Assembly (NCBI GenBank): GCA_031266055.1
Contig: JAISBT010000016.1
Span: 1 to 64,000 of the forward strand
DNA length: 64,000 nt
Source of the DNA: Deltaproteobacteria bacterium
GTDB taxonomy: Bacteria; Desulfobacterota; Desulfovibrionia; Desulfovibrionales; Desulfovibrionaceae
Direction of reading: 5' to 3'
In this document: piece by piece, positions 1 to 64,000 of the stretch
How positions within the stretch are numbered: the stretch's first letter is position 1
Layout of the letters: each line of letters begins with the position of its first letter
Translations under genes and position numbers: made by a program
Notes under the pieces: generated by a model
Databases searched by the model: none
Told to the model about the DNA's origin: nothing
Seen by the model: only the letters and a program-made list of their open reading frames with translations

Positions 1-435
1 TTGTTCCCGCCGTTGCTGCTGTTTCTGGGAGCCAAAGCGCTTGCTTTGGGCATTGCCGCCGCCGGGGCATATGGTTCCGCCTGGGTGGCGGACAAAATAA
101 AAAGCCTCCGTGACGGGCAGAAAAACGCCGATGCGACCGGTGCGATTGACGGGATGAACAAAGTTGCTCCCAAGGTCGCGGCGGCCAGCGCGGTTTCCGC
201 CCTGCCGGGAGTGGCGGCTGTGGGGCCGGGGGCGGTAACGGCAGCCGGGCAGCGCGTGGGGGCTGCGCTCCAGACCAGTGCGCATGGGAAAAAGATTATA
301 AAAGGCGCGCAAATTGCTGAAGCCTTCTTAAACCCCAATGCTCCGACAGCTCCTTCGGGATCTGCTTTAATTGGTGCAGTTGCAGCACGTGCGGTGAAGG
401 AAATTCAGCGAAAGCGTGCACAGAGTAACAAATAA
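1..435 (+). CDS. hypothetical Ala/Gly-rich protein, possibly 5'-truncated by the window edge
   Basis: Open frame from the first base (TTG); hydrophobic N-terminus; no family recognised. Confidence 0.45.
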   Translation: MFPPLLLFLGAKALALGIAAAGAYGSAWVADKIKSLRDGQKNADATGAIDGMNKVAPKVAAASAVSALPGVAAVGPGAVTAAGQRVGAALQTSAHGKKIIKGAQIAEAFLNPNAPTAPSGSALIGAVAARAVKEIQRKRAQSNK

Positions 436-471
436 TCCCTGATATCTACAAACTGTTTATATGAGGCTTGC

Positions 472-828
472 ATGTTGCTTTTAGTTGGCGGCATATTGAT
501 GGTTTTTGACGGATCCCTCACATTATTATCTGGGGATCGTCTGTGGCGTGGTACAATTATCCCTGCATGGACCGCATGGCCGGAGATTTTACTGGGCGCC
601 ATCGTTTGTGCGCTGGCTATCTGGGACATGCGTCGTAGTAAAGGGCATCCCAAGCAGCCGGTCTACACCGATGAAGATGTTGCCCGCGCGGAGGATGAAC
701 TGGATGCCATGTACCTGCGCGAGCATGGGGAATTGCCCCAAAAACCCCCAAAAGACCCTGCTGGAATTGCCCAAAAGGAACCGCCCGCGAACGGGGCGGC
801 TCCTTCTTCCCGGCTGCCGGGATTATGA
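472..828 (+). CDS. hypothetical small membrane protein with acidic C-terminal tail
   Basis: 118-aa ORF with two hydrophobic segments; located between ORF1 and ndk. Confidence 0.5.
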   Translation: MLLLVGGILMVFDGSLTLLSGDRLWRGTIIPAWTAWPEILLGAIVCALAIWDMRRSKGHPKQPVYTDEDVARAEDELDAMYLREHGELPQKPPKDPAGIAQKEPPANGAAPSSRLPGL

Positions 829-902
829 TCCAAGCGTGGGGAGGTTTACCGCGCTGCCCGGGTGGGCGAAAATTCCGTAACCCCAAAAGAACGGGAGTAT
901 TT

Positions 903-1328
903 ATGCTAGAACGTACCCTTTCCATCATTAAACCCGATGCCGTGCAGCGTAATCTCATCGGAGCCATTCTGAAAATGATAGAGGAAGGCGGTCTGCGTAT
1001 TGTACACATGAAGCGTCTGCGCCTCAGCAGGCAGGAGGCTGAAATCTTTTACGCAGTCCACCGTAAACGTTCCTTTTTCGGCGATCTGACTGGGTATTTG
1101 TCCTCCGGTCCGCTGGTGGTTTCCGTGCTGGAAGGTGAAAGAGCCATTCAACGCTACATGGCACTTCTGGGCGCCGCCAACCCGCGCAATGCGGATCCCA
1201 AAAGCATCCGCGGTATGTATGGTCAAGACGTGGTGGCCAATTCCGTACACGGCTCCGACGACGAGTATGGGCCGGACGTGGCCAAGGCGGAAATCGCCTT
1301 TTTTTTCAGCGAACAGGAACTTGTCTGA
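903..1328 (+). CDS. ndk: nucleoside diphosphate kinase
   Basis: MLERTLSIIKPDAVQRNLIG...; C-terminal NSVHGSDDEYGPDVAKAEIAFFF with the active-site His motif; start placed at internal ATG of the 825..1328 ORF. Confidence 0.95.
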   Translation: MLERTLSIIKPDAVQRNLIGAILKMIEEGGLRIVHMKRLRLSRQEAEIFYAVHRKRSFFGDLTGYLSSGPLVVSVLEGERAIQRYMALLGAANPRNADPKSIRGMYGQDVVANSVHGSDDEYGPDVAKAEIAFFFSEQELV

Positions 1329-1359
1329 GCCGCGACCGATCTCGCATTATACCATTTCT

Positions 1360-1391
1360 ACATCAAAACTGCATCCATGCAGTTTTGATGT
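1360..1391. repeat. perfect 14-bp inverted repeat ACATCAAAACTGCA-TCCA-TGCAGTTTTGATGT (module H5 of the mosaic repeat, inverted orientation)
   Basis: Read directly; followed by ATCGGCTGC, the reverse complement of the GCAGCCGAT flank in the 21.8 and 58.5 kb copies. Confidence 0.85.
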
Positions 1392-1478
1392 ATCGGCTGC
1401 CGATCTTTTACCGCGAGTATGGAGGAAACCGGCACGATTCAAAGCTCTTCACCCGAATTCTGAGCGTAACATGCTATA

Positions 1479-1496
1479 CCGTCACGCAAAAGACAT
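1479..1496 (+). promoter_or_regulatory. Pho-box-like site upstream of phnG (CCGTCACGCAAAAGACAT)
   Basis: Shares CCGTCAC-N6-GACAT with the site upstream of phnC; 11-bp spacing between half sites as in a PhoB box. Confidence 0.45.
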
Positions 1497-1544
1497 AGTA
1501 CGGCAACAGAACCTCAACGCATCATCATTATTACATAGTTGATA

Positions 1545-1572
1545 CTGAAAAAGTCGTTTCCGACTTTTTCAG
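1545..1572. repeat. perfect 12-bp inverted repeat CTGAAAAAGTCG-TTTC-CGACTTTTTCAG
   Basis: Read directly; upstream of phnG. Confidence 0.8.
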
Positions 1573-1639
1573 AAAGCACGCCGGCTCCAGGCGCCGCTGC
1601 GCGGGCCTTGTCCCGGTTCTGCGAAAAAAGACTGCCGGA

Positions 1640-2170
1640 GTGATAATGATGGAATATTGCCGAAAAACGCGGGCGACGTCCCATAACTTGCCAGTGGAAG
1701 CCCCACAGGAAGCGCAGGCCGCCCGAAAACGCCGCATGGCCGCTCTGGCCCTTGCGGATGAAGCGACGCTTGAAGCGGAAGCCGCCAAGTTTTTTGATTC
1801 ATTTTCCTACACCTTTCTGCGCCGCCCCGAAGCCGGACTCGTAATGCTGGAAGGGCGGGCGGGGAACTCCGGCCAGCGTTTCAATCTGGGCGAAATGCCC
1901 GTCACCCGTTGCGTGGTGTGTCTTAAACCCCAGGACAGCGGCCGCGCGGCGGAAGGATACTCCTTCATACAGGGAAACCGCCCGCGCCATGCCGAGCTTG
2001 CCGCCGTGTTCGACGCCCTGCTGCAATTCGACGGCTGGGCGGAAGCGCTGGAGCGTTCGCTTATAGAACCTCTTCTTGCCGAACGCGCGGAGCGGTTGCA
2101 AAAGCGCGCGCAAGAAACGGCGCGCACCAAAGTGGATTTCTTCACGTTGGTACGGGGGGAAGACGAATGA
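1640..2170 (+). CDS. phnG: phosphonate C-P lyase system protein PhnG
   Basis: PhnG-type sequence (RPEAGLVMLEGRAGNSGQRFNLGEMPVTRCVV); first gene of the phnGHIJKL order. Confidence 0.92.
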   Translation: MIMMEYCRKTRATSHNLPVEAPQEAQAARKRRMAALALADEATLEAEAAKFFDSFSYTFLRRPEAGLVMLEGRAGNSGQRFNLGEMPVTRCVVCLKPQDSGRAAEGYSFIQGNRPRHAELAAVFDALLQFDGWAEALERSLIEPLLAERAERLQKRAQETARTKVDFFTLVRGEDE

Positions 2171-2820
2171 GCGCTCTTCCCCCTCTGCCCGGTTTCTCCA
2201 ACCCGGTTGACAATGCCCAGGCTGTTTTCCGTGCGCTTTTGACCGCGTTTTCACATCCCGGCCTTCCAGTTTCCATAACGCTGCCGCCTTTTTCCATCCC
2301 GGCAGGGAAATTTTCCTCCGGTATGCTGGCTCTGGCTCTGGCCTTGTGCGACAAGGACACGCCGCTCTGGCTGGATGCCGCCGCCGATACGCCGGAAACC
2401 CGCCGGCACCTGCGCTTCCATTGCGGCGCGCCTTTCACCGCTGAACCGGCGGAGGCGTCTTTCGCTTTCATCTCCCGGCCTGAAGGCATGCCGCGTCTGC
2501 GCGAGTTCAATCCCGGGCTGGCGGAGTATCCCGACCGTTCCGCAACGCTGGTGATCAGCGCGGAGCTGCCTCCCTCCCAAACTCCGGCCCTGGAACTCAC
2601 CGGGCCGGGCGTCAAGGGCAATAACCTCGGAGTCTGGCAGCCTGCCCATGTTTCCGGCCTTCCCACATGGTTTTGGGAAGATTGGGCGGCGAACTCCGCC
2701 GCATATCCCTTGGGCGTGGATGTGGTTTTCGCCGACAAAAACGCCCGTGGCCCGGTTATCCGTTTACTGGGGCTGCCCCGCACGTCCCGCGTCCGGTTGG
2801 AGGAATTCCCATGTATGTAG
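2167..2820 (+). CDS. phnH: phosphonate C-P lyase system protein PhnH
   Basis: PhnH-like; ATGA overlap with phnG; position in operon. Confidence 0.93.
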   Translation: MSALPPLPGFSNPVDNAQAVFRALLTAFSHPGLPVSITLPPFSIPAGKFSSGMLALALALCDKDTPLWLDAAADTPETRRHLRFHCGAPFTAEPAEASFAFISRPEGMPRLREFNPGLAEYPDRSATLVISAELPPSQTPALELTGPGVKGNNLGVWQPAHVSGLPTWFWEDWAANSAAYPLGVDVVFADKNARGPVIRLLGLPRTSRVRLEEFPCM

Positions 2821-3922
2821 CTGTCAAGGGAGGAGAAAAGGCCATCAGGAACGCCCACGCCCTGTTGGCTGAAAAACGGCGGGGCGACAGGTCTGTGCCG
2901 GAAGCGGGCATCGATCAAATCCGGGAACAACTCTCCCTGGCCGTGGACAGGGTAATGGCGGAAGGCTCGCTGTATGACCGCGATCTTGCGGCTTTGGCCG
3001 TCAAGCAGGCCAGAGGCGATTTGGTGGAAGCAATTTTTTTGCTGCGCGCCTATCGTACCACCTTGCCGCGTTTTGGCAGCTCAAATCCAGTCGATACCGC
3101 CAAAATGCAGGTGCGCCGCCGCATTTCCGCCACCTATAAAGATGTTCCGGGCGGACAGGTTCTTGCCCCACCTTTGACTACACGCACCGGCTGCTGGACG
3201 CGGATATGGCCGCGCCGGCGGAAGACGCGGCGCAAAACAACGCGGAAGTGCCGCCGGATGAGGAAGGGGACGCCTTTACCGGCGTCTGCCCGAAAGTGCT
3301 TGGCTTTCTGGAAAAAGAGGGACTGCTGCCGCCGGAAGCGGGCGAAGACGTATTCCCCGGCGATCTCACCCGGCAACCGCTGGAACTGCCCGCCGGACGC
3401 GATATCCGCCTCCAGAATCTGGCCCGCGCCGATGAAGGCGTACTTCTGGCTCTGGCCTATTCCACGCAGCGCGGTTTCGGCTCCACGCACCCCTTTACCG
3501 GAGAAATGCGCATGGGCGAGGTGGAAGTATTTTTCACGCCGGAAGAACTGGGCTTTCCGGTTCTGGTGGGCGAGGTGACGCTGACCGAATGCGAGAGCGT
3601 CAACCAGTTCACCGGCGGCAAAGGCCGCCCGGCTTCATTCACCCGGGGCTACGGGCTGGTTTTTGGGGAAAGCGAGCGCAAGGCCGTCAGCATGGCCATA
3701 GTGGATCGCGCTCTGCGCGCGGGCGAATTTGACGAAGAGGAGCGCGGCCCGGCGCAGAATGCGGAGTTTGTTCTCTACCACAGTGACAATGTGGAAGCCT
3801 CCGGTTTTGTGCAGCACATAAAACTGCCGCACTATGTCGACTTTCAGGCGGAATTGGCCCTGGTGCGCGCCTTGCGCGGCAAAAGCGAAAAGGACCGGAA
3901 TGATGCCGCAAGCGACATATGA
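2811..3922 (+). pseudogene. phnI: phosphonate C-P lyase system protein PhnI, reading frame broken by a single-base frameshift near 3166-3170
   Basis: N-terminal half in the 2667..3578 frame (MYVAVKGGEKAIRNAHALLAEKRRGD...ISATYKDVPGGQVLAP), remainder in the 3206..3922 frame (TFDYTHRLLDADMAAPAED... to ...ALRGKSEKDRNDAASDI). Confidence 0.9.
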
Positions 3923-4793
3923 AACCGGCAAGCGGCTCGCGGGCCGGAACGCTGTTTCCTACAATTTTGCCTATCTGGATGAGCAGACCAAGCGCATGAT
4001 CCGCCGTTCCATACTCAAGGCGGTAGCCATACCGGGATATCAGGCGCCCTTCGGCGGCCGGGAAATGCCCATGCCCTACGGCTGGGGCACGGGCGGAATT
4101 CAGGTAAGCGCCGCCATTTTGGGCAGGGAAGATATCCTCAAGGTGATTGACCAGGGTTCGGACGACACTACCAACGCTGTTTCCATCCGGGCTTTTTTCG
4201 CCCGCGTGGCCGGAGTGCGCACCACCACGGCGACCGCGGAGGCCGACATCATCCAGACCAGGCACCGCATACCGGAACAACCGCTGCGGGAAGGGCAGAT
4301 CATGGTCTACCAGGTGCCCATTCCTGAACCTTTGCGCCGGATGGAACCGAGCGAAACGGAAACCCGCGCCATGCACGCGTTGGAAGAATACGGGGCTATG
4401 CATGTCAAACTATACGAAGACATTGCCCGGCACGGGGATATAGCCACAAGCTTTGATTACCCCGTGCTGGTCAATAAGCGCTATGTGATGAGCCCGTCAC
4501 CCCTGCCCAAGTTCGACAACCCCAAAATGGATCAGTGCCCGGCCCTGCAACTTTTCGGGGCCGGACGCGAAAAGCGCATCTATGCCATCCCCCCGTACAC
4601 CAGCGTCAGAAGCCTGGACTTTGAAGATTACCCCTTTACGGCGCAGCATTGGGATAAACCCTGCGCCATTTGCGGCGCGACGGACAGTTACCTGGATGAA
4701 ATCATCACCGACGACGCCGGGACGCGCATGTTCGTCTGTTCCGACACCGACTATTGCGGCCGCCGCGCCGCTGAAAAAAGAAGTGCGCCATGA
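3900..4793 (+). CDS. phnJ: alpha-D-ribose 1-methylphosphonate 5-phosphate C-P lyase PhnJ
   Basis: Conserved PhnJ sequence with C-terminal Cys residues (PCAICGATDSYLDEIITDDAGTRMFVCSDTDYC). Confidence 0.96.
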   Translation: MMPQATYETGKRLAGRNAVSYNFAYLDEQTKRMIRRSILKAVAIPGYQAPFGGREMPMPYGWGTGGIQVSAAILGREDILKVIDQGSDDTTNAVSIRAFFARVAGVRTTTATAEADIIQTRHRIPEQPLREGQIMVYQVPIPEPLRRMEPSETETRAMHALEEYGAMHVKLYEDIARHGDIATSFDYPVLVNKRYVMSPSPLPKFDNPKMDQCPALQLFGAGREKRIYAIPPYTSVRSLDFEDYPFTAQHWDKPCAICGATDSYLDEIITDDAGTRMFVCSDTDYCGRRAAEKRSAP

Positions 4794-5653
4794 CGGCGGC
4801 GCAGGCAGCGGAGCGTCTTTGCTCCGCGACGTGCGTAGCGCGTTCCGCAAGCATACCGGACGGCACCCCGGATCCGGATGCCGAGCCGATACTGCTGAGC
4901 GTGCGGGGCGTTTCCCACTATTACGGCGCCCGGCTCGGCTGCCGCGACATCAGTTTTGAGTTGTGGCCAGGCGAGGTGCTGGGCATTGTGGGGGAATCCG
5001 GTTCAGGCAAAAGCACCCTGCTGAATCTGCTGGCCGGGCGCTTTCCTTCTTCTGCCGGCAGTATTCATTACCGCGACCGGGAAGGCGTCCTGCACGAGAT
5101 CAACAGCCTGACCGAAGCTGTGCGCCGCCGCCTTCTCCGGACGGAATGGGGATTCGTGCATCAGAACCCGCGTGACGGTTTGCGGATGCGGGTCAGCGGC
5201 GGCGGCAACATCGGAGAACGGCTCATGGCCTGCGGCAGCCGCCATTACGGAAACATCCGCCGCGCAGCCCTGGACTGGCTCGCGCGGGTGGAAATAGCCG
5301 CCGACCGTATTGACGACCGCCCGCTGTCCTATTCCGGCGGCATGCAGCAACGCCTGCAAATAGCCCGCAACCTGGTTTCTTCGCCGCGTCTGGTGTTTAT
5401 GGATGAACCTACCGGCGGCCTGGATGTTTCCGTGCAGGCAAAGCTGCTGGATCTGCTGCGGCAGCTGGTGCGGCAGTTGCGCCTTTCCGTGGTGCTGGTC
5501 ACGCATGATTTGGCGGTGGCGCGGCTTCTGGCCCATCGCTTGATTGTCATGCGGCGCGGTGAAATAGTGGAAAGCGGACTTTCCGATCAGGTTCTGGATG
5601 ACCCGCAGCACGCCTACACGCAGTTGCTGGTGTCCTCCATTCTGCAAGGATGA
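4790..5653 (+). CDS. phnK: phosphonate C-P lyase system ATP-binding protein PhnK
   Basis: ABC ATPase: Walker A GESGSGKST, signature LSYSGGMQQRLQIARNL, Walker B LVFMDEPTGGLD; operon position. Confidence 0.94.
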   Translation: MTAAQAAERLCSATCVARSASIPDGTPDPDAEPILLSVRGVSHYYGARLGCRDISFELWPGEVLGIVGESGSGKSTLLNLLAGRFPSSAGSIHYRDREGVLHEINSLTEAVRRRLLRTEWGFVHQNPRDGLRMRVSGGGNIGERLMACGSRHYGNIRRAALDWLARVEIAADRIDDRPLSYSGGMQQRLQIARNLVSSPRLVFMDEPTGGLDVSVQAKLLDLLRQLVRQLRLSVVLVTHDLAVARLLAHRLIVMRRGEIVESGLSDQVLDDPQHAYTQLLVSSILQG

Positions 5654-5663
5654 GGGATTTCTT

Positions 5664-6392
5664 GTGCGCAGCGCTTCATCAACCATAGCGGACAAGCCGG
5701 TTTTGTCCGTGCGCGGACTGAGCAAATCCTTTACCCTGCACACTCAGGGCGGGATCACCATAGAAGCGTTTTCCGGTATGGATCTTGACCTGTGGAAGGG
5801 AGAGTGCCTGGCCCTGCACGGGCCTTCCGGCGCCGGAAAATCCACCCTGCTGCGCTCTTTATATGCCAACTACAAGCCTTGCGCCGGAAGCATCCTGGTA
5901 AACTGCGGCTCCCGCCCGGTGGATATGGCGACGGCCTCCCCGCGCACGGTGCTGTCCGTACGGCACAGCGCCATGGGCTACGTAAGCCAGTTTCTGCGGG
6001 TCATTCCGCGTGTCTCCAGTTTGGATATTGTTGCGGAACAGCTCACCGCCCACGGCGAGGATGAACGAAGCGCCCGCGAAAAAGCCGGAGAACTGCTGGC
6101 CCGCCTGCGTATTCCCAAGCGCCTGTGGGAGCTCGCCCCGGCAACTTTCTCCGGCGGCGAACAACAGCGCGTCAATATCGCGCGCGGCTTCATCCATTGT
6201 TACCCCGTCATGCTTCTGGACGAACCCACCGCCTCCCTTGACGCCGCCAACCGCGAGACCGTGGTGGCGATGATTAAAGAGGCAAAAGCGGCCGGAACGG
6301 CTGTTGTGGGCATTTTTCATGATGAAACAGTGCGCTGTGCCGTGGCGGATCGGGTGTATGAACTGCGCCCGCGGGATGCGCGAGCGGAATAA
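5664..6392 (+). CDS. phnL: phosphonate C-P lyase system protein PhnL (ABC ATPase)
   Basis: Walker A GPSGAGKST, signature FSGGEQQRVNIARGF, VMLLDEPTASLD; GTG start proposed. Confidence 0.92.
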   Translation: MRSASSTIADKPVLSVRGLSKSFTLHTQGGITIEAFSGMDLDLWKGECLALHGPSGAGKSTLLRSLYANYKPCAGSILVNCGSRPVDMATASPRTVLSVRHSAMGYVSQFLRVIPRVSSLDIVAEQLTAHGEDERSAREKAGELLARLRIPKRLWELAPATFSGGEQQRVNIARGFIHCYPVMLLDEPTASLDAANRETVVAMIKEAKAAGTAVVGIFHDETVRCAVADRVYELRPRDARAE

Positions 6393-6413
6393 CCGGCTGC
6401 AGCCGGTTTTTTT
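6392..6413 (+). terminator. Rho-independent terminator after phnL
   Basis: ACCGGCTGCAGCCGGT palindrome followed by a T run; separates phnGHIJKL from phnCDEM. Confidence 0.75.
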
Positions 6414-6442
6414 ACGCCTGGAGGGATTCAATTTGTTCAAAA

Positions 6443-6460
6443 CCGTCACAAAACGGACAT
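6443..6460 (+). promoter_or_regulatory. Pho-box-like site upstream of phnC (CCGTCACAAAACGGACAT)
   Basis: By hand, 14 of 18 positions match the E. coli Pho box CTGTCATAAAACTGTCAC; followed by GATAAT. Confidence 0.6.
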
Positions 6461-6569
6461 GATAATTCCATGCGAGAGACATTGAATCGTAATTGTCGGC
6501 AATTAGAGTGCCTCCGTAACGCGGACGGAAGCGTTTGCATCACCGGAAAAAATGGAGGAGGAGGAATCC

Positions 6570-7403
6570 ATGATCAAAGTACAAAACCTCACCCGCTCTT
6601 TTGCCGCTCATAAGGCGCTGGACAATGTTACTCTCACTGTAAACAGGGGGGAAATGGTGGCCCTTATCGGAGCTTCCGGCTCCGGCAAGTCAACTTTGCT
6701 GCGGCACATCTCAGGCATTATGGCTGGAGATAAAAAAAGCGGCAGTATTGAGGTCATGGGGCGTATAGTGCAGCAGGACGGGCGCGTCAGGCGCGATGTG
6801 CGCAAGACGCGGGCGGGCGTGGGCATGGTTTTTCAGCAGTTCAATCTGGTGGGCCGCCTGCAGGTGCTCACCAACGTCATGCTCGGCGCACTCGGCCGCG
6901 TACCCCTGTGGCGCACTTCGCTCAGCCTTTTCCCGCAAAACGTCCGCAGCCTGGCTCTTGAGTCCCTTGCCCGCGTCGGCATTGCGGAAAAGGCTTTTCA
7001 ACGGGCCTCGACCCTCTCCGGCGGCCAACAGCAGCGCGTGGCCATAGCGCGCGTCCTGACGCAGAAAGCTCAGGTTTTGCTGGCCGACGAACCCATCGCC
7101 TCTCTTGACCCGGAAAGTTCGCGCCGGGTCATGGATATTCTGGCCGAACTCAACAGGGACGACGGCATGACCGTGCTGGTTTCCCTGCACCAGGTGGATT
7201 ACGCCCTCCGCTATTGTCCGCGCGCCATCGCGCTGAAAGACGGCCGCACCGTGTACGACGGGCCTTCGTGCGCGCTCACCCCGGCTTTGCTGCGCGATCT
7301 GTACGGAGCCGCCAGCGAATCCATGTTCGCCGGAACGGTTGACCAATCCCCCGTGAAAACGCGGCAGCGGAGACGGCTGGATCTGAACCCCGTTGCTGCC
7401 TGA
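6570..7403 (+). CDS. phnC: phosphonate ABC transporter ATP-binding protein PhnC
   Basis: [41 protein letters not shown]; followed by phnD and phnE. Confidence 0.95.
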
Positions 7404-7438
7404 GCGTAAACTTTATTATCCTTAACTATCAGGAGTAT

Positions 7439-8461
7439 ATGATCGTGAGTAAACGCATCTGGTCCATAGTTCTCGGAACCGTCATCCTTCTTTCCGTCCT
7501 GTTATTCGGCACAACCGCCAATGCCGCGCAACAGGAGCTGAATTTCGGCATCATCAATACCGAAGCCTCGCAAAATCTCAAAACTCTGTGGCAACCCTTT
7601 CTGAATGACATGGAAAAAGAAACCGGGCTGAAAATCAACGCGTTTTTTGCATCAGACTACGCGGGCGTCGTGACCGGCATGCAGTTCGACAAGGTGCAGC
7701 TCGCCTGGTACGGCAATGTCTCCGCCATACTCGCGGTGGATCGGGCGGATGGCGAAGTGTTCGCGCAGACGGTGCATGCCAACGGGGACGGCGGGTATTA
7801 TTCGCATCTGGTCACGCATAAGGACTCACCTTTGAACAGCGAAAAAGACGTGTTGGCGCGGGCCAGGGATCTCACCTTCGGCAACGGCGACCCGAATTCC
7901 ACCTCCGGCTTTCTGGTGCCCGGTTATTATGTGTTCGCCATGAACCATGTTGAGCCCAAAGCCATTTTCAAACGCGTCCTGAACTCCAACCATGAGACCA
8001 ATGCCCTTTCCGCGGCCAACAATCTGGTCGATGTAGCCACCTGCAACAGCGAAGCCTTGCAGCGCCTTGAACGGGCGCATCCTGACAAGCGGGCGCTGGT
8101 CAAAGTCATCTGGACATCCCCCCTTATCCCCGCTGACCCGCTGGTGTGGCGCAAGAGTTTGCCCGCGGACGTCAAGGAAAAAGTGCGGAACTTCATTCTG
8201 GGCTACGGGCAGGAAGGCAGACCGAACGCCGCGCGTGAAAAGGAAATACTCAATGCCCTGCAGTGGTCGCGCTTCCGCGCTTCCAGCAACGACCAACTCC
8301 TGCCCATCCGGCAGTTGGAACTGTTCAAAGAGAAGAGCGGCATTGAGAATAATCCCAATATCAGCGCGGCCGACAAGCAGGCGAGAATACAGAATATTGA
8401 GACCAGGCTTGCTGCTTTGAACGCCCGCATGGAAGAACTCGGCCGGGCGCCGAAACAATAA
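7439..8461 (+). CDS. phnD: phosphonate ABC transporter substrate-binding protein PhnD
   Basis: Signal peptide, PhnD-like LNFGIINTEASQNLKTLWQPFLNDMEKETGLKINAFFASDYAGVVTGMQF; AGGAG ribosome-binding site. Confidence 0.95.
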   Translation: MIVSKRIWSIVLGTVILLSVLLFGTTANAAQQELNFGIINTEASQNLKTLWQPFLNDMEKETGLKINAFFASDYAGVVTGMQFDKVQLAWYGNVSAILAVDRADGEVFAQTVHANGDGGYYSHLVTHKDSPLNSEKDVLARARDLTFGNGDPNSTSGFLVPGYYVFAMNHVEPKAIFKRVLNSNHETNALSAANNLVDVATCNSEALQRLERAHPDKRALVKVIWTSPLIPADPLVWRKSLPADVKEKVRNFILGYGQEGRPNAAREKEILNALQWSRFRASSNDQLLPIRQLELFKEKSGIENNPNISAADKQARIQNIETRLAALNARMEELGRAPKQ

Positions 8462-8482
8462 CGCGACATCAGGCACACCGTC

Positions 8483-9262
8483 ATGCGTTCGATTTCCGGA
8501 ACAAGCCGTTTGCGCTCCATGCTTTCCCTCACAGGCTGGGGGTTGTTCCTGGCGCTTCTTGCCTGGTCCTGGCAAGGGGCTGAAATACGCCCCCTGGCCC
8601 TGATAAAGGACAGCGGCAATATGGCTGTTCTGGGAAAAGAATTTTTCCCGCCGGATTTCACCGACTGGCCCATATATCTTGGAGAAATGGTCATCACGAT
8701 ACAAATCGCCCTGTGGGGAACCATTCTCGCCGTGATCTGCGCCGTGCCGCTCGGTATCATGAGTTCCGAAAACATCGCGCCCTGGTGGGTATATCAACCT
8801 GTACGCCGCCTTATGGATGCCGCCCGCGCCATCAACGAGATGGTCTTTGCCATGCTCTTCGTCGTGGCGGTCGGGCTTGGCCCCTTTGCCGGAGTACTCG
8901 CCCTTTTTGTCCACACCACGGGCGTACTGGCGAAACTTTTTTCCGAAGCCGTGGAAGCCATTGATCCTCAGCCTGTTGAGGGCATCCGCGCCACCGGCGC
9001 TCTGGGCATGGAAGAAGTCATCTTCGGCGTTATTCCTCAAGTGCTGCCGCTTTGGATTTCTTATGCGCTGTATCGTTTTGAATCGAACATCCGCTCCGCC
9101 ACCGTGGTCGGCATGGTTGGAGCGGGCGGCATCGGCGTGCTGCTGTGGGAACTCATCCGGGGATTTTATTTCGCCCGCACCTGCGCCGTCGTGCTGATCA
9201 TCATTGCCGTTGTGGTAGTTTTTGACCTGCTGTCCCAATATATCCGCAAACGCTTTGTGTGA
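8483..9262 (+). CDS. phnE: phosphonate ABC transporter permease PhnE
   Basis: Multi-TM, EAA-like loop ([24 protein letters not shown]); operon position. Confidence 0.94.
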
Positions 9263-9289
9263 CCGGGGCAATCTACACAGGAATCCGCC

Positions 9290-10420
9290 ATGCATACACT
9301 TTGCCTGACCAACGGCCGTATCCTGGCGCCGCATGGCGATGCGGACAGCCTGCACTTTTGCGGCGAGGTCATTGCCGATGCTGGCGCCGCCACGGCAACC
9401 CGCGCATACGATCTCGAAGGCGATTTCCTTGTTCCCGGCCTCATTGAACTGCACACGGATAACCTGGAGAAACACTTTGTCCCGCGCGCCGGGGTGAACT
9501 GGCCGGCCGGGCTTTCGTCCATTGCGGCGCACGACGTGCATATGATCGGCGCCGGCGTGACCACGGTATTTGACGCGATTACCGTTGGAGAACCCGCCGA
9601 CAGAAGCTGCCGGAACGAGCTTTTGTCCGCCAGCCTGAACGCCATTGCCTCCGCCGCCGGGCGCAACCTGTTGCGGGCGGAGCATTTTGTGCATTTACGC
9701 TGCGAACTTGCCGGCGATGATCTTGTGGAGCGGCTTTCTCCGTGCATGGAGAACAAAAGGCTGCGCCTGCTTTCCATAATGGATCATACGCCCGGCCAGC
9801 GGCAGTGGCGGGATCTGGACAAATACAAAACTTACCACAGCCTGCATGGAGCCACCGAAGAAGAATTCGCGGAACGCCTGGACATGCTGAAGGCCAAACA
9901 AATGAAGAACGCGCCCGGCAATTTGAAAACCGTCGTGGACATCTGCCGCGCTCTCGCCCTGCCGCTGGCCAGCCATGACGATACGACAGCAGAACATGTG
10001 CGGGAAAACGCCGGCTACGGGACAGACATATCGGAATTCCCGACCACCATGGAGGCCGCGCGGGAAGCCAAACGCCACGGCCTGTCCGTCATTATGGGCG
10101 CTCCCAACATCGTGCGCGGAGGATCCCATTCCGGTAACGTTTCCGCCGTGGATCTGGCGCAGCAGGGGCTGCTGGACATCCTCTCCTCCGACTATATGCC
10201 CGCAAGCCTGCTGCATGCGGCCTTCCTGCTGCCGGAACTTACGGGCGTGTCCTTGCGCGAAGCTATGGAAACCGTGACGATCAATCCGGCAAAGGTTGTG
10301 GGACTTGACGATCGCGGGGAGCTTACGCCGGGCAAACGGGCTGACGCCGTGCAAGTGCGGCTGGTGGACGGTATTCCCGTCGTGCGGGCCGTCTGGCGAT
10401 CCGGCCTGCGGGTGCTCTAA
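9290..10420 (+). CDS. phnM: alpha-D-ribose 1-methylphosphonate 5-triphosphate diphosphatase PhnM
   Basis: Amidohydrolase fold; DFLVPGLIELHTDNLEKHFVPRAGV, ASHDDTTAEHV, ILSSDYMPASLLHAAF. Confidence 0.95.
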   Translation: MHTLCLTNGRILAPHGDADSLHFCGEVIADAGAATATRAYDLEGDFLVPGLIELHTDNLEKHFVPRAGVNWPAGLSSIAAHDVHMIGAGVTTVFDAITVGEPADRSCRNELLSASLNAIASAAGRNLLRAEHFVHLRCELAGDDLVERLSPCMENKRLRLLSIMDHTPGQRQWRDLDKYKTYHSLHGATEEEFAERLDMLKAKQMKNAPGNLKTVVDICRALALPLASHDDTTAEHVRENAGYGTDISEFPTTMEAAREAKRHGLSVIMGAPNIVRGGSHSGNVSAVDLAQQGLLDILSSDYMPASLLHAAFLLPELTGVSLREAMETVTINPAKVVGLDDRGELTPGKRADAVQVRLVDGIPVVRAVWRSGLRVL

Positions 10421-10429
10421 TTCCAAATT

Positions 10430-10595
10430 AAACAGGATGTCGCGCCGAAGCGGCAGCCGTTAAATGGCATAGCCGTTTTACGGATGGCGACAGCAGCGCT
10501 ATACGAAGTATTTCGGCGGCAAGGCGGAACCACGCTTCCGCCGCAACCGACAGATAAAAATCGCAGGACGCAATTTTTATCTGGAATCCAAATAA
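10430..10595. repeat. mosaic palindromic intergenic element, copy 1 (downstream of phnM)
   Basis: GCAGCCGTTAAATGGCATAGCCGTTTTACGGATGGCGACAGCAGCGCTAT...TTTCGGCGGCAAGGCGGAACCACGCTTCCGCCGCAACCGA, then terminal hairpin CAGATAAAAAT...ATTTTTATCTG (10551-10583); homologous to 58421-58560. Confidence 0.8.
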
Positions 10596-10605
10596 AATTC
10601 CGGCA

Positions 10606-11358
10606 ATGAACGCGCGCTATGCCATATACTTTGTCCCGGAGCCGGAGACGGCCCTCGCGGGTACGGGATCCGCCCTGCTTGGCCGGGACAGTGAAACAGG
10701 CCGGGAGCTCCCGCAAGTCCGCCCTGTGGATTTTGCGCGGCAAAGTTTGCGGGAGCTTACGGCGGACGCCCGGCGCTACGGGCTGCACGCCACGCTGAAA
10801 GCGCCTTTTTTCCTGCGGCCGGGGAGGACGGAAGACGAACTGCTGCTTTCCGCCGCCCGTTTTATCACGGGCAGACAAAGCATCGTCCTGCCCCGGCTGG
10901 AACTTGCGCGTATCGGCTCTTTTTTCGCGCTTGTTCCAGCCGCGGAGACACCCGGAGCGCGGGAGGCCATAGCGCGCCTCAACGCGTTCGCAATGGAGGC
11001 CGTCGTTTTCTTTGATCCCTTCCGGGCCGCTCCGTCCGGGCGCGAACGGGCGCGCCGTGAAGCGCAAACGCTCAACGCCCGCCAAAAGGCGCTTCTGGCT
11101 GATTGGGGGTATCCGTATGTGTTTGACGAATACCGTTTCCACGTCACGCTCGCCGCCAAGCCGCACGATAACATGGAAGCCGGCCGCGTGGAAGAAAGTC
11201 TGCGCGCCTGCTTCGCCCAAGCGTGCAACGAGGGAACAACCGTTTCGGGCATATGCGTATGCAGGCAGGCAACACCCGCCCCCGCCGCAAGAACCGGAAC
11301 GCAGCCGGAAAACAGGGACAGCGCATTCACGCCGGTGGCGAGGTTCAGTTTCCGATAG
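10606..11358 (+). CDS. DUF1045 family protein (predicted 2H phosphoesterase associated with phosphonate metabolism)
   Basis: YGLHATLKAPFF (HAT) and YRFHVTLAAK (HVT) 2H-type motifs; adjacent to phnM. Confidence 0.85.
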   Translation: MNARYAIYFVPEPETALAGTGSALLGRDSETGRELPQVRPVDFARQSLRELTADARRYGLHATLKAPFFLRPGRTEDELLLSAARFITGRQSIVLPRLELARIGSFFALVPAAETPGAREAIARLNAFAMEAVVFFDPFRAAPSGRERARREAQTLNARQKALLADWGYPYVFDEYRFHVTLAAKPHDNMEAGRVEESLRACFAQACNEGTTVSGICVCRQATPAPAARTGTQPENRDSAFTPVARFSFR

Positions 11359-11620
11359 AGCAGTTTAATTTTGAAAAATTGTACTGCTCTGCCTGGATAT
11401 ATCCGTCATATTCGCCAGTTCAGGCGATGCGCTTGCCCAAGGTATTAAAAACAAACAAGGTGTTTTTGCCCGAAAGCACTTGCCGGATGCGGCAATACGT
11501 GCTAATTGGTTTAGAGCGGTTTGACATTGAAAATGTCGAACCGTTCTACAAGAGTTTGCCGTGCAAACCCTTGCGAAGCATTTCAGCATTTTCAACCTTT
11601 TCAATGTTAAAATGCTCCGT
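11357..11620. repeat. cluster of palindromic repeats, family B half/whole units
   Basis: AGAGCAGTTTAATTTTGAAAAATTGTACTGCTCT (11357-11390); AGAGCGGTTTGACATTGAAAATGTCGAACCGTTCT (11513-11547); AGCATTTCAGCATTTTCAACCTTTTCAATGTTAAAATGCTCC (11578-11618). Confidence 0.8.
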
Positions 11621-11851
11621 TAATTGTTTATATTTTTAACCAGTTATCCGGGCAGACGCGATGCGGGTGTGGGCGAAAAAACATTTTTCCCTTGTGTGCG
11701 CCTGCGGGTTGAAACCACACGCGTACAGCGGGTATCTTGAAACAATATTCACCTCCCGGCATATGGCCAACGACGGAGACTGCCTGCGCAAGCCTGAAAA
11801 AGAACTTGCGCTTGCCTACAGCATCAGCAACATTGTCCGGCAGGCGCGCTG

Positions 11852-13015
11852 ATGGCTAAAAACGTCTTTCGCCATGCGGCAATCAGCGGCCTCAGCGCGG
11901 TTGTGCCGAAAAACGAAATCCGCCTCCAGGATGAACTGGAATTTTTCGGCGGGGACGCCAAAAAAGCGCAGCGCGCCACTACCATGGCGGGCATTGACCG
12001 GCGGCGCGTGGCCGAGGCCGGAATTCTGCCTTCCGATTTGTGCCGGCAGGCGGCGGAAACCCTGTTCGCAGGCCTTGAGCTTGACCGCTCTTCCGTAGAT
12101 GCCGTTGTGTTCGTTTCCCAAAGCCCGGATTACGTCATGCCGGCAACCGCCTGCATTTTGCAGGACAAGCTGGGGCTGCCGCAAACCTGCGCCGCCTTTG
12201 ACGTGAACCAGGGCTGCACCGGCTATGTATACGGATTGTGGATCGCTTTTTCCCTGGCGGAATCCCGCGCCTGTTCGCGCGTCCTGTTGCTTGAAGGCGA
12301 CGGTCTCGCGCGCCTGACGGATCGTGACAACCGCGTCATCGCCCCCATATTCGGCGATTGCGGCACAGCCACCCTGGTGGAATATACGGAAGAGGAGTCC
12401 GTCTCCTGGTTCATGCTGGGCACGGACGGCAGCGGGGCGGAGACGCTCATGGTTCCCGCCGGCCGGGGCAGGCTGCCGCTGCCGGAAACTCCCGAAGCAT
12501 ATGCGCCGTATTGCGAACGCCTGTACGACGAGAATGGCACGCCCTGGCGGCTGAACCGCACCTATATGGACGGCGGGGAGGTCTTTGACTTCACCCTGAA
12601 CGTGGTTCCGGAGCATATCCTGGAACTTCTGCGTTTTGCCGGGAAAGAACCGGAAGATATTGACAGCCTCGTGCTGCACCAGGCCAACCGGCAGATCATG
12701 CAGGCCATTGCCGGCAGGCTTGGTTTTCCGCCGGAAAAGGTACCCATGGAGACGTTCAGCAAATACGGCAACCTTGCGGGCGCATCCATTCCCGCCGCCA
12801 TCTGCGACGCCCTGGCCGGGAAAATACAATACTCGCGGCAGCAGCTTCTGTTGTCAGGCTTCGGGGTGGGCCTTTCCTGGGCTTCCGCCGTGCTCGCGCC
12901 GGATCGCGTCTGGTGTTCCGGGATGCGGGATTATGAAACGCCGGCTGGACACCCCCGGCCGGAAGACATTCTTGAGCATTGGCGCAACAAAATTACCGGC
13001 GCGGGAGAATTTTAA
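11852..13015 (+). CDS. 3-oxoacyl-ACP synthase III family protein (KAS III/FabH-like)
   Basis: Catalytic triad context: FDVNQGCTGYVYGL (Cys), LVLHQANRQIM (His), KYGNLAGASIPAAI (Asn). Confidence 0.92.
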   Translation: MAKNVFRHAAISGLSAVVPKNEIRLQDELEFFGGDAKKAQRATTMAGIDRRRVAEAGILPSDLCRQAAETLFAGLELDRSSVDAVVFVSQSPDYVMPATACILQDKLGLPQTCAAFDVNQGCTGYVYGLWIAFSLAESRACSRVLLLEGDGLARLTDRDNRVIAPIFGDCGTATLVEYTEEESVSWFMLGTDGSGAETLMVPAGRGRLPLPETPEAYAPYCERLYDENGTPWRLNRTYMDGGEVFDFTLNVVPEHILELLRFAGKEPEDIDSLVLHQANRQIMQAIAGRLGFPPEKVPMETFSKYGNLAGASIPAAICDALAGKIQYSRQQLLLSGFGVGLSWASAVLAPDRVWCSGMRDYETPAGHPRPEDILEHWRNKITGAGEF

Positions 13016-13242
13016 TGTTGCAATCCGAATTTCTGAATGAGCTGCGGGAAATATTGCAGCGTGACGAGTCCATTGCGCCGGATATGGAGTTGCGGGACAT
13101 GGCGGAATGGGATTCTTTGGCCGCCATGTCCTGCATGGCGTACTTCGCCAAACATTTCAATGTGAAAACCAAAATTGCCCAATACAAAAAATTGCGCGCG
13201 GTTTCCGACCTCATCGCTCTCGCGGGCGGGGCCATAACATGA
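13015..13242 (+). CDS. acyl carrier protein
   Basis: 75 aa; EWDSLAAM phosphopantetheine Ser motif; TAATG overlap with the KAS III gene. Confidence 0.9.
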   Translation: MLQSEFLNELREILQRDESIAPDMELRDMAEWDSLAAMSCMAYFAKHFNVKTKIAQYKKLRAVSDLIALAGGAIT

Positions 13243-13397
13243 TCGCCTTCTCGCGGGAACGGCGCATCGCCGTAACCGGAGCCGGTTCAGGCATCGACAA
13301 ATCGGAAGACGCGGCGGTCACGCCCGCCTGGCCGCTCTCGGACGCCGACGGGCGGATCACCGGCCAGACCATAGGCATGCACGGGGGACGGTATTAC
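13239..13397 (+). pseudogene. internally deleted remnant of an SDR (FabG-like 3-oxoacyl-ACP reductase)
   Basis: N-terminal RRIAVTGAGSGI (TGxxxGI) joined almost directly to a FabG-like C-terminus WPLSDADGRITGQTIGMHGG; core and YxxxK missing. Confidence 0.75.
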
Positions 13398-13535
13398 AGA
13401 TTTCCGCATGGAAATCTGAACATCAGCCGTCCGGCTGATGTCGCCGCGAAGCGGCGAGAGTCCGCCAAAAACCACATTTTTCGGTTGACTTTCCTCCGCA
13501 GGGAAAAGTTCGCTTTTCAATGCGGATATCAGTAG
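13394..13535. repeat. mosaic palindromic intergenic element following the SDR remnant
   Basis: CAGATTTCCGCATGGAAATCTG, ACATCAGCCGTCCGGCTGATGT, CGCCGCGAAGCGGCG palindromes in succession. Confidence 0.7.
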
Positions 13536-14831
13536 ATGGCGACCGGGAAACTGCATATTCTGCTGGTGGACAACGACCTGTTCAACAGGGGCGGCATTTC
13601 GACCATTTCTTCGGCCTTGGCCAACGGCATGGCGGAACGCGGGCATCAGGTCACCCTCTACGCGACAAAAACATGGCGCCAAAAAAGTCGTTACCCCCTG
13701 AATCCGGCCGTAAATCTGCGTTTGTACCGCTTTACCGACAACAATCTGAAAGTGCAAAAACTGCGGGAGGAGTTGCGGACGCTGAATCCGGACGTGTGCT
13801 GCCCGCTGTTTCCGGACGGCCGCCATCTGGTCTGGGCGGTAACCCTGCTCGGCTCCGGCATTCCCCTGCTGTATTCCGAGCACCATTCCCCCCGGACCAT
13901 CGAACAGGAATGGTGGTCGCGCAAAGGTAGGCTGGCCGCCATGAGCGGCGCGGATCGCATCCATCTGCTGCTGCCCGCCTTTACGGAAAGTGTGCCGGAT
14001 TTTCTGCGGCCCATTGTGCAGATTATCCCCAACCCGGCACCCGCCGTGAACGGACAGGCGGACGCGGCCGGACGGGCGGACGGGCGAAAGCGGCTGCTCT
14101 GGCTGGCGCGCTTGCAGGAAGGAACCAAACAGTGCCGCCTGGCCATGGATGCCTTCGCCCTGCTGGCTGAAAAACACGCCGACTGGGACATGCAGGTGGT
14201 GGGCGACGGGCCGGATCGCAAGGTGATCCGCAGGCACGCCGTTGCATTGAACCTGGGGGATCGTCTGAAACTGCGCGGAAATACGGATGCTCCCCTAGCG
14301 CATTATCTTGAGGCGCAACTTTTCTGCATTTCCTCGCGCACCGAAGGCCTGCCCAACACTCTGCTGGAGGCGCAGGCCTGCGGCCTGCCCGCCGTTGGCT
14401 TTGCCGTCTGCGAAGGCGTATCGGATCTCATCCGGCCCGGATGGAACGGCCTCTTGGCGGAAGAAATGAACGCGGCCTGCCTGGCGCAACGCCTGGACGC
14501 GCTGATGGGCGACGCCGAAGCCCGGCGCGTCATGGGGCAAAATGCCCTGGCCGTGCGGGAAACGCACAGCCTGGAAAAGTTTCTGGACGCCTGGGAGGCT
14601 TTGTTTGCGGAAACAGCGGCCTGCAAGGGCAATACGGTCATGGACGCTTTTCGGGAAGAACCCTTCGCCTCCATGGCCCGCCTCTCCGCCGCCGCCCGGA
14701 GGGAATGGCTGTGGAGGGATTTCGGAAAACTTACGCCTCATTCGCCCGAGGCGGCGTTGTACTGGCTGTTTTGGCAGCTCCCAAGCGCTGTTCTGAAAAA
14801 CCTTGTAAACTTTTTTCCCAGGCCAGGGTGA
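13536..14831 (+). CDS. glycosyltransferase family 4 protein
   Basis: RGGISTISSALANGMAERGHQVTLYATKTW; SRTEGLPNTLLEAQACGLPAVGF (GT4 EX7E-type region). Confidence 0.92.
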   Translation: MATGKLHILLVDNDLFNRGGISTISSALANGMAERGHQVTLYATKTWRQKSRYPLNPAVNLRLYRFTDNNLKVQKLREELRTLNPDVCCPLFPDGRHLVWAVTLLGSGIPLLYSEHHSPRTIEQEWWSRKGRLAAMSGADRIHLLLPAFTESVPDFLRPIVQIIPNPAPAVNGQADAAGRADGRKRLLWLARLQEGTKQCRLAMDAFALLAEKHADWDMQVVGDGPDRKVIRRHAVALNLGDRLKLRGNTDAPLAHYLEAQLFCISSRTEGLPNTLLEAQACGLPAVGFAVCEGVSDLIRPGWNGLLAEEMNAACLAQRLDALMGDAEARRVMGQNALAVRETHSLEKFLDAWEALFAETAACKGNTVMDAFREEPFASMARLSAAARREWLWRDFGKLTPHSPEAALYWLFWQLPSAVLKNLVNFFPRPG

Positions 14832-14834
14832 CGC

Positions 14835-16163
14835 ATGCATATCGTCATTGCCTGCTCAAGCCTGTGCACAAGCCGTGGAGGTTCGGAACGTGCCGCTACC
14901 AACCTGGCCAACGCCATGACCGAACGCGGCCACCGCGTTACCTTGCTTTCGCTTTCGTCTGCCCCTGGAAACGACACGCTGCTCTATCCTCTTCACCGGC
15001 AAGTACGCCATCTGGCTTGGGATAATTCCGGACGCCACGAGCAGTTGCGCAGGTTGCGTGAAAGGCTTCAGGCCGATGGCGCGGATGTGTTTCTTTCCAT
15101 GCAGTCGAGCAGCGATCATCTGCTGTGGAGTATGGTTTGCATGGGCAGCGGCATACCTTTTATTTGTTCCGAACGATGCGATCCCGTTCGCTATACCGAA
15201 CAGCGCGTCTGGAATCGGCCCGGCCGCCTGGCCGTACTCAGCGGTGCGGATGTAATCCATGAACTTCTGCCGTCCTATGCGGAGAGCGTCCCCTCCTGTT
15301 TCAAGGATCGCGTGCGCGTTATTCCCAATGCCGCCCCCGTGGATGTAAAATTGACGCACCCGGAGGCGCGGCCACACGAGCGGCCGATTCTTCTGTTTCT
15401 TGCCCGCTTTGACGGGCAAAAACGTCCCCTCCTGCTCATTGACGCCTTCCGCATGGCTGTGGTGAACCATCCGGAATGGGAATTACACATGTGGGGACAC
15501 GGGCCGTTAGAAAAAGCCGTGCGTGCCCGTATAGCCCGATGCGGGTTGGAAGCGAAGGCGCACATGCGCGGCGAATGCAAGGACACCCCGGCTGCCTATG
15601 CTGAAGCGCAGTTATACTGTCTGCCCTCAGCGTATGAAGGTTTGCCCAATACCGCACTTGAAGCCATGAGCGCGGGCCTGCCCGTTGTGGGATTTAAGGA
15701 ATGCGCCGGAATACGGGAGGTCGTGCGCGAGGGTGAAACGGGCCTCGTTGTGGCCGAATCCACACCGGAAGCGCTGGCTCGGGCGCTTGACGCGCTTATG
15801 GGCGACGGTGATTTGCGATGGCGCATGGGTCAAACCGCCATGCAGGAAGCTCGGACGTATAACCCGGAAGCCGTCAACACACAATGGGAATCCTTATTCA
15901 TGGAACTTGCGGCAAAAAAGGGGCATACGGTTATGGACGCCTTTTTTGCGGAACCTTTCGCTTCCCGGGCGCGCCTTTCGGCCGCTGCCCGGCGTGAATG
16001 GCTGTTCCGCAATTTTGGCGAACCCATGCCCTATGGCAGCCGCTGGTTCTTACTGCATTGCGCAACGTTGTTCCGCAACGCGGCGTGCCATTTGCTCGAC
16101 AAACTAAAAACCCTGCGTGGCCCGCATCTCCCTGGAGAAATTTCGCGGGCAGGTAAAATGTGA
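14835..16163 (+). CDS. glycosyltransferase family 4 protein, paralogue of the preceding gene
   Basis: SRGGSERAATNLANAMTERGHRVTLLSL; SAYEGLPNTALEAMSAGLPVVGFKECAG; shares the C-terminal ARLSAAARREWL block with the upstream GT. Confidence 0.92.
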   Translation: MHIVIACSSLCTSRGGSERAATNLANAMTERGHRVTLLSLSSAPGNDTLLYPLHRQVRHLAWDNSGRHEQLRRLRERLQADGADVFLSMQSSSDHLLWSMVCMGSGIPFICSERCDPVRYTEQRVWNRPGRLAVLSGADVIHELLPSYAESVPSCFKDRVRVIPNAAPVDVKLTHPEARPHERPILLFLARFDGQKRPLLLIDAFRMAVVNHPEWELHMWGHGPLEKAVRARIARCGLEAKAHMRGECKDTPAAYAEAQLYCLPSAYEGLPNTALEAMSAGLPVVGFKECAGIREVVREGETGLVVAESTPEALARALDALMGDGDLRWRMGQTAMQEARTYNPEAVNTQWESLFMELAAKKGHTVMDAFFAEPFASRARLSAAARREWLFRNFGEPMPYGSRWFLLHCATLFRNAACHLLDKLKTLRGPHLPGEISRAGKM

Positions 16164-17374
16164 CCATGACCGGCAGCGCACAGTATGCCTTCGGCAAAAA
16201 CTGGCAGCGGTTTTTACGTACCGCCTATTCCGCTGACGCGCAAAACTCCTCCACCATCAGTTTATGCCGTCTTCTGGGCGAAAAATCCATGACAGGGAAA
16301 ACATTTCTCGATATCGGCTGCGGCAGCGGCATCCATTCGCTTGCCGCCCTGCGCCTGGGGGCGGAACGTGTCATCAGTTTCGATTGTGATCCTGATGCCG
16401 TGGCCTGTGCCGAAATGCTACGGAACCGAGAAAACAGCAAAACTTCCGAAAGATGGCATATCATGCACGGTTCTGTTCTTGACGCTGCATTTATGAACTC
16501 TCTTCCGAAGGCAGATATTGTCTATTCATGGGGAGTATTGCACCACACAGGCAATCTGCACCAGGCTATTCGAAATGCTGCTGTACCGATTTCCGCTGAT
16601 GGCATATTTTGCATAGCCCTATACAGTCGGACGATATATGAAAATTTGCAATGCTTCGGCCACCCCGGCCCGGAGGAATGGCTTGCCGTCAAGCAACGGT
16701 ATATGAATGCAGGATCTTTGGGCAAAATTGCGATATCTCTGTGGTATATTTGGAAAATCCATGTTACGCCCAACGCAGTACGGGGTTCTTTGGCCTGCGC
16801 CCGCGAGCTGCTGCGTTTCTTGCGCATGTTCTACGATAAACGCGGCATAGATCTGATGACAAGGATGCGCGACTGGCTGGGTGGCTGGTTCATGGAATAC
16901 ATCAGGGAACATGAATGCGCGGCGCTGTGCTGCAAAGACCTGCATTTGGACTTTGTTCACATGATAACAGGAGAAGGAAACACCGAATTCATCTTTCAGA
17001 AGCCCAACGCTCGGACGCAATGGACAGCGATGCTGGAACGCCGCCAATGGGTGACGTTGCAACCTCCTTTCACGCCCAATAATTCGCCTGGAATATGGGA
17101 AGCCCCGTTGCCGCAATGGGCTGCGCTGTCGGATAGCCACGAAGCGCCGACAGGATCTCCCCTGCTGTTGTGGGAGGACGGCGTCCCTCTTTCCTGGCCG
17201 CATTGTTTCTATGAAGCCATGCGGCGTTTCGGCGCGGGCAGATACAGGCACTGGGGAAGCAGCCTCTACTTTACCTCTTCGGACGGCACCGATCCCAATG
17301 CCAACGGGCGAGTCTATACATGTTCGCTGGATATTCCGGACACGCCGCCAGGAGAGCATCCGTGTGCGGAATAA
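16160..17374 (+). CDS. class I SAM-dependent methyltransferase with extra C-terminal domain
   Basis: FLDIGCGSGIHSLAALRLGAERVISFDCD; SWGVLHHTG; C-terminal GRYRHWGSSLYFTSSDGTDPNANGRVYTC. Confidence 0.88.
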   Translation: MTMTGSAQYAFGKNWQRFLRTAYSADAQNSSTISLCRLLGEKSMTGKTFLDIGCGSGIHSLAALRLGAERVISFDCDPDAVACAEMLRNRENSKTSERWHIMHGSVLDAAFMNSLPKADIVYSWGVLHHTGNLHQAIRNAAVPISADGIFCIALYSRTIYENLQCFGHPGPEEWLAVKQRYMNAGSLGKIAISLWYIWKIHVTPNAVRGSLACARELLRFLRMFYDKRGIDLMTRMRDWLGGWFMEYIREHECAALCCKDLHLDFVHMITGEGNTEFIFQKPNARTQWTAMLERRQWVTLQPPFTPNNSPGIWEAPLPQWAALSDSHEAPTGSPLLLWEDGVPLSWPHCFYEAMRRFGAGRYRHWGSSLYFTSSDGTDPNANGRVYTCSLDIPDTPPGEHPCAE

Positions 17375-19395
17375 CCGGATACTGGAATTTTGCCGTTGCT
17401 GAGGGGAAGGATGATCTTGTCCGTCGCGTTGCCCTCATGACGCAAACCCTGATCCGGCGCGGTCCGGACAGCGGCGGTGTATGGGCGCAGCCGGAAGCCG
17501 GGTTTGCGCTGGGGCATCGTCGTCTCTCTATCCGGGATCTTTCGCCTCTGGGCCATCAGCCCATGATCTCTCCGGACGGACGTTTCGCGCTTTCCTATAA
17601 CGGAGAAATATACAACACTGAAGAAATCGCGGCAAAACTTGCGGCGCGCGGCGTACGGCCCAGGGGAACGTCAGACTCGGAAATTCTGCTGCTGGCCTGC
17701 GCGGAATTGGGTGTGGACGAAACTTTGCCCTTGCTGCTTGGCATGTTCGCCTTTGCGCTCTGGGATGCCGAAGAACGCCGCCTGACCCTCGCGCGTGACC
17801 GCTTCGGCGTCAAACCGCTCTACTGGCTGCATGAAGGCGGCAGATTCTGCTTCGCTTCCGAACTCAAGGCCTTGCGCACCCTGGAAGACTGGCATCCAGA
17901 CATTGATCGCGATGCTCTGGCCTTGTTGCTGCGCTATGGCTACATCCCCGCGCCGCACGCCATCTGGCGCGGCACCCGCAAGCTGCCCGCCGCATGCAGA
18001 CTTGATGTTTCCGCAGGCGGTACAGTGCAGACCCGACCTTATTGGAGCGCCCTTGACGCAGCCTGTGCGGGCCTGGACAATCCTTTTTCATCCACCGAGG
18101 CGGACGAGAGCGAGATTGTCACGGGACTGGATGCTTTGCTGACGGACGCCGTCAAGCGCCGCATGGTCGCCGACGTGCCCTTGGGAGTTTTTCTTTCCGG
18201 CGGCATAGATTCCTCCGTGGTCACGGCGTTGATGCAGAAATGCAGTGACAAACCGGTGCGTACGTTCAGTATCGGCTTTGAGGAAGAAGCTTACAACGAA
18301 GCTCACTTTGCCGCCGCTGTGGCCGCATATCTCGGCACGCAACATACCGAAGTGTATTTGCGCCCGCAGGATGCCCAGGAGCTGATTCCGCAGCTTCCGA
18401 CAATTTATGACGAGCCATTCGCCGATGCTTCCCAAATTCCCACAAGCCTGCTTTCGCGCATCACTCGCCGGCATGTGACCACGGTTCTTTCCGGCGATGG
18501 CGGAGATGAGCTTTTTGCCGGGTATGGACGCTACGCCGCCTGCCTGGCCAATATGCCCGACTTTCCGCCGAAAACGCTTGGAAAGGCCGCCCTGGCTTCG
18601 TTTATCCGCGCTCTTTCTCCTTCCGGGTGGGACAGGCTGGCCGCGTTGCTGCCCAAATCCGCAAGGCCCCGTAATGCGGGCGCGCGCCTGCGCAACTATG
18701 CCGACCTGTTTCTTCATGGCGACCCGCAGACCTATTATCACCGCTATTACATGATGTATTGGTGGCATCCGGACACGGTGCTGCTTTCAGGCGACGCCCC
18801 CGCCACGGAAGCCGATGACAAAAGCCTTCCCCTCAGGCTTCGCGAGCCGCTTTCAATTATGCAGTATTTGGATACGCGCCTCTATCTTGCGGAAGACATT
18901 TTGACCAAGGTGGATCGGGCCGGCATGCACCATTCGCTTGAGACGCGCGTTCCGCTGCTTGACGCGCGGGTATTTTCCTATGCCTGGCGCATTCCTCTCC
19001 ACATGCGCATACGGGATGGCACGGGCAAAACCATGCTGCGCCGCGTGCTGCACAGGTATGTGCCGCAAAGCCTGGTGGAGCGGCCCAAGATGGGCTTCGG
19101 CATACCGATAGGCAGGTGGCTGACCACCTCGTTGCGCGCTTGGGCCGAAGACCTGCTTTCGCCGGACGTACTGCGCAATCAAGGATTTTTTCGCCCGGAA
19201 CCCGTGCGTTACGCGTGGCTGCGCCACACGAGCGGCGCCGGCAACTGGGAATACCTGCTTTGGATAGTGCTTATGTTTCAGGCCTGGCTCGCGGCTCCCC
19301 AACGTGAACGCTCCAATGACGACGGATTGCCGCGTGTTGACGTGCGTGATGAGCGCAATCCGGATCCGTCGGAATACATGGAATTGTGGAGGTAG
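17362..19395 (+). CDS. asnB: asparagine synthase (glutamine-hydrolysing)-type amidotransferase
   Basis: Start GTG followed by Cys2 (V-CGITGYWNF); LSYNGEIYN; FLSGGIDSSVV PP-loop. Confidence 0.93.
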   Translation: MCGITGYWNFAVAEGKDDLVRRVALMTQTLIRRGPDSGGVWAQPEAGFALGHRRLSIRDLSPLGHQPMISPDGRFALSYNGEIYNTEEIAAKLAARGVRPRGTSDSEILLLACAELGVDETLPLLLGMFAFALWDAEERRLTLARDRFGVKPLYWLHEGGRFCFASELKALRTLEDWHPDIDRDALALLLRYGYIPAPHAIWRGTRKLPAACRLDVSAGGTVQTRPYWSALDAACAGLDNPFSSTEADESEIVTGLDALLTDAVKRRMVADVPLGVFLSGGIDSSVVTALMQKCSDKPVRTFSIGFEEEAYNEAHFAAAVAAYLGTQHTEVYLRPQDAQELIPQLPTIYDEPFADASQIPTSLLSRITRRHVTTVLSGDGGDELFAGYGRYAACLANMPDFPPKTLGKAALASFIRALSPSGWDRLAALLPKSARPRNAGARLRNYADLFLHGDPQTYYHRYYMMYWWHPDTVLLSGDAPATEADDKSLPLRLREPLSIMQYLDTRLYLAEDILTKVDRAGMHHSLETRVPLLDARVFSYAWRIPLHMRIRDGTGKTMLRRVLHRYVPQSLVERPKMGFGIPIGRWLTTSLRAWAEDLLSPDVLRNQGFFRPEPVRYAWLRHTSGAGNWEYLLWIVLMFQAWLAAPQRERSNDDGLPRVDVRDERNPDPSEYMELWR

Positions 19396-19396
19396 T

Positions 19397-20755
19397 ATGT
19401 CTGTTTTCGTCCCACCGGACACCCTTTTGCCGCTTGAGGTGAAACCGCCGTTTCGCCACGTCCGGGGATACGGTTATGAAGCCCTTCTGCCGGAAAAGTT
19501 TGAAGCCATGGGCAACATCGTTGGGCAGAGTATGCGCTCTCCCCTTGAATTCTGTGAAAACGGCAAGGCTCTGCCCGTGCGCCACGCGCAGAATATCGGC
19601 ATCTGGTACGCGGGCGGCGGCCACTACAACCATGTGGGGCGGTGCATCTACTTTTCGTTGCCCGACAACAGCGATCCCAACACCAACGGCCGCCGCTACA
19701 CCGTGCGCGCGCCCAAGGCGCTGAGTCCCCAAGGTGGCCGCCCCTTCCCCAAACGCGTGCATGTGGTGCTTTCGCATACCTGCAATCTGTGGTGCCGCAT
19801 CTGCCGCGAAGCGCCCTTTTCCGGGCCGGTTATGGAAATGGCGCTTTTCGACAAGATCGCCGGGGAGTGCTTTGCCTTCGCCACGGAGCTTCGCCTGGAC
19901 AGCGGCGGCGAGATTCTGCTGAACAACCGTCTGCCGTCGATACTGCGGCGCGCAGCCGAATACGGCCTGCCCATTTTCGCCTCCAGCAACGGCATGTTGC
20001 TTACGCCGAAAAAGGCGCGCCTCATCGCCGAATCCACGGTACACCACATACAGATTTCAGTGGACAGCCCCGTGAAGGAAACGCTGGAATGGATCCGGCG
20101 CGGCGCAAACTTTGAACGCATCAAGCGGGGCTTGCGCAACCTTGTACGGGCGCGCAAGGATGTGGGCAGACCGTTTCTCATCTCCATCCATGCGGCCGTC
20201 ATGCGCGAAAACGTGCGCCAGTTGCCGGATCTCGTCCGCTTCGCCTCGGAACTGGGTATTGAAGGGGTGACGGCTTGCCATCTGTTTGCGCATGACTGCA
20301 TGGGCATAGACTCTTCCTGCTTCTGGAGTCAGGCCGAGTATGATGACATGCGAGCACGCGCCATTGAGCTGGCCCGCAGCCTGGACAGTTTTTTTTACGG
20401 CCCGCAACCCTTTGCTGAAGCCGCTGAAAATAACTGCATCGCGGGCTGGTGCGATTACCCCGAATACGGCACCTACATAAACCCCGACGGCACGGTCATG
20501 CCCTGCTGCATCGCCCCTAATTTCCCTCTGGGCGTCATGAATACACAATCATTCACGGAAATATGGAATGGCGAGCGGTATGAAATGCTGCGGCGTACAT
20601 ACAGAACCGATGCGCCAAGTCTTGCCCGCTGCAAAGCCTGTCTTGTGCAGGAACATTTGCAAGACTACATGGCTTTTTTTTCTCCGGCGCATTGGGAAAA
20701 GGTACGCCGAAAAATGGAAGCGTCCAGCCACCGTGCCCAGAATTTCGCCAAATGA
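19397..20755 (+). CDS. radical SAM protein with SPASM-like C-terminus
   Basis: SHTCNLWCRIC (CX3CX2C); C-terminal Cys cluster CIAGWCDYPEYGTYINPDGTVMPCCIAPNFPLG...ARCKAC. Confidence 0.9.
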   Translation: MSVFVPPDTLLPLEVKPPFRHVRGYGYEALLPEKFEAMGNIVGQSMRSPLEFCENGKALPVRHAQNIGIWYAGGGHYNHVGRCIYFSLPDNSDPNTNGRRYTVRAPKALSPQGGRPFPKRVHVVLSHTCNLWCRICREAPFSGPVMEMALFDKIAGECFAFATELRLDSGGEILLNNRLPSILRRAAEYGLPIFASSNGMLLTPKKARLIAESTVHHIQISVDSPVKETLEWIRRGANFERIKRGLRNLVRARKDVGRPFLISIHAAVMRENVRQLPDLVRFASELGIEGVTACHLFAHDCMGIDSSCFWSQAEYDDMRARAIELARSLDSFFYGPQPFAEAAENNCIAGWCDYPEYGTYINPDGTVMPCCIAPNFPLGVMNTQSFTEIWNGERYEMLRRTYRTDAPSLARCKACLVQEHLQDYMAFFSPAHWEKVRRKMEASSHRAQNFAK

Positions 20756-21681
20756 AGGTTCCATGCGACCAGCGATATATTTCAGGAAAAATCATGCAAA
20801 ATCTCTCCGATCAGATACGGCAGGACGTTGAATATGCCTTTTCATGCATTGCCAAATACATGGAATACTTTCCGCGCGAGAACATTCACGGCTCTTCGGT
20901 ATGCGAAATCGGCCCCGGCAAAAACATGGCCGTCTGCCTGACCTTCAAAAGTCTCGGTGCGGCCGGATCATACGCTGTGGACAAATATCTCAAGCCCTGG
21001 AACGAAGAATATCACCCCGAATTTTACAAGGCCATGGCCTATGCCGTGCGTTCCCGCTGGCCGGACGCCGACATGAATCCCTTTATCCAGTGCATTGAGC
21101 GCAACGGACATGCCGCTGAAAATGTCTCTATTCTGGCGGAAGATGCCGAAATTCTGGCCGGTATACCGGATGCTTCCCTTGACTTTCTGTATTCGTGGGC
21201 CGCGCTGGAACACCTGTATGCACCACCGCGGGCTTTTGCGCGTTTTGCCGCCCTGACCAAACCGGGAGGTCTGGGCATGCACCAGGTGGATTTTCGTGAT
21301 CATCACGATTTTTCACGTCCGCTGGAATTTTTGCTGCATCTGTACCGTTGGAACCAGGAACCGGATGAAGCTGCGTATGCATGGCTGGCGGGCCGCCTGG
21401 GCCGGAGCGCGAATCAGGCCCGCCTTGAGGGATTCGACGCCAATGGCCTGATCCGGCGGATTTGCGGCTACCACGGCAACAGTTACCGGCATGTCGATTA
21501 TGATGCCCTGTGGGCAGGCAACGGCTTTTCCGTCGAGGGGTTTGAAAAAAACATGAGCGCCGGGGAAACCTATCTGGGCGATTTTTTGCCACGCCTCGCA
21601 CATGCCGATGTGCCGTGCCGCAGACTTTCAAAAAACAATCTTGATGTCGTCAGCGGCCTTTATAAACTGCGCAAGGTGTAA
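20752..21681 (+). CDS. class I SAM-dependent methyltransferase
   Basis: SVCEIGPGKNMAVCLTFKSLGA; DFLYSWAALEHLYAPPRAFARFAALTKPGG; start uncertain (20752 or 20794). Confidence 0.8.
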   Translation: MKVPCDQRYISGKIMQNLSDQIRQDVEYAFSCIAKYMEYFPRENIHGSSVCEIGPGKNMAVCLTFKSLGAAGSYAVDKYLKPWNEEYHPEFYKAMAYAVRSRWPDADMNPFIQCIERNGHAAENVSILAEDAEILAGIPDASLDFLYSWAALEHLYAPPRAFARFAALTKPGGLGMHQVDFRDHHDFSRPLEFLLHLYRWNQEPDEAAYAWLAGRLGRSANQARLEGFDANGLIRRICGYHGNSYRHVDYDALWAGNGFSVEGFEKNMSAGETYLGDFLPRLAHADVPCRRLSKNNLDVVSGLYKLRKV

Positions 21682-21835
21682 TTCCGTTTCTCAATCAAAC
21701 ATGCTTTTATGTTTGCTTGAGAAACGGAATCCGCGACAGGACGTCGCGGCGAAATGCAAAGCATTTCGGAGGCAAGGCGGAACCCAAGCTTCCGCCGCAG
21801 CCGATACATCAAAACTGCATGGATCGGGAAACGAT
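21681..21835. repeat. mosaic palindromic intergenic element, copy 2
   Basis: ATTCCGTTTCTCAATCAAACAT-GCTTTT-ATGTTTGCTTGAGAAACGGAAT (21681-21730), then CCGCGACAGGACGTCGCGG, CGAAATGCAAAGCATTTCG, GGCGGAACCCAAGCTTCCGCC, GCAGCCGATACATCAAAACTGCATGG; near-identical to 58371-58565. Confidence 0.9.
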
Positions 21836-21836
21836 T

Positions 21837-23894
21837 ATGACCCAAAAACTGCACATTCTTGCCTCGTTCTGGGACGCCGCATACTGGACGACAGTTTCAA
21901 TTCTGCAAAAAAAGCGGAGCGCTCTGAACCGCGCAGGCTTTCTTTACAACCCGCAATGTTCGCTGCATTGGCAAGCGTGGAGCCATGAGCCTCTCTGCTC
22001 GCAGTTCAAGGCATATCTTTTTGGAAAAAAGACCCACGCGGAACCCGCCTATCTTGCCGCTGTCGACAAATTTATCATGTCCGCCATGCAAAGTCTTGAG
22101 GATGATGCCGGTTCCGGAAAGGACGTGCTGTGCTTTCTTGGGGGCATTCATCCGGACGCCGTTCCTTTCCTTATTGAATACATTAACAAGTTCAAAAAGA
22201 TGAAAGGTCTTCAGCCCACGTTTACCGCCATTCTGGGCCGACAGGACGACGAGCTGCGCTGCCAGTTCTTGCGGCAATATAAACAAGCCGATGCGCAGAC
22301 CATCGCCTCCATCCAGATCGAGCAGGACTGCCGCCACCGTGGCGACGAGCTGTACAGCAACTTTGCGCAATGGTGCGGCCAGGAAAACTGCCACCTCATT
22401 ACGCACAATTCGGCGGATCCTCAAATTGCCGAAGCTGGCGCCATGAGTGAACTGACGTCCCTGTTCGGGCTGCGCTATGAGGAAGAAGAGTCCCCGCCCG
22501 TCTGCTTTCCCCGGACATGCCCCGGCATTGATCTGGCCTGCGCGCTCAAGGCCTTTTCCTTTTCCGCGCCCACCAGCAAAGATCAAAACGGCTTTTATGC
22601 GCGTCTGCGCAAGGTGGAACGCGATGAGGGATATGAAGAAGCCCTGTTCATGCCCAAGAAGGAGGCCGCCTGTCTGCTTGAACGGTGCCGCGAAGGCAAC
22701 GACAGACTGTCCCGGCTGCTGGGCAGGCCGGGCCTGTTTCCAAGCCCGCATCCTCTGGACGCCCTTGCCGATGCTCCCGAGAATCCGCCCGATATGACGG
22801 AGCAACAGTGCGCAACATTTTGCAAGGCGCTTGACCCGGATATGAAGGATTTTTTTCTGCGCCGCCTGCGTGACCTGGATCGCAAGCTCACTCCAAAAGA
22901 GTGGCGGATTGGACGCTGTCTGGAAAGGGATCGCCTGGCCCGCAAGACGCCATCCGTCTTCGCGTGGCCTCGCCGGACACCTGTGGTTACCGTGCTGACG
23001 CTCTGCTACAACCACGAAAAGTATATTCTGGACTGCATGCGTGGCGTTACCGGGCAACAAGCCGACTTTCCCGTGGAACACGTCATCGTTGACGACTGCT
23101 CTTCGGACAACAGTGCCGCCATCATTGACGGCTACGCTTCAAGCCATCCGCATGTGCGTCCGGTCTTCAGACCCTTCCGCGCGCCGCACGGCGAAAACAT
23201 CCGGGATCTGTTCGGCTTGGCCCGCTCGGAATATGTGGCCCTGTGCGATGGCGACGATTATTTCACCGACCCCGCCAAACTGCAAATTCAGGCGGATTAC
23301 CTGGACGAACACCAGGACTGCGCCTTGTGCTTCCACCCGGTACGCATAGTTTATGAAGGAGAGCCTGACAAAGAGCGCGTCTACCCGCCCGCGGATGAAC
23401 TGCCGCGCGGCGTGCGCCCGTATTACCATATCAGCGACCTCGTGAAGGCGAATTTCATCCAGACCAATTCCGTCATGTACCGCTGGCGCTTTCAAGGCGG
23501 ACTGCCGGACTGGTTCCACCCGGAGCTTGTGCAGGGTGACTGGTACTGGCATATGCTCCATGCCGAAAAAGGAAACATCGGCTTCATCAATGCGGTTATG
23601 TCCGCCTACAGGCGGCATGACGGGGCGCTCTGGCGCCTTTCTGAAATAGATCGCCGGAAGCACCGCTACAAAGTCGGCCTGGACGAACTGCACTGCTATC
23701 ACACCATGAACGAGCATGGTAACGGGAAATACCGCGAACATTTCCTGCGCCTGGGCGACGGCGTAATAGCCGATATCCTGTCCCAGGCCAGAATAGCCGG
23801 AAACAGCGGCATCATTGACGAAATCAACGAAAAATATCCGCAATTCGCCCAGCACTTCATGGAGACATTGGCGGCAATGAAAAGGAGCGGCTGA
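21837..23894 (+). CDS. glycosyltransferase family 2 protein with long N-terminal domain resembling a divergent sulfotransferase-like fold
   Basis: C-terminal GT2: VVTVLTLCYNHEKYILDCMRGV..VEHVIVDDCSSDNSAAII...YVALCDGDDYF; N-terminal LHILASFWDAAYWTTVSILQKKRSALNRAGFLYNP. Confidence 0.87.
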   Translation: MTQKLHILASFWDAAYWTTVSILQKKRSALNRAGFLYNPQCSLHWQAWSHEPLCSQFKAYLFGKKTHAEPAYLAAVDKFIMSAMQSLEDDAGSGKDVLCFLGGIHPDAVPFLIEYINKFKKMKGLQPTFTAILGRQDDELRCQFLRQYKQADAQTIASIQIEQDCRHRGDELYSNFAQWCGQENCHLITHNSADPQIAEAGAMSELTSLFGLRYEEEESPPVCFPRTCPGIDLACALKAFSFSAPTSKDQNGFYARLRKVERDEGYEEALFMPKKEAACLLERCREGNDRLSRLLGRPGLFPSPHPLDALADAPENPPDMTEQQCATFCKALDPDMKDFFLRRLRDLDRKLTPKEWRIGRCLERDRLARKTPSVFAWPRRTPVVTVLTLCYNHEKYILDCMRGVTGQQADFPVEHVIVDDCSSDNSAAIIDGYASSHPHVRPVFRPFRAPHGENIRDLFGLARSEYVALCDGDDYFTDPAKLQIQADYLDEHQDCALCFHPVRIVYEGEPDKERVYPPADELPRGVRPYYHISDLVKANFIQTNSVMYRWRFQGGLPDWFHPELVQGDWYWHMLHAEKGNIGFINAVMSAYRRHDGALWRLSEIDRRKHRYKVGLDELHCYHTMNEHGNGKYREHFLRLGDGVIADILSQARIAGNSGIIDEINEKYPQFAQHFMETLAAMKRSG

Positions 23895-24568
23895 TGCAAA
23901 CCCTCGTCATCATCGGCAATTCCCACGCCGGCCGGGAATGCTACTACCTCTTCAAGGACATGTTGGAGCACGATGCGGCCCTGCGCACGACCATGCGCTT
24001 CAAGGGCTTTCTCAGCCACGAAGGGTATGCGGGAAATTTGGGCGAACTTTCGCCGCTGCTTCTGGGTGACGATACGGACTATATGCCGGAAAGCGAAGAT
24101 CGCTTTGCCATCGGCATTGCCGATACCGGACTGCGCCGCGCCGTGTACGAGAATTTTCAGAACAGGGGAAGCGCGTTTTTTACCCTGCTCAGTCCTTTTG
24201 CCCAGATCTCCAGAGACATCCGCTGGGGCGACGCCAACATCATCGGGCATGGCTGCGCCTTTTCCTGCGGCATCACGGTCGGCAACGCCAACTACTTCAA
24301 CAGCGCGGTCATCCTGGGACACGACGCGCGCATCGGGAACTGCAATTTTTTCGGCCCCAGAAGCAGCGTCCTCGGATCAGCGCGGATAGGCGACGGGAAC
24401 CGCGCGGGCGCGCACAGCCTGGTGCTGGAAAGAGCGCGCATCGGCCACGGCAACAGCATTGCGCCTGGCGCCGTGGTCTACAAAGGGTGCGGAAACGGGC
24501 GTTTCATGATCGGGAACCCGGCTCTGCCGGATGATGAAGCCGGCAGCCTTGCGGCTGATGGGATGTAG
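23894..24568 (+). CDS. NeuD/PglD-like sugar O-acyltransferase (left-handed beta-helix hexapeptide repeats)
   Basis: LVIIGNSHAGRE N-terminus; repeats RWGDANIIGHGCAFSCGITVGNANYFNSAVILGHDARIGNCNFFGP. Confidence 0.85.
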   Translation: MQTLVIIGNSHAGRECYYLFKDMLEHDAALRTTMRFKGFLSHEGYAGNLGELSPLLLGDDTDYMPESEDRFAIGIADTGLRRAVYENFQNRGSAFFTLLSPFAQISRDIRWGDANIIGHGCAFSCGITVGNANYFNSAVILGHDARIGNCNFFGPRSSVLGSARIGDGNRAGAHSLVLERARIGHGNSIAPGAVVYKGCGNGRFMIGNPALPDDEAGSLAADGM

Positions 24569-24596
24569 CGGTAAAAACCTGTGGTTCAAAAATGCT

Positions 24597-26255
24597 CTAA
24601 TTCAACCTTACGGGCAGCCGGTGTTCTTCGCCCTGCGCGTCGCGCATGATCAGAATGAGCGTTTCACCGTCCGCCGGTCTGAACATGGGAAAGTCCAGGT
24701 AGTTGCGTCCGGGCGCGGCCTGCCTTTGCTCCGCGTAAAGCTGGACGCCGTTTGTATCGGTAATGGAGAAAAATACCGCGCCGGCCTCTTCACTCCAATA
24801 GGGAACGCTGTACTCGCCGCTGTCCGGGTGGCGGAGCAAATCACAGGCATCCGGCACATAGCGGTTGCCTTTTTTCTGCGTCACCACCGCTTCCGGAAAA
24901 CCGGAGGCGAACTTTGGTTCGACGACGCCGGCCAGGCGCAAGCCCGCGCGGATGTCCGGAACAGACATGAACAGCCTCCAGAGCAGCCCGGAGCGGTAAT
25001 TTTCCACCATGCACACTATGGGCAACTGATCTATGGCCAGATAACGGTCGCTGACCCAGTCATCGCGCAGGCTGAAGGCGTCATACGGCCCGTACGGGCC
25101 CCAGACTTTTTCTTTCAGCCCGCCGCGCAGATTGCGCAGAACCTGCATGGAATAAAACGGAGTGTAGGGCATGGAGGCCAGAGCCCCGGTCGGCCCGATG
25201 GCGCCGGGATCATTTTTCGGCTCTCCGGCGGCATAGCCGTTCTTGATCTGGCTGGCGGTAAGGCCCCAGTACCCGGCGCTGTAACGGTTTCCGGCCGGAG
25301 CGCTTTGCAGGCAGTAACCCCGGTTGCTCAAAACATGCTTGACATTGCGCGCAAAATATCCGCCCGGAACAAACTCGTCGGCCATACGCCGGGGGTCGGC
25401 TCCGATAAAGGAATATTGCGTCAAAAACAGCGGTCCTCCGCCGGGGAGAGCGGCTTCAACGCGATACCCGTAAAGTTCCTTGGGCTGATAACCTCTGCCG
25501 GAAGTCCAAAAATCGTAATCCTGGCGGCTGATTGGATGGGTGGGGGAAGACAGGGCAAGCACGTACGTTATCATGCATTCGTTGAAACCGAGGATTTTCA
25601 GCTCCGGCGGGAAACCTCCCTTCGCCGACCACTGCCAGTACAGCCCGTTATTTTTGCCGTTGGTGAACCAGTTCCAGTCAACTTCCTCCCACAAGCCGGT
25701 TATAATGGAACGCAGTTCCCGCTCCGCCCCGGGGCCGTTGAAATAGGCGCGCGCAATCAACAGACCCTGCATGAGCAGCGAAGTTTCCACAATGTCCGCG
25801 CCCTCGTCGTTTTTCCCGAAACTTATAATCGCGCCGGTATTGCCGTTCAGCCAGTGCGGAAAGGCTCCGTGCAGATCCGCGCGCGGCGTTTTATCCCGCA
25901 GGAAAAGCGCTATTTTTAAAAGGCGCTGCACCGCCTCCTCGCGGGAAATCCAGCCCCGGTCACTGGCAACGACAACAGCCGCGATGCCGAAACCGGTTCC
26001 TCCGACAGCCACGGGGACGGTATCCCAATTGAAGTTGGCTTCATACGCCATGCCTGAAGCGGGATCCCCAAACTCCCACATATAGCGGAAACAGTCCCGC
26101 TGCAATTCTTCCAGAGCCGCGCGATCCTGCAGGTAGTCGCTGTCGGGCGTAAAATCGGCAGCCCGGAGGGAACCCGCGGCCGGAAAGCAGACGGCAAGAA
26201 AGAAGGCAAGAACAAAACAAAAATGGTTCAAAATAGCCACATTACTTTTCGCCAC
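24597..26255 (-). CDS. secreted glycoamylase-family protein (GH144-like)
   Basis: Signal peptide; QRDCFRYMWEFGDPASGMAYEAN, GGTGFGIAAVVVASDRGWISREEA, DIVETSLLMQGLLIAR, ASMPYTPFYSMQVLRNL. Confidence 0.87.
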   Translation of the reverse strand: MAKSNVAILNHFCFVLAFFLAVCFPAAGSLRAADFTPDSDYLQDRAALEELQRDCFRYMWEFGDPASGMAYEANFNWDTVPVAVGGTGFGIAAVVVASDRGWISREEAVQRLLKIALFLRDKTPRADLHGAFPHWLNGNTGAIISFGKNDEGADIVETSLLMQGLLIARAYFNGPGAERELRSIITGLWEEVDWNWFTNGKNNGLYWQWSAKGGFPPELKILGFNECMITYVLALSSPTHPISRQDYDFWTSGRGYQPKELYGYRVEAALPGGGPLFLTQYSFIGADPRRMADEFVPGGYFARNVKHVLSNRGYCLQSAPAGNRYSAGYWGLTASQIKNGYAAGEPKNDPGAIGPTGALASMPYTPFYSMQVLRNLRGGLKEKVWGPYGPYDAFSLRDDWVSDRYLAIDQLPIVCMVENYRSGLLWRLFMSVPDIRAGLRLAGVVEPKFASGFPEAVVTQKKGNRYVPDACDLLRHPDSGEYSVPYWSEEAGAVFFSITDTNGVQLYAEQRQAAPGRNYLDFPMFRPADGETLILIMRDAQGEEHRLPVRLN

Positions 26256-27990
26256 GCCCGGGGTCTATAATCTTGTCCGCCGGGGAAGACAGCAATACCC
26301 TGTGCTTGATGACAAATTTCTCGTCAGGCTTGAGCGTGGCCGTCCAGCGGTATATTTTGACGCTCCCCTGGTTCAGGGCGGTGGTGGTAAATTCTGGCTT
26401 GGGGCTGGAGCTTACTTCCAGAGTGAATTTTTCATCCGTGGTTTCCGGAGCCGGGTCTTCTATACGCGCCTCCACCGGGTAAGGCCTGGAGTTGCTTACA
26501 ATAATTTCCCAATTCCAGTCCACGGTCTTTTCTTTGCTGATAAAACCGGTTTCACCGGAACTACGCTTGAGGCTGCGCATGATCCCCGTAACCTGCGGGT
26601 CAGTGCCGAAAAAGACGCTGCCCCTGGTTCCGTTGAAAGAAAAAGCCCTTTCGCCCATAGCCACATCATCAACAAAAAAACGGGCCGCTCCCGGAGCAAG
26701 CTCCAGCGGCGCCTGCAAATTAAGTTCCGCCGTCAAAAACGCCCGGAAATAATCCGCCGGGCGCAAGGTATAGTAATAAGCGGCGGGCAGGGTATCCGCG
26801 CTCACCCGCACCCGTACGGGCACATCCGGCAAAATGCTCTGCCGGCCCAATTTCCAGACGCGGAAGGTAGATCTTTGCTCCGCCACCGGAAGGGCAGGCC
26901 TGGGCGCTTCCGCGAGAACCATGCCGTCCATGTCCGCAGCGGCCGAATTTTGAACCAGTTCATCACGGGAACGGGCGGCAGAGTATGCTTTGGCAGCCCT
27001 GGTCTCCTGCACGGGAGCGGCTTCCGTAATTTTCCACTCCCTGGGTATGTCCGGCTGTAAACGCCGGTCACGTCCGGCGCCGGAAATAACAATACGCGCA
27101 TGTTCCCAGACAAAGCCGGACTCCTGGCGCAAAACCGCGCCCTGTTCAATGAGCAGTTCCTTTTTCTCCGGGTAGGCCAAAAGGCGGTACTCCATGCTGT
27201 AGGCGGCGCGCACGCTGTAAAAATATCTTATTTCAGCCTCTCCGGCGCTGTCCCCGGCCGGGATGACCAGCCGGGAAAATTTGCGGGAAGCGTCGAATTT
27301 ATCCAGCTCCTCCTGAACCAGCGCATAATTTTGGCATAAATTATACAGCTCGCGCCGGTTTTGCTCGTAGCTTACATATAAGCCGGGCAGAATTTTACCG
27401 GCAAGTTCATCCAGATCGGCCACGTCTTCCGCCGCGAGTTTTTTCTCTTCTTCATCCCGGGCGGCGAGCTGGCGGTTTAAAAGTTCCAGCCGGAACTGGA
27501 CGGCCGCGATATTTCCGCTTTTTTCAGCTACAGCCGCGCGCAAAGGAAGCAATTTTTCCAGGATGGCCCGGCGTTCCGGGGAAGGCTCCCGTTCCAAATC
27601 CATTACCGAGGGCTTGCCGGGCAGAGGAAGCTCAATGCCGTCCGCGTCATACGGCACAGGGGCCGGTTCCTTGTCCTCCAGCCAGTACGTTCCGGCAGCC
27701 GGGCTGCCGTTGACCGTGGCCGAAAAGGTTTTCCTGTCCGCCCTGAAAGGCAGGGTCAGAACGTAGCCCTGTCCTCCGGATGCGCCGACTTCCGCCAGAT
27801 TCCGCGGTTTCAGTTTTTCCGCCACTTCCAGCCTGGCTTCATCCGGGTCAAAAAATACCTCTTCCGGCTGGGCCGGAACGCCTGTTTCCAGGAGCAGGTC
27901 TTTCGCGCCCTCCGCTGCAAAGGGCGCGGCCTGCGCCGCATAAGACAGCAGCAATAAAAAAACGCCGCCCAGACAGGCTGAGTATCTCAT
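26242..27990 (-). CDS. DUF4139 domain-containing (mucoidy inhibitor MuiA-like) exported protein
   Basis: N-terminal signal, coiled-coil middle, C-terminal DWNWEIIVSNSRPYPVEARIEDPAPETTDEKFTLEV; 14-nt overlap with the downstream gene. Confidence 0.8.
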   Translation of the reverse strand: MRYSACLGGVFLLLLSYAAQAAPFAAEGAKDLLLETGVPAQPEEVFFDPDEARLEVAEKLKPRNLAEVGASGGQGYVLTLPFRADRKTFSATVNGSPAAGTYWLEDKEPAPVPYDADGIELPLPGKPSVMDLEREPSPERRAILEKLLPLRAAVAEKSGNIAAVQFRLELLNRQLAARDEEEKKLAAEDVADLDELAGKILPGLYVSYEQNRRELYNLCQNYALVQEELDKFDASRKFSRLVIPAGDSAGEAEIRYFYSVRAAYSMEYRLLAYPEKKELLIEQGAVLRQESGFVWEHARIVISGAGRDRRLQPDIPREWKITEAAPVQETRAAKAYSAARSRDELVQNSAAADMDGMVLAEAPRPALPVAEQRSTFRVWKLGRQSILPDVPVRVRVSADTLPAAYYYTLRPADYFRAFLTAELNLQAPLELAPGAARFFVDDVAMGERAFSFNGTRGSVFFGTDPQVTGIMRSLKRSSGETGFISKEKTVDWNWEIIVSNSRPYPVEARIEDPAPETTDEKFTLEVSSSPKPEFTTTALNQGSVKIYRWTATLKPDEKFVIKHRVLLSSPADKIIDPGRGEK

Positions 27991-28012
27991 CTTGGCCCTC
28001 CTGATTTTATTT

Positions 28013-29698
28013 TTACAACGGCCTGGCAATATCCGCGGCAACGCGCAAGCCCCGGATCTGGGTCTTGTTCATGGCCTGCATGATTTCTTCGGCTTTGTCG
28101 CGGGGCACTTCCACAAAAGAAAAGCGATCGTGGATTTCAATGTCTCCGATAATACGCCCGGACAAGCCGGTTTCCCCTGTAATCGCGCCCACAAAATCGC
28201 CCGGAGTCACCCTGGCCTTGCTGCCTATGTTGAAAAACAGGCGTTCCATACCGCCGTTTTTACGGGTGTTTTTGCCGCCCGCGCCTCTGGAAGCGCCTTT
28301 ACCCGCGCTCCTTCCGGCATATCCCGGCTCCGCCGGCGGGGCTTGTTTTTCAGCTTCAAGCTCGGCGGGCGAAGGCCAAATCTGTTCCCGCTCAACAAGC
28401 ATTTTGAGCAGCGCGCCGGCTATGTCCCTTTCGCTGTGTTCCCCGCCGGACACAGATTCCAGCAGATATTCATAGCGGTCTATTTTTTGCGCGTCTTTAC
28501 GCTCTTCTTTCATGGCTTCGGCAGTGGCCAGAACCTCGCCCAGCAATCGGGAAGTTTTAAGGTCGCTTACCTCGCGCTTGCTGGGCAACCTGGCTCTCTG
28601 GATATCCGCTTTGGTATAGCGGGAAATATCGCGTATTTTATACAATTCACGCGCGGTGACAAAAGTCGCCGCCTTGCCGGACTTCCCGGCCCGCCCGGTG
28701 CGGCCGATGCGATGCACATAGCTTTCCACATCAAAAGGGACATCATAATTCAGCACCAGATCAACATCATCCACATCCAGACCCCGGGCCGCCACATCAG
28801 TGGCAATGAGCAGCTCCAGTCCGCCGGAACGGAACCGGCCCATCACCCGGTCGCGCTGCGCCTGGGAAAGGTTGCCGTGCAAGGAATCCGCCTGATAGCC
28901 GCACGCCAGCAGGTGCGTGGCCAGTTCATCCACGCCCAGCTTGGTGGAGCAAAACACTATGCCTTTATTGAAGTCGCATGTGTCCAGGACAAGGCACAAC
29001 GCTTCCGCTTTGCGGTATGGCTGCACTTCGTAATAAAACTGCTCGACATTGGCCACGGTAAGCTCTTTGCGCGTAATCCGGACAAACTCCGGATCGCGCA
29101 TGTGCCCTTGAATCAACGCCAAAATGTCCTTGGGCATGGTGGCTGAAAAACATATTTTCTGGCAATTTTCCGGCGCCGCTTTCAGAACGCTTTCGATATC
29201 ATCCCTGAAGCCCATGTCGAGCATCTCGTCGGCCTCGTCCAGAACCAGGGTCTGCAAGGCGCCGAGCTTTAAACTGCCTCGCTCGAGATGATCCAGAACG
29301 CGTCCGGGCGTGCCCACCACAAACTGTACCCCGCGCTCCAGCGCTCTGAGCTGCCTGTCCAGCGATTGCCCGCCATAAACCGGCAAAACGGATATTCCGC
29401 GCAAATGCGCGGCTAAAAGGCTCACTTCTTCAGCCACCTGCACCGCCAGTTCCCTGGTGGGGCAAAGTACCAGGGCCTGAACTTTTTTACCGCGCGGGTT
29501 AAGACGCTCCAGCACCGGCAGGCCAAAAGCGGCTGTTTTGCCTGTGCCGGTCTGGGCCTGCCCCACCATATCGCGCCCGGCCAGAACCAGCGGAATAGCC
29601 ACGGCCTGTATGGGTGAGGGCTCTTCAAAACCAAGATCCGCCACGCCTTTAAGCAGTTCTTTACAAAGATTCAAATCCGCAAACTTAAAATCCGACAT
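28013..29698 (-). CDS. DEAD-box ATP-dependent RNA helicase with DbpA-type RNA-binding domain
   Basis: AQTGTGKT, LDEADEMLD, SATMP, HRIGRTGRAG motifs; C-terminal GDFVGAITGETGLSGRIIGDIEIHDRFSFVEVP. Confidence 0.95.
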   Translation of the reverse strand: MSDFKFADLNLCKELLKGVADLGFEEPSPIQAVAIPLVLAGRDMVGQAQTGTGKTAAFGLPVLERLNPRGKKVQALVLCPTRELAVQVAEEVSLLAAHLRGISVLPVYGGQSLDRQLRALERGVQFVVGTPGRVLDHLERGSLKLGALQTLVLDEADEMLDMGFRDDIESVLKAAPENCQKICFSATMPKDILALIQGHMRDPEFVRITRKELTVANVEQFYYEVQPYRKAEALCLVLDTCDFNKGIVFCSTKLGVDELATHLLACGYQADSLHGNLSQAQRDRVMGRFRSGGLELLIATDVAARGLDVDDVDLVLNYDVPFDVESYVHRIGRTGRAGKSGKAATFVTARELYKIRDISRYTKADIQRARLPSKREVSDLKTSRLLGEVLATAEAMKEERKDAQKIDRYEYLLESVSGGEHSERDIAGALLKMLVEREQIWPSPAELEAEKQAPPAEPGYAGRSAGKGASRGAGGKNTRKNGGMERLFFNIGSKARVTPGDFVGAITGETGLSGRIIGDIEIHDRFSFVEVPRDKAEEIMQAMNKTQIRGLRVAADIARPL

Positions 29699-29710
29699 AT
29701 ACACTCCGGG

Positions 29711-30403
29711 TTAAAAACTGATCGTCTCGCCCGGACTCATCAATATGGGCTTGCAGGAAGGGGCGGCCCGGGCCAGTTCTTGCGTGAAAGCCGACATTTC
29801 CTGCGCCAAAACGGGAAAAGTGCCCCAGTGCATGGGCACAGCCGCGTCAGCCCGCAAAAACCGCGCGGCTTCCGCCGCCTGACGGGCGTCCATGGTATAG
29901 AAACCGCCGGCGGGCAGCAGAGCCAAGTTGATTTTATACAGTTCGCCCCAGGTTCCAAGATTGCTGAAAAGCCCGGTATCGCCGGCGTGGTAGAGGGTAA
30001 AGCCGTTTTGCAGTCTCAGGATATAACCCGCCGGACACCCTGCCTCGCTGGTGTGCAAAGCTTCGGTCATGGTTACGGCCACGCCTTTATACTCGATTGT
30101 TCCGCCGATATTGAAACCCGTGCCGCAATAAAGCAAGCGTTCCGGCAGCCCGGATTCCACCATTTTTTCAGCGACGCCCACAACCGTGCCCAGCAGAGCC
30201 TGATGTTTTTTGCACAAAGCCACGGCATCGCCGACATGATCTCCATGCAGGTGGGTTACCAGCACAAGGTCAACTCCGGGAAGCTCGTCCCAGGCCATAT
30301 CCGCCTTGGGATTGCCGGTGAAGAAAGGATCTATGCAAATACGCGCGCCCTGGCTTTCAACGTAAAAATTGGCGTGCCCATGCCAGGTAATGTTTATGCT
30401 CAT
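29711..30403 (-). CDS. UPF0173 metal-dependent hydrolase (MBL fold)
   Basis: MSINITWHGHANFYVE; LVTHLHGDHVGDAV; HAGDTGLF; PMHWGTFPVL. Confidence 0.92.
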   Translation of the reverse strand: MSINITWHGHANFYVESQGARICIDPFFTGNPKADMAWDELPGVDLVLVTHLHGDHVGDAVALCKKHQALLGTVVGVAEKMVESGLPERLLYCGTGFNIGGTIEYKGVAVTMTEALHTSEAGCPAGYILRLQNGFTLYHAGDTGLFSNLGTWGELYKINLALLPAGGFYTMDARQAAEAARFLRADAAVPMHWGTFPVLAQEMSAFTQELARAAPSCKPILMSPGETISF

Positions 30404-30426
30404 TTTCCCCACCTTGGGTTAGTTTG

Positions 30427-30720
30427 ATTTTGGGACGTCTCCTTCGGCACTTGACGGCGAAACATCGCTGCTGTCTTCATCCGTAAGCTGCTGTACAGCA
30501 ACGGCTGAAGCAAGTTTCGCCTGCGCCTGCGGAGCGGGCGGCGGTGCCCGCCGCCAGAGCATTTCAACATTTTCAATGTTAAAATGCTCTAAAGCAATTT
30601 AATTTTGAGACGCCTCCTTCGGCGCTTGACGGCGAAACAAGTTTCGCCTGCGCCTGCGGAGCGGGCGGCGGTGCCCGCCGCCAGAGCATTTCAACATTTT
30701 CAATGTTAAAATGCTCTAAA
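30427..30720. repeat. family B palindromic element, tandem duplication (long copy ~165 bp then short copy ~125 bp)
   Basis: Both units contain ACGGCGAAAC...GTTTCGCCTGCGCCTGCGGAGCGGGCGGCGGTGCCCGCCGCCAGAGCATTTCAACATTTTCAATGTTAAAATGCTCTAAA. Confidence 0.92.
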
Positions 30721-31270
30721 TTTCCATGATTTCTTTTTCTTTGAGTTGCAAGGTCTTGTCACTTTTGGCAACATAACTGTCCGTGAGCTTTTGAATAAAA
30801 TCCTGCGCCTTCTTGCCGTCATCTTCGCCCATGGCTTTGTCTTTTTCCATCTTTTTCAGAGCCTCGTTGGCCTCACGGCGGACATTGCGTATGGCTACCT
30901 TGCATTCTTCGGTATACTTGCGCGCCACTTTGACCAAATCCTTGCGCCGCTCTTCCGTCAGCGGCGGAATGCCTATGCGGATGATCTTGCCGTCATTCAC
31001 CGGGTTGAGGCCCAGATCCGACTTCAGGATGGCTTTTTCCACCGGGGCGAAGGCGCCCCTGTCCCAGGGCTGAATCGTAATGGTGCGGCTGTCCGGCACA
31101 GACACCGAGCCTATCTGATGCACAGGCGTGGGCGTGCCGTAATAATCGACTTTGATGTTTTCTATGAGCGCGGCGCTTGCCCGGCCGGTGCGCAAACCGG
31201 AAAACTCGCGCTCCAGAACGGTTATGGCCTTGCCCATACGTTCCTCCGCCTCTTTTTTCAATTTTTCCAT
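30716..31270 (-). CDS. frr: ribosome recycling factor
   Basis: [52 protein letters not shown]. Confidence 0.97.
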
Positions 31271-31986
31271 TACTTTTCTCCTTGCACAACGGTACCGACT
31301 TCTTCGCCCAGAACCAGCCTCTTTATATCTCCGTTCAACATTCCGCAGACAATAATGGGCACATTGTTTTCCATGGCCAGAGATATGGCGGTCGTGTCCA
31401 TCACGCCCAGACGCCGGCTTATGACCGCGTCATAGGAAATATTTTTATATTTGACGGCATCCGCGTTCTTCAAAGGGTCTTTGTTATACACGCCGTCAAC
31501 CTTGGTGGCCTTTACAATGGCTTCGCACCTGAGTTCCATGCCCCGCAGCGCCGCCGCGGTGTCTGTCGTAAAGTAAGGGTTGCCTGTTCCCCCGGCGCAG
31601 ATCACCACCCGGCCTTTTTCCAGGTGGCGCTCCGCCCGGCGGCGAATGTACGGTTCGCATACTTCCTGCATGGTGATGGCCGAAAGCACTCTGGTGGCGT
31701 GGCCCTGTTTTTCCAACGCATCCTGCACCGCCACGGCGTTCATGACCGTAGCCAGCATACCCATATAATCCGCGCTGGAACGATCCATGCCCTGGGCCGA
31801 AGCCGCCATTCCTCTGAAAATATTGCCTCCGCCGATGACCATGGCAAGCTGCAGGCCATACTCCAGAACTTCGCCGATTTCAGTGCATATCTGCGAGACC
31901 GTGGCCGGGTCTATCCCAAAACGCCCACCCGCCAAGGCTTCGCCGCTTATTTTAAGCAGAATTCTTTTATAACGCAAATCCGGCAT
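31270..31986 (-). CDS. pyrH: UMP kinase
   Basis: [47 protein letters not shown]. Confidence 0.97.
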
Positions 31987-32046
31987 AATTATCACCCCAA
32001 AACAGAGGTTAAAATTTAGAGCATTTTAACATTGAAGCGGAGCATT

Positions 32047-33072
32047 TCAACAGTTGCACGAATACAGGTACAGATCTCCCGTGTCTTCCGCGCGCAGTTC
32101 GCCAAGACCTTCCAGATAGAGCAAGTGCGTGGAGGCCTCGCCGGCGGCAAACCATTTCTGCGGCGCGGGAAACTCTTCCCAATCCCTGTACCTCAGCGCC
32201 CAGCGCATTTGAGCCGCCACGGCATATGCCGTAAGGGGCCTTGCGCTTCCTTTCAAAATGCCGCGCACCTCATCCAGACGCCCGGCATGGTGTTTTTTAA
32301 GTTCGGCAATACGTCCGGCGGTATCTCTTATAACAACGCGGTGCCCGGGCAAAGTGAGCGCAATATCCATGCGGGCGGCCTTGTCCAGGCTCCCCAGATA
32401 CTGCCGGAGGTAATCGAAGTATTTACCCCAGGACGCTATATTGGGAGTGATGTTGCTCAAAATATGATCTCCCGCGAAAAATATTTTTTCCCGCTCGTCG
32501 TACAGGGCCAAATGCCCCGGAGAGTGGCCGGGCACACTGATGACGCGCAGGCGAAACCGCCCGTATTCCAGAACATCGCCCTCTCCGGCTATGCTGAAAT
32601 CAACCGGCGCGTCCATGCTGTAAGCCTTGGCAGGGTGATCCAGCGCAAGTTTTTCCAATACCGCGCGGGGAACGCCGTGTTTTCCCATATACAAAAAAAT
32701 TCCGTCCCAATAGTCATTGAGGCCCAGAAAACTGTCCGCTCTTTGCGGAGCAAGCATGGTTTCCCGGATTATCGCGCTGTCCTCCCCGCCGCTCCAGACT
32801 GTGGATGCGGCATTTTCGCATAAAACCGAAGTCAGCCCGCAGTGGTCGGCATGGGCGTGGGTAATGAAAAAATCCACTTCTTCCAGGCGAACCTTGAGGG
32901 CGTCCAGCGACTCCAGCAGGGATCTGCGCGCCTCCGGCTGGTTGAAGCCGTTATCAATCAATAAATGCCTGCCTTTCGCGCTTTTTATCAAATACGCGTT
33001 GGTCGCCTTCAAAGGGCTGTCCGCCAGAGGCACTTCTATCTGGTAGACATCCCGCACAATTTCGTTAAACAT
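32047..33072 (-). CDS. MBL-fold metallo-hydrolase
   Basis: FITHAHADHCGLT; SVPGHSPGHLALYDEREKIFFAGDHIL. Confidence 0.92.
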   Translation of the reverse strand: MFNEIVRDVYQIEVPLADSPLKATNAYLIKSAKGRHLLIDNGFNQPEARRSLLESLDALKVRLEEVDFFITHAHADHCGLTSVLCENAASTVWSGGEDSAIIRETMLAPQRADSFLGLNDYWDGIFLYMGKHGVPRAVLEKLALDHPAKAYSMDAPVDFSIAGEGDVLEYGRFRLRVISVPGHSPGHLALYDEREKIFFAGDHILSNITPNIASWGKYFDYLRQYLGSLDKAARMDIALTLPGHRVVIRDTAGRIAELKKHHAGRLDEVRGILKGSARPLTAYAVAAQMRWALRYRDWEEFPAPQKWFAAGEASTHLLYLEGLGELRAEDTGDLYLYSCNC

Positions 33073-33134
33073 GTATCCCCCCGCATTGCGTGTTGGAAAG
33101 CTGTAATATATTCCAGTACCATGTCACACTTATG

Positions 33135-33192
33135 GCATTTTACGCTTGAGATTGCCGCTTAACGGCGAAGCAAGTTCGCCTCGCGACACCAG
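33135..33192. repeat. family C intergenic repeat
   Basis: TATGGCATTTTACGCTTGAGATTGCCGCTTAACGGCGAAGCAAGTTCGCCTCGCGAC; inverted near-identical copy at ~53233-53293. Confidence 0.85.
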
Positions 33193-33280
33193 CCTCTTTG
33201 AGCGAAACGGCGGGTGTGAACCGGGAGTTCCAAAACCCGCCTTGAACTGATACAATATATTCCAAAAACAGGAGCTTGTC

Positions 33281-33847
33281 ATGCCTATCTTGTCATCCGT
33301 TCTGGATACGCTGGAGATTCACACCGGCGACATCACCGTCCTGCGGGTGGACGCCGTTGTAAACGCGGCCAACAACTCCCTTCTGGGCGGCGGCGGGGTG
33401 GACGGCGCGATTCATCGCGCCGCCGGAAGAGAACTTATGGAAGAATGCCGGAAGCTGAAGGGTTGTCCCACCGGGGAGGCCCGCCTGACCAAGGCTTACA
33501 ATCTGCCCGCCAAATGGGTAATACATACCGTCGGCCCGGTCTGGCGCGGAGGAAGTTCCGGCGAAGAGGCGCTCCTCGCCCTGGCCTATGCCAATTCCCT
33601 GCGGCTGGCGGAGCAGGCCGGAGCCGGGACGGTAGCCTTCCCGGCCATATCCGCGGGCGTTTACGGCTACCCCGGGGAAAAAGCCGCCCGTGTGGCCGTG
33701 CGTACTGTAGTGAACTTTCTGCAAGAAAAAAATGTTTTTGAAAAGATTATTTTTGCCTGCTTTTCCGAAGACTCGGCCAAAGCGCACGAACAGGCGCTGG
33801 AAGAACTGCGCGGCACGCTCTTGCCCAGTTTCGGCCTCTACACATAG
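33281..33847 (+). CDS. macro domain protein (predicted O-acetyl-ADP-ribose deacetylase)
   Basis: [50 protein letters not shown]. Confidence 0.94.
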
Positions 33848-33892
33848 GTGAGCGGGCTCACCATATCCCCATCCGCGAGAGGCCGGGGCCGA

Positions 33893-35134
33893 TCATACAA
33901 GCAAATAAGCCCGCCCGGCCCCGGGTAACGCCTGACCCAATTCCCTCTTCAACTGCTCAAAGCGGGAAAGCGCCTCCTCGGTTCGCTGGACGGCCTCACG
34001 CACCATGGCGCCTGAAACGTCGGCAACCGAAGCCGCTGCCGCAAGATCCGCGTCTGTTATGTCACGGCCCTTGCCGTTGACCATGGCGCTATGCTCGCCG
34101 CTGAATCCGGCGGAGGGGGTAAGGTCGTAGGCCGGGGCCATCTTCCAATGGTTTTGCGCGTCCAGCAGAAAGGAGAAATTCCTGGCGTGGTCGTCACGAT
34201 TTCCGCCTTTGGCGTTGAACACCATCAGCCGAACCATCTTTTCCACTTCACGCACGTCGCCGGTCAGTACCTTGGTCAGCTTGATCAGGTTCTCATAGTC
34301 CAGCGAAGCATGGCGATGCTCCGCGTGCAACAGCCCGCAGGCCGTATGCGCGTGCACCTTTTGCCCGTTTTCCCTGTCGAAGCGCGCTACCCCGAAAAAA
34401 CCGTCCGTTGTTGCGGAGGGAAAAAGCCGCGTCTCGGGCATTTCCACGCCAGCGTCCCTGGCCATGACGGAATATATGTATTCCACCAAACCCTGATCGC
34501 GCGCCTCTTCACGGGCATGGAACTTGATCAGCCAGGGCGCGAACCCCGGCCCGCCCATTCCGGCGGGTAGAATGGCAGAGCCGTCAGCGGAGACATCCGC
34601 CAAAATTTTCGGCCTGGCGCCGCCTGATGACCCGCCAAGCCTGAGTAGTTCGTTCACGGTCTCCAGGGGCGAATCTTCCTCGGCCAGAATTTTCCGCGCT
34701 TCCTCCGCCAAGCCGTCAAGGAGCAAGGGAACGCGCGAAGCACCGTCGCTTCGCTTATCGCCGCCGATGTATTCCAGCGCGCCCATGCCGCCGTCTCCAA
34801 CCACAGCCAGCCGGCGGAACGGAGAAATGTCCTCCAGGCGCATGCCTTTGCTCCGTAAGACTCTATCCAAAAGCAGCAATCCCCAGCCGTCAGGCAGGCT
34901 GTCGTTGAACAAGCCGAATAACCCGCCGAAGGTACGGTCTTTGTCTTCAAAAACTCCCGGGCGCAAGGGGAGTTTGAAAGGGGAAAGCTCTATGCCGGAT
35001 GCCAAAAAGATCCGGTCGTACTCGAAGAGGAGGCTTCTGCCTCTTTGTGCCAGCCTGCCGACAAAATGTCTGACGCCGCGCAGATTGCAAAAAACGTCCA
35101 GGCGCTCGGGAAATGCGGCGTCTCCGGAAGTCAT
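33893..35134 (-). CDS. hipA: HipA-family serine/threonine kinase toxin
   Basis: FGLFNDSLPDGWGLLLLDR; LGGSSGGARPKI; FNAKGGNRDDHARNFSFLLD. Confidence 0.92.
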   Translation of the reverse strand: MTSGDAAFPERLDVFCNLRGVRHFVGRLAQRGRSLLFEYDRIFLASGIELSPFKLPLRPGVFEDKDRTFGGLFGLFNDSLPDGWGLLLLDRVLRSKGMRLEDISPFRRLAVVGDGGMGALEYIGGDKRSDGASRVPLLLDGLAEEARKILAEEDSPLETVNELLRLGGSSGGARPKILADVSADGSAILPAGMGGPGFAPWLIKFHAREEARDQGLVEYIYSVMARDAGVEMPETRLFPSATTDGFFGVARFDRENGQKVHAHTACGLLHAEHRHASLDYENLIKLTKVLTGDVREVEKMVRLMVFNAKGGNRDDHARNFSFLLDAQNHWKMAPAYDLTPSAGFSGEHSAMVNGKGRDITDADLAAAASVADVSGAMVREAVQRTEEALSRFEQLKRELGQALPGAGRAYLLV

Positions 35135-35436
35135 ATCTTTCTCCTGCCGCTGCGCAGGCGTTTTTTAGGTTCCGGTGTGAACAGGCTGGCCGGTTTTTCC
35201 GGCGCGGCGAACAAGTGGCCGAAATCCTCCAGCCGGCCAAGCGCCAGGGCAATTTCAAGAAGCGCCGACAAGGAGACGAGCCCGCCTGTTTCGAAACGTT
35301 TGACCGAGCCCAGGCTGACCCCACTACATTCGGCCAGTTCCTTCTGGGAAATGTTCAGGGCGAGCCGCTGCGCTTTGGCTCTGGCCGCAATGCTCAGGCG
35401 GACGTCTTTAGGCGTTTGAAGATTAATATTTAACAT
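35131..35436 (-). CDS. hipB: HipB-like XRE-family antitoxin
   Basis: HTH: LNISQKELAECSGVSLGSVKRFETGGLVSLSALLEIALALG; 4-nt overlap with hipA. Confidence 0.9.
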   Translation of the reverse strand: MLNINLQTPKDVRLSIAARAKAQRLALNISQKELAECSGVSLGSVKRFETGGLVSLSALLEIALALGRLEDFGHLFAAPEKPASLFTPEPKKRLRSGRRKI

Positions 35437-35470
35437 AATAGCTATTATTTCCTATTTTTGATAAAAATAG
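35435..35470. promoter_or_regulatory. two palindromic operator candidates upstream of hipBA
   Basis: ATAATAGCTATTAT (35435-35448, overlaps the hipB start codon) and CTATTTTTGATAAAAATAG (35452-35470). Confidence 0.6.
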
Positions 35471-35496
35471 ATAAAATACTAGCTGTTGTCAATACA

Positions 35497-35537
35497 ACCC
35501 AGCCAGCCGCGCAGGGAAGCAAGCTGTCCGGCAATAG
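35497..35537. repeat. duplicated 3' end of argH (partial gene copy)
   Basis: ACCCAGCCAGCCGCGCAGGGAAGCAAGCTGTCCGGCAATAG vs argH 35658-35698 ACCCAGCCAGCCGCGCAGGGAAACAAGCTGTCCGGCAACAG; two differences. Confidence 0.85.
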
Positions 35538-35654
35538 ATTTATAACCGCTTCGCTCCATGTCTTGCTTCGGCGGGAATAAATCCCGCCTCGCGCCGGCGG
35601 CATAAGCCGCCGCGCCGCCATTTGCGGCTGGGCAAGCCGGAAAGCGTATACAGG

Positions 35655-37037
<1,383 letters not shown>

Positions 37038-37076
37038 TGGCCAAAACTTCCTTTACGTCCGGAAAGCTCCGCGGAG

Positions 37077-38279
37077 CTATTTTATCAGATCCCGTGCGTA
37101 GCCTTGCAGACGCAAGCCGTTCAGCCGGATAAACCCGGCCGCGTCGGCCTGATTATACACTTCATCCCGCTCAAAGGTCGCCAAATCCTGCCGGAACAGG
37201 GAATAAGGCGATTTACGCGCTACCGGCAGGACGTTGCCCTTATAAAGTTTCAGACGCACCGTGCCGGTCACCCTTTTCTGCGTTTGATCCACCAGCGCCT
37301 GAATGGCTTCGCGTTCCGGCGCGTACCAGAAACCGTTATAAATACACGCGGCGTAACGGGGGACAAGGCTGTCCCGCAGATGCATGACTTCGCGATCCAG
37401 GCAGATGCCTTCAAGATCACGGTGGGCGGCGTGCAGGATGGTTCCTCCGGGTGTTTCGTACACTCCGCGGGCTTTCATGCCCACAAAGCGATTTTCAACC
37501 ATATCAATACGCCCGACGCCATGTTTGCCGCCCAGAGCGTTCAAGGTTTTAATCAAGGCTGCCGGGCTGAGCCTTTGGCCGTTTACCGCCACCGGATCGC
37601 CAGCTTCATAATCCATGCTGACATATTCGGCTTCATCGGGAGCTTTTTCCGGCGGCACGGTCAGCACAAAGCTGCCCTCCCGCGCCTCCAGCCAGGGATC
37701 TTCCAGTTCGCCGCCCTCAAAGCTCAAATGCAGCATGTTTCTGTCCATACTGTAATGCCTGGCTCCGCTTGACAGCGGGATTCCGTGCTTTTCCGCGAAA
37801 GCGGCCAAATCCGTGCGGGATTTAAGCTCCCAAAGACGCCAGGGCGCTATCACCTGTAAATCCGGGGCCAGAGCCATGACCGAAAGCTCAAAACGCACCT
37901 GGTCGTTGCCTTTGCCCGTGGCTCCATGCGCCACGGCGTCAGCCCCGTTTGCGCGGGCCACTTCGACAAGACGCTTGGCTATGAGCGGCCTGGCGATGGA
38001 AGTACCCAAAAGATAGCGGTCTTCATAGATTGCCCCGGCCCTGAAGGCCGGAAAAACGAAATCCGCGGCAAATTCTTCCCGCACGTCTTCCACATAAGCT
38101 TTAACCGCTCCGGTATCCGCGGCTTTTTTATCCACACCCTCCAGATCCTCTTCCTGCCCCAAATCGCAGGTAAGGGTGATTACTTGGCATTCATACCGGA
38201 TTTGCAGCCATTTAAGGATAACGGAGGTATCCATGCCGCCGGAGTAGGCCAGTACAACTTTATTTATTTTTTTGCTCAT
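37077..38279 (-). CDS. argG: argininosuccinate synthase
   Basis: [50 protein letters not shown]. Confidence 0.98.
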
Positions 38280-38305
38280 CCTGACATCCTTTATAGAAAG
38301 TTCGG

Positions 38306-39208
38306 CTAATCACCGCTGAACACCCATTCCATAAGCGCTTTCTGCATATGCAGGCGGTTTTCCGCCTCATCAAAAACCAGGGAATTTTCGCTCTCAAAGA
38401 CCGCTTCACTGACTTCTTCACCCCGGTGCGCCGGCAGGCAGTGCAAAAATTTGGCGTCCGGCCGCGCCAGAGCCATCAGCTCTTCATCCACGCAAAAATC
38501 TTTAAAAGCCTTGACGCGTTCAAGCTGTTCCTCCTCCTGTCCCATGGAAGCCCAGACGTCGGTATTGACATAATGCGCCCCGGCTATGCCCAGCCGGGGA
38601 TCGTTGCACAGAAATATTCTGGCTCCGGCCTTCCCGCAGGCGTCAACATAAGCGCTGTCCGGCTCGTAACCCTTGGGGCAGGCCATAAAAAGCTCAAACG
38701 GATAATAAATGGCCGCCTCCATCCAGGAACGGGCCATGTTGTGGCCGTCCCCAATCCAGGAAACACGCAGTTTGGAAAAATCCGGAGTACGCTCATAAAT
38801 GGTGAGAAGATCGCTGAGCACCTGGCAAGGGTGCCCCTCGTCCGTAAGCGCGTTGATCACCGGTATGCTGCCGAAAGCCATCAGCTCTTCCAGTTTGGCC
38901 TGGCCGAAAGTGCGCACCACCAGACCGTCGCAGTAACGGGAAAGTACCCGCGCGGTATCGCGCAAAGGTTCAGCCCGGCCAAGCTGGCTTTCCGCCGGAG
39001 TGAGCAGGATGGTGCTGCCTCCAAGCTGGCGCACGCCGACATCAAAAGAAACGCGGGTGCGCGTGGACGCCTTTTCAAAAATGAGCGCAATGACTTTACC
39101 CTCGAGGAGCCGGCTGCGGTATTTGTTTTGCTTCATTTCCAGCGCCCGCGCGAGTATCTTGTTTGCCCGGGCGAAACCCAAATCGTGTATGCCGATAAAA
39201 TGCCTCAT
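38306..39208 (-). CDS. argF: ornithine carbamoyltransferase
   Basis: [45 protein letters not shown]; internal Met chosen (ORF extends to 39403). Confidence 0.95.
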
Positions 39209-39392
39209 TTTCCAAACCCCCGCAAAAGGATAAAAAATTCTTTTATGGCTAAAAAGCGCCAATGTAAAGCAGCAAACGCAAGCCGTCATGACGCGCCGTT
39301 TCTGTTTTGCCGCGCCTCTACCGTGTTGACAAACCCGGGTTTCCGCGCTTATGTGGCGTGACATAATACTTGTCGCATCAGGAAAATTCGCC

Positions 39393-40205
39393 ATGCACTC
39401 CACAGTAAAACACCCGGCCGCGGAAGCGCTGAGTTGCCTGCTGATCTCCTGGCAGCATCAGCTTTTTCCGGAAAACCTGACCCGTGTCGAAACCAGCACT
39501 CTGGCCGGCTCCATGTTCATACACCTGCAACAGTTGCTCAAACCGGATCTGAGCATGGAGATCGGGGCCTTTCAGGCTGATTATTCCAAAAAAATGCGCC
39601 TGTTGTTCCCGCGCATCCATGTGGCGGCCTTTGAAGCCAGCCCGGATGTATACAGGCATTTCAAGCGGCGGGAGCAGTTTCACAAACGGAACATCGCCTA
39701 CCTGAACCTGGCTGTTGCCGACATAAACGGCATGGCGTCCTTTAACCTGATCGAGGAAAACGCGGGGCTGTCCATGCGCAACTCGCTCATGGACAGGACG
39801 GATTTGCCCGCGCAAAGCGTGTCCGTGCCCGCCATAACCGGAGACGCGTTTGTCCGGGAACATCCGGCCGGGAATATCGCCCTGTGGATTGACGTGGAAG
39901 GCGCCCAGGAAAAAGTGCTGACAGGGTTCCGGGAATCGCTGGAGCGGCAGTCCGTTGCCTCGCTGTTCATCGAGGTGGAACAGGGGAGCTTGTGGCGCGG
40001 ACAGTGGTCGGACAGTGAAACCATCGGTTATTTGCTGCGCTTCGGATATGTGCCCGTACTGTGCGATGCGGAGTCTTACGCCCCCGAAAACCAAAAGAAC
40101 CAGTATAATATTATTTTTGCCAGAGCCGCGGATATAAATGACCAATTCATAGCGTTCATGCTGGAGGGCTACAAGCGGATCATAAAAGCCATGCGGGCTG
40201 AATAA
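39393..40205 (+). CDS. FkbM-family methyltransferase
   Basis: SMEIGAFQADYSKKM; VAAFEASPDVYRHFKRR; NIALWIDVEGAQEKVLTGF. Confidence 0.85.
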   Translation: MHSTVKHPAAEALSCLLISWQHQLFPENLTRVETSTLAGSMFIHLQQLLKPDLSMEIGAFQADYSKKMRLLFPRIHVAAFEASPDVYRHFKRREQFHKRNIAYLNLAVADINGMASFNLIEENAGLSMRNSLMDRTDLPAQSVSVPAITGDAFVREHPAGNIALWIDVEGAQEKVLTGFRESLERQSVASLFIEVEQGSLWRGQWSDSETIGYLLRFGYVPVLCDAESYAPENQKNQYNIIFARAADINDQFIAFMLEGYKRIIKAMRAE

Positions 40206-40216
40206 CGGAGGGAACC

Positions 40217-41065
40217 TTGAAAACATCTCAACATACTGTGGGCGGAAAAAAATTTTTCATGCTTGAATGGGGCGACCCCAAGCCCAACACCATTCTCGGC
40301 ATTCACGGCTTAACCGCCAACAGCTATTATATGGCTGCGGTTTCAGAATTTCTCGCTTCCAGGGGTTACCATGTCCTGGCCTATGATGTGCGGGGGCGCG
40401 GCGAAAGCTCCCCTGCGGACAAACCCTCCGGTATGCGTATGCATGCGCGGGACGCTTCGGAAATCATCGACGCGCTTCCGGCGAAAAAAGTATTGCTTAT
40501 GGGTTATTCCATGGGTGGGTATATCTCCGGCGTCGCTGCCGGCCTGAACAGCAAGGTGGCCGGGGTCATCCTGTTCGACGGCGGCGGGGCCTGCACCGGG
40601 GAAGACGCCGCAAAGCTTGCCCCGGCCTTGTCCCGTATGGACAAGGTGTTCTCAAGCCCGGAAGAGTATATTGAAGCGGTGAAGCCCAACTATGCCTCCC
40701 TGGGTCTGGCCTGGAACCGGTTCATCGCGGCGGCGGCCGCGCATGAAGTCGGCCCGTGCGGAGGAGGAAAGTGCAAATACAAAGGGGAAGCGGAGCGCAT
40801 CAGGGAAGATCTGCTGGACATAACGGAATATAAGCACGCTGAGGTATACGGCCTGGTCAAATGCCCGGTACTCCTCGTATATGCCGCGGGCGCCATGGGG
40901 AAGGGCGCGCCGCTGTATGCCGAGTCCGCTTACGCTCCGGTCAGAGAACTCCTGCCGGATCTGCATTTCTACCGGACCGGGGCGAACCACTTCACCATGA
41001 TGCTTGAAGAGCAGCCCGAATTGAACGGGCAGGCGGACGCTTTTGCCAAAACATGCGGAATATGA
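40217..41065 (+). CDS. alpha/beta hydrolase
   Basis: ILGIHGLTANSYYMAAVSEFLASRGYHVLAYDVRGRGES; LLMGYSMGGYISG; C-terminal GANHFTMM. Confidence 0.9.
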   Translation: MKTSQHTVGGKKFFMLEWGDPKPNTILGIHGLTANSYYMAAVSEFLASRGYHVLAYDVRGRGESSPADKPSGMRMHARDASEIIDALPAKKVLLMGYSMGGYISGVAAGLNSKVAGVILFDGGGACTGEDAAKLAPALSRMDKVFSSPEEYIEAVKPNYASLGLAWNRFIAAAAAHEVGPCGGGKCKYKGEAERIREDLLDITEYKHAEVYGLVKCPVLLVYAAGAMGKGAPLYAESAYAPVRELLPDLHFYRTGANHFTMMLEEQPELNGQADAFAKTCGI

Positions 41066-41291
41066 GCGATAAAGTTTCAATTTCACTTTGGATACCTTGA
41101 GATACCTTGGGTTTTATAGCGTATGCAGGATGAGCCGGGCCATGTATCCGCCTGGAAGCCAAAAACCACCCTGGATGCGAAACAGGCGGCTCCGGTTGCG
41201 CGCATGGGGCCGCACTGGTTTTTCCCTTGCGATTGCTTGAGTTTTAAGCGAGAAAGCCTTATATTTTTCCTATCTGAGGAGAGCCACGCCT

Positions 41292-42131
41292 ATGGAGTTA
41301 AAACCGCTTTCGGCAACCAACGATTTTGTCTTTCACAAGGTTTTTGGAGAAAACTTGAATGTATTGAGGGATTTTCTCAAGTCAGTATTGGACTTACCCG
41401 CCGAAGATTACAAAAATTTGACTGTGGTTGATCCGAATCTGGACAGAGAATATATTGAGGACAAGCTTGGGATTCTGGATGTTAAAATCACCGCCGGCTC
41501 AGGCAAGGTGATTGATATTGAAGTGCAAATAAGGCAACAACGTTCAATCTGGAAAAGGATGCAATTTTACACATCCAAGATGCTTGTTGAACAGGTTAAA
41601 AGCGGCTATCCATATGACAAAATTAACAGAGCCATCAGCATCCTGATCGCTGATTTTGTGATGATCAAGGAAAATGAAGCCTACCATAATTGTTTTCGTC
41701 TTTATGACGAAAAAACAAAGGCACGTTTTCCTGATTCTATAGAAATCAATATCTTGGAGTTACCAAAGATCCATGAGGCTGATGGAACGCAGTTGGGTAA
41801 CTGGATGCGTTTTTTCAGCGCAACGACAGAGGAGGATTTTATGAACCTCGCGCAAACGAACCCGGCTATCAATGAAGCCTGGGGCGTCATTAAAGTCCTG
41901 AGCGGAGATGAACGGAGCAGAGCCTTGGCCGAGGCCAGGGAAAAAGCTCGTATGGACTTGGATTCCTTTCTTGGCGATGCCCGATATGAAGGACGGCAGG
42001 AAGGACGGCAGGAAGAAAAATTGGAAGTCGCCCGGAACCTTCTGCGGAAAAATATGTCGCACGATGATATCAGTGACGCAACCGGCCTGTCCCTTGATGA
42101 AATAAACCGGCTTGCCGCCGGCCTCTCGTAG
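41292..42131 (+). CDS. Rpn-family recombination-promoting nuclease / PD-(D/E)XK transposase-like protein
   Basis: FVFHKVFGENLNVLRDFLKSVL; LDVKITAGSGKVIDIEVQI. Confidence 0.85.
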   Translation: MELKPLSATNDFVFHKVFGENLNVLRDFLKSVLDLPAEDYKNLTVVDPNLDREYIEDKLGILDVKITAGSGKVIDIEVQIRQQRSIWKRMQFYTSKMLVEQVKSGYPYDKINRAISILIADFVMIKENEAYHNCFRLYDEKTKARFPDSIEINILELPKIHEADGTQLGNWMRFFSATTEEDFMNLAQTNPAINEAWGVIKVLSGDERSRALAEAREKARMDLDSFLGDARYEGRQEGRQEEKLEVARNLLRKNMSHDDISDATGLSLDEINRLAAGLS

Positions 42132-42244
42132 CAGCCGCACGCTGCTCTTTCCTATGCGAACAATGCCCAGCCGGACGTGGTTGCGGCAGGGCGGCTTCGC
42201 CTGAAAACCGTGCGACAAGTCGCGTGACTCGTTCAATTAGCCAA

Positions 42245-42886
42245 TTACTCAAATTCCGCGATTTTCACCGCCTCATTCAGGAGCCGGATCAGCACCCGCT
42301 CAAATAAAGCCGGGGGCCAGCCGGCATGCTCGATAAGCTTGTGGTAAAAGCCCCCGTCCGTCAGGGCGGTAATCAGTTCAAGCCGGCGCCTGCCGCCCGC
42401 CGTGGGCGCAAAAAGTTCCATCCGTTCACGCTCGTCCAGCCTGCCCAGATACTCTTCAAACAATATGCCGCGCATATGGTAATGTTTGTCCACCAGACAC
42501 CGCAGTTCCGGATACACCGGCCCCAAACCGCCAAAAGCCGACATGTCCATATGCTGCCGCCGGTTCAGGGAGCAGGCCAGTTGCGCAAACTTTTCAGCCA
42601 TATTTTCAGCGGAGAGTTCGGCGCACATTTCCTGTTTGTAGCCGGCATAGTCGCTGTCCATTTTTCTGCCCATCAGGTAAATAAGCAGCCGCTGCTTGGA
42701 GCCGAAAACAGCGTATACCGTCTGGGTGGAAACTCCGGCTTCCGCGGCTATGGCGTTAATGCTGGTTTTTTCGTAGCCCTGGCTCTTCATGAGCGCGTCC
42801 GCCGCATCGGCTATGCGCTCCATGGTGGCCTGCGCCTGCCTCCGGCGTATGCCCGACTTGTAGCTCCTTGTCTTGCGGCTTTGCAT
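42245..42886 (-). CDS. TetR/AcrR-family transcriptional regulator
   Basis: N-terminal HTH RIADAADALMKSQGYEKTSINAIAAEAGVSTQTVYAVFGSKQRLL; divergent from the RND operon. Confidence 0.92.
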   Translation of the reverse strand: MQSRKTRSYKSGIRRRQAQATMERIADAADALMKSQGYEKTSINAIAAEAGVSTQTVYAVFGSKQRLLIYLMGRKMDSDYAGYKQEMCAELSAENMAEKFAQLACSLNRRQHMDMSAFGGLGPVYPELRCLVDKHYHMRGILFEEYLGRLDERERMELFAPTAGGRRRLELITALTDGGFYHKLIEHAGWPPALFERVLIRLLNEAVKIAEFE

Positions 42887-42935
42887 CTTGACACCCTGCC
42901 GAATTTCAATATGATCTTTTTGCGGATAAATTTGA

Positions 42936-42996
42936 TTGACACATATCTAATAAATATAGTATAAATATGGCAATTTCAATATATTTATTATATTGA
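42936..42996 (+). promoter_or_regulatory. sigma70-like promoter and TetR operator candidate for the RND operon
   Basis: TTGACA (42936-42941), 18-bp spacer, TATAAAT (42960-42966); inverted repeat TCAATATA-TTTAT-TATATTGA (42976-42996). Confidence 0.65.
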
Positions 42997-43019
42997 TACA
43001 ACTTTATTCAGGGTAAGCC

Positions 43020-44333
43020 ATGCCAAATATTGCCGGTTTACGCGGTTCTTGCCCGCATTCGGGTATTTATCGCCGCGTTTTTTTATTTTTCCTGTGCTGC
43101 ATATTGTTTGCCATGCTTTCCGGCTGTTCGGACGACAGCAAACAATCCGCCCCCTCCTCCGCTTCGCCGCCGCTGCCCGAAGTAAAAACGCATACTTTGG
43201 CCCCGCGGGACGTTCCCATCACGGTTGACCTGCCCGGACGCGCGACCGCCTATAGAATTTCCGAAGTACGCCCCCAGGTGAACGGCATTATTCTGGCCCG
43301 CATGTTCACCGAAGGCAGCGATGTTGCCGAGGGGCAGCAGCTGTACCAGATTGATCCGGCCATTTACGAGGCCAATTACGCCACCGCCCTGGCGCAGCGC
43401 CAGCGGGCCGAAGCCAATTTGACCAATACCAGGCTCACCGCCGACCGCTACGCCAAAATAGTTGACGCCAAGGCGGTCAGCAGGCAGGATTATGACACGG
43501 CCATGGCCAACTACCGCCTGGCCCAGGCGGAAATGGCCGCTGCCCAGGCAGCGGTGCAAACCGCCAAAATAAGCCTTGATTACACTAAAGTTTTCGCCCC
43601 GGTAGCCGGCCGCATAGGCATTTCCAACGTCACGGAAGGCACCCTGGTCACAGCCGGGCAGGGCGCGCCGCTCTCCATGATCCACCAGATGGATCCTATC
43701 AATATAGACGTTGTGCAGTCAAGCAGCGAATACCTCAAACTGCTGCGTTATATCAAGGAAGGCACGCTCATTCCGGGCAAACCCGGCGAAATTGAAGTCG
43801 AGCTTACTCTGGAAGACGGCAAGCCATACGCGTTGCCGGCCAAACTCAAAATATTGGACGTATCCGTGGATCAGAGCACCGGATCCATCACCTTGCGTTC
43901 GGTGGTGGACAACCCGGATAAATTTATTCTGCCCGGCATGTTCGTCCGGGCCAAAATTCACGAAGGCAGCATAAGAGACGCCCTGCTGGTGCCGCAGCAG
44001 GCCGTGCAGCGCAACCAGAGAGGACAGCCCTATGTGCTGGTGGTGGATGAACAGGGAGCGGTGGAACTGCGCGTTTTTGACGACAGCATCGGCAGCTTTG
44101 AAGGCTCCTGGATCGTCATGTCCGGGCTGCGCACGGCAAACAGCGCCCCCGTGCGCCCGGAAGAAGCCGTAAAATTGCGGGAAGCGGGGAAACCCGTCTC
44201 CGGGCTTTTGCCGGGTGAAAAAATAATTGTGGAAGGCAGCCTGAAGCTGCGCGGCGGCACCAGGGTAAAAGCCGTTGACGCCGGCGCCTCCCCGGCAGCG
44301 GCTGAAGCTTCCAACCTTGGGCAGGGACGCTGA
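43020..44333 (+). CDS. RND efflux periplasmic adaptor subunit (MexA/AcrA-like lipoprotein)
   Basis: LSGCSDD lipobox; VPITVDLPGRATAYRISEVRPQVNGIILARMFTEGSDVAEGQQLYQID. Confidence 0.95.
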   Translation: MPNIAGLRGSCPHSGIYRRVFLFFLCCILFAMLSGCSDDSKQSAPSSASPPLPEVKTHTLAPRDVPITVDLPGRATAYRISEVRPQVNGIILARMFTEGSDVAEGQQLYQIDPAIYEANYATALAQRQRAEANLTNTRLTADRYAKIVDAKAVSRQDYDTAMANYRLAQAEMAAAQAAVQTAKISLDYTKVFAPVAGRIGISNVTEGTLVTAGQGAPLSMIHQMDPINIDVVQSSSEYLKLLRYIKEGTLIPGKPGEIEVELTLEDGKPYALPAKLKILDVSVDQSTGSITLRSVVDNPDKFILPGMFVRAKIHEGSIRDALLVPQQAVQRNQRGQPYVLVVDEQGAVELRVFDDSIGSFEGSWIVMSGLRTANSAPVRPEEAVKLREAGKPVSGLLPGEKIIVEGSLKLRGGTRVKAVDAGASPAAAEASNLGQGR

Positions 44334-47300
44334 ATGTCCCATTTTTTCATTGACCGGCCCATTTTCGCCTGGGTTATCGCCATGCTGATGATGCTCGGCG
44401 GGGCCCTGATCATACCTGTTTCGCCCGTCAACCAGTACCCGGACATAGCCCCTCCGGAAATTTCCATCACTTCTTCCTTCCCCGGCGCCTCCGCCCAGAC
44501 GGTGGAAAACTCGGTTACGCAAATCATCGAGCAGCAGATGAAGGGGTTGGATTATTTCAACTATATGTACTCCACCAGCGACAGCGCCGGCAGATCCAAC
44601 ATAGTTGTTTCCTTCACCCAGGAAGCCAACCCGGACATAGCCCAGGTACAGGTGCAAAACAAATTGCAGCTTGCCATGTCCATGCTGCCGGAAGAAGTGC
44701 AGCGCCAGGGTATTGTCATCAACAAATCCACCGCCAACTTCTTTCTGGTGCTGGCTTTCATTTCGCAAGACGGCAGCATGACCCAGTCCGACCTCGCCGA
44801 CTACATGAATTCCTACCTCATAGATCCCTTGAGCCGGGTGCCGGGGGTGGGCGATACCCAGCTTTTCGGCATGCAATACGGCATGCGCATCTGGCTGGAT
44901 CCGGATTTGCTCAGCAAATATAAAATGAACGTCACCGAGGTGATCGCCGCCATCAGAGCGCAAAATATCGACGCCCCGGCCGGGGAAATAGGCGGGGGGC
45001 CGCCCGTGGCCGGGCAACGCGTCAATTTTACGGTTATCGCCCAAAGCAAATTCAGAACCCCGGAACAGTTCGCGGGCATACTGCTGCGTACAAACCCGGA
45101 CGGCTCCACGGTCAAGATCAAAGATATAGCCCGAGTGGAACTGGAAACCGAGCGCTTTATGGCGCAGGTGAATTATAACGGCAAACCCAGCGCGGGCATA
45201 GGCATAAAACTGGCTACCGGCGCCAACGCCATGGATGTCGCCAACAGGATACAGGAAAGAATTGATGAATTGAGCAGATTTTTCCCGGCCGGCATGGAAA
45301 CCGTCGTGTCTTACGACACCACGCCTTTTATCCGCGTATCCTTGCTGGAAGTGGTCAAAACGCTGGTCGAGGCCGTTATTCTGGTTTTTCTGCTTATGTA
45401 CCTGTTTCTGCAAAACCTCCGGGCCACCATTATACCGACCATCACCATCCCGGTGGTCTTGCTGGGTACTTTCGCCGTTATGGGCATTGCCGGGTTTTCC
45501 ATCAACATCCTGACCATGTTCGGCATGGTTCTGGCCATAGGCCTGCTGGTTGACGACGCGATTGTGGTGGTGGAAAACGTGGAGCGGGTTATGGACGAAG
45601 AACGCCTGTCTCCCCGCGACGCGGCCAGAAAATCCATGACCCAGATCACCGGCGCCCTGGTGGGCATAGGCCTTGTGCTTTCCGCCGTATTTGTGCCCAT
45701 GGCCTTTTTCGGCGGCTCCACCGGGGTTATCTACCGGCAGTTTTCCATAACCGTGGTCACGGCCATGGCGCTTTCAGTGCTTATAGCCATTGTGCTCACC
45801 CCGGCCCTTTGCGCCACCATGATGCGCCATTCCAGCCGGCCGGCCGCGCACGTAAGGCGCAGCAGCGGATTTTTCGGCTGGTTCAACCGCGCTTTCAACG
45901 CGTTTGTGCGCCGCTATACCGGTTCGGTGGCCCTGATGCTCAAACACCCGCTGATCATGATGTTGGTTTACTGCGTCCTCATAGCCGGGCTGGCCTTTTT
46001 CCTGCTGCGCCTGCCCACCTCGTTTCTGCCGGAGGAAGATCAGGGCATACTGCTGTACCAGGTGCAACTGCCCGATGGCGCAAGCTTCGAGCGCACCGGC
46101 GAAGTAATGGAAAAAATCCGGGAATATTACGAAAAAAACGAAAGCGATACGGTCAGCGCCATTACAAGCATTGCCGGGTTCAGCTTCAACGGCATGGGGC
46201 AGAACATGGGAGTCGGGTTTATACGCCTTAAACCCTGGGAAGAAAGAACCGAAGCCAGGCAGAGAGCGCCGGCCGTTGCCGCCCGGGCCATGCGCAACCT
46301 GCTCTACACCGGCGACGGCATGGTCTATACCCTGGTGCCTCCGGCGATTCCCTCCATGGGCATTTCTTCCGGCTTTGATATAGAAATTATGGACAACGCC
46401 GGGATCGGGCACGCGGCTCTGGCCGAAATGCGGGATAAACTTCTTTACGCCGCAAACACCAGGCCGGATATAGTCTCCAAGCTTATGGCCGTGCGCCAGA
46501 ACGGAATGGGTGAAAATACCCAGTACCGCCTGGAAATCGACATTGAAAAAGCCTCCGCCCAAGGGCTGGATATCAACACCATAACCAGTACCATCTCATC
46601 CCTCTGGGGCGGTTATTACGTGAACAATTTCATTGAGCGCGGCCGGGCCAAAAGAGTTTTCATCCAGCTTGAACCGCATTTTCGCGCGCAGGCGGAGGAT
46701 TTTTCCAGAATACGCATACGCAACTCCAAAGGCGACATGGTTCCCCTGTCCAGTATGGCGCGCGGAGAATGGATAAGAGAATCTCCCAGGCTGGAGCGCT
46801 TTAACGGCGTTCCAGCCCTGGAATTCCTGGGCCAGGCCACGCCCGGGCACAGTTCCGGCGAAGCCATGCAAACGATTGAAGAGCTGGCCAGAGAAATTAT
46901 GCCGCTGGGTATGGGTACCGCCTGGAAGGCGCTGTCCTTTCAGGAAAAGCTGTCCGGAGACCAGGCGCCCATGCTGTATACCGTGTCCATGATCGTGGTG
47001 TTCCTCTGCCTTGCGGCCTTATATGAAAGCTGGTCCATACCCATTTCCGTCATGCTGGTCATTCCGCTTGGAATTATCGGCGCCGTCGGCGGCGCCTATT
47101 TGCGCGGGCTGACCAACGACGTGTACTTCCAGGTGGGTCTGCTCACCATTATCGGCCTTTCAGCCAAAAACGCCATCCTGATCGTCGAATTCGCCAAAAC
47201 CATGGAAGAAGAAGGAAAAGACATTATCGAGGCCACGGTGGCGGCCTGCCGCCTGCGCATACGCCCCATTATCATGACTTCCATGGCCTTCATTCTGGGG

Positions 47301-47486
47301 GTGCTGCCCCTGGCCATGAGCACCGGAGCGGGATCAGGCGCGCAAAACGCCATCGGCACCGGCGTGTTGAGCGGCATGATTTCGGCCACCCTCTTGGGCA
47401 TTTTTTATATTCCCGTATTTTTCGTGCTGGTTTCCAAAATCTTCAAGGTTAAAATTAAAACAACCGCGCACGCGTCAGTGAGTTGA
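44334..47486 (+). CDS. RND multidrug efflux permease (AcrB/MexB-like, HAE1)
   Basis: MSHFFIDRPIFAWVIAMLMMLGGALIIPVSPVNQYPDIAPPEISI; 1050 aa; GLLVDDAIVVVENVERVM. Confidence 0.97.
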   Translation: MSHFFIDRPIFAWVIAMLMMLGGALIIPVSPVNQYPDIAPPEISITSSFPGASAQTVENSVTQIIEQQMKGLDYFNYMYSTSDSAGRSNIVVSFTQEANPDIAQVQVQNKLQLAMSMLPEEVQRQGIVINKSTANFFLVLAFISQDGSMTQSDLADYMNSYLIDPLSRVPGVGDTQLFGMQYGMRIWLDPDLLSKYKMNVTEVIAAIRAQNIDAPAGEIGGGPPVAGQRVNFTVIAQSKFRTPEQFAGILLRTNPDGSTVKIKDIARVELETERFMAQVNYNGKPSAGIGIKLATGANAMDVANRIQERIDELSRFFPAGMETVVSYDTTPFIRVSLLEVVKTLVEAVILVFLLMYLFLQNLRATIIPTITIPVVLLGTFAVMGIAGFSINILTMFGMVLAIGLLVDDAIVVVENVERVMDEERLSPRDAARKSMTQITGALVGIGLVLSAVFVPMAFFGGSTGVIYRQFSITVVTAMALSVLIAIVLTPALCATMMRHSSRPAAHVRRSSGFFGWFNRAFNAFVRRYTGSVALMLKHPLIMMLVYCVLIAGLAFFLLRLPTSFLPEEDQGILLYQVQLPDGASFERTGEVMEKIREYYEKNESDTVSAITSIAGFSFNGMGQNMGVGFIRLKPWEERTEARQRAPAVAARAMRNLLYTGDGMVYTLVPPAIPSMGISSGFDIEIMDNAGIGHAALAEMRDKLLYAANTRPDIVSKLMAVRQNGMGENTQYRLEIDIEKASAQGLDINTITSTISSLWGGYYVNNFIERGRAKRVFIQLEPHFRAQAEDFSRIRIRNSKGDMVPLSSMARGEWIRESPRLERFNGVPALEFLGQATPGHSSGEAMQTIEELAREIMPLGMGTAWKALSFQEKLSGDQAPMLYTVSMIVVFLCLAALYESWSIPISVMLVIPLGIIGAVGGAYLRGLTNDVYFQVGLLTIIGLSAKNAILIVEFAKTMEEEGKDIIEATVAACRLRIRPIIMTSMAFILGVLPLAMSTGAGSGAQNAIGTGVLSGMISATLLGIFYIPVFFVLVSKIFKVKIKTTAHASVS

Positions 47487-47508
47487 ATTGAAACTGTGGA
47501 CAACAAAT

Positions 47509-49239
47509 ATGCCTGCCGTGAATAAAACTTTTTTTTGTCTGTGGCTTCTGCTCCTGACCGGGGCCTGTACCCTGGCCCCGGTTTATGAACGCCCGGATGC
47601 TCCCGTTCCGGGAAGCTTTCCGGAATATCCCGTATTCCAGGGAGTCGGACAGGATTCCGAAACTGAAAACCCGGACAAAGCGGCTTCCGCGGCTGAAATT
47701 GCCGCCAGAACGAAGGTCATGGAGGACGCCGGAGCTTCCTGGAAGGACAATACGGCAACTCCGGGCGCGGCCGCGATAGATCAAAGCGCCAGGGACAAAG
47801 CCTGGACTGTTCCGGAAACCGCCCGAACCGGGGAACTTCCTGACGCCTCTTCGCCCGCTGAAACCTCTCCCCCGGATGCCGCCCCGCCGGAGAGCATCCA
47901 AACGTCCGACGCCGGGCGGCCCTCTGCGGACAGAATTTTAACGGCCGGGGACATGGAAGTTGAAATTGACGCGATACCCGGAGCCGGGAATATCACCTGG
48001 AAAGAATTTTTCTCGGACAGTTCCATGCAGCGCCTGATCGGGCTGGCTCTGGAAAACAACCGGAATTTACGCATGGCGCTTTTGAACATAGAAAAAGCCA
48101 GGGCCATGTACCAGATTCAACGCGCGGATCTGCTCCCCACTATTCAGGCCGGCGCCCAGAGCAGCAACCAGCGCATAACCGCGGAACTTTCTCCTGTCCG
48201 CCAGGCGTCCATTTCACGCCAACACTCTGTGAGCGTGGGCTTTACCTCTTTTGAACTGGATCTTTTCGGCAGGGTACGCAGCCTGGAAGACGCGGCCCTG
48301 GAAAATTTCTTCGCGCTCACCCAAAATGCGCACAGCGCGCAGGTGAGCCTTATCGCCGAAGTAGCCTCCACCTATCTGACCCTGGCGTCCTATAACGAAC
48401 TGTATGCCCTGACCGAAAGCGCCTATCAGAGCCGCAAAACGTCCTATGATCTGGCCAAAAGGCTTTTCGAGCAGGGGCTTGCTTCGCAGCTGGCCTTGAA
48501 CCAGGCCGGAGCGGCCATGGATCAGGCCCGCGTTGACGCGGCGCAGTTCCGCACCGCTTCGTTGCGCTACGCAAACGCCCTGAGCCTGCTCCTGGGCAGT
48601 CCGCTGCCCGGCGATATGGTTCTTCCCCAAAGGCTGGCCGATATTGAAAGCCTGAAAGAAGTTCCCGAAGGGTTGCCTTCCTACCTGCTGGAGCGCCGTC
48701 CGGACATTCTGGCCGCCGAGCACAGGCTTAAAAGCTCCAATGCCAACATCGGCGCCGCCAGAGCCAGCTTTTTTCCCCGCATCGGCCTTACCGGCAGCCT
48801 GGGAACCATAAGCACGGAAATGAGCAATCTCTTTGAAAACGCCAGCCGCACCTGGAACTTTATCCCTGTAGTTTCTCTGCCGATTTTTGATACCGGCAGG
48901 CTGCGCGCCAACCTGCGGGTGTCGGAAACCGAACGGAAGCTCGCCCTGGCCGCCTATGAGGAGTCCATCCAGAACGCTTTCCGGGAAGTGGCCGATACTC
49001 TGGCTTTTCGTTCCACTTCCGCCGAACAGATCGCCGCGGTTACTTCTTTTGTCCATTCGGCAAAACAGTCTTATGACCTTTCCAACCTGCGCTACGAAGT
49101 GGGCGTGGACAGCTTTCTGAATGTGCTGGATTCCCAGCGGGTCTATTTTTCCGCGCAGCAGGCCTATGTAAATACCATGCTGAACAACGAAATCAACAAA
49201 CTCACCCTGTATAAAGCTCTGGGCGGCGGCTGGGAATAG
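47509..49239 (+). CDS. RND efflux outer membrane lipoprotein (NodT/OprM family) with long low-complexity insert
   Basis: LLLTGACTLAPVYERPDAPVP; YLTLASYNELYALT; LLERRPDILAAEHRLKSSNANIGAARASFFPRI. Confidence 0.93.
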   Translation: MPAVNKTFFCLWLLLLTGACTLAPVYERPDAPVPGSFPEYPVFQGVGQDSETENPDKAASAAEIAARTKVMEDAGASWKDNTATPGAAAIDQSARDKAWTVPETARTGELPDASSPAETSPPDAAPPESIQTSDAGRPSADRILTAGDMEVEIDAIPGAGNITWKEFFSDSSMQRLIGLALENNRNLRMALLNIEKARAMYQIQRADLLPTIQAGAQSSNQRITAELSPVRQASISRQHSVSVGFTSFELDLFGRVRSLEDAALENFFALTQNAHSAQVSLIAEVASTYLTLASYNELYALTESAYQSRKTSYDLAKRLFEQGLASQLALNQAGAAMDQARVDAAQFRTASLRYANALSLLLGSPLPGDMVLPQRLADIESLKEVPEGLPSYLLERRPDILAAEHRLKSSNANIGAARASFFPRIGLTGSLGTISTEMSNLFENASRTWNFIPVVSLPIFDTGRLRANLRVSETERKLALAAYEESIQNAFREVADTLAFRSTSAEQIAAVTSFVHSAKQSYDLSNLRYEVGVDSFLNVLDSQRVYFSAQQAYVNTMLNNEINKLTLYKALGGGWE

Positions 49240-49250
49240 CGTCCCCCGGA

Positions 49251-49495
49251 GCGACAATCTCAAGCGTAAAATGCTCCAGCAGAGCGGTTAGAGAATTTTA
49301 ACATTGAAAATGTTGAAATGCTCCGGCGGCGGGCACCGCCGCCCGCTCCGCAGGCGCAGGCGAAACTTGCTTCAGCCGTTGCGACGAAGGAAGCTACGGA
49401 TGAAGACAGCAACGATGTTTCGCCGTAAAGCGCCGGAGGGAGCGTCTCAAAATTAAACTGCTCCAGACATTTTCAATGTCAAACCGCTCTAATGT
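49251..49495. repeat. family B/C composite palindromic element, inverted relative to the 30.4 kb copy
   Basis: GCGACAATCTCAAGCGTAAAATGCTCC; AATTTTAACATTGAAAATGTTGAAATGCTCCGGCGGCGGGCACCGCCGCCCGCTCCGCAGGCGCAGGCGAAACTTGCTTCAGCC...; ...TCAAAATTAAACTGCTCCAGACATTTTCAATGTCAAACCGCTCT. Confidence 0.9.
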
Positions 49496-49583
49496 TTCTT
49501 GACTTTTCAGCCGATAAAAAGTTATTTTTATATATTATATAAAGGTTCTGTCCCATACCAAGTTGTATTCAACAGGAGGTCAT

Positions 49584-50579
49584 ATGAAAAGATGTCGGCT
49601 TACCCTGGTGGTTTCGGCAATTATTTTGTCTCTCATGTTCTGTTCGTCCATCGGCAGCGCCGCCCAGCCGACCGTAAAGCGTGGCGACTATTTCATCACC
49701 GTGCTTACCGGGCCGTCCAGCGGCATTTATTTCCCCATTGGCGGCGCATTCTCCACGTTCATTAAAACTCTGGGTTATAAAACCTCGGCTACGGCAACCG
49801 GCGCCACCGCTGAAAACATTAACGCCCTGCTGACCGGACAGGGTGAAATGGCCATTGCCATGGCCGACTCGGTCATTCAGGCGGTGGAAGCCTTCGGAGC
49901 ATACGAGGGCAAGCCTCCGGCCAAGGATCTTCGCGCCATGATGGGACTGTGGCCCAACTATTGCCAGATTGTCACCACCGCTGACTCCGGCATAAAAACC
50001 TTTGCGGATCTCAAAGGCAAACGCGTGGGCGTGGGCGCCCCGAATTCCGGCGTTGAACTCAACGCGCGGATGATGTTTGAAGCTCACGGCATGACGTATA
50101 AGGATTGCCGGGTTGACTACCTCAACTACGGCGAAGCCATCGACCAGATGAAAAACGGCCTCTGCGACGCGGCCTTTGTTACTTCCGGCCTGGGCAACGC
50201 CACAATCAGAGAACTTGGCGTGACCAAAAAAATCGCTTTTGTTCCGGTTGAAGGCGACGCGCTCAAAAACCTCATCAAAAAATATCCTTTCTACATCGAG
50301 GCAACCATCCCGGCCGCCACCTACGGCGCGGACAAGGACACCACGACGGCCGCGGTAATGAACATTATGCTGGTCGACGTGAAACTTCCGGCGGATGTCG
50401 TTTACGATCTGCTGGACAATATTTACTCGACTCCCGGCCTGGCGGCCATTCATTCTTCCCACAACACGGCAAGGGTCAACATTATACCCGAAACCGCCCT
50501 GCGGGGCATAGTCGGAACCTCTGTTCCCCTGCATGACGGAGCTGTCAAGTATTACACAGAAAAAGGAATGCTTAAATAA
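49584..50579 (+). CDS. TAXI-family TRAP transporter solute-binding protein
   Basis: FITVLTGPSSGIYFPIGGAFSTFIKTLGYKTSATATGATAENINALLTGQGEMAIAMAD. Confidence 0.94.
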   Translation: MKRCRLTLVVSAIILSLMFCSSIGSAAQPTVKRGDYFITVLTGPSSGIYFPIGGAFSTFIKTLGYKTSATATGATAENINALLTGQGEMAIAMADSVIQAVEAFGAYEGKPPAKDLRAMMGLWPNYCQIVTTADSGIKTFADLKGKRVGVGAPNSGVELNARMMFEAHGMTYKDCRVDYLNYGEAIDQMKNGLCDAAFVTSGLGNATIRELGVTKKIAFVPVEGDALKNLIKKYPFYIEATIPAATYGADKDTTTAAVMNIMLVDVKLPADVVYDLLDNIYSTPGLAAIHSSHNTARVNIIPETALRGIVGTSVPLHDGAVKYYTEKGMLK

Positions 50580-50612
50580 CCGCTGAGCGGGACGACAAGG
50601 CCAGGCTATGCC

Positions 50613-50650
50613 GGCCGCACGCGGAGCGCTTGCGCGCTCCGCGTGCGGCC
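50613..50650 (+). promoter_or_regulatory. 17-bp perfect stem, TTGC loop hairpin immediately before the DUF1850 ATG
   Basis: GGCCGCACGCGGAGCGC-TTGC-GCGCTCCGCGTGCGGCC then ATG at 50651. Confidence 0.8.
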
Positions 50651-51112
50651 ATGGTTCTGGCGCTGGTCTGGAGCGCTCTTCTGGCATTCGGATGCGGGTA
50701 TGCGCGTGAGGTTCCTGACGATATTGTCCTGCGCATTTACGACTGGAAAACCGGTTTCGTATATGTGGAGGTTCCGGCAAAACCGAACAGCCGCCTGTTT
50801 TTCGGCTGGATTCACTCTCTGGAAAAAATTCCCTGGAATGAATACTTTCACGTGGACGCTGCATACAACCTGGTGCTGGACGCCATAACTTTCCCGGCCT
50901 TCGGGGCGGGAATACCCGAAGACAAAGGCCACGTGTGCTATATTAAAGACGGGTTGATCCATATGGAAGGGATAGAGCAGGTCTTTCCCGAACTGGTTTG
51001 GCTGAACTCCCATACCGCGACCCGGGAAATCGTGCTTGACGGCGCGGATGTCGCCAGAGGAAGCGACTTCCCGCACCATGCCAGATTGCGCTTAATTATT
51101 GAAAAAAGGTGA
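50651..51112 (+). CDS. DUF1850 domain-containing protein
   Basis: FFGWIHSLEKIPWNEYFHVD; located between the TAXI SBP and fused permease as usual for this transporter type. Confidence 0.85.
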   Translation: MVLALVWSALLAFGCGYAREVPDDIVLRIYDWKTGFVYVEVPAKPNSRLFFGWIHSLEKIPWNEYFHVDAAYNLVLDAITFPAFGAGIPEDKGHVCYIKDGLIHMEGIEQVFPELVWLNSHTATREIVLDGADVARGSDFPHHARLRLIIEKR

Positions 51113-53187
51113 ATGAAATGTCCGGCGTAAAAAAAGAGGAAACAGAGGTTATGCGGGAAAGCGCTTTGCAGGAGAAGGCGCAGACCGGCAACGAGTCCGA
51201 CGTGCAGGATGAGGCCATTGTCCAGGCCATGCACGGCGTGCTGACGGAAGAGCAGCAGAAACTTATTGAGGATATCGACAAGGAGTCCAGTGTCCGTAAA
51301 CTGGCCAGCGCTCCCCTGGCGAAATTTTTTTACCTGCTCTGCATCGCGGTGACCCTGTACCATTTTATCACCTCCTTTATGGGTACCCCGGTCGTGCTCA
51401 AGCACAGGTCGCTCCATGTCGGCATGATGCTGGCGCTGACCTTCATCATGTATCCTTTCAACAAGAAAAGCAGCTATAAAAAAATTATCTGGTACGACTG
51501 GGTGCTGGTTGCCTTGTCCCTGGTGGCGCCGTTTTATGTGTGGATCGATTTTATGGGTGTTGTGGAACGGGCGGGCAGGCCCGATACCGCCGATGTGGCC
51601 ATGGCCACCTTGCTGGTGCTGTTGGTTCTGGAGGCGTCCAGGCGGGTTTCCGGCTGGGCGCTGGTCATCCTGAGCCTGGTGTTTGTCCTGTACGGCCTGT
51701 TCGGGCGGGGCCTGCCCGGACTGTTCGGCCACCGCGGCTATACCTGGGTGCAGCTTTCCAACCATTTTTTCGCGAATACCGAAGGCATATACGGAACTTC
51801 GGTAAGCGTCGCGGCCAGTTACATTTTTCTGTTCATTCTGTTCGGGACGGTCATGGGCAAATCCGGCATGGGCGCTTTTTTCAATGACATGGCCATGGCG
51901 CTCGCCGGGCACACCAAGGGCGGGCCGGCCAAGGTGGCGGTCATTGCCTCGGGGATGCTCGGTTCCATTAACGGCTCCGCTGTAGCCAATGTGGTCACCA
52001 CCGGCGCGTTTACCATTCCCTTGATGAAAAAAGTGGGTTATTCCAAGGAATTCGCCGGGGCGGTGGAATCCTCCGCTTCTGTGGGCGGACAGCTCCTTCC
52101 TCCGGTCATGGGGGCCGCTGCCTTCATCATGGCGGAAATTTTGAGCGTGCCCTATTCCGTCATTATCATTCACGCGGCCATTCCGGCGCTGCTTTATTAC
52201 CTGGGCATCATCATTCAAGTGCAGTTGCGGGCCGGAAAAAGAGGCCTGTACGGCCTGCCCAAAGATCGCCTGCCCCTTGTCAGAACGGTTATGCGCGAAA
52301 AGGGCCATCTGCTCCTGCCCATTTTTTTACTGCTCTATCTCCTGCTTTTTTCCGGCACCACCGTGGTTTTTTCCGCGGTAATCACCATTGTCGCCACTAT
52401 TGTCGTGGCCGCGTTCCGGCCTTCCACCAGGATGAGTTTCAAAGACATATGCGACGCCTTTGCCGACGGAGCGAAGCAGACCGTATCCGTGGCCATTGCC
52501 TGCGCGTGCGTGGGCATCATTATCGGCGTGACCTCCAAAACCGGTTTCGGCCTGACCATGGCCAACACCATCATCACTCTGGGCGGGCACAGCCTGCTCT
52601 TCACGCTGATTTTCACCATGATCACCTGCATGATTCTGGGCATGGGCGTACCGTCCATCCCGGCGTATATCATTACGGCGACCATTGCGGCGCCGGCTCT
52701 TTCCGACCTGGGCATTCCGCCCATAGCCGCGCATCTGTTCGCCTTCTATTACGCAATGTTCGCCAACCTGACGCCGCCGGTGGCCCTGGCCGCCTTTGCG
52801 GCCTCGGGCATATCCGGGGGCGATCCGATGCGAACCGGCCTGGCCTCGGTGAAGCTGGCCATAGCCGGGTTCATTGTCCCCTTCATGTTTATCTATTCGC
52901 CGCAACTGCTTTTGATCGACACCACGTTTTTTGAAGGCTTACGCGTGGTCATCGGAGCATGCCTCGGCGTCTTCATGCTTGGAGTGGGCGTTGAAGGCTA
53001 TCTTTTCACCAGGGTGAACATACTTCTGCGCCTGCTGGTCTTTACCGGGGCTTTTTTCCTTATTGACAGCGGTTTCTACACCGACCTTGCCGGTCTGTCC
53101 GTGTTTATCCTGCTGCTGGTCGTGCAGGTTCTCCTGGCGAGGAAGGAAAAAAGCCGGGCGGCAGCCGGGCTTGCCCGGACGGTTTAA
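51109..53187 (+). CDS. fused TRAP transporter permease (TAXI type)
   Basis: 692 aa, multi-TM; GSINGSAVANVVTTGAFTIPLMKKVGYSKEFAGAVESSASVGGQLLPPVMGAAAFIMAE. Confidence 0.95.
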   Translation: MNEMSGVKKEETEVMRESALQEKAQTGNESDVQDEAIVQAMHGVLTEEQQKLIEDIDKESSVRKLASAPLAKFFYLLCIAVTLYHFITSFMGTPVVLKHRSLHVGMMLALTFIMYPFNKKSSYKKIIWYDWVLVALSLVAPFYVWIDFMGVVERAGRPDTADVAMATLLVLLVLEASRRVSGWALVILSLVFVLYGLFGRGLPGLFGHRGYTWVQLSNHFFANTEGIYGTSVSVAASYIFLFILFGTVMGKSGMGAFFNDMAMALAGHTKGGPAKVAVIASGMLGSINGSAVANVVTTGAFTIPLMKKVGYSKEFAGAVESSASVGGQLLPPVMGAAAFIMAEILSVPYSVIIIHAAIPALLYYLGIIIQVQLRAGKRGLYGLPKDRLPLVRTVMREKGHLLLPIFLLLYLLLFSGTTVVFSAVITIVATIVVAAFRPSTRMSFKDICDAFADGAKQTVSVAIACACVGIIIGVTSKTGFGLTMANTIITLGGHSLLFTLIFTMITCMILGMGVPSIPAYIITATIAAPALSDLGIPPIAAHLFAFYYAMFANLTPPVALAAFAASGISGGDPMRTGLASVKLAIAGFIVPFMFIYSPQLLLIDTTFFEGLRVVIGACLGVFMLGVGVEGYLFTRVNILLRLLVFTGAFFLIDSGFYTDLAGLSVFILLLVVQVLLARKEKSRAAAGLARTV

Positions 53188-53212
53188 CGAAAATGTATAC
53201 GCGGCGGGGATT

Positions 53213-53293
53213 TGCCTGCAAATCCTTGCAGCGAGATTGTCGCGAGGCGAACTTGCTTCGCCGTTAAGCGACAATCTCAAGCGTAAAATGCCA
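53213..53293. repeat. family C intergenic repeat, inverted copy
   Basis: GCAAATCCTTGCAGCGAGATTGTCGCGAGGCGAACTTGCTTCGCCGTTAAGCGACAATCTCAAGCGTAAAATGCCATA; reverse complement matches 33135-33192. Confidence 0.85.
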
Positions 53294-53304
53294 TAGGGGT
53301 TGCC

Positions 53305-53748
53305 ATGCCTAATTCCAAAATTGCCGTTTTTTTGCTGTGCGCCGTACTCGCGCATGTTGTTCTGTTTGCCGCGGCTTTCATTTTTCTTGGCCTTGCCGTT
53401 GCCTTGCTGCTTTCCTTCTTCGGTTCCTGCCTCTGGATTATATATTGCAGTTGCAGGGAAACCCCCTTGAGTTCCAAGGGCGACGATCTTCCGGATAAAG
53501 CGGACGTGGACGCGCCCACCCTGCCCATGGCCGTGCTGGGCGGGCCGTGGTGCTGGGCGCTCAGCCCCACCTGCCTCCTGCCTTTTTCGTATGGCCGGTC
53601 AATGGAACCGGGGTTCGCCTGGAACTTTGCCGCCGGGATTTTACGCGCTTTTTGCCGTTCTCTGCTGAATCTTTTGGGTTATTTATATGATTATGGAGCG
53701 GATGTTTACGCCCGCGCCCTTGCCGGTTCAGCTAAAGGCGGACAATAA
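53305..53748 (+). CDS. hypothetical membrane protein
   Basis: Hydrophobic N-terminus; immediately followed by the DUF1523 gene. Confidence 0.6.
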   Translation: MPNSKIAVFLLCAVLAHVVLFAAAFIFLGLAVALLLSFFGSCLWIIYCSCRETPLSSKGDDLPDKADVDAPTLPMAVLGGPWCWALSPTCLLPFSYGRSMEPGFAWNFAAGILRAFCRSLLNLLGYLYDYGADVYARALAGSAKGGQ

Positions 53749-53749
53749 A

Positions 53750-54256
53750 ATGAAGCTCAAGATCGCGCTGAGCTTTTTTGCGGTTTTTACCCTGGCGGTT
53801 TCCTGCATGTTGCATTATTACCTGCCGCGTAAAGAACTGGTCACGCTTACCGGCATAGATTCCAAGCGGGCGGAGGCCATACCCGTGGAGCGCGACCGGG
53901 CTGACGACAACAGGCCCCTGGATATCTATTATATTTTTGTGCTGGATAAGGGCAACAATTCGCGTGTTTTCAGCAATGTGAATACCGCCTGGGGCTTTCC
54001 CCCCTATTTTAAATTCGACTCCGCGGATATGCAGTCCAAGGCCGTGAGTCTGGAAGGCAGGCAAGTGGTTATTCGCTATTATGGTCTGCGCGTGCAAATT
54101 TTAAACCTTTTCCCGAACATCACCAGTCTTGAACCCGGAGACGAATCGTCTTCGCTGGTTTCCTGGGTGCGCTTGTCCGTGTTCGGGCTTTGGCTGTTTC
54201 TGCTGATTTTGATTTTTCCGCGCTACTTCCGGCTCTTCCGCGGCAAGAAACCTTGA
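53750..54256 (+). CDS. DUF1523 family membrane protein
   Basis: HYYLPRKELVTLTGIDSKR...GNNSRVFSNVNTAWGFPPYFKFDSADMQSKAVSLEG...VVIRYYGLRVQILNLFPNI. Confidence 0.75.
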   Translation: MKLKIALSFFAVFTLAVSCMLHYYLPRKELVTLTGIDSKRAEAIPVERDRADDNRPLDIYYIFVLDKGNNSRVFSNVNTAWGFPPYFKFDSADMQSKAVSLEGRQVVIRYYGLRVQILNLFPNITSLEPGDESSSLVSWVRLSVFGLWLFLLILIFPRYFRLFRGKKP

Positions 54257-55281
54257 ATCGGCACAAGCTCAAAACAATTCTTGTCCCACCAGTGTACATC
54301 CTCAGGGTCTAGCCGGATGCCGGCGTAGTTTTCAGCCAGTTCTCTCCTGTGTCCGAAAAACTCTCCCTGGAAACGCTTTGGCGCATACAAGGCCAAGCTT
54401 GCTTCCCCGTAACCGGAGGCCCGGACTTTTTCCGCGATGAATCCGAATAAGGCCCGGCTGCGCAAAATCTGCCCCAGAGCCGGGTGCGCGGGGCCGTCCA
54501 GGATACGCTCCGGCAAACCTTTTTGCGGAGCCAGCCCCATGCGGATAATTTTAACGCCCGCACGCCACAAATTCAAAAGAGCCTCCGGCAACAGTTCCAG
54601 CACCATTTCCAGGGGCCAGGGGGTGAACAGTTTTTTCCTCCACAGTTCGGCCAGAGCCGTTCCTTCCAGCACCAGGCAGGGGTAAAGCCGGGCAAAATCC
54701 GGTCTTATGGCCGCGCAGCGCTCCTGGTCGTATAAAAAATGTTCTTTCCGCATTCCCGGCATCCCGGGCATCAATTGAATACCCAGGGTCAAGCCGGCTT
54801 CCCGTACCATATGGCAGGCTTGCACGGCGGTTTCCGGAGCGTAACCCCGTTGCGACGCGGCCAGCGGCTCGGCGCAAAAGCTTTGCACTCCAAGTTCAAT
54901 CGTGTCCAGACCCAGAGCTTTCAATTTCAGCAGCAGTTCCATGCTCAGGGCGTCAGGTCTGGTGGAGCAGCGCACCGCGCTGATCAAGGCCTGTTCTTTA
55001 AGTCTGCTCGCCGCGGAGAGGAAAGTTTCCATGAGTTCCAGCGGCAGGGCGGTAAAAGTTCCGCCGTAAAAAGCCAGTTCCACCGGAGATTTTCCGGCTG
55101 GGGCAAGCTGCGCGATTTCAGCGAGCGCCTTGGCCGCGAGGACGTTGTCGCACATATGGGAAGTACCGCTTTGCGCTTCCTGGGAACAAAAAACACAGCG
55201 CACCGGACAACCGGCAAAGGGGATGAAAACAGGGTGGACAGTCGGATGCCCGGCCGCGGGTTCAGGATGCAAAAAGCGCAT
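54223..55281 (-). CDS. Elp3-like radical SAM protein
   Basis: HPVFIPFAGCPVRCVFCSQ (CX3CX2C-type); ELAFYGGTFTALP; TIELGVQSF. Confidence 0.87.
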   Translation of the reverse strand: MRFLHPEPAAGHPTVHPVFIPFAGCPVRCVFCSQEAQSGTSHMCDNVLAAKALAEIAQLAPAGKSPVELAFYGGTFTALPLELMETFLSAASRLKEQALISAVRCSTRPDALSMELLLKLKALGLDTIELGVQSFCAEPLAASQRGYAPETAVQACHMVREAGLTLGIQLMPGMPGMRKEHFLYDQERCAAIRPDFARLYPCLVLEGTALAELWRKKLFTPWPLEMVLELLPEALLNLWRAGVKIIRMGLAPQKGLPERILDGPAHPALGQILRSRALFGFIAEKVRASGYGEASLALYAPKRFQGEFFGHRRELAENYAGIRLDPEDVHWWDKNCFELVPIQGFLPRKSRK

Positions 55282-55302
55282 AGTTCCTCCGTTTGCACGG
55301 TT

Positions 55303-55337
55303 AGAGCATTTTAACATTGAAAATGTTGAAATGCTCT
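55303..55337. repeat. family B minimal palindrome
   Basis: AGAGCATTTTAACATTGAAAATGTTGAAATGCTCT. Confidence 0.9.
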
Positions 55338-55445
55338 AGTTGGGTCTGTCGGCATAAAATATCATTATTTGCACAAAAGAATTGAATAATTTTTCAGTTT
55401 TATTTACAGTAATAATAATAGCCGGTTATTCCAATTCCAAATCCG

Positions 55446-55566
55446 GAGCATTTTAACATTGAAAATGTTGAAATGCTCCGGCGGCGGAGCAAAGCAAAAA
55501 CCGCGTTTTTGCTTTGCGATCCTATCGCTTAAAACGAAGCGCATGCGTAGTTTTAAGCGATACATG
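55446..55566. repeat. family B half unit followed by two long palindromes
   Basis: GAGCATTTTAACATTGAAAATGTTGAAATGCTCC; AAAGCAAAAACCGCGTTTTTGCTTT; ATCGCTTAAAAC..GTTTTAAGCGAT. Confidence 0.85.
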
Positions 55567-55675
55567 GTACTAGAGCCTTTGAGCCTGCTTTGGAATCGAA
55601 ATCAACGGCAGGATGCCGCGCCGGAAGGCTTTCGCATTGCGGCGGCAACACGCAAATCTTGTAAAAAGCGGGTAA

Positions 55676-56107
55676 GTGACGGTGGATAACTGTATTTTTT
55701 GTAAAATTATCAAGGGTGAAATTCCTTGCGCCAAGGTTTACGAAGACCAAGACGTACTGGCTTTTTTGGATCTGAATCCGGCCGCTCCCGGACATACCCT
55801 GGTTTTACCCAAAAAACATGCGGCAACTTTACTTGACCTTGAACCGGGCACCGGGGATTCCCTGTTGCAGGCCATGCGGAAAATAGGAGGCGCGCTGCGA
55901 GATGTCGCGGGGGCGGAGGGGTTCAACTGCGTACAAAATAATTTCGCCTCCGCCGGGCAGGAGGTGATGCATCTGCACTGGCATGTTATTCCGCGCCGCG
56001 AAGGAGACCTGGTCATTACAGCCTGGCGTCCCGGCAAATATGCGGATATGGCTCAAATGGCGCAGCTTGCCGGCCAGCTGCTGGCGGCGGTTGAAAAATC
56101 CGGCTGA
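55676..56107 (+). CDS. HIT family protein
   Basis: NCIFCKIIKGEIPCAKVYEDQDVLAFLDLNPAAPGHTLVLPKKH; MHLHWHVIPR. Confidence 0.95.
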   Translation: MTVDNCIFCKIIKGEIPCAKVYEDQDVLAFLDLNPAAPGHTLVLPKKHAATLLDLEPGTGDSLLQAMRKIGGALRDVAGAEGFNCVQNNFASAGQEVMHLHWHVIPRREGDLVITAWRPGKYADMAQMAQLAGQLLAAVEKSG

Positions 56108-56340
56108 TATTTCCGGCGGCGTACCGGAACCATGTCACACTTAAAACTTCGCTTCGCTACGTTTGAAGTGTGAAGATCGCTTCGCCGGAAAGCGTGGTTT
56201 CCGGCTCGCTCCGCCGCCTTCGGCGGCGCGCCGGGCTTGTCCGCCCGGCGGCTGGTACGCTGTCTGTTGTGCATTTTAAACATTACAGCGTACCAGGTAG
56301 AGTGTTTCAAATTTAATCTGTTCCAAATGGAGAGGTAGTG

Positions 56341-56631
56341 ATGGGTAAAACTTTGACTAAAGCTGACATTGTAGACGCAATTCACGATAAGATAAAACGT
56401 AATCGTCTGGAAATCAAGGGTATTGTAGAATCTATGCTGAGCATAATGAAACAGGCCATAAAAAGGGATCATGCTTTGCTGATCAGCGGTTTCGGCAAGT
56501 TTGAAGCTTACGACAAACATGCCCGGAAAGGGCGCAACCCGCAAACTTCAGAAAATATTACCCTGCCGCCGCGCAAGGTGGTGGTTTTCCGCCTGTCTAG
56601 AAGATTCCGGGATGAGCTTAACTGTGAGTAG
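56341..56631 (+). CDS. ihfA: integration host factor / HU-family DNA-binding protein
   Basis: TLTKADIVDAIHDKI...LLISGFGKFEAYDKHARKGRNPQT; exact subunit assignment uncertain. Confidence 0.88.
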   Translation: MGKTLTKADIVDAIHDKIKRNRLEIKGIVESMLSIMKQAIKRDHALLISGFGKFEAYDKHARKGRNPQTSENITLPPRKVVVFRLSRRFRDELNCE

Positions 56632-56659
56632 CCAGGCCGCGTCCTTGCGCTTGTGATTG

Positions 56660-56722
56660 CCGCTTAAGGCGGGCGAAAGCCCGCCTTAAGCGGGTTTGAC
56701 GTTGAAAATGCCAAACCGCTCT
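56660..56722. repeat. 15-bp perfect GNRA-type hairpin fused to a family B palindrome
   Basis: CCGCTTAAGGCGGGC-GAAA-GCCCGCCTTAAGCGG (56660-56693) then AGCGGGTTTGACGTTGAAAATGCCAAACCGCTCT. Confidence 0.85.
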
Positions 56723-56763
56723 GCAAGGGTTTGCCGCGCAAATCCTTGCCGCATTAAAACGCT

Positions 56764-58215
56764 CTACTTCCCCCCGCGCGTCTGGTTGGCGCCATGGGCG
56801 GCGGTCATGGGTATATTGGAAAGCACCGGCTGGCTTTCCGGCCCGAAATTTACCAGCACCATGCCGCAAAACGCCTTGCCTTTATATACTTCCATCCTGT
56901 ACACATGTCCGGCCTTGTCCATGGAATAGCGGGTGGCAAAATGTTCGCGCACCAGCAAGACATTGCCTTCGCTGCCGTCTTTTTCCTGCAGGGCGCCGAT
57001 GGCGTTTACCCTGTAGCCGTTCGGGCTTTTGACCATAACGGATTTATTTACCTGGACAGTATCGCCGAAGTAAGCTTTCAGCGGCTGGCCGTCCACAAGC
57101 AGATCCACTCCCTGCAAAGAATCGTCAAAATCCAGATATTCCGGTCTGAAGGTAGTCAGGGTGCGGTTGCCGTAAATTACCCGCCATTGTCTGTTCCCCG
57201 GCAATACGGCCAGCAGCGGGTTGCTGGGCACGGTGTTCAGGTCTGTCCTGTTGCGCACGGGTATATAGCCCTGGGTGACCCCGCGGGCATTATCCAGGGT
57301 AAGCACAGTGCGGTTGTCGAAAAGCCGGATGGATACATCTTTGTTCAGGGCGGTGAGTATGCCCTGAACCGAAGGTTGAAATTTTCTGGTAAATTCGATG
57401 CCCATTTCCCGCATAAAAGCTTCCAGCAGGCAAGTATGGTAAAAGGCCCGCAGGCCTGGGGATATTTCCTTGCTGGCCTCAATGCCGAAGGCGGCTTTGC
57501 CGTTCTGCACGGCAAAATAGCTGAGGCTTTTTTCCATTTCGCGGTCATTATTTTTTGTATGCGTATTTTTTATGCGGTAACTGTGCAATTCCTGCAAAAC
57601 CTTTGTATTGACCTCGGCCGCCACATTTTCGGCTATGTCGTGCAAATTTTTAAACCGCGGGTTTTGCAGAAGCTCGTCGTCAACGAAATCCTGATCAATA
57701 ACAATACACTGCCCCCACCTGTCCGGGTTAAGCAGGGCATTTTCCCGCGTCTTGCGATAAAACCCGCTGCCGTCATGCATATTGATCACCAAATCCACCT
57801 GCGGATTCTGGATGAGGTTGCGTATGCGCTGTATGGTCTCATATTCCGGGTCATTCGAGGACAAGGCGGCGAATTTTCTGTTCATATCTCCATGCAGGCC
57901 GCGCGAGCTGTGTACAATACTTGGAAAGTTCAGGTTCGGCACCACCCAGACGTTGCCCTTGTTGATCTGGTAATGCGTAACCAGCAGAGAAGCGGCGGAA
58001 AAACCACCCGGTTCATCGCCCTGTATGCCGCCAATAACCAGCAACGTCGGGCCCTGGCCGCTCTCCGCGCGGTGCAGGGTAAAATTGGGCAGTTTTTCAT
58101 CCGTATTGATGGTGGCGCCGGAGGCTGTGCCCGCCCAGCCCGAACAGAGGCAAAAGACGGCCCCGGCCAGGAAAGGCAGGAACAGGCCGCGCAGCGGACG
58201 TAAATTCTGGAGCAT
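56764..58215 (-). CDS. M99-family carboxypeptidase (Csd4/Pgp1-like cell-shape peptidoglycan peptidase)
   Basis: GPTLLVIGGIQGDEPGGFSAASLL; VDLVINMHDGSGFYR; signal peptide. Confidence 0.85.
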   Translation of the reverse strand: MLQNLRPLRGLFLPFLAGAVFCLCSGWAGTASGATINTDEKLPNFTLHRAESGQGPTLLVIGGIQGDEPGGFSAASLLVTHYQINKGNVWVVPNLNFPSIVHSSRGLHGDMNRKFAALSSNDPEYETIQRIRNLIQNPQVDLVINMHDGSGFYRKTRENALLNPDRWGQCIVIDQDFVDDELLQNPRFKNLHDIAENVAAEVNTKVLQELHSYRIKNTHTKNNDREMEKSLSYFAVQNGKAAFGIEASKEISPGLRAFYHTCLLEAFMREMGIEFTRKFQPSVQGILTALNKDVSIRLFDNRTVLTLDNARGVTQGYIPVRNRTDLNTVPSNPLLAVLPGNRQWRVIYGNRTLTTFRPEYLDFDDSLQGVDLLVDGQPLKAYFGDTVQVNKSVMVKSPNGYRVNAIGALQEKDGSEGNVLLVREHFATRYSMDKAGHVYRMEVYKGKAFCGMVLVNFGPESQPVLSNIPMTAAHGANQTRGGK

Positions 58216-58370
58216 TACATGATTCCTTTACAACTCATAGCGTTTCCTATTTTTGATGCAAGAAAATAACCAATTTTAATCTTGAAATTCAACGTATTAT
58301 AAATACATATACCTGAATTAACAACGTGAAACGGTATCATTTTTTGCAATTTTCATCTGGGATCCGAATA

Positions 58371-58575
58371 ATTCTGTTTCTCAATCAAACATGCTTTTAT
58401 GTTTGATTGAGAAACAGAATCCGCGACGGGACGTCGCGGCGAAGCTCCAGCCGTTAAACGGCATAGCCGTTTTACGGCTGGCGACAGCAGCGCTATGCAA
58501 AGCATTTCGGAGGCAAGGCGGAACCCAAGCTTCCGCCCGCAGCCGATACATCAACACTGCATGGCTGCAGTTTGG
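58371..58575. repeat. mosaic palindromic intergenic element, copy 3 (longest)
   Basis: ATTCTGTTTCTCAATCAAACAT-GCTTTT-ATGTTTGATTGAGAAACAGAAT (58371-58420, perfect 22-bp stem), CCGCGACGGGACGTCGCGG, CAGCCGTTAAACGGCATAGCCGTTTTACGGCTGG, GGCGGAACCCAAGCTTCCGCC, ACATCAACACTGCATGGCTGCAGTTTGGATGT-type arm. Confidence 0.9.
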
Positions 58576-59440
58576 ATGTGGAAATGGAATAAGAACAGGG
58601 CTGGCCCGGAACAAGTCCGAAAAATTTCATGGCGGTTTTCCCGCAGGATGTCCAGAGCTCCGCCGCGTCAACGCCCCGCGCTTCAGCCATTGCCTGGACG
58701 GTCAAGGCCAGATAGGCGGGTTCGTTGCGTTTCCCCCTGTACGGCATGGGCGCAAGGTAAGGACAATCCGTTTCCAGCATAAGGCGATCCGCCGGGATGT
58801 TTTTTATGGCCTCGCGCAGAGTCTTGTTCGCCGGAAAAGTCACCGGCCCGGGGCAGGAGATGTGCCAGCCGAGCTTTAAAATACGCTCCGCCATGGCGCT
58901 GTCTCCGCCAAAACAATGCCAGACCAGCGGGTGGTTTACAGCGCCTTCCGCCACAAGAATTTCCAGGGTATCTTCCGTGGCCTCCCGGCTATGTACGGAA
59001 ATAGGCAGTCCGACTTCCAGAGCCAGATGAATCAGGCGGATAAAAGTCGTTTTCTGCGCCTCTCTGGCGCAGTCTTTCCAGTAATAATCAAGCCCGGTTT
59101 CACCCACAGCCCTGATGCGCCGGTTGGTCTTGCAGTTCACCCGCAATTTTTCCAATTCTCCATCTGTAAGCAGATACGCCTCATTGGGGTGGATAGCCAG
59201 AAGAAAAAAAACTTCCGGGTACAGCGCAAACAGACCTTGCCCCTGCTCCAATTGTTCCGAAGACAGAAAAACCTGCCCGATAAAGGCAATCCCGGCTGCT
59301 TTCGCGCGGCTCAGCACTTCCGCGCGGTCGGAATCAAAGCGCCGGTCGTCCAGATGGGCGTGGCTTTCAACTCCGGTCGGCGGCAGTTTGAAAGAGGCAG
59401 GATCAAATACGGGCAGAGGATGTTTTGCGGATTTTGACAT
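58493..59440 (-). CDS. TatD-family hydrolase with C-terminus extended into a repeat element
   Basis: VESHAHLDDRRFDSDRAEVL; VGETGLDYYWKDCAREAQ; LMLETDCPYLAPMPYRGKRNEPAYL; last ~31 aa encoded by repeat DNA. Confidence 0.9.
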   Translation of the reverse strand: MSKSAKHPLPVFDPASFKLPPTGVESHAHLDDRRFDSDRAEVLSRAKAAGIAFIGQVFLSSEQLEQGQGLFALYPEVFFLLAIHPNEAYLLTDGELEKLRVNCKTNRRIRAVGETGLDYYWKDCAREAQKTTFIRLIHLALEVGLPISVHSREATEDTLEILVAEGAVNHPLVWHCFGGDSAMAERILKLGWHISCPGPVTFPANKTLREAIKNIPADRLMLETDCPYLAPMPYRGKRNEPAYLALTVQAMAEARGVDAAELWTSCGKTAMKFFGLVPGQPCSYSISTSKLQPCSVDVSAAGGSLGSALPPKCFA

Positions 59441-59453
59441 GATTTTAAAAAAT

Positions 59454-60059
59454 TCAGAGCTGTTGGCGGTGCTTCATGGATTGGCGCAAGGTTTCACTGT
59501 CCATATACTTGACTTCCGAGCCAAGCGGTATTCCCAGCGCCAGCCGGGTGACCTTTACCCCCGGATGCTTCCGCAGCACACGGCTGCAGATGTAAGAAGC
59601 GGTATTTTCCGCCTCCACCGTAGCGCCGAGCCCCAGGATCAATTCGGTTATTTCGCCTTCATCCAGGCGTGCGTCCAGGCGCTCCAGATCCAGCGCTTCC
59701 GGGGTAAGATCGTCCAGCGGAGACAGAAACCCGCCTAAAATCAAATATTGTCCCCGGTAAAAAGCCCCCTGTTCCATGGTCAGCATGCTGTCCCATTCGG
59801 CAACCAGGCAAAGAACGGCGCTGTCGCGGCTCTTGTCCGCGCAAACCGGGCAAGGGTCGGCATCCGTCAGAGCGCCGCAGCGGCTGCATAAAGAAAGGCG
59901 CGAACGCAAATCGACTATAGCCTGGCCAAAGCGCGCTGTCTCCGCGGCCGGCCATTTGAGCAAAAGCATGGCCGCGCGCAGGGCCGATTTCGGCCCAAAA
60001 CCCGGCAGGCGCGAAAGTTGCCCCACCACGGCTTGTAAGGGTTCAGGAATATTACGCAT
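59454..60059 (-). CDS. recR: recombination mediator RecR
   Basis: LPGFGPKSALRAAM; CSRCGALTDADPCPVC; RVTRLALGIPLGSEVKYMD-type C-terminus. Confidence 0.96.
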   Translation of the reverse strand: MRNIPEPLQAVVGQLSRLPGFGPKSALRAAMLLLKWPAAETARFGQAIVDLRSRLSLCSRCGALTDADPCPVCADKSRDSAVLCLVAEWDSMLTMEQGAFYRGQYLILGGFLSPLDDLTPEALDLERLDARLDEGEITELILGLGATVEAENTASYICSRVLRKHPGVKVTRLALGIPLGSEVKYMDSETLRQSMKHRQQL

Positions 60060-60102
60060 AGGTTAAAAATTGTTTTTGCGGCCTGGCATGCCATACCCCG
60101 GA

Positions 60103-60414
60103 TCACATAAAACCGGGAATTTTCAGGCCGCCGGTGAGCGCGCCCATTTCCTGCTCCATCATTTCACGGGCCAGGCGCAAAGCTTCGTTTACAGCGGTAA
60201 GGGTCAAATCCTGGAGCATTTCCACATCTTCCGGGTTGACCGCCTCTTTTTCCATAACAATGGACAAAATTTGCTGCTTGCCGTTGGCAATGACTTTGAC
60301 CATGCCGCCGCCGCTCGCGGCCTCAACCTGGCGTTCTCCCGCCTCTTCCTGAATTTTGGCCATCTTGCTCTGCATTATCTGGGCCTGCCGGAGCAAGTCG
60401 TTCATACCTTTCAT
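60103..60414 (-). CDS. YbaB/EbfC nucleoid-associated protein
   Basis: MNDLLRQAQIMQSKMAKIQEE; AASGGGMVKVIANGKQQILSIVM. Confidence 0.95.
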   Translation of the reverse strand: MKGMNDLLRQAQIMQSKMAKIQEEAGERQVEAASGGGMVKVIANGKQQILSIVMEKEAVNPEDVEMLQDLTLTAVNEALRLAREMMEQEMGALTGGLKIPGFM

Positions 60415-60497
60415 TTTTCCTCCAAGAGCAGTTTAATTTTGAGGCTCTCCCTCAAGGCGCCCAACAGCGAAACATCGCGGCTGAAGCAGGTTTCGCC

Positions 60498-60674
60498 TAT
60501 GCCGGCAAAGGCACGTTTTTCGTAACCACCGACAGCAACAAACTGTGGCCCATGGTATATCACTTCGACAAAAATGAAAAGTTGCCCGGTTTCGCCAGAC
60601 CCGTCAATTTTGTCGTTTCTCTGTCTTTTTCATACTTGAAGGATTTGCGAACAAATCCTTGCAGAACAGTATAA
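60498..60674 (+). pseudogene. possible orphan coding fragment without start codon
   Basis: Open frame YAGKGTFFVTTDSNKLWPMVYHFDKNEKLPGFARPVNFVVSLSFSYLKDLRTNPCRTV*; begins in family B repeat DNA. Confidence 0.35.
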
Positions 60675-60694
60675 CTTTTCAAAGTTGAACCGCT

Positions 60695-60889
60695 TTAATC
60701 CCAATCATCCTTCCAGCGTTCATAATACACTTTCATCCATTCTTCACCGTATGATGACGGATAAAGCTGACGTAAGGCGAATTCATGCGGATCCATATCG
60801 GGAGGCCTTTGAGGCTTCACCTCTTTTGCATTTTTGTCCATATCCGGGTATAAAATTTCAGCCGCCATTTTCTGTGATTTTTGTTGCAT
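60695..60889 (-). CDS. hypothetical small protein
   Basis: MQQKSQKMAAEILYPDMDKNAKEVKPQRPPDMDPHEFALRQLYPSSYGEEWMKVYYERWKDDWD; adjacent to the next ORF. Confidence 0.55.
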   Translation of the reverse strand: MQQKSQKMAAEILYPDMDKNAKEVKPQRPPDMDPHEFALRQLYPSSYGEEWMKVYYERWKDDWD

Positions 60890-60891
60890 AG

Positions 60892-61503
60892 CTACTCCCT
60901 GAATTCTTCCCACGGCTTCGCCGTTGCCAACTCATCCTTGATTTGCCTCAGACAACGGCTGCGTATATTTTCTGCCCCGGCATCCGTCATAGTGAAAGAT
61001 TCCAAGGCAGCAACAGAACGTTCAAGCCAATTTTTGTACTGATCAAACGGTATGGCGTCTTCGATAACTGTCATTGGACACATGTTATCAATATATTGCC
61101 CATTATTCCAATCCTCTATATTGGTCATCAGTTGAACCACGGCGACCGGTTGGGAAGGCAGCTTTCCCGCAATAGGGATAACCCAATCCAAAAAAGATTC
61201 GCCGAAATCTTTGCGGAGGAGCAGCAAAAGAGGAATATTCGCGGCGATATCTTCCAATGCTTTGTCACGCGCCAGTTCAGCCCGGTTCCACCTGTACCGC
61301 CCGGAATCTTCAAAAACGGCGAGTCCCTGTCTCGTGGGGTACGGCATTAGCTCTTCCCGGATCTGTCTCAGAATTTTCTCTTCAACTTTCCAAGACTCTT
61401 CTGAACGTTGAGAAGGTGCCTGTTCTCCGGCACGGCAGAAGACAGCGCCCCAAAAAACTAGTAGTACTGTGAAGGCAGATAAAAGCAGGAACTTTTTTTT
61501 CAT
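60892..61503 (-). CDS. hypothetical exported protein
   Basis: MKKKFLLLSAFTVLLVFWGAVFCRAGEQ signal peptide; 203 aa. Confidence 0.65.
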   Translation of the reverse strand: MKKKFLLLSAFTVLLVFWGAVFCRAGEQAPSQRSEESWKVEEKILRQIREELMPYPTRQGLAVFEDSGRYRWNRAELARDKALEDIAANIPLLLLLRKDFGESFLDWVIPIAGKLPSQPVAVVQLMTNIEDWNNGQYIDNMCPMTVIEDAIPFDQYKNWLERSVAALESFTMTDAGAENIRSRCLRQIKDELATAKPWEEFRE

Positions 61504-61668
61504 TTTTTCTTCCATTATATTTTTATTGTTGCCATTCCGGCTCATCTACCACATCGAATAGTCTCACCCTGCTGTTATTCAGGCCTTCTCTTTGCCGCCT
61601 GTTCAATATTACACAGCCTTCGGATGCTTCCCTGTCGTTATTACGGCGGTAGTGTCCAGATATTGCTT

Positions 61669-61840
61669 CTGGCGAATCAAATGGATGTGTTGCTGCTCGG
61701 CGCTGCCTGCCTTGACTGCACTGAAGTGAAGGCCAATGCTTAGAAGCATAAGGCTCTCAGCTATGGACATGCGTTGAAAATTGAAGAGCAACTGCATGAA
61801 GAGGTCAGGCCATGCAGAGGATCTGCCGGATGAACTGAGT
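61669..61840 (+). mobile_element. decayed IS (IS1182-like DDE transposase) remnant
   Basis: Frame 1: ...LDCTEVKANA*KHKALSYGHALKIEEQLHEEV, then frameshift and AEDLPDEL; resembles LDGTKIKANASKHKALSYGH...-type transposase segments, with in-frame TAG. Confidence 0.7.
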
Positions 61841-61979
61841 TGTAGTAGTTCAGACTTGATCTGACAATCGGTTACGTTTTGATGGTTCCGCTTGTCCGGT
61901 CAATTGAGTTATGCGACTTTTTCCCCTCAAAGCTATTTTATCTCAATATGTTATAGCGTATTATCATCCGGAAATGGAA

Positions 61980-63920
61980 TTATTTATTACAGGGGCCATA
62001 GTCAATCAACGTAGCGCCCAAGTGTTCTTCAAGAGCCCGCACAACAGGCAGTTGTTCTATATTTTTTTTAAGGTCGGCGTATGCGCGCGGCGCTTCCGGA
62101 GGCGGTAAAACGCGCAGTGCCGGGATCTTTCCGCAAAAGGCCAGGAGCAGCTCCCGCAGGTTTTCGCCTGTATCTCCGCGCGCCAGCCTGGCGGCGGAAA
62201 AGGCGTTTGGCGGCGTTATACGCAGTTCCAGGGCGTCCCATTCAGCTTTTACGCTGTACAAAAGAGCGGAAAAACCGGGGGTGAACCGCAAGCCGGAAGT
62301 CGCGGCCCGGCCTGTGCAAAAAGCCAAAAAATCCTGCCAACTGTTTACTTCCGGCTTGCCGGAAATATCTTTACGCGTGTCTTCATGCCCGGCAGGCTCT
62401 CCCGCCGGGGAGCCTCCCGCCGGGGAGCCTTCCGCCGGGAAGCCTTCCGCCGGACTTACGGCATTGCCGGGAATACTCTCCCGGCGCTCTTCCGCTTCAG
62501 GGAAAGGAACCTCCTCCAACTCACCGCCCGTTGAGGCGGGAGCCAACGGCGGATTAAGCCGATTACGGATTGCCTCTTTCCGGAGAGGCCGCTTTTCCGG
62601 GTCTGTCTCCGCCAGGGCGCCCGCTTCAGCCTCAATCTCCGGCGTCAGCCCCAGATCCTTGGCTTCGGCGCCAGGCATCCGGCTCCGTGCTTCAGCATCC
62701 GGGCCGGGAACCTGTGCCGGGGTTTGCGCGGAATTTACCCGGGATGCCGGTTCAGAACTTTTTTTTCCGGTTGCTTGCAGGCGTTCCAGGTTGGAAAGCT
62801 GCTCCAGAGGCATAAGGCGCGGCAACATAGCCAGGTTGAACAATAAAAGTTCCAGCGCCAGCGAGGGTTCAAGGCTGGTCAGAACCCGGCGCTGGCCTTC
62901 CAGGGTCAACTGCCAGCAGGCGTGAATATGAGCCAGATCCATATTCCGCGCTTCGCCGTTCCATTTTTGCACCTCGGCGGCGGGCAGTTCCAGCAGGTTT
63001 TCGGCGGCGGAACCAATTTGGCGCAGCATAAAAAGGTTGCGCCACATGAGCGTAAGTTCGCGCAGGAAAAAACCCAAATCAATTCCCTGGTCAAGCAACT
63101 GCCCGGTTAACCCGCTGAGAGCGGCGCAATCGCCCTCCCGTATGGCGGCGAGGAGCCTGAAGAAAAGTTCCTGCCCGGCCAGCCCCAGCACAGACCGGGT
63201 ATCGGCTTCTTTCAAGTCTGTTCCGCCCAGAGCCAGAACCTGGCTTAAAAGAGTGACGGCGTCGCGCGCGCTGCCCGCGGCTCTGCGCACCAGCAGGCGC
63301 AGGGCCGTGTCTTCATGGCGTATGTTTTCCCGCCCGAGAATTTTTTGCAGATGGGCGAAAAGCTCCGCATCGCTTAAACGTTTGAAAACATAATGCTGGC
63401 AACGGCTGACAATGGTGAGGGGAAACTTGTGCGGCTCGGTGGTGGCCAGCATAAAGGTCACCTGCGCCGGGGGTTCTTCCAGGGTTTTGAGCAAGGCGTT
63501 GAAAGCCTCGCGGGACAGCATGTGCGCTTCATCAATGATAAAAATTTTATAGCGCCCTTCCATGGGCGCATAGCCCACGGATTCTTTGAGCGCGCGCACA
63601 TCGTCTATGCCCCGGTTGGAAGCGCCGTCTATTTCAAGAACATCCAGCGAAGATCCTTGCGTGATGCCCCTGCACAGATCGCAAGCATTGCAGGGTTCCA
63701 GGCCGTAGGAGGTTTTAACGGGAGCCAGGCAGTTCAGGGCTTTGGCGAAAATCCTGGCCACAGTGGTTTTACCCACACCGCGGGTACCGCTGAAGAGGTA
63801 AGCCGGGGCGATTTTACCTTCCGCCGCGGCACGGGACAAGATGCCTTTGAGCGTATTTTGCCCGGCCAGTTCCGCGAAAGTTTGCGGGCGGTAGCGAGTG
63901 GTCAGCGAAGCGTGGTGCAT
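61980..63920 (-). CDS. dnaX: DNA polymerase III subunit gamma/tau
   Basis: TTRYRPQTFAELAGQ; FSGTRGVGKTTVARIFAKALNC; zinc module CNACDLCRGI; IIDEAHMLSREAFNALLKTLEEPP. Confidence 0.96.
   Translation of the reverse strand: MHHASLTTRYRPQTFAELAGQNTLKGILSRAAAEGKIAPAYLFSGTRGVGKTTVARIFAKALNCLAPVKTSYGLEPCNACDLCRGITQGSSLDVLEIDGASNRGIDDVRALKESVGYAPMEGRYKIFIIDEAHMLSREAFNALLKTLEEPPAQVTFMLATTEPHKFPLTIVSRCQHYVFKRLSDAELFAHLQKILGRENIRHEDTALRLLVRRAAGSARDAVTLLSQVLALGGTDLKEADTRSVLGLAGQELFFRLLAAIREGDCAALSGLTGQLLDQGIDLGFFLRELTLMWRNLFMLRQIGSAAENLLELPAAEVQKWNGEARNMDLAHIHACWQLTLEGQRRVLTSLEPSLALELLLFNLAMLPRLMPLEQLSNLERLQATGKKSSEPASRVNSAQTPAQVPGPDAEARSRMPGAEAKDLGLTPEIEAEAGALAETDPEKRPLRKEAIRNRLNPPLAPASTGGELEEVPFPEAEERRESIPGNAVSPAEGFPAEGSPAGGSPAGEPAGHEDTRKDISGKPEVNSWQDFLAFCTGRAATSGLRFTPGFSALLYSVKAEWDALELRITPPNAFSAARLARGDTGENLRELLLAFCGKIPALRVLPPPEAPRAYADLKKNIEQLPVVRALEEHLGATLIDYGPCNK
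62392..62451. repeat. 15-bp in-frame minisatellite inside dnaX (about 4 units)
   Basis: GCAGGCTCTCCCGCC / GGGGAGCCTCCCGCC / GGGGAGCCTTCCGCC / GGGAAGCCTTCCGCC; encodes AEGFPAEGSPAGGSPAGEPAG. Confidence 0.85.
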
Positions 63921-64000
63921 AAGTTTCAATTCACAGCCAACTCCATCCCGGCGGATAGGAGCCGGGTGGATTGTCCCTTCACTGAAGGAAGGGGTTACCG

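Follow-up and report, generated by a model that had tools for sequence, protein, structure and literature searches.

The string of hairpins at position 58,371 of the window, the 64,000-nucleotide stretch of DNA analysed here, is one copy of a transposon-like repeat family (family A), which we regard, with a probability of roughly three in four, as a non-autonomous, hairpin-rich MITE that duplicates a TNA target, is moved by an IS630-family transposase and has become mosaic by three routes. The copy is a long form with R module that occupies positions 58372 to 58589 of the + strand, i.e. 218 bp between the target-site duplications TAA at 58369-58371, whose last A is also the first base of the hairpin, and TAA at 58590-58592. 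It is bounded by the terminal inverted repeats (TIRs) TTCTGTTTC (58372-58380) and GAAATGGAA (58581-58589) and contains, likewise on the + strand, the left 22-bp hairpin H (58371-58420), in which a T-A pair replaces C-G at stem position 5, the CCGCGAC/GTCGCGG hairpin (58421-58439), the 51-bp R module, a REP-like hairpin nested at CGAA^ATGC (58444-58494), the segment ATGC..GCATTTCGG (58495-58510), which together with CGAA (58440-58443) makes up the CGAAATGC/GCATTTCG hairpin of the short form, the GGCGGAA/TTCCGCC hairpin (58518-58537) and the right terminal hairpin ACATCAACACTGCA/TGCAGTTTGGATGT (58548-58579). The hairpins listed in a preceding sequence-only reading are present where it had placed them; its end at 58575 is too short, since the right terminal repeat reaches 58589 and the target duplication 58592. 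The stem at 58371-58420 is perfect over 22 bp, and the RNA fold of the element has an energy of -111.3 kcal/mol with z = -10.7 relative to shuffles, indicating that the hairpin string is not due to chance.

Complete copies of family A start with TWCC directly after a TNA and end with GGWA directly before one, their TIRs reading TWCCRTTTC…GAAAYGGWA, and in 17 of the 20 the 3-bp duplication is equal on both sides (TAA, TTA or TGA). Unequal flanks are found in the other 3 of 20 and likewise in one copy of the MITE M2 described below (L251; TCA/TAA), a mini-element (L227) and an IS derivative (L257). The combined TIR and TNA pattern TNATWCCRWTTC has 104 matches in the genome versus 8 for the reversed control. 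One copy (L033) sits on the TGA stop codon of an ORF of about 660 codons, and its orthologous site is empty in two genomes of the same genus (L143 of G002 and L150 of G004), which show a bare single TGA at the same gene end. At the site of another copy (L039), the genome G003 has the same gene pair without the element; this stretch aligned less well and is compatible with an empty site. Family A is short (below about 300 bp), non-coding and multicopy, with TIRs, a target duplication and an empty site, and its classification as a MITE-like non-autonomous element is well supported. The mobile unit is thus a transposon-like element with TIRs and TNA duplication, which the earlier reading had missed.

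About 45 intact or broken copies are present in the host draft genome, a MAG of 202 contigs that is 91% complete; the 205-base query retrieved 68 matching pieces from the 2.75-Mb draft and a refined query 94. Complete copies measure 154-220 bp, and minis of 49-66 bp consist of a single hairpin between the two ends. At L043:2001-2100 and L241:1519-1600, family A ends are joined directly to palindromes that belong to other families of the host genome. Full-length matches are lacking in the six same-genus genomes searched. Some match to family A occurs in 44 of 288 genomes of the family, several of these being confined to the internal R module; the genera g21 and g18 have the strongest matches. 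The core is also found in two named public contigs, both from Desulfovibrio sp. MAGs, whose isolate naming suggests a termite-gut origin; the host draft genome is a relative of named Desulfovibrio MAGs.

Within the window, a short form without R is located at 21679-21822 (+), where its left TAA represents the stop codon of the upstream ORF; the copy is truncated and breaks off inside the right hairpin at about 21822. Its stem at 21681-21730 comprises 21 of 22 pairs with one A·C mismatch. The exchange of a stem base pair that had been noticed between the two elements is real, with C-G in 21681, T-A in 58371 and, intermediate between the two, U·G in a further copy (L011), and the shared hairpin order likewise proved correct, as the module order is kept across the aligned copies. 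The copy at 10418-10595 (+) is flanked by a TAA/TAA duplication, contains R and has a different right hairpin. Its terminal hairpin had been considered swapped, which is not the case, because the left hairpin is largely deleted there and CAGATAAAAAT/ATTTTTATCTG is a type of right-end hairpin common to at least two other copies (L021, L023). A solo right-end fragment of family A lies at 1347-1400 (-). Three elements are stacked at the 58371 site, namely the adjacent MITE M2 at 58238-58336 (-), which has the same TIRs, a TCA duplication at 58235-58237 and 58337-58339 and ends that match an IS630-like IS, a relic of the 10430-type right end (..GCAATTTTCATCTGGGATCCGAATAA) at 58340-58371 (+), and the family A copy itself. 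A second palindrome family (GAGCATTTTAACATTGAAAATGTTGAAATGCTC) is located at 11514-11626, 30557-30725, 49291-49332 and 55304-55487 of the window and at further loci of the host genome; in several places a nested R-like module of its own comes after it.

The alignment of the copies separates short forms with the CGAAATGC/GCATTTCG hairpin from long forms with exactly 51 bp (R) between CGAA and ATGC. R is present or absent at this one exact point even within one terminal-hairpin type, as documented by the R-plus and R-minus copies L016 versus L037:3919 and, in type II, L022/L024 versus L238. Where R has been deleted in part, remnants are still visible (L020, L025, L028), and for this reason deletion alone does not account for the clean short form. 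By the four-gamete rule, 27 other sites were compared with the presence of R, and 10 of them are incompatible with it. The PHI site-order test for general recombination between copies is not significant (p = 0.49) and thus does not distinguish between recurrent insertion, precise loss and conversion of R, whose toggling could be repeated precise insertion and excision or conversion. R is inserted without visible duplication. Many genomes of the family have R-like units on their own, one of these units (L092/L093) sits between the halves of another palindrome, and a variant R' is found inside the second palindrome family of the host genome, including two places in the window. At L242, the same locus as L040, M2 lies exactly in place of hairpin H, the rest being recognisable as family A with TAA on both sides.

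The proposal that hairpin modules recombine like cassettes holds for discrete modules only, i.e. R on or off, M2 in place of the left hairpin and the minis with internal deletions, and finds no support for general exchange in the PHI test; the copies do not fit the opposite expectation, a single ancestral sequence altered by nothing but point decay. From these end products we infer three routes. In the first, an internal hairpin would gain or lose the REP-like 51-bp module at a single exact position. In the second, two TIR-bounded units, hairpin H and M2, would take each other's place as the left end, and in the third, internal deletions would give rise to the minis of 49-66 bp.

The candidate for the mobilising enzyme comes from M2, an element of about 100 bp with the same TIRs and TNA duplication as family A that shares about 20 bp with the end of an IS630-like IS together with the TNA duplication. 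This 1.1-kb IS, reached from the M2 end in genome G131, has the TIR TACCATTTCCTATT and TTA on both sides, and its transposase is split over several frames with HTH_33 and DDE_3 domains. Similar TIRs occur in the relatives from G039 and G041, so that the IS shows exact or near-exact TIRs and equal duplications in three genomes (TTA/TTA, TCA/TCA and TGA/TGA). The partner transposase matches the profiles PF13592 and PF13358; the G041 copy has two overlapping frames, which may be joined by frameshifting, and the second of these exceeds the cut-off of 100 for NF033545 (NCBIfam IS630) with 133 bits. IS630/Tc1 elements are described with a TA duplication (PMC8533490; PMC2229807), and TNA around an IS630-like IS is therefore unusual. 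The TA dinucleotide duplication of the IS630 family is not seen in the three IS copies, and the TGA copy does not keep the inner TA at its right end; among the papers listed in our literature search, we saw no IS630 element with a TNA duplication. The loci L254 and L256 represent IS630-family IS with a 3-bp TNA duplication.

Family A and the IS have only about 9-10 terminal bases in common, plus the TNA. An intact IS with matching ends was not found in the host assembly, which is weak evidence given its fragmentation into 202 contigs and completeness of 91%; the assembly contains one other, degenerate IS630-type gene, which encodes a transposase of another kind and is located at L295:182-1022 near a host contig end, with a family A copy at a distance of about 800 bases. 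Among the other IS630 loci in relatives, matching ends on both sides were seen only for the G131 IS, and plasmid homologues of the partner transposase were absent at 1e-20. Judged by its ends and target, the IS630-like partner probably mobilises family A. The transposase would act on the terminal repeats of about 9-10 bp (TWCCRTTTC), and the element would be inserted at TNA with duplication of three bases, as can be read from the ends and flanks of the copies. The mover would most likely be an IS630-family transposase like that of the IS in the related genomes, which has TACCATTTCCTATT as its terminal repeats and likewise duplicates TNA.

The distribution of the copies shows a supported bias for stop codons. 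When genes are called mechanically as ORFs from 80 codons upward, 11 of 31 copies are located exactly on a stop codon versus 8.4% of the intergenic-or-stop TNA sites (p = 2.6e-5), and 10 of these 11 placements are on the left side. The orientation bias of the neighbours is weak, with 25 of 37 left neighbours pointing toward the element. Many insertions would fall on stop codons because TAA and TGA are TNA, and the gene would stay intact because the duplication restores the stop codon; the position is directly visible, and the insertion is presumably harmless. Selection against harmful insertions may contribute, so the bias is no proof of an enzyme preference.

The stem of the left hairpin also shows strong covariation. 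In 29 distinct left hairpins, 96.4% of the cells pair, and both sides have changed in 9 of the 22 stem pairs, which was reached by none of 500 shuffles, these counts being inflated by the relatedness among copies. Single changes of the U·G versus A·C kind, considered as a possible sign of RNA-level selection, are too few among the left hairpins for a decision. The paired changes could stem from selection on the hairpin in single-stranded DNA or RNA or from mutual repair of quasi-palindromes, as such repair by template switching would also yield them. Since relatedness inflates the counts and template-switch repair could give the same pattern, the covariation is no proof of a function of the fold.

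Other explanations for the hairpin string differ mainly in the agent of its spread. The same MITE could be moved by an IS5/IS1031-type transposase, the similar ends of the IS630-like IS being coincidental. The IS1031 group does insert at TNA with an exclusive 3-bp repeat (PMC12016507), but we consider this explanation improbable, because the IS630-like IS carries both TIR and TNA and is tied to family A by M2, and because family A TIRs were absent from the ends of the DDE_Tnp_1 loci fetched from 16 genomes, which led us to reject these transposases as movers. Slightly less probable still is a BIME/REP-type array, in which a RAYT (Y1 transposase) would move the hairpins as REPs via single-stranded DNA, without target duplication. 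This would agree with the internal R module, which resembles a REP, occurs widely on its own and shows no visible duplication at its insertion, and with the R-like module of the second palindrome family, but the whole family A element has TIRs and a 3-bp duplication. The host assembly has no match to Y1_Tnp (PF01797), and full R ends are missing from the Y1 loci of relatives, so that Y1/RAYT was also rejected as the mover of R in the loci at hand; a RAYT origin may nevertheless apply to R by itself.

Equally improbable is an RNA structure maintained by the host, i.e. a 3' mRNA stabiliser, terminator or attenuator that has spread mainly by selection and not by transposition. The strong fold, the covariation, the placement on stop codons and the tendency of the left end to face a gene end are what such a structure would show; target duplications, the empty site and the minis argue against it, as do the lack of full-length matches in same-genus relatives, the weakness of the orientation bias and an Rfam scan of the window in which no family matched. 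An RNA-structure role may apply to individual copies.

The MITE with a putative IS630-family mover can be compared with several known systems. BIMEs and BOX elements are modular palindrome mosaics like family A, which differs in its TIRs, its TNA duplication and its movement as a whole, with only R being REP-like. The target of the Correia/NEMIS elements of Neisseria is TA. They are TIR-bounded MITEs with strong hairpins and size variants (in part PMC2229807), features shared with family A, whose sequence is unrelated. The RUP of Streptococcus pneumoniae is an intergenic MITE of about 107 bp with TIRs that match an IS630-family IS (IS630-Spn1; PMC2229807), which corresponds to the situation proposed here; RUP targets TA, whereas family A targets TNA and is longer and modular, with several hairpins and a nested REP-like unit. 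A changed duplication has a parallel in Sailor, a group of the IS630 infraclass with a non-TA duplication (PMC8533490), which is TATA there and TNA here. The IS1031 subgroup of IS5 is alike in its TNA target and 3-bp duplication (PMC12016507), but the candidate transposase here belongs to the IS630 family.

A more specific version, which we put forward tentatively and regard as rather doubtful as a whole, is that some IS630-type transposases form a clade whose target duplication is TNA and not TA, and that their MITEs insert at stop codons and restore them; these MITEs would have a nested REP-like module and TIR-bounded end units that can be exchanged, and the preference for gene ends would stem from the transposase and not only from selection. 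If true, the target chemistry known for the IS630/Tc1/mariner group would be extended by an IS630-type enzyme that duplicates TNA. The analysis turns an unexplained palindrome string into a testable mobile system with defined ends, a target and a candidate enzyme. The copies show how small transposable units that nest in one another and swap ends can give rise to mosaic repeats of the BIME/BOX type, and landing on and rebuilding stop codons would be a simple means by which a parasite could increase in number in a gene-dense genome and leave the genes unbroken.
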